A stretch of 7,962 nt of DNA from positions 1-7,962 of the forward strand of contig JAQGKJ010000801.1 of the NCBI GenBank assembly GCA_028290165.1, given 5' to 3'. Of this stretch, positions 1 to 7,962 are shown piece by piece. The notes below the pieces were generated by a model. The model was given only the letters and a program-made list of their open reading frames with translations. It did not search any database and was not told the origin of the DNA. Made by a program: the position numbers and the translations under genes. Source of the stretch: Bradyrhizobium sp. Its GTDB lineage: Bacteria; Pseudomonadota; Alphaproteobacteria; Rhizobiales; Xanthobacteraceae. Position 1 is the first letter of the stretch. Each line of letters begins with the position of its first letter.

Positions 1-536
1 GCGGCCTGCCAGCCGGTCGGGAGAATATCTCCCAGGAAAAGCACCTGCTCGTCAGGAATACCGTCGGGCACCTTGATATGAGTCGCATCCGCGAAGGGAA
101 CGCGCACATATTCGGCCTGGCCGCCAGGGTAGCCCCCGGTTAAGTGAGTGTATCCGAACAGTCCAGCTGCCGCGTGGCCCAAGACCTTCTCGGCCAGGTG
201 CTTTTTGCGGTTCGTCGTCTCGCAAATTGAGAATTTGCCACGTCTACACTGTTCGCATTCGCCACAGATAATCGTAAATGGTACGACGACCCGATCACCC
301 TTTTTGAGCTTGCCGTTTACGCCGCTCCCGACTTCAACGACCTCTCCCATCATTTCATGACCCATGATGTCCCCCGGGAGCATTGCCGGGATGAAATTAT
401 GGAACAGATGAAGATCGGAGCCGCAAATCGCGCAACTGGTCACCTGGACGATAGCGTCGCGTGGGTCTTCAATCTCCGGATCCGTGACGGTATCGCATCG
501 GATATCCTCCTTGCCGTGCCAAACGAGAGCTCGCAT
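1..536 (-). CDS. Zinc-dependent alcohol/formaldehyde dehydrogenase, N-terminal part (runs off left edge)
   Basis: This is a medium-chain zinc alcohol dehydrogenase, cytosolic, expected to oxidise an alcohol or aldehyde with NAD(P). The visible 178 residues begin MRALVWHGKEDI at 536. They contain the catalytic-zinc motif CAICGSDLH (C38), the GHE motif (H60, E61), the four structural-zinc cysteines (C91, C94, C97, C105) and the LGDILPTGW segment, whose Asp is the third catalytic-zinc ligand in formaldehyde-dehydrogenase-like members. The Rossmann NAD-binding domain lies beyond the window. A GGAG ribosome-binding site sits about 8 bases before the ATG. No stop or frameshift is seen in the visible part. 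The motif set fits the COG1063 group near glutathione-(in)dependent formaldehyde dehydrogenases; the exact substrate cannot be told. Its upstream neighbour is unassigned DNA, so it is probably transcribed on its own or first in an operon leaving the window. Confidence 0.93.
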   Translation of the reverse strand, partial: MRALVWHGKEDIRCDTVTDPEIEDPRDAIVQVTSCAICGSDLHLFHNFIPAMLPGDIMGHEMMGEVVEVGSGVNGKLKKGDRVVVPFTIICGECEQCRRGKFSICETTNRKKHLAEKVLGHAAAGLFGYTHLTGGYPGGQAEYVRVPFADATHIKVPDGIPDEQVLFLGDILPTGWQA

Positions 537-904
537 GCTAATTCTCCAGGTTCACTCACAAGGCGGCTTCAGCAGCCTTATTCCTCAACTTAGACGGCTA
601 AGCGAGGGTGGTTTGCAACACGGCCACCTCGGCACATTTGTTGAAATGCCCCTGAATGCTGATCGTTGCATTGATGATGAGCAATTTTTCAATAATAGAT
701 GACCGCCGCTCCTGTACGGGCCTCATCCGCAAGCCGCTGCGCAAGATCGGCGTAATGCTGTTGCACGACCTCGAGCGCCGCTTCTTTGGCTCTTTGGCGA
801 GTTGCCGGGATCGATCAGTCCAGGGAGGCCTATCGTGAGGTCTCCGAGGTTTACGGCGCCTGACAAGCGAGACGAGGTCCTCGCGGAATTCCAGGCTCGA
901 CGCG
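537..904. other. Unassigned stretch between the dehydrogenase and permease remnant
   Basis: No gene is recognised here. It should hold the promoter of the dehydrogenase on the minus strand. A minus-strand open segment of about 40 codons ends at the TGA at 689-691 and reads QRAKEAALEVVQQHYADL then AQRLADEARTGAAVIYY. It looks protein-like (amphipathic, Ala/Glu/Gln rich) but has no start codon and a stop just upstream, so it may be the tail of another lost gene. On the plus strand a GTG at 835 opens a 25-codon frame (RSPRFTAPDKRDEVLAEF) that ends before the permease remnant. Neither can be assigned to a family. Confidence 0.4.
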
Positions 905-1485
905 CGGCTGCGTGAGGATGGCTGGCTCTCCGTGCTCGGGCTGCCGCCTCCGGTCGTGTTGGTCACGACCGAAGACTGGAACCGCCTGACCGACAAGGCA
1001 CTCGCTTTTGCGCTGAGCCTCTCGCCGGACGTCATCGCCGTGCACCTGACGAAGGTCCATCCCGACGAGGACGAACAGAAAGAGGCGCGGATGCGCGGGC
1101 AATAGGAAGAGGATGTCGAGCGGCCGGCCCGCGAGACGGGACTCCGCCCACCGAGGCTAGTCATGATTCAAGCGCCTTATCGTGGTTTCCAAGGTCCGGC
1201 GCTGAAATTGATCGAAAGGCTCGAGGCAGAGTATCCCCGCGGACGATCGCCGTGCTCATTCCAGAGGTGGTGAAGCGCCACTGGTGGCAGCACCTGCTCC
1301 ACAGCCACCGCGCGCGGCGCCTCGCGAACTCACTGCTTCTCTATAGCGGCTCGCGTCTGGCCGTCATGATCGTACCCTGGTATCTCAATGAGCCGAGGAT
1401 CGAGGAGGCGGTCGATCCAGAGGAGGCGGTTCCGCCCGAAAAGCTCCAGGCCGCGGGCGACAAGCCCGGCGGAGGCAGGAGCTGA
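905..1485 (+). pseudogene. Remnant of an APC-family amino-acid permease (C-terminal cytoplasmic domain only)
   Basis: The translated remains match what I recall of the long cytoplasmic tail of APC-superfamily amino-acid transporters (COG0531 type). Frame 2 reads PPPVVLVTTEDWNRLTDKAL, then FALSLSPDVIAVHLTK; after a stop it continues with PARETGLRPPRLVMIQAPYR and LKLIERLEAEYP. The frame then shifts near 1235-1250 to IAVLIPEVVKRHWWQHLL and ends VMIVPWYLNEP with a charged tail and TGA at 1483-1485. Two lesions are visible: TAG at 1103-1105 where family members usually carry Trp, and a one-base frameshift around 1240. All membrane helices, normally about twelve, are missing upstream, so this is a 5'-deleted and further decayed gene that cannot make a transporter. 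The GTG/ATG starts inside it would give only tail fragments. Confidence 0.82.
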
Positions 1486-1912
1486 AGTTTCAGAGATGCT
1501 GTTCCAAAGACGCCACCAAGTCCCCAGCCTTCAAGGTGGCGATAGGCTTCACGAACGGGCTTTTGCAGCCATTTGGCTTGCATGTCTTTCATGGAGTGCC
1601 GATCTTGCGCCGAAATAGAAACGGCAGAAGAATTCGCACGTTGCGCGCACCCGTTAAGCGATCAGCTTTGTTATGGGGACAAAATGCCCATTCGCCCTTT
1701 CCAATTGAAGGCCACGCTTGATTGGCCAACAACAGAAGAGAAAGAGGGCGGTGAACAAATCGGCGGTGACAACGCACGTAAGGGCGGTGAAGAAGCGAAC
1801 CTACCGAAAGAGAAAAACTGATGGGCAAAACGACCTGGGCCGGCGCATTTGTCTTTCCGGGATGGTCCCTGAGAGCCCTTAACTTTTGATCCTTTCTTTC
1901 TTCCCGGTTTTT
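1486..1912. other. Unassigned stretch between permease remnant and ROK kinase
   Basis: I recognise no gene. Several overlapping frames of 60-80 codons exist but none has convincing family motifs. The best-placed one begins TTG at 1718 (AAGG about six bases before) and ends TAA at 1880-1882. It would make a 54-residue, strongly basic peptide containing VRAVKKRTYRKRKT, but the call is weak. Another frame over the same bases is Gly/Glu rich (EGGEQIGGDNARKGGEE). The stretch lies just downstream of the ROK kinase stop codon. The 1885-1940 part is very pyrimidine-rich on the plus strand because it encodes or follows the lysine-rich end of the kinase. Confidence 0.35.
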
Positions 1913-2992
1913 TCATCGCCGCCCTTTCCTCTTCTCTTTCTTGCGATTGGTGAAGCGCGCGTTGCCCAATCCGGTGCCGATGGTCAAGACGCCCCAGCGC
2001 TCCACGTCCTGCGTGAACGGCACCTCGGAAAGACCCTGCACCACGCCATCATTGTGCATCAGCACCGCGGTTTCATGGTCGCCGATGAGCGGAATCGCCT
2101 CGAACAGCCGCGCAGGCAGGTTGAACTTGCTGCTCTCCCAATTGCCCGGCAGGTTCTGCGCGCCTTTCTCGATCGTACCGTCCTCGTTGATCACACCGGG
2201 ACACGCGATCCCAATAAAGGGCGCAAGCTTCAGGCCCTCGGCGTCGGCTTCGCTAATCAGGCGCTTCAGCATCTTGACCAGGCGCTTGACGGTGCCTTCC
2301 CGCGTCGGCTCATCATCGGCATGGCGCCAGAGTTCTGACTTCCAGACCGCCGCCTTCGACAAATCGGGCGCTTTTTTCAAGCGGGTCTCGACCACGCCGC
2401 AGCGTATATTGGTGCCGCCGATATCGACCGCGAGGATGCTGTCATGGCCCTCGAAAATCCACGACGGTGCCAGATGCAGGCAGCCGATCAGGCCTGCGTC
2501 ATCGGGATGAAAACGGATCGGCACCATATCGGCCTTGAAGCCTTTGGCCTTGAGAATGATATCGGTGCGCGCGATCGCAAGCTCGCCGGTGCGGCTCTCG
2601 CGAAAGCCGCCACCGACCACGATGCGTTCGGTATCGGCCCAGGCCTTGGTCTTGAGAAATCGCCGCGTTACATAGGCCAGTTCCTGCGCGAATTCCTCGA
2701 TCGCGCCGAGCACCAAAGCGGCGGCGTGGATATCGTCACTCATCAGCGCCTCATCGAGCTTGCTCTTGCCGATGGCCCCAGCGGATTTGTTGCCGAGAGG
2801 ATCCTCGCCGCTTTTCTTTAACGGCTTGCGTAGCGTGTCCAGAATTTTGCGGAATGCGCCCTTGCTGGTCCGGTCGCCGAGAAGGCCGTCCTTGTCCCTT
2901 AGTTCGAGATTGTAGCTGTCTACGTCTACCGACGGCAAGCGGGTGGCGCCGTGCCGGGCGATGCCCGTTGTCGTTAGGATATCTTCAGCCAT
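1913..2992 (-). CDS. ROK-family sugar kinase (glucokinase-like) with circularly permuted motif order
   Basis: A 359-residue cytosolic protein of the ROK/actin-like ATPase fold, expected to phosphorylate glucose or a related sugar. From the N-terminus it carries a leader with HGATRLPSVDVDSYN (residues 14-28), a helical region (75-115), the strand IVVGGG (124-129), DDAGLIG (164-170), then the phosphate-1 motif DIGGTNIRCG (190-199), GIACPG (261-266), NLPGNW (280-285), HNDGVVQGLSE with the likely catalytic Asp315, and the phosphate-2 motif GTGLGNARF (339-347), ending in a Lys/Arg tail. In ordinary ROK proteins the phosphate-1 motif is near the N-terminus and GGG/DDAGLIG near the C-terminus, so the halves are swapped. 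The zinc motif CxCGxxGC is absent. I chose ATG at 2992 because GGAAGGGG precedes it; the frame stays open to an ATG at 3286, but that stretch overlaps a pseudogene in another frame. The sugar specificity is inferred. Confidence 0.9.
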   Translation of the reverse strand: MAEDILTTTGIARHGATRLPSVDVDSYNLELRDKDGLLGDRTSKGAFRKILDTLRKPLKKSGEDPLGNKSAGAIGKSKLDEALMSDDIHAAALVLGAIEEFAQELAYVTRRFLKTKAWADTERIVVGGGFRESRTGELAIARTDIILKAKGFKADMVPIRFHPDDAGLIGCLHLAPSWIFEGHDSILAVDIGGTNIRCGVVETRLKKAPDLSKAAVWKSELWRHADDEPTREGTVKRLVKMLKRLISEADAEGLKLAPFIGIACPGVINEDGTIEKGAQNLPGNWESSKFNLPARLFEAIPLIGDHETAVLMHNDGVVQGLSEVPFTQDVERWGVLTIGTGLGNARFTNRKKEKRKGRR

Positions 2993-2996
2993 TTTG

Positions 2997-3004
2997 CCCC
3001 TTCC
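2997..3004 (-). promoter_or_regulatory. Ribosome-binding site that fixes the ROK kinase start
   Basis: On the minus strand GGAAGGGG lies four bases before the ATG at 2992 (GGAAGGGGCAAAATG). It supports the 359-residue start over the upstream in-frame ATG at 3286. Confidence 0.65.
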
Positions 3005-3116
3005 CGGTCCGCTGCAACACCTCCGAGAGTCGGTCCAAATTAGCATCGCCGAGTTTGAATTTTCGTTGAAGGCTTTATCGGCTACTTGTAAGGAGGCAAG
3101 CCGCTCGACAAGGCAT

Positions 3117-3460
3117 CTAAGTGTCGGAGGCCTTATCCCGCAATATGAATTTGTGGAACCTGCTGATTTTCCCGTCCTTCGTTCTATCCTGGTACAGCAA
3201 TGCCAGGCGCGACTCTTCAAATTATCTGGTGATCCGACTCTCGTCCCTAGGCGGGAAATCAATTTGGAGGATTCCCGCACGCCCATCTTCTTCAGTTTCT
3301 TTCACGGTTGCCGGCACTCCGCCGCGCTCGGTAACCCAGTTCTTGATCGTCCGTGATCTGTGGCGACGTGGCTTTCGCCGGGGCTTTCGCTGTCGCGTTC
3401 GCTTTGGCTTTTGCTGTGGCTTTCCCTATGGCTATTGGCGTATCTTGTGCTCATGGTCAT
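3117..3460 (-). pseudogene. Broken small conserved protein (rhizobial hypothetical, often mislabelled glucan branching enzyme)
   Basis: Three pieces in different frames together resemble a small (~100-130 residue) conserved protein that I recall from Hyphomicrobiales, sometimes mislabelled 1,4-alpha-glucan branching enzyme. An AGGAG site precedes ATGs at 3460 and 3454. The first piece is a Lys/Ala-rich leader (GKATAKANATAKAPAKAT) followed by QITDD. The second is NWVTERGGVPATVKETEEDG then ILQIDFPP. The third is FEESRLALLYQDRTKDGK then ISRFHKFILRD, ending TAG at 3117-3119. Frame changes separate the start codon from the leader, the leader from piece two, and piece two from piece three. Between pieces two and three about ten to fifteen residues of the usual family sequence seem deleted. 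It lies about 125 bases upstream of the ROK kinase on the same strand. Function is unknown even for intact members. Confidence 0.7.
3365..3440. repeat. Low-complexity imperfect GGCTTT/AAAGCC repeats
   Basis: The plus strand repeats degenerate GGCTTT-N(3-6) units (GGCTTTCGCC, GGCTTTCGCT, GGCTTTTGCT, GGCTTTCCCT). On the minus strand these encode alternating Lys and Ala in the leader of the broken small protein. Such slippage-prone DNA is a plausible place for the frameshift that killed it. Confidence 0.6.
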
Positions 3461-3787
3461 ACTCCTGAAAGGCTTGGACCAATCTGCAGTTCATAATGAC
3501 CGGTATTCGTACTAGGTCCCTCGCCGCCGCCGATAATTTACCGCGGCTAATCTATGTTAAGCACCGCCGGGGGAGTTTCGTTCGGCTTCAGTTTTTAATC
3601 TCGCTTGGTCGAGCGGGTCCGACCTGCGCCTGACCGAATTCGCCTAGCCGATTCGAAGAAAGCACAAGCCAGAGCCTGTCCGGAACAAAATACTCCGGTT
3701 GCACATTATTCGCGGCGCTTGAAAACAAATCGCCGCTCTCTCGCGGCGGAATAGGTCCCTTGCGCCGGCAAACGGAGCAGATGCGTT
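3461..3787. other. Intergenic region upstream of the cysteine hydrolase
   Basis: No coding sequence is recognised. The stretch separates two divergent units (the broken small protein on minus, the hydrolase on plus) and should hold both promoters. I see no clear sigma-70 or EcfG-type (GGAAC-N16/17-GTT) pair; a GGAAC at 3681-3685 lacks a GTT at the right distance. The last 80 bases contain GC-rich inverted repeats described separately. Confidence 0.45.
3712..3748 (+). promoter_or_regulatory. Possible leader hairpins with mutually exclusive pairing before the hydrolase
   Basis: Three short blocks occur: GCGGCG at 3712-3717, CGCCGC at 3731-3736 and GCGGCG at 3743-3748. The middle block can pair with either outer one. 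The 3' pair forms a tight hairpin with a six-base loop (TCTCTC), 39 bases before the ATG at 3788. No U-run follows, so it is not an obvious terminator. A role in expression is only a guess. Confidence 0.3.
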
Positions 3788-4396
3788 ATGGCGGATATCG
3801 ACCCCGTTGAGCCGATAATTGACGCGGTGCACCTTTCGATCGACATGCAAATCATCTACGCGCGGGGCGGCGTTTGGGAAACGCCTTCGATGGAACGGGT
3901 GGTGCCATCGATTGTCGAGATCACTGCGCGCCACGCGGCGCGGACCGTGTTCACAAGGTTTATAACACCTTTGCACCCAGAGGACCGGCCAGGGCGATGG
4001 CGGCATTATTTCCGCAAATGGCACCGCGTTACCCGCGCCGAACTTCCATTTTCTCAACTCGAGCTCTTGCCCGCGCTCAGACGATTTGCTCCTCCGGCTG
4101 AGGTCATTGACAAGCCGGCGTATTCAGCATTCGCCGAATCTCCTCTTGCCGCTTTTTTGTCCGAGAGACGCGTCGGCACGCTTGTCGTCACCGGCGCGGA
4201 AACCGACGTCTGCGTTCTCGCGACTGTGCTCGATGCCGTTGATCTCGGCTTTCGCGTCGTTGTAGTGGAGGATGCGCTCTGCAGTTCGTCCGATGCCGGC
4301 CATGAGGCGCTGATGACGCTGTATCGCAGCCGCTTTTCTGTACAAATCGAACTCATCAAGGCGGTGGATTTGCCGGACTTGTGGCGCGAATCCTAA
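3788..4396 (+). CDS. Isochorismatase-family cysteine hydrolase
   Basis: A 202-residue cytosolic hydrolase of the isochorismatase/nicotinamidase superfamily. The expected triad is present: Asp19 in HLSIDMQ, Lys109 in VIDKPAYSAF and the nucleophile Cys142 in GAETDVCVLAT. The cis-peptide region before the Cys and the following DLGFRVVVVEDAL strand and SSSDAGHEALM helix are typical. Length matches the family (about 180-220). Substrates in this family include isochorismate, nicotinamide, carbamoylsarcosine and ureidoacrylate, and the sequence does not decide between them. The start at 3788 has GGAG about ten bases upstream; an overlapping ATG at 3780 is out of frame. The gene is intact and stands alone, with the broken small protein upstream in the other direction and an NRAMP remnant downstream. 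A decayed paralogue lies inverted at 7030-7608. Confidence 0.92.
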   Translation: MADIDPVEPIIDAVHLSIDMQIIYARGGVWETPSMERVVPSIVEITARHAARTVFTRFITPLHPEDRPGRWRHYFRKWHRVTRAELPFSQLELLPALRRFAPPAEVIDKPAYSAFAESPLAAFLSERRVGTLVVTGAETDVCVLATVLDAVDLGFRVVVVEDALCSSSDAGHEALMTLYRSRFSVQIELIKAVDLPDLWRES

Positions 4397-4454
4397 CCCG
4401 TCGTGCCCGCCGGTGCCGAATGATGGATTCGAATGACGACACCCTCGTCGGGCC

Positions 4455-4710
4455 GCGATCGCAATAGTAACTGTCCTAGCCGTGTCGCTGAATCTTCTTG
4501 GTTTGAATCCTATGAAGGCGCTCGTCTGGTTAGGCATCGTCCAAGGTTTCTCAGTCCCCATTTGCTTCTAATCATGATGCTGATGACCAACGACCCCAAG
4601 ATCATGGGAGGTCAGGTGAACAGTGGCCTACAAACATGATCGGACGGATCACGACCCTGGCCACGTACGCGGCAACGACTTGCCTTCTGGCGAGTTGGCT
4701 CGCGTCATGA
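4455..4710 (+). pseudogene. Remnant of an NRAMP-family divalent metal transporter (C-terminal helices)
   Basis: Three frames in succession rebuild the end of an NRAMP (Mn/Fe, proton-coupled) inner-membrane transporter. The first is AIVTVLAVSLNLLGLNPMKA then LVWLGIVQGFSVP; the second is LLLIMMLMTNDPKIMGGQVN; the third is MIGRITTLATYAATTCLLAS followed by W and TGA at 4708-4710. The NPMKALVW..IVQGFSVP and LMTND.KIMG strings are the hallmarks I rely on. Frameshifts lie near 4555-4562 and 4630-4640. The first nine or ten membrane helices, including the DPGN metal-site motif, are missing: the bases before 4455 read into unrelated sequence 59 bases after the hydrolase stop. The gene is dead. Confidence 0.75.
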
Positions 4711-4986
4711 CGGTCGCGGTTTTTCGAAGGAGTGTCCGCGAAGCTCATCTCTTAGCCCACTCGGCTTTGCGTTCCACGGAGGCGAGCGTTGGGTGCCGGC
4801 GAGAGGTACTTGCTGGCTTCGCGTCGCCGAATTGTAGAGATAGCCGTGCCGCACTCGTGAGAGCAATAAACTGGCTTTTCCTCCCGCTTTGCGGAATAAT
4901 CCGCACAGTCTGACCCCTACGAGTAAAGCAATGGGCAGAGTCTTTCTCATCATAATTGGACTAAGTAGTCGTCCGTGAAGAACGTT
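4711..4986. other. Unassigned stretch between NRAMP remnant and transposase scrap
   Basis: No gene is supported. A minus-strand frame from 4953 to 4705 begins MMRKTLPIALLVGV, which is mildly signal-peptide-like, but it lacks a ribosome-binding site and its second half is antisense to nothing recognisable. A plus-strand frame contains FAFHGGERWVPARGTCW, which I cannot place. A five-base inverted repeat GACTA..TAGTC sits at 4959-4970. Confidence 0.35.
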
Positions 4987-5295
4987 CTATGCGAAGCGCA
5001 GCGGCGAGAAGGCACGACGTAAGGTCAACAGCAACAGGGCACGCAAAAACTCCTCGAACCAGCGGCGGAAAAGTAGATGCTCCGGGAACGTCGGTAGCAG
5101 CCGAAGATAGCTCTGGCGCAGCTTGACGCCCTCACGTTTGGCCAGTTCGGCCAGCTTCTCGATCGCGCGGTGAGTGAGCCGGGCGGTAACGGCTACGAGA
5201 CGTAAGCCTGATCCTGGCCTGCGACCGCTGCAAGAAGCATTGATGGAGATTTCCGTGAATGCAGGCGTGATCGAAGCAGCTATCGATCCTAAAAC
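4987..5295 (-). pseudogene. Scrap of an IS5-type transposase
   Basis: A minus-strand frame without a start codon, open for about 102 codons to TAG at 4987-4989, contains TARLTHRAIEKLAELAKREG followed by VKLRQSYLRL. That string matches a stretch I recall from the middle of IS5-group transposases (xxRLxHRAIxKLxxLAKxxGVxLRQSYLRV). What follows (LPTFPEHLLFRRWFEEFL) and what precedes (VLGSIAASITPAFTEIS) is not transposase-like to my eye, so only about 30 codons are surely transposon-derived. No terminal inverted repeats or target duplication were found, so this is a remnant and not an element able to move. The opposite strand also has a 41-codon frame (LQEALMEISVNAGVIEAAID) of unclear meaning over 5170-5300. 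Confidence 0.5.
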
Positions 5296-5533
5296 CTAGC
5301 CATCAACGCCAGAGACGCCATGCGGTCGGGTGGAAACGTTCAATACCGTTATCGACAGCGGGCCTGCTGGGACGGAAGGCCCTATTCCAGGCCAGTATGT
5401 TGGCCTGGCCCATCCACGATACCGGAATCAATATCGTCGACGGCTGGCAGTCTAACGTCGTCCGAAACACCCCGTCCAGCCAAACGGTGACATCTTGATC
5501 ATCGTTACCTCCCGGCTCGCGGCTCGCGCAGCT
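5296..5533. other. Unassigned stretch downstream of the histone-fold gene
   Basis: No gene recognised. A plus-strand frame reads LFQASMLAWPIHDTGINIVD and a minus-strand frame reads VTVWLDGVFRTTLDCQPS; neither has a start with a ribosome-binding site or a family motif. A short repeat CGGCTCGCGGCTCGCG (around 5514-5529) lies just past the stop of the histone-fold gene. Confidence 0.35.
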
Positions 5534-5992
5534 CTACATCAGCAGATCGAAAATGCGGAAGCACTTCTGCCAGTGCGCGGTGTACGGACTCTTCAGCCTG
5601 CCATCGATGACCTTGAAGGCACGCGCCAGCACTAGGTTCAGCCCGCCAACCACCTCGGGCAGTCGACCCTCGGTTTCTTCGCCGCAAGCGAGGTCCAGCG
5701 GAGGCTGCGCGGTAAGTTGATCGAGGATCGGCTGTAGTTCGATCTCCTCGTCGATCTGCCTGAATTGGTGGATGCTTTCCTGCAGGCCCTTTGTGATCGG
5801 CAGATCAAATGGCTCGATGATGAGCTGGCCATTGGCCTTTGCAGCCGCTTGGGCTCGCAACAGGAGGTCGTAAATCGTCTGATTGACAAAATCGCTGTAG
5901 CGCTTGAGGTCCTGCTTGTTGACATTGAGCCCGGCCGCGATCCGGAAAACTCGTTCGAACTTCGCCACGCCGATGACATGGCTGGTAGGCAT
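5534..5992 (-). CDS. DUF1931-family protein with two histone folds in one chain
   Basis: A 152-residue protein of the DUF1931 family (PF09123), known from an Aquifex structure to contain two histone folds in one polypeptide, like a fused archaeal histone dimer. Visible hallmarks are VIGVAKFERVFRIAAGL (residues 6-22), KQDLKRYSDFVNQTIYDLLL (26-45), AAKANGQLIIEPFDLPITKG (50-69, the first strand-loop after the long helix), QESIHQFRQIDEEIEL (71-86), PPLDLACGEETEGRLPEVVG (97-116) and HWQKCFRIFDLL at the end. DNA binding is expected from the fold but unproven for most bacterial members. The frame is open to an ATG at 6070; I chose 5992 because the conserved family start follows at once. ATG at 6019 has AGGG eleven bases before it and remains possible, adding nine residues. 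No lesion is seen. It stands alone on its strand. Confidence 0.88.
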   Translation of the reverse strand: MPTSHVIGVAKFERVFRIAAGLNVNKQDLKRYSDFVNQTIYDLLLRAQAAAKANGQLIIEPFDLPITKGLQESIHQFRQIDEEIELQPILDQLTAQPPLDLACGEETEGRLPEVVGGLNLVLARAFKVIDGRLKSPYTAHWQKCFRIFDLLM

Positions 5993-6349
5993 CGTGTTTG
6001 ATTGTACCGCGGCAATCATGGTTTCTGAATCCCTTGGCACCATGTTGCCGCGCATGGGCCGCCGCCCCATTGACGGCTGTCAGATTTGTCCGACATTCTC
6101 GGACGGTCGAAAAATCGGGTCATCGTCACGCACACGCCGACTCCATTGCGGGCGACGAGTACCTTGCCCGAGGTCGCATCCGGCGCCCCCGAATTCGATA
6201 ACCTCTGCGGCGCGGAACAAAGCGCGGGTAAATGGTTGAATCGACATGTGTCCTGTGGCGAGGCGTTCATCGCTTGTAGTATCCGTGTCGCGCGTGCGCG
6301 GCTCGCGAAAGTGTGCCATTCCTGGTTCATTGAACCCTGGGACCGCACA
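5993..6349. other. Unassigned stretch upstream of the histone-fold gene
   Basis: This should hold the promoter of the histone-fold gene on the minus strand. All three frames on both strands are partly open but give no recognisable product. One minus frame from ATG 6248 to TGA 6080 reads MSIQPFTRALFRAAEVIEFG and could be a 55-residue peptide, without supporting evidence. On the plus strand GGAAC at 6214-6218 and GTT at 6235-6237 are 16 bases apart, resembling the alphaproteobacterial EcfG stress-promoter pattern, but nothing intact lies immediately downstream. Confidence 0.35.
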
Positions 6350-6545
6350 TTGCGGGGCCACGCGCGGAAGAGGAAGCAGTGGCGTCTCGAGATCAAGGCG
6401 GACGGCTACCGGTGATCTGGACATGGCTTTCCGTCATCGTCGTTCTCATCGGCGCGGAATTCAACGCCGAGATAGAGCATCAATCGCAACCCGGATAGGA
6501 CGGGGTGCGCCAAAGCCGATGGGATCTCACAGCGCTGAAGTGCCG
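6350..6545 (+). pseudogene. Remnant of a YihY/BrkB-family membrane protein (C-terminus)
   Basis: One frame reads IWTWLSVIVVLIGAEFNAEI then EHQ, ending TAG at 6496-6498; it is the last membrane helix and start of the cytoplasmic tail of YihY/virulence-factor-BrkB proteins (once called ribonuclease BN). The tail motif GAPKPMGSHSAE follows in another frame, so a frameshift lies near 6490-6500. Just upstream, in a third frame, GHARKRKQWRLE resembles the YGPSR..xWRW loop that normally sits about 40 residues earlier, suggesting an internal deletion around 6400-6410. The first five helices are gone. The family is a multi-pass inner-membrane protein of unsettled function. Confidence 0.68.
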
Positions 6546-6815
6546 ACCGGTAGCCGGCCTCAGTCAAAGCCCGAAGCCTCAGCCGCAACCAGCGCGAGCG
6601 GCAAAGAAAGGGCAATCGAGAATGAAAATCAATCATGTCGCGCATGTCGCGGACCCCATATTTGCATTGATGGCTATCAATTTCGGTCAAGTTTCTTTTG
6701 TGTTCCAGTTTGGCTGAAACGATTGCGGCTCACCGTTTGAATTAGCGAAACCGTGTGATCAGTGGAACGCGGCGCGAAGGCCCGGATTGATCAGAAGACG
6801 GCCAAGGAGGACGCT
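6546..6815. other. Unassigned stretch before the small hydrophilic gene
   Basis: No gene recognised. A plus frame ends at 6715-6717 with MKINHVAHVADPIFALMAIN and a hydrophobic tail; it has GAGA but no good ribosome-binding site. The region is more AT-rich from 6620 to 6745 than its flanks and likely contains the promoter of the gene at 6816. Confidence 0.35.
6804..6810 (+). promoter_or_regulatory. Near-perfect Shine-Dalgarno of the small hydrophilic gene
   Basis: AAGGAGG lies five bases before the ATG at 6816 and is the strongest ribosome-binding site in the window. It decides the start over an in-frame ATG at 6762. Confidence 0.8.
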
Positions 6816-7007
6816 ATGGCAAAAGAGCAGGACCGAGCACGGAACAAGGGCCTGAGTGCGACCCCGCATACCAAGGGAGATGCTCCACAGCACCGAGGCG
6901 GCGATGCGGCGCGCAAAGCACAGCGCTGGGGCGGTGGCAACAAGGCGAGTAAAGGGCCGGTCACCAAAACCGACCGAAGAAATCAGAACTCGAGTGCGAA
7001 AAGTTAA
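6816..7007 (+). CDS. Small, highly charged hydrophilic protein of unknown function
   Basis: A 63-residue protein beginning MAKEQDRARNKG and ending NQNSSAKS. It has no hydrophobic segment and no Cys, is rich in Lys, Arg, Gly, Ala, Asp, Gln and Asn, and is therefore predicted to be disordered and soluble. Its calculated charge is clearly positive by eye (about sixteen Lys/Arg against six Asp/Glu). Composition recalls small hydrophilic stress or DNA/RNA-associated peptides, but I do not see a KGG repeat or other named motif and do not assign a family. A near-perfect ribosome-binding site with ideal spacing argues that it is really translated. Upstream in the same frame, MERGAKARIDQKTAKEDA adds 18 residues from 6762 but lacks a site. 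The dead hydrolase copy faces it convergently. Confidence 0.62.
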   Translation: MAKEQDRARNKGLSATPHTKGDAPQHRGGDAARKAQRWGGGNKASKGPVTKTDRRNQNSSAKS

Positions 7008-7029
7008 ACACAATGCACACAGCTCCTGG

Positions 7030-7608
7030 TATTGGCGGCAGGTCCATTTGATGAGCTCGATCTACTCTGAAAAGCGATTGCGGTAGAGCGCCATCAGCGC
7101 ATCGTGGCCGGCGTAAGACGAACTACATAGGGCCCTTTACTATAACGACCCAAAAGTCGAGATCGATCGCAATCAAGTACAGTTGCGAGTCGCAGACACC
7201 TGTTTCGGAGCCGGTGATTACAACTGTGCTGATATTGTTCTGCGACAGAAAGAAATGACGCAAGTGGGGATTCGGTAAACGCCGAATAAGCCGGCTTATC
7301 GACAACCTTAGCCGGAGGAACAAACCGCGCGAGTGCCGGAATAAGGTCCAGCTCGGACAAAGGAAGTTCCGCACGGGTAGTGCATTTCCATTCACTGCCA
7401 GCGGCCGGGCCTGTCATAGGCGTACATGGGCGTAACAAAGCGGGTGAACATAGTTCGCGGGTTGTACCGCCCGTTATCTCCTAACCGACCGCAGCACGCG
7501 CACCATACATGGTGTAAGCCAAATACCGCCCGCCGCAAAGATGTTGTGCATGTCGGCGCAGATATGCACCGCGTCTGTTATTGCTTCGAGAACCCCAGTA
7601 TCGCTCAT
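7030..7608 (-). pseudogene. Decayed second copy of the isochorismatase-family cysteine hydrolase
   Basis: This is a full-length but broken paralogue of the gene at 3788-4396, in the opposite orientation. From ATG at 7608 it reads MSDTGVLEAITDAVHICADM (catalytic Asp kept), then a stop TAA at 7474-7476. Other frames give TMFTRFVTPMYAYDRPGRW, TRAELPLSELDLIPALARF and VVDKPAYSAFTESPLASF (catalytic Lys kept), STVVITGSETGVC (catalytic Cys kept) with IAIDLDFWVVIVK, and YAGHDALMALYRNRFSE, a stop TAG at 7062-7064, and IELIK. At least four frame changes or stops interrupt it. In the 44-residue block from TRAEL to FLS I count 34 identities with the intact copy, so the two diverged as proteins before, or early in, the decay of this one. 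It cannot yield an active enzyme. Confidence 0.88.
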
Positions 7609-7962
7609 GGCCCATCAGTTCTTTCGTGCGGGAAAGAGGTGGAAACATGCTTCTCATTTTCGGAGTAGCAGGTCCTGCTGCACTTGGGGTTTCAGTACTT
7701 TTTCGGATTCCCGAAAACGGCGATGGTGCGTTAACAGTGCGGCGGACTGTGCTCGCAACTTTGCTGGCCAGGCGCTTACTGCGATCGCCCAGCAGGTGGC
7801 CCGCGCCAGGGCAAGTTGAATGTGTTTTCAACCTGCGCAGCTATTTCGAAAATAGCCCCGGTCTTTATTGCAAGGCTAAGCTTAAGTGTGACCATACGGA
7901 AGTTTGGAAGTCTTAAAAGATCACAAGCTCACGCGGGAACACTTTTGCTGCTGGAGGCTTGG
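7609..7962. other. Unassigned right end of the window
   Basis: No gene is confidently recognised. A plus-strand frame from ATG 7647 (GAGGTGG about five bases before) to TAA 7914-7916 would make 89 residues starting MLLIFGVAGPAALGVSVLF, a plausible single membrane helix, followed by RIPENGDGALTVRRTVLA and a less protein-like Cys-containing tail. It could be a small membrane protein or the frameshifted remnant of a larger one. Evidence is too thin to call it a gene (about 0.2). Confidence 0.3.

Follow-up and report, generated by a model that had tools for sequence, protein, structure and literature searches.

The window analysed here, a stretch of 7,962 nucleotides covering positions 1 to 7,962 of contig JAQGKJ010000801.1 from a Bradyrhizobium sp. 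assembly (GCA_028290165.1), carries a gene for a circularly permuted ROK-fold protein, accompanied by the start of an alcohol dehydrogenase gene, an intact isochorismatase-type hydrolase gene with an apparent broken second copy, and a gene for a DUF1931 protein (PF09123), which we take to be a member of a bacterial histone-fold family (Table 1). The chosen ATG of the ROK-fold gene agreed with the family alignments, in which the first Met of many relatives coincides with that at 2992, and is directly preceded by a purine-rich stretch including a likely ribosome-binding site; an in-frame ATG further upstream, at 3286, is also open. Throughout this report, residue numbers refer to the full protein, and the alignment and model outputs run one lower because the query lacked the first Met. 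As the sequence-only reading had claimed, the motifs of the product follow one another in the order IVVGGG, DDAGLIG, EGHDSILAVD, DIGGTNIR, GIACPG, NLPGNW, HND and GTGLG. The tail behind the last motif, short and basic in the present protein, is long, Lys/Asp-rich and variable in length in many relatives and nearly absent in the most diverged ones.

Table 1. Features of the window, with residue numbers of the full protein.
Feature	Position	Strand	Basis or remark
Alcohol dehydrogenase start (ADH_N), runs off the window	3-536	minus	E 9.2e-26
CDS, circularly permuted ROK-fold protein, 359 aa	1913..2992	minus	ATG 2990-2992, stop 1913-1915
Short basic tail, residues 351-359	1916..1942	minus	Alignments
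C-terminal half, residues 184-350, corresponding to the ROK N-lobe plus the first C-lobe hairpin	1943..2443	minus	
GTGLG, phosphate-2, residues 339-343, followed by the new C terminus	1964..1978	minus	Motif
HND, residues 313-315; Asp315 equivalent to the ROK catalytic base	2048..2056	minus	Invariant 44/44; role after PMC10031466
NLPGNW, residues 280-285	2138..2155	minus	Motif, alignment
GIACPG, residues 261-266	2195..2212	minus	Motif, alignment
DIGGTNIR, phosphate-1, residues 190-197	2402..2425	minus	Motif
EGHDSILAVD, residues 181-190, joint between the former C and N termini	2423..2452	minus	Full-length rotation optimum, cut 184
N-terminal half, residues 1-183, corresponding to the ROK C-lobe from the third strand to the C-terminal helix	2444..2992	minus	
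DDAGLIG, residues 164-170, corresponding to the final conserved motif of ROKs	2483..2503	minus	Alignment, profile comparison
IVVGGG, GGG motif, residues 124-129	2606..2623	minus	GGG invariant 44/44
New N-terminal segment with HGATRLPSVDVDSYN, residues 10-30, at the position of ExGH in canonical ROKs	2903..2965	minus	Alignment
GGGAAGGGG, likely ribosome-binding site, 4 nt ahead of the ATG	2997..3005	minus	Inferred, read from the sequence
Isochorismatase-type hydrolase, intact	3788-4396	plus	E 3.1e-34
DUF1931 protein (PF09123)	5534-6070	minus	Pfam E 3.6e-54
Apparent broken second isochorismatase-type copy	7094-7438	minus	Pfam match at just E 0.099; resemblance judged by eye

Profile models of canonical ROK proteins recognized the two halves of the protein separately. 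The Pfam ROK model (PF00480; 32 bits against a cut-off of 22.9) covered residues 187-350 with profile positions 2-142 of 294 only, and the NCBIfam NanK model, searched with the whole protein, placed residues 107-175 on its positions 220-286 of 288 (E 0.00029). The N-terminal half alone had no Pfam match and was hit by the NCBIfam NanK model at E 0.025, and residues 221-286 of the E. coli NanK chain (2aa4) weakly matched positions 105-175 of the family profile (E 0.044).

The order of the halves was assessed by hhalign comparison of a 44-sequence family alignment with 25 canonical ROKs, which were collected from 31 loci of sampled Pseudomonadota genomes, two of which gave no ORF under the filter, with four further ORFs left out for their length or for want of a clear start motif. 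In its native order the family profile aligned over 97 columns (score 47.0), and when it was rotated to begin at about residue 183 the alignment extended over 277 columns with a score of 77.7 (E 3e-10). Separately, the N- and C-terminal halves scored 46.3, on canonical columns 204-303, and 44.2, respectively. A scan of 30 rotations gave scores of 76.9-77.5 at cuts 136-184 and at most 60.9 elsewhere, and the full 277 columns were reached solely at cut 184, within EGHDSILAVD, where the sequence-only reading had put the joint; as a control, one half-set of canonical ROKs compared with the other scored best unrotated. The profile check that had been proposed on a rearranged copy was unproductive, since rotation of the single sequence did not raise the Pfam ROK score. 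HMMER searches of canonical ROKs against the rotated and native family profiles likewise gave weak totals in both cases, slightly higher for the native one, and their sole informative part was the order of the domain hits, in which the later part of the canonical protein matched the front of the native profile.

The full-length predicted structure was one compact model (pLDDT 89.1, pTM 0.86). In the comparison with ROK structures, whose rows align one half of the permuted chain at a time, residues 184-350 fell on residues 0-145 of 3r8e, 2-142 of 3vgk and 1-145 of 6q26 (in the last case up to residue 351). When the N-terminal half was folded alone, its residues 19-170 fell on 144-294 of 3r8e and on 141-306 of a different 3vgk chain, and residues 19-164 on 143-278 of 6q26. 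For this half-model, each of the top 13 VIA-align entries was a sugar kinase or a ROK regulator aligned through its second half, and Foldseek placed ROK proteins in its first 11 rows. The N-terminal 185 residues might instead be an unrelated domain placed on a truncated ROK N-half, as the missing Pfam match, the weak NCBIfam match and the modest structure matches of this region would allow; we nevertheless regard this as very improbable in view of its score on canonical columns 204-303, the kinase and ROK identity of its leading structural matches and the single compact full-length model. Modelled alone, the N-terminal half thus resembled a ROK C-lobe. Taken together, the structure rows and the rotation scan indicated that the two halves cover the parent ROK fold once, in swapped order, and the permutation itself, with the C-terminal ROK half fused ahead of the N-terminal half as originally proposed, is supported by the sequence profiles together with the predicted structure.

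Further alignments concerned other members of the actin-like fold. The tandem hexokinase 2nzt was aligned over 262 residues, from 257 to 675 of its chain, which we infer to be the C-lobe of the first unit followed by the N-lobe of the second; the overall rmsd was 34, and the two matched parts therefore do not superpose together. CoaX, crenactin and MreB were aligned with the permuted chain nearly end to end in its native order, presumably with the two lobes exchanged, and such matches might confuse automatic fold assignment.

To examine how widely the swapped order occurs, we collected relatives from several sources. A protein search returned at least 8000 candidates at E≤0.001, which may include canonical ROKs, and identity was 85-90% among the 120 matches listed, the window's own protein aside. 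A genome-contig scan confirmed 114 stretches, and the best 80 of these 114, which were retained, came from Bradyrhizobium, Rhodopseudomonas, Nitrobacter, Tardiphaga, Afipia and MAGs. Matches were also found in 206 plasmid records, mainly of Rhizobium (111) and Sinorhizobium (79); in 204 of the 206, a single site covered at least 80% of the query. Among genomes sampled around a Bradyrhizobium in overlapping samples, 22/398 were positive at the level of the phylum, 12/289 of the class and 67/119 of the family, and in the order of the most diverged member 2 of 121 sampled genomes were positive. No relative was present among phage records, and a search of viral contigs for close relatives only found none. 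In one Bradyrhizobium genome, the permuted gene was the sole match to the Pfam ROK model.

From these relatives 117 ORFs were taken, of which five with a stop in the reading and one cut by its contig were dropped, leaving 111 (106 distinct). In every one of the 111, GGG preceded D[IV]GG[TS]N, which preceded HND and then GTGLGNA; thus, the homologues share the permuted order. None carried a second ROK C-terminal half: counted from the start of GTGLGNA, no chain continues for more than 76 residues, and the shortest stops after 12. Of the two outcomes that the sequence-only reading had named as refuting, an unrelated N-terminal domain and a second C-terminal half in homologues, neither was observed, so that both tests favoured permutation. 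The reverse was seen in 29 canonical ROKs, where DxGGT stood before GTG in 26 and after it in none, with one of the two patterns absent in three. A misjoining of two gene halves in assembly or sequencing was considered, given that the window's own genome assembly lies outside the data compared; this explanation was refuted by the same order in 111/111 relatives from many separate records and by the one-place matches in complete plasmids, and we assign it practically no weight. For the whole window gene, dN/dS against eight relatives was 0.11-0.17, and neither half exceeded 0.24, pointing to purifying selection that acts on both halves. Together with the common order of the relatives, these low values bear out the earlier view that the frame is intact and free of a local lesion.

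Searching 240 alphaproteobacterial genomes with the rotated profile, with at most eight candidates scored per genome, gave matches in nine, always as two half-matches in the permuted order; no canonical-order parent was found in this set at E≤1e-5, and none of the nine positive genomes held a match across the canonical junction. The distribution and the uniform order fit one ancient permutation event. What the sequence-only reading had called a striking natural case therefore stands as a permutation, but not as a single curiosity, the gene being one of a widespread conserved family with members in many related bacteria of soil and root nodules.

In the ROK kinase PsNagK (PMC10031466), Asp105 serves as the catalytic base and Asp6 as a metal ligand, and the phosphate sites hold Thr10 and Thr132. 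By motif, the equivalents here are Asp315, Asp190, Thr194 (Ser in many relatives) and Thr340. The ROK hallmarks DxGGT, Asn-Asp, GTG and GGG were present in all 111 relatives, the final residue of phosphate-1 being either Thr or Ser, in the family forms D[IV]GG[TS]N, HND and GTGLGNA; the retention of the catalytic Asp and both phosphate motifs noted at the outset hence extends to the whole set.

The acceptor side differed. For human GNE, PMC2742894 lists N516, D517, E566, H569 and E588 as sugar ligands, has zinc bound via H569 and three cysteines, and calls the zinc motif CxCGxxG(C/H)xE characteristic of all ROK members. While the Asn-Asp pair is kept here as N314 and D315, neither the zinc pattern C.C.{1,6}C nor, within the first 60 residues, E.GH occurred in any of the 111 permuted proteins, each being found in 28 of the 29 canonical ROKs, a set drawn from the best-scoring ROKs and leaning to typical members. 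The new N-terminal segment instead showed residues invariant in all 44 aligned family members, namely His14, Leu19, Gly39-Asp40 and Ala46-Phe47. The suggestion that the protein is probably active therefore stands as a reading of the sequence, in which the phosphoryl-transfer residues are kept but the zinc motif and ExGH are lost in all 111 proteins. The simplest reading would be an enzyme in which transfer of the ATP gamma-phosphate is kept and acceptor binding is altered.

These losses would also suit a permuted ROK fold without catalysis, a pseudokinase or regulator that senses sugars or nucleotides, the more so as the ROK family also has repressors (PMC12696579). We consider this unlikely: a pseudokinase would not need D[IV]GG[TS]N, HND, GTGLGNA and GGG, all of which persist throughout the family, and Pfam detected no helix-turn-helix domain. 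Repressors of the Mlc/NagC type begin with such a domain, whereas the N terminus of the present protein leads, in the predicted structure, into the C-lobe.

A third possibility is a permuted enzyme of the polyphosphate-glucokinase (PPGMK) type, which would phosphorylate glucose or mannose at the expense of polyphosphate. Of the 44 family members, 42 matched the polyphosphate-glucose phosphotransferase model at E≤0.01, though the window protein, at 25.5, attained a tenth of that model's cut-off of 250 (NF045942). Eight short ROKs from genomes of the same bacterial family, about 220-255 aa long and canonical in order, lack the zinc pattern (0/8) like the permuted proteins, and gave the closest profile match of the C half; all eight, however, keep EL[GA]H, whereas E.GH is gone from the permuted family. 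The C half is nearer to these short ROKs than to the 25 canonical ones (72.4 vs 44.2), and the N half shows the reverse (16.4, not a match, vs 46.3). A polyphosphate-glucokinase origin of the parent is possible on this mixed sequence evidence, and we rate a polyphosphate-dependent enzyme of this type as quite improbable, below the pseudokinase.

We next consider the gene neighbourhoods, for which a fixed neighbour of the family was sought and rejected, the surroundings being, by locus, rplU-rpmA/obg-proB-proA, otsB, a peptidase or an aldolase. At Bradyrhizobium-type chromosomal loci the permuted gene is surrounded by rplU-rpmA-GNAT-EamA-obg-proB-proA, an arrangement that offers little clue to function. 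The trehalose-phosphatase gene otsB was the divergent neighbour in 4/8 annotated regions (Rhizobium, Shinella and 'Roseateles') and was located by tblastn somewhere in two more loci, while one further region fetched carried no annotation; in S. meliloti the neighbour encodes an NAGGN-system peptidase and in Phyllobacterium an aldolase, and two Bradyrhizobium sp. 195 regions had neither the rplU-type neighbourhood nor otsB. The 'Roseateles' entry, a plasmid of Roseateles sp. XES5 (UNVERIFIED_ORG), was the sole hit in the plasmid collection filed outside the Alphaproteobacteria, and its Shinella-like otsB arrangement suggests that the organism name is probably wrong. On plasmid p195_2 of Bradyrhizobium sp. 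195, which was typed as conjugative, a distance of about 98 kb separates two permuted ROK genes that have diverged from each other.

The sequence GGAAC-N15-18-CGTT, which we take to be the promoter motif of EcfG (general stress), lay within 400 bases upstream of 9/30 copies without rplU in the locus and of 0/81 with it; the looser [CT]GTT form preceded 11/30 of the former against a background of 52/6452 windows, a comparison in which the binomial value overstates the evidence because the promoter-bearing copies are mutually related. For the copies linked to otsB or the motif, our leading guess is a part in sugar metabolism under osmotic or general stress; this guess does not extend to the copy in the window, upstream of which the motif was not found; nor was otsB recognized within the window. 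Likewise, rplU was not found beside this copy, and a tblastn search of the relatives' loci with its neighbours (dehydrogenase, isochorismatase and DUF1931) gave nothing at E 1e-10, which would make it a relocated or second copy.

On balance, we hold it likely that the protein represents a conserved family with a circularly permuted ROK (actin-like, ASKHA) fold in which phosphate transfer is kept and the acceptor is changed. In the ancestor, the natural termini, which are near each other in ROK kinases, would have been joined at EGHDSILAVD, and the chain would have been cut anew within the C-lobe hairpin, immediately behind phosphate-2 (GTG). The two lobes most likely form as in other ROK proteins, and Asp190 of phosphate-1, Asp315, Thr340 of phosphate-2 and the GGG motif would then gather at the cleft; judging from these kept residues, ATP-Mg would be bound and its gamma-phosphate transferred. 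The cut segment, which canonically holds ExGH and the zinc finger, appears to have been replaced by one with conserved His14, Leu19-Pro20, Gly39-Asp40 and Ala46-Phe47. Given the loss of both motifs and this family-specific substitute, the acceptor is probably bound in another way than hexoses usually are, and the compound phosphorylated may be a polyol or a sugar that is different or modified. We give an even chance to the broader scenario in which an ancient single permutation of an actin-like sugar kinase opened the hairpin that binds the acceptor, eliminated the zinc finger and ExGH, and thereby founded a new-acceptor kinase family; its genes would have spread across the Hyphomicrobiales, both chromosomally and by plasmid, with general-stress control of a part of them. 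Since the cut falls in the sugar- and zinc-binding region, whether permutation can change acceptor specificity while keeping the phosphate machinery is directly testable.

To our knowledge, few conserved enzyme families go back as a whole to a natural circular permutation. Full-text literature on permutation, a body that mostly excludes subscription papers, yielded no permuted ROK or actin-like sugar kinase. Permutations and segment swaps among kinase fold groups, giving the same fold with different connectivity, are the same kind of event (PMC1079889, PMC2213659); the available text of these two papers deals with fold groups generally and with ADP-glucokinase versus ketogluconate kinase, and describes no permuted ROK or actin-like sugar kinase. 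Compared with ROK sugar kinases (PF00480) such as human GNE ManNAc kinase (2yhy), E. coli NanK (2aa4) and S. griseus glucokinase (3vgk), the present family has the lobe order swapped and is missing their zinc and ExGH motifs. Among the plasmid records listed, its members were mostly named 'ROK family protein' where annotated, and also 'hypothetical protein'; the former label conceals the exchange of halves and implies a substrate for which, with the binding motifs gone, the sequence gives no support.
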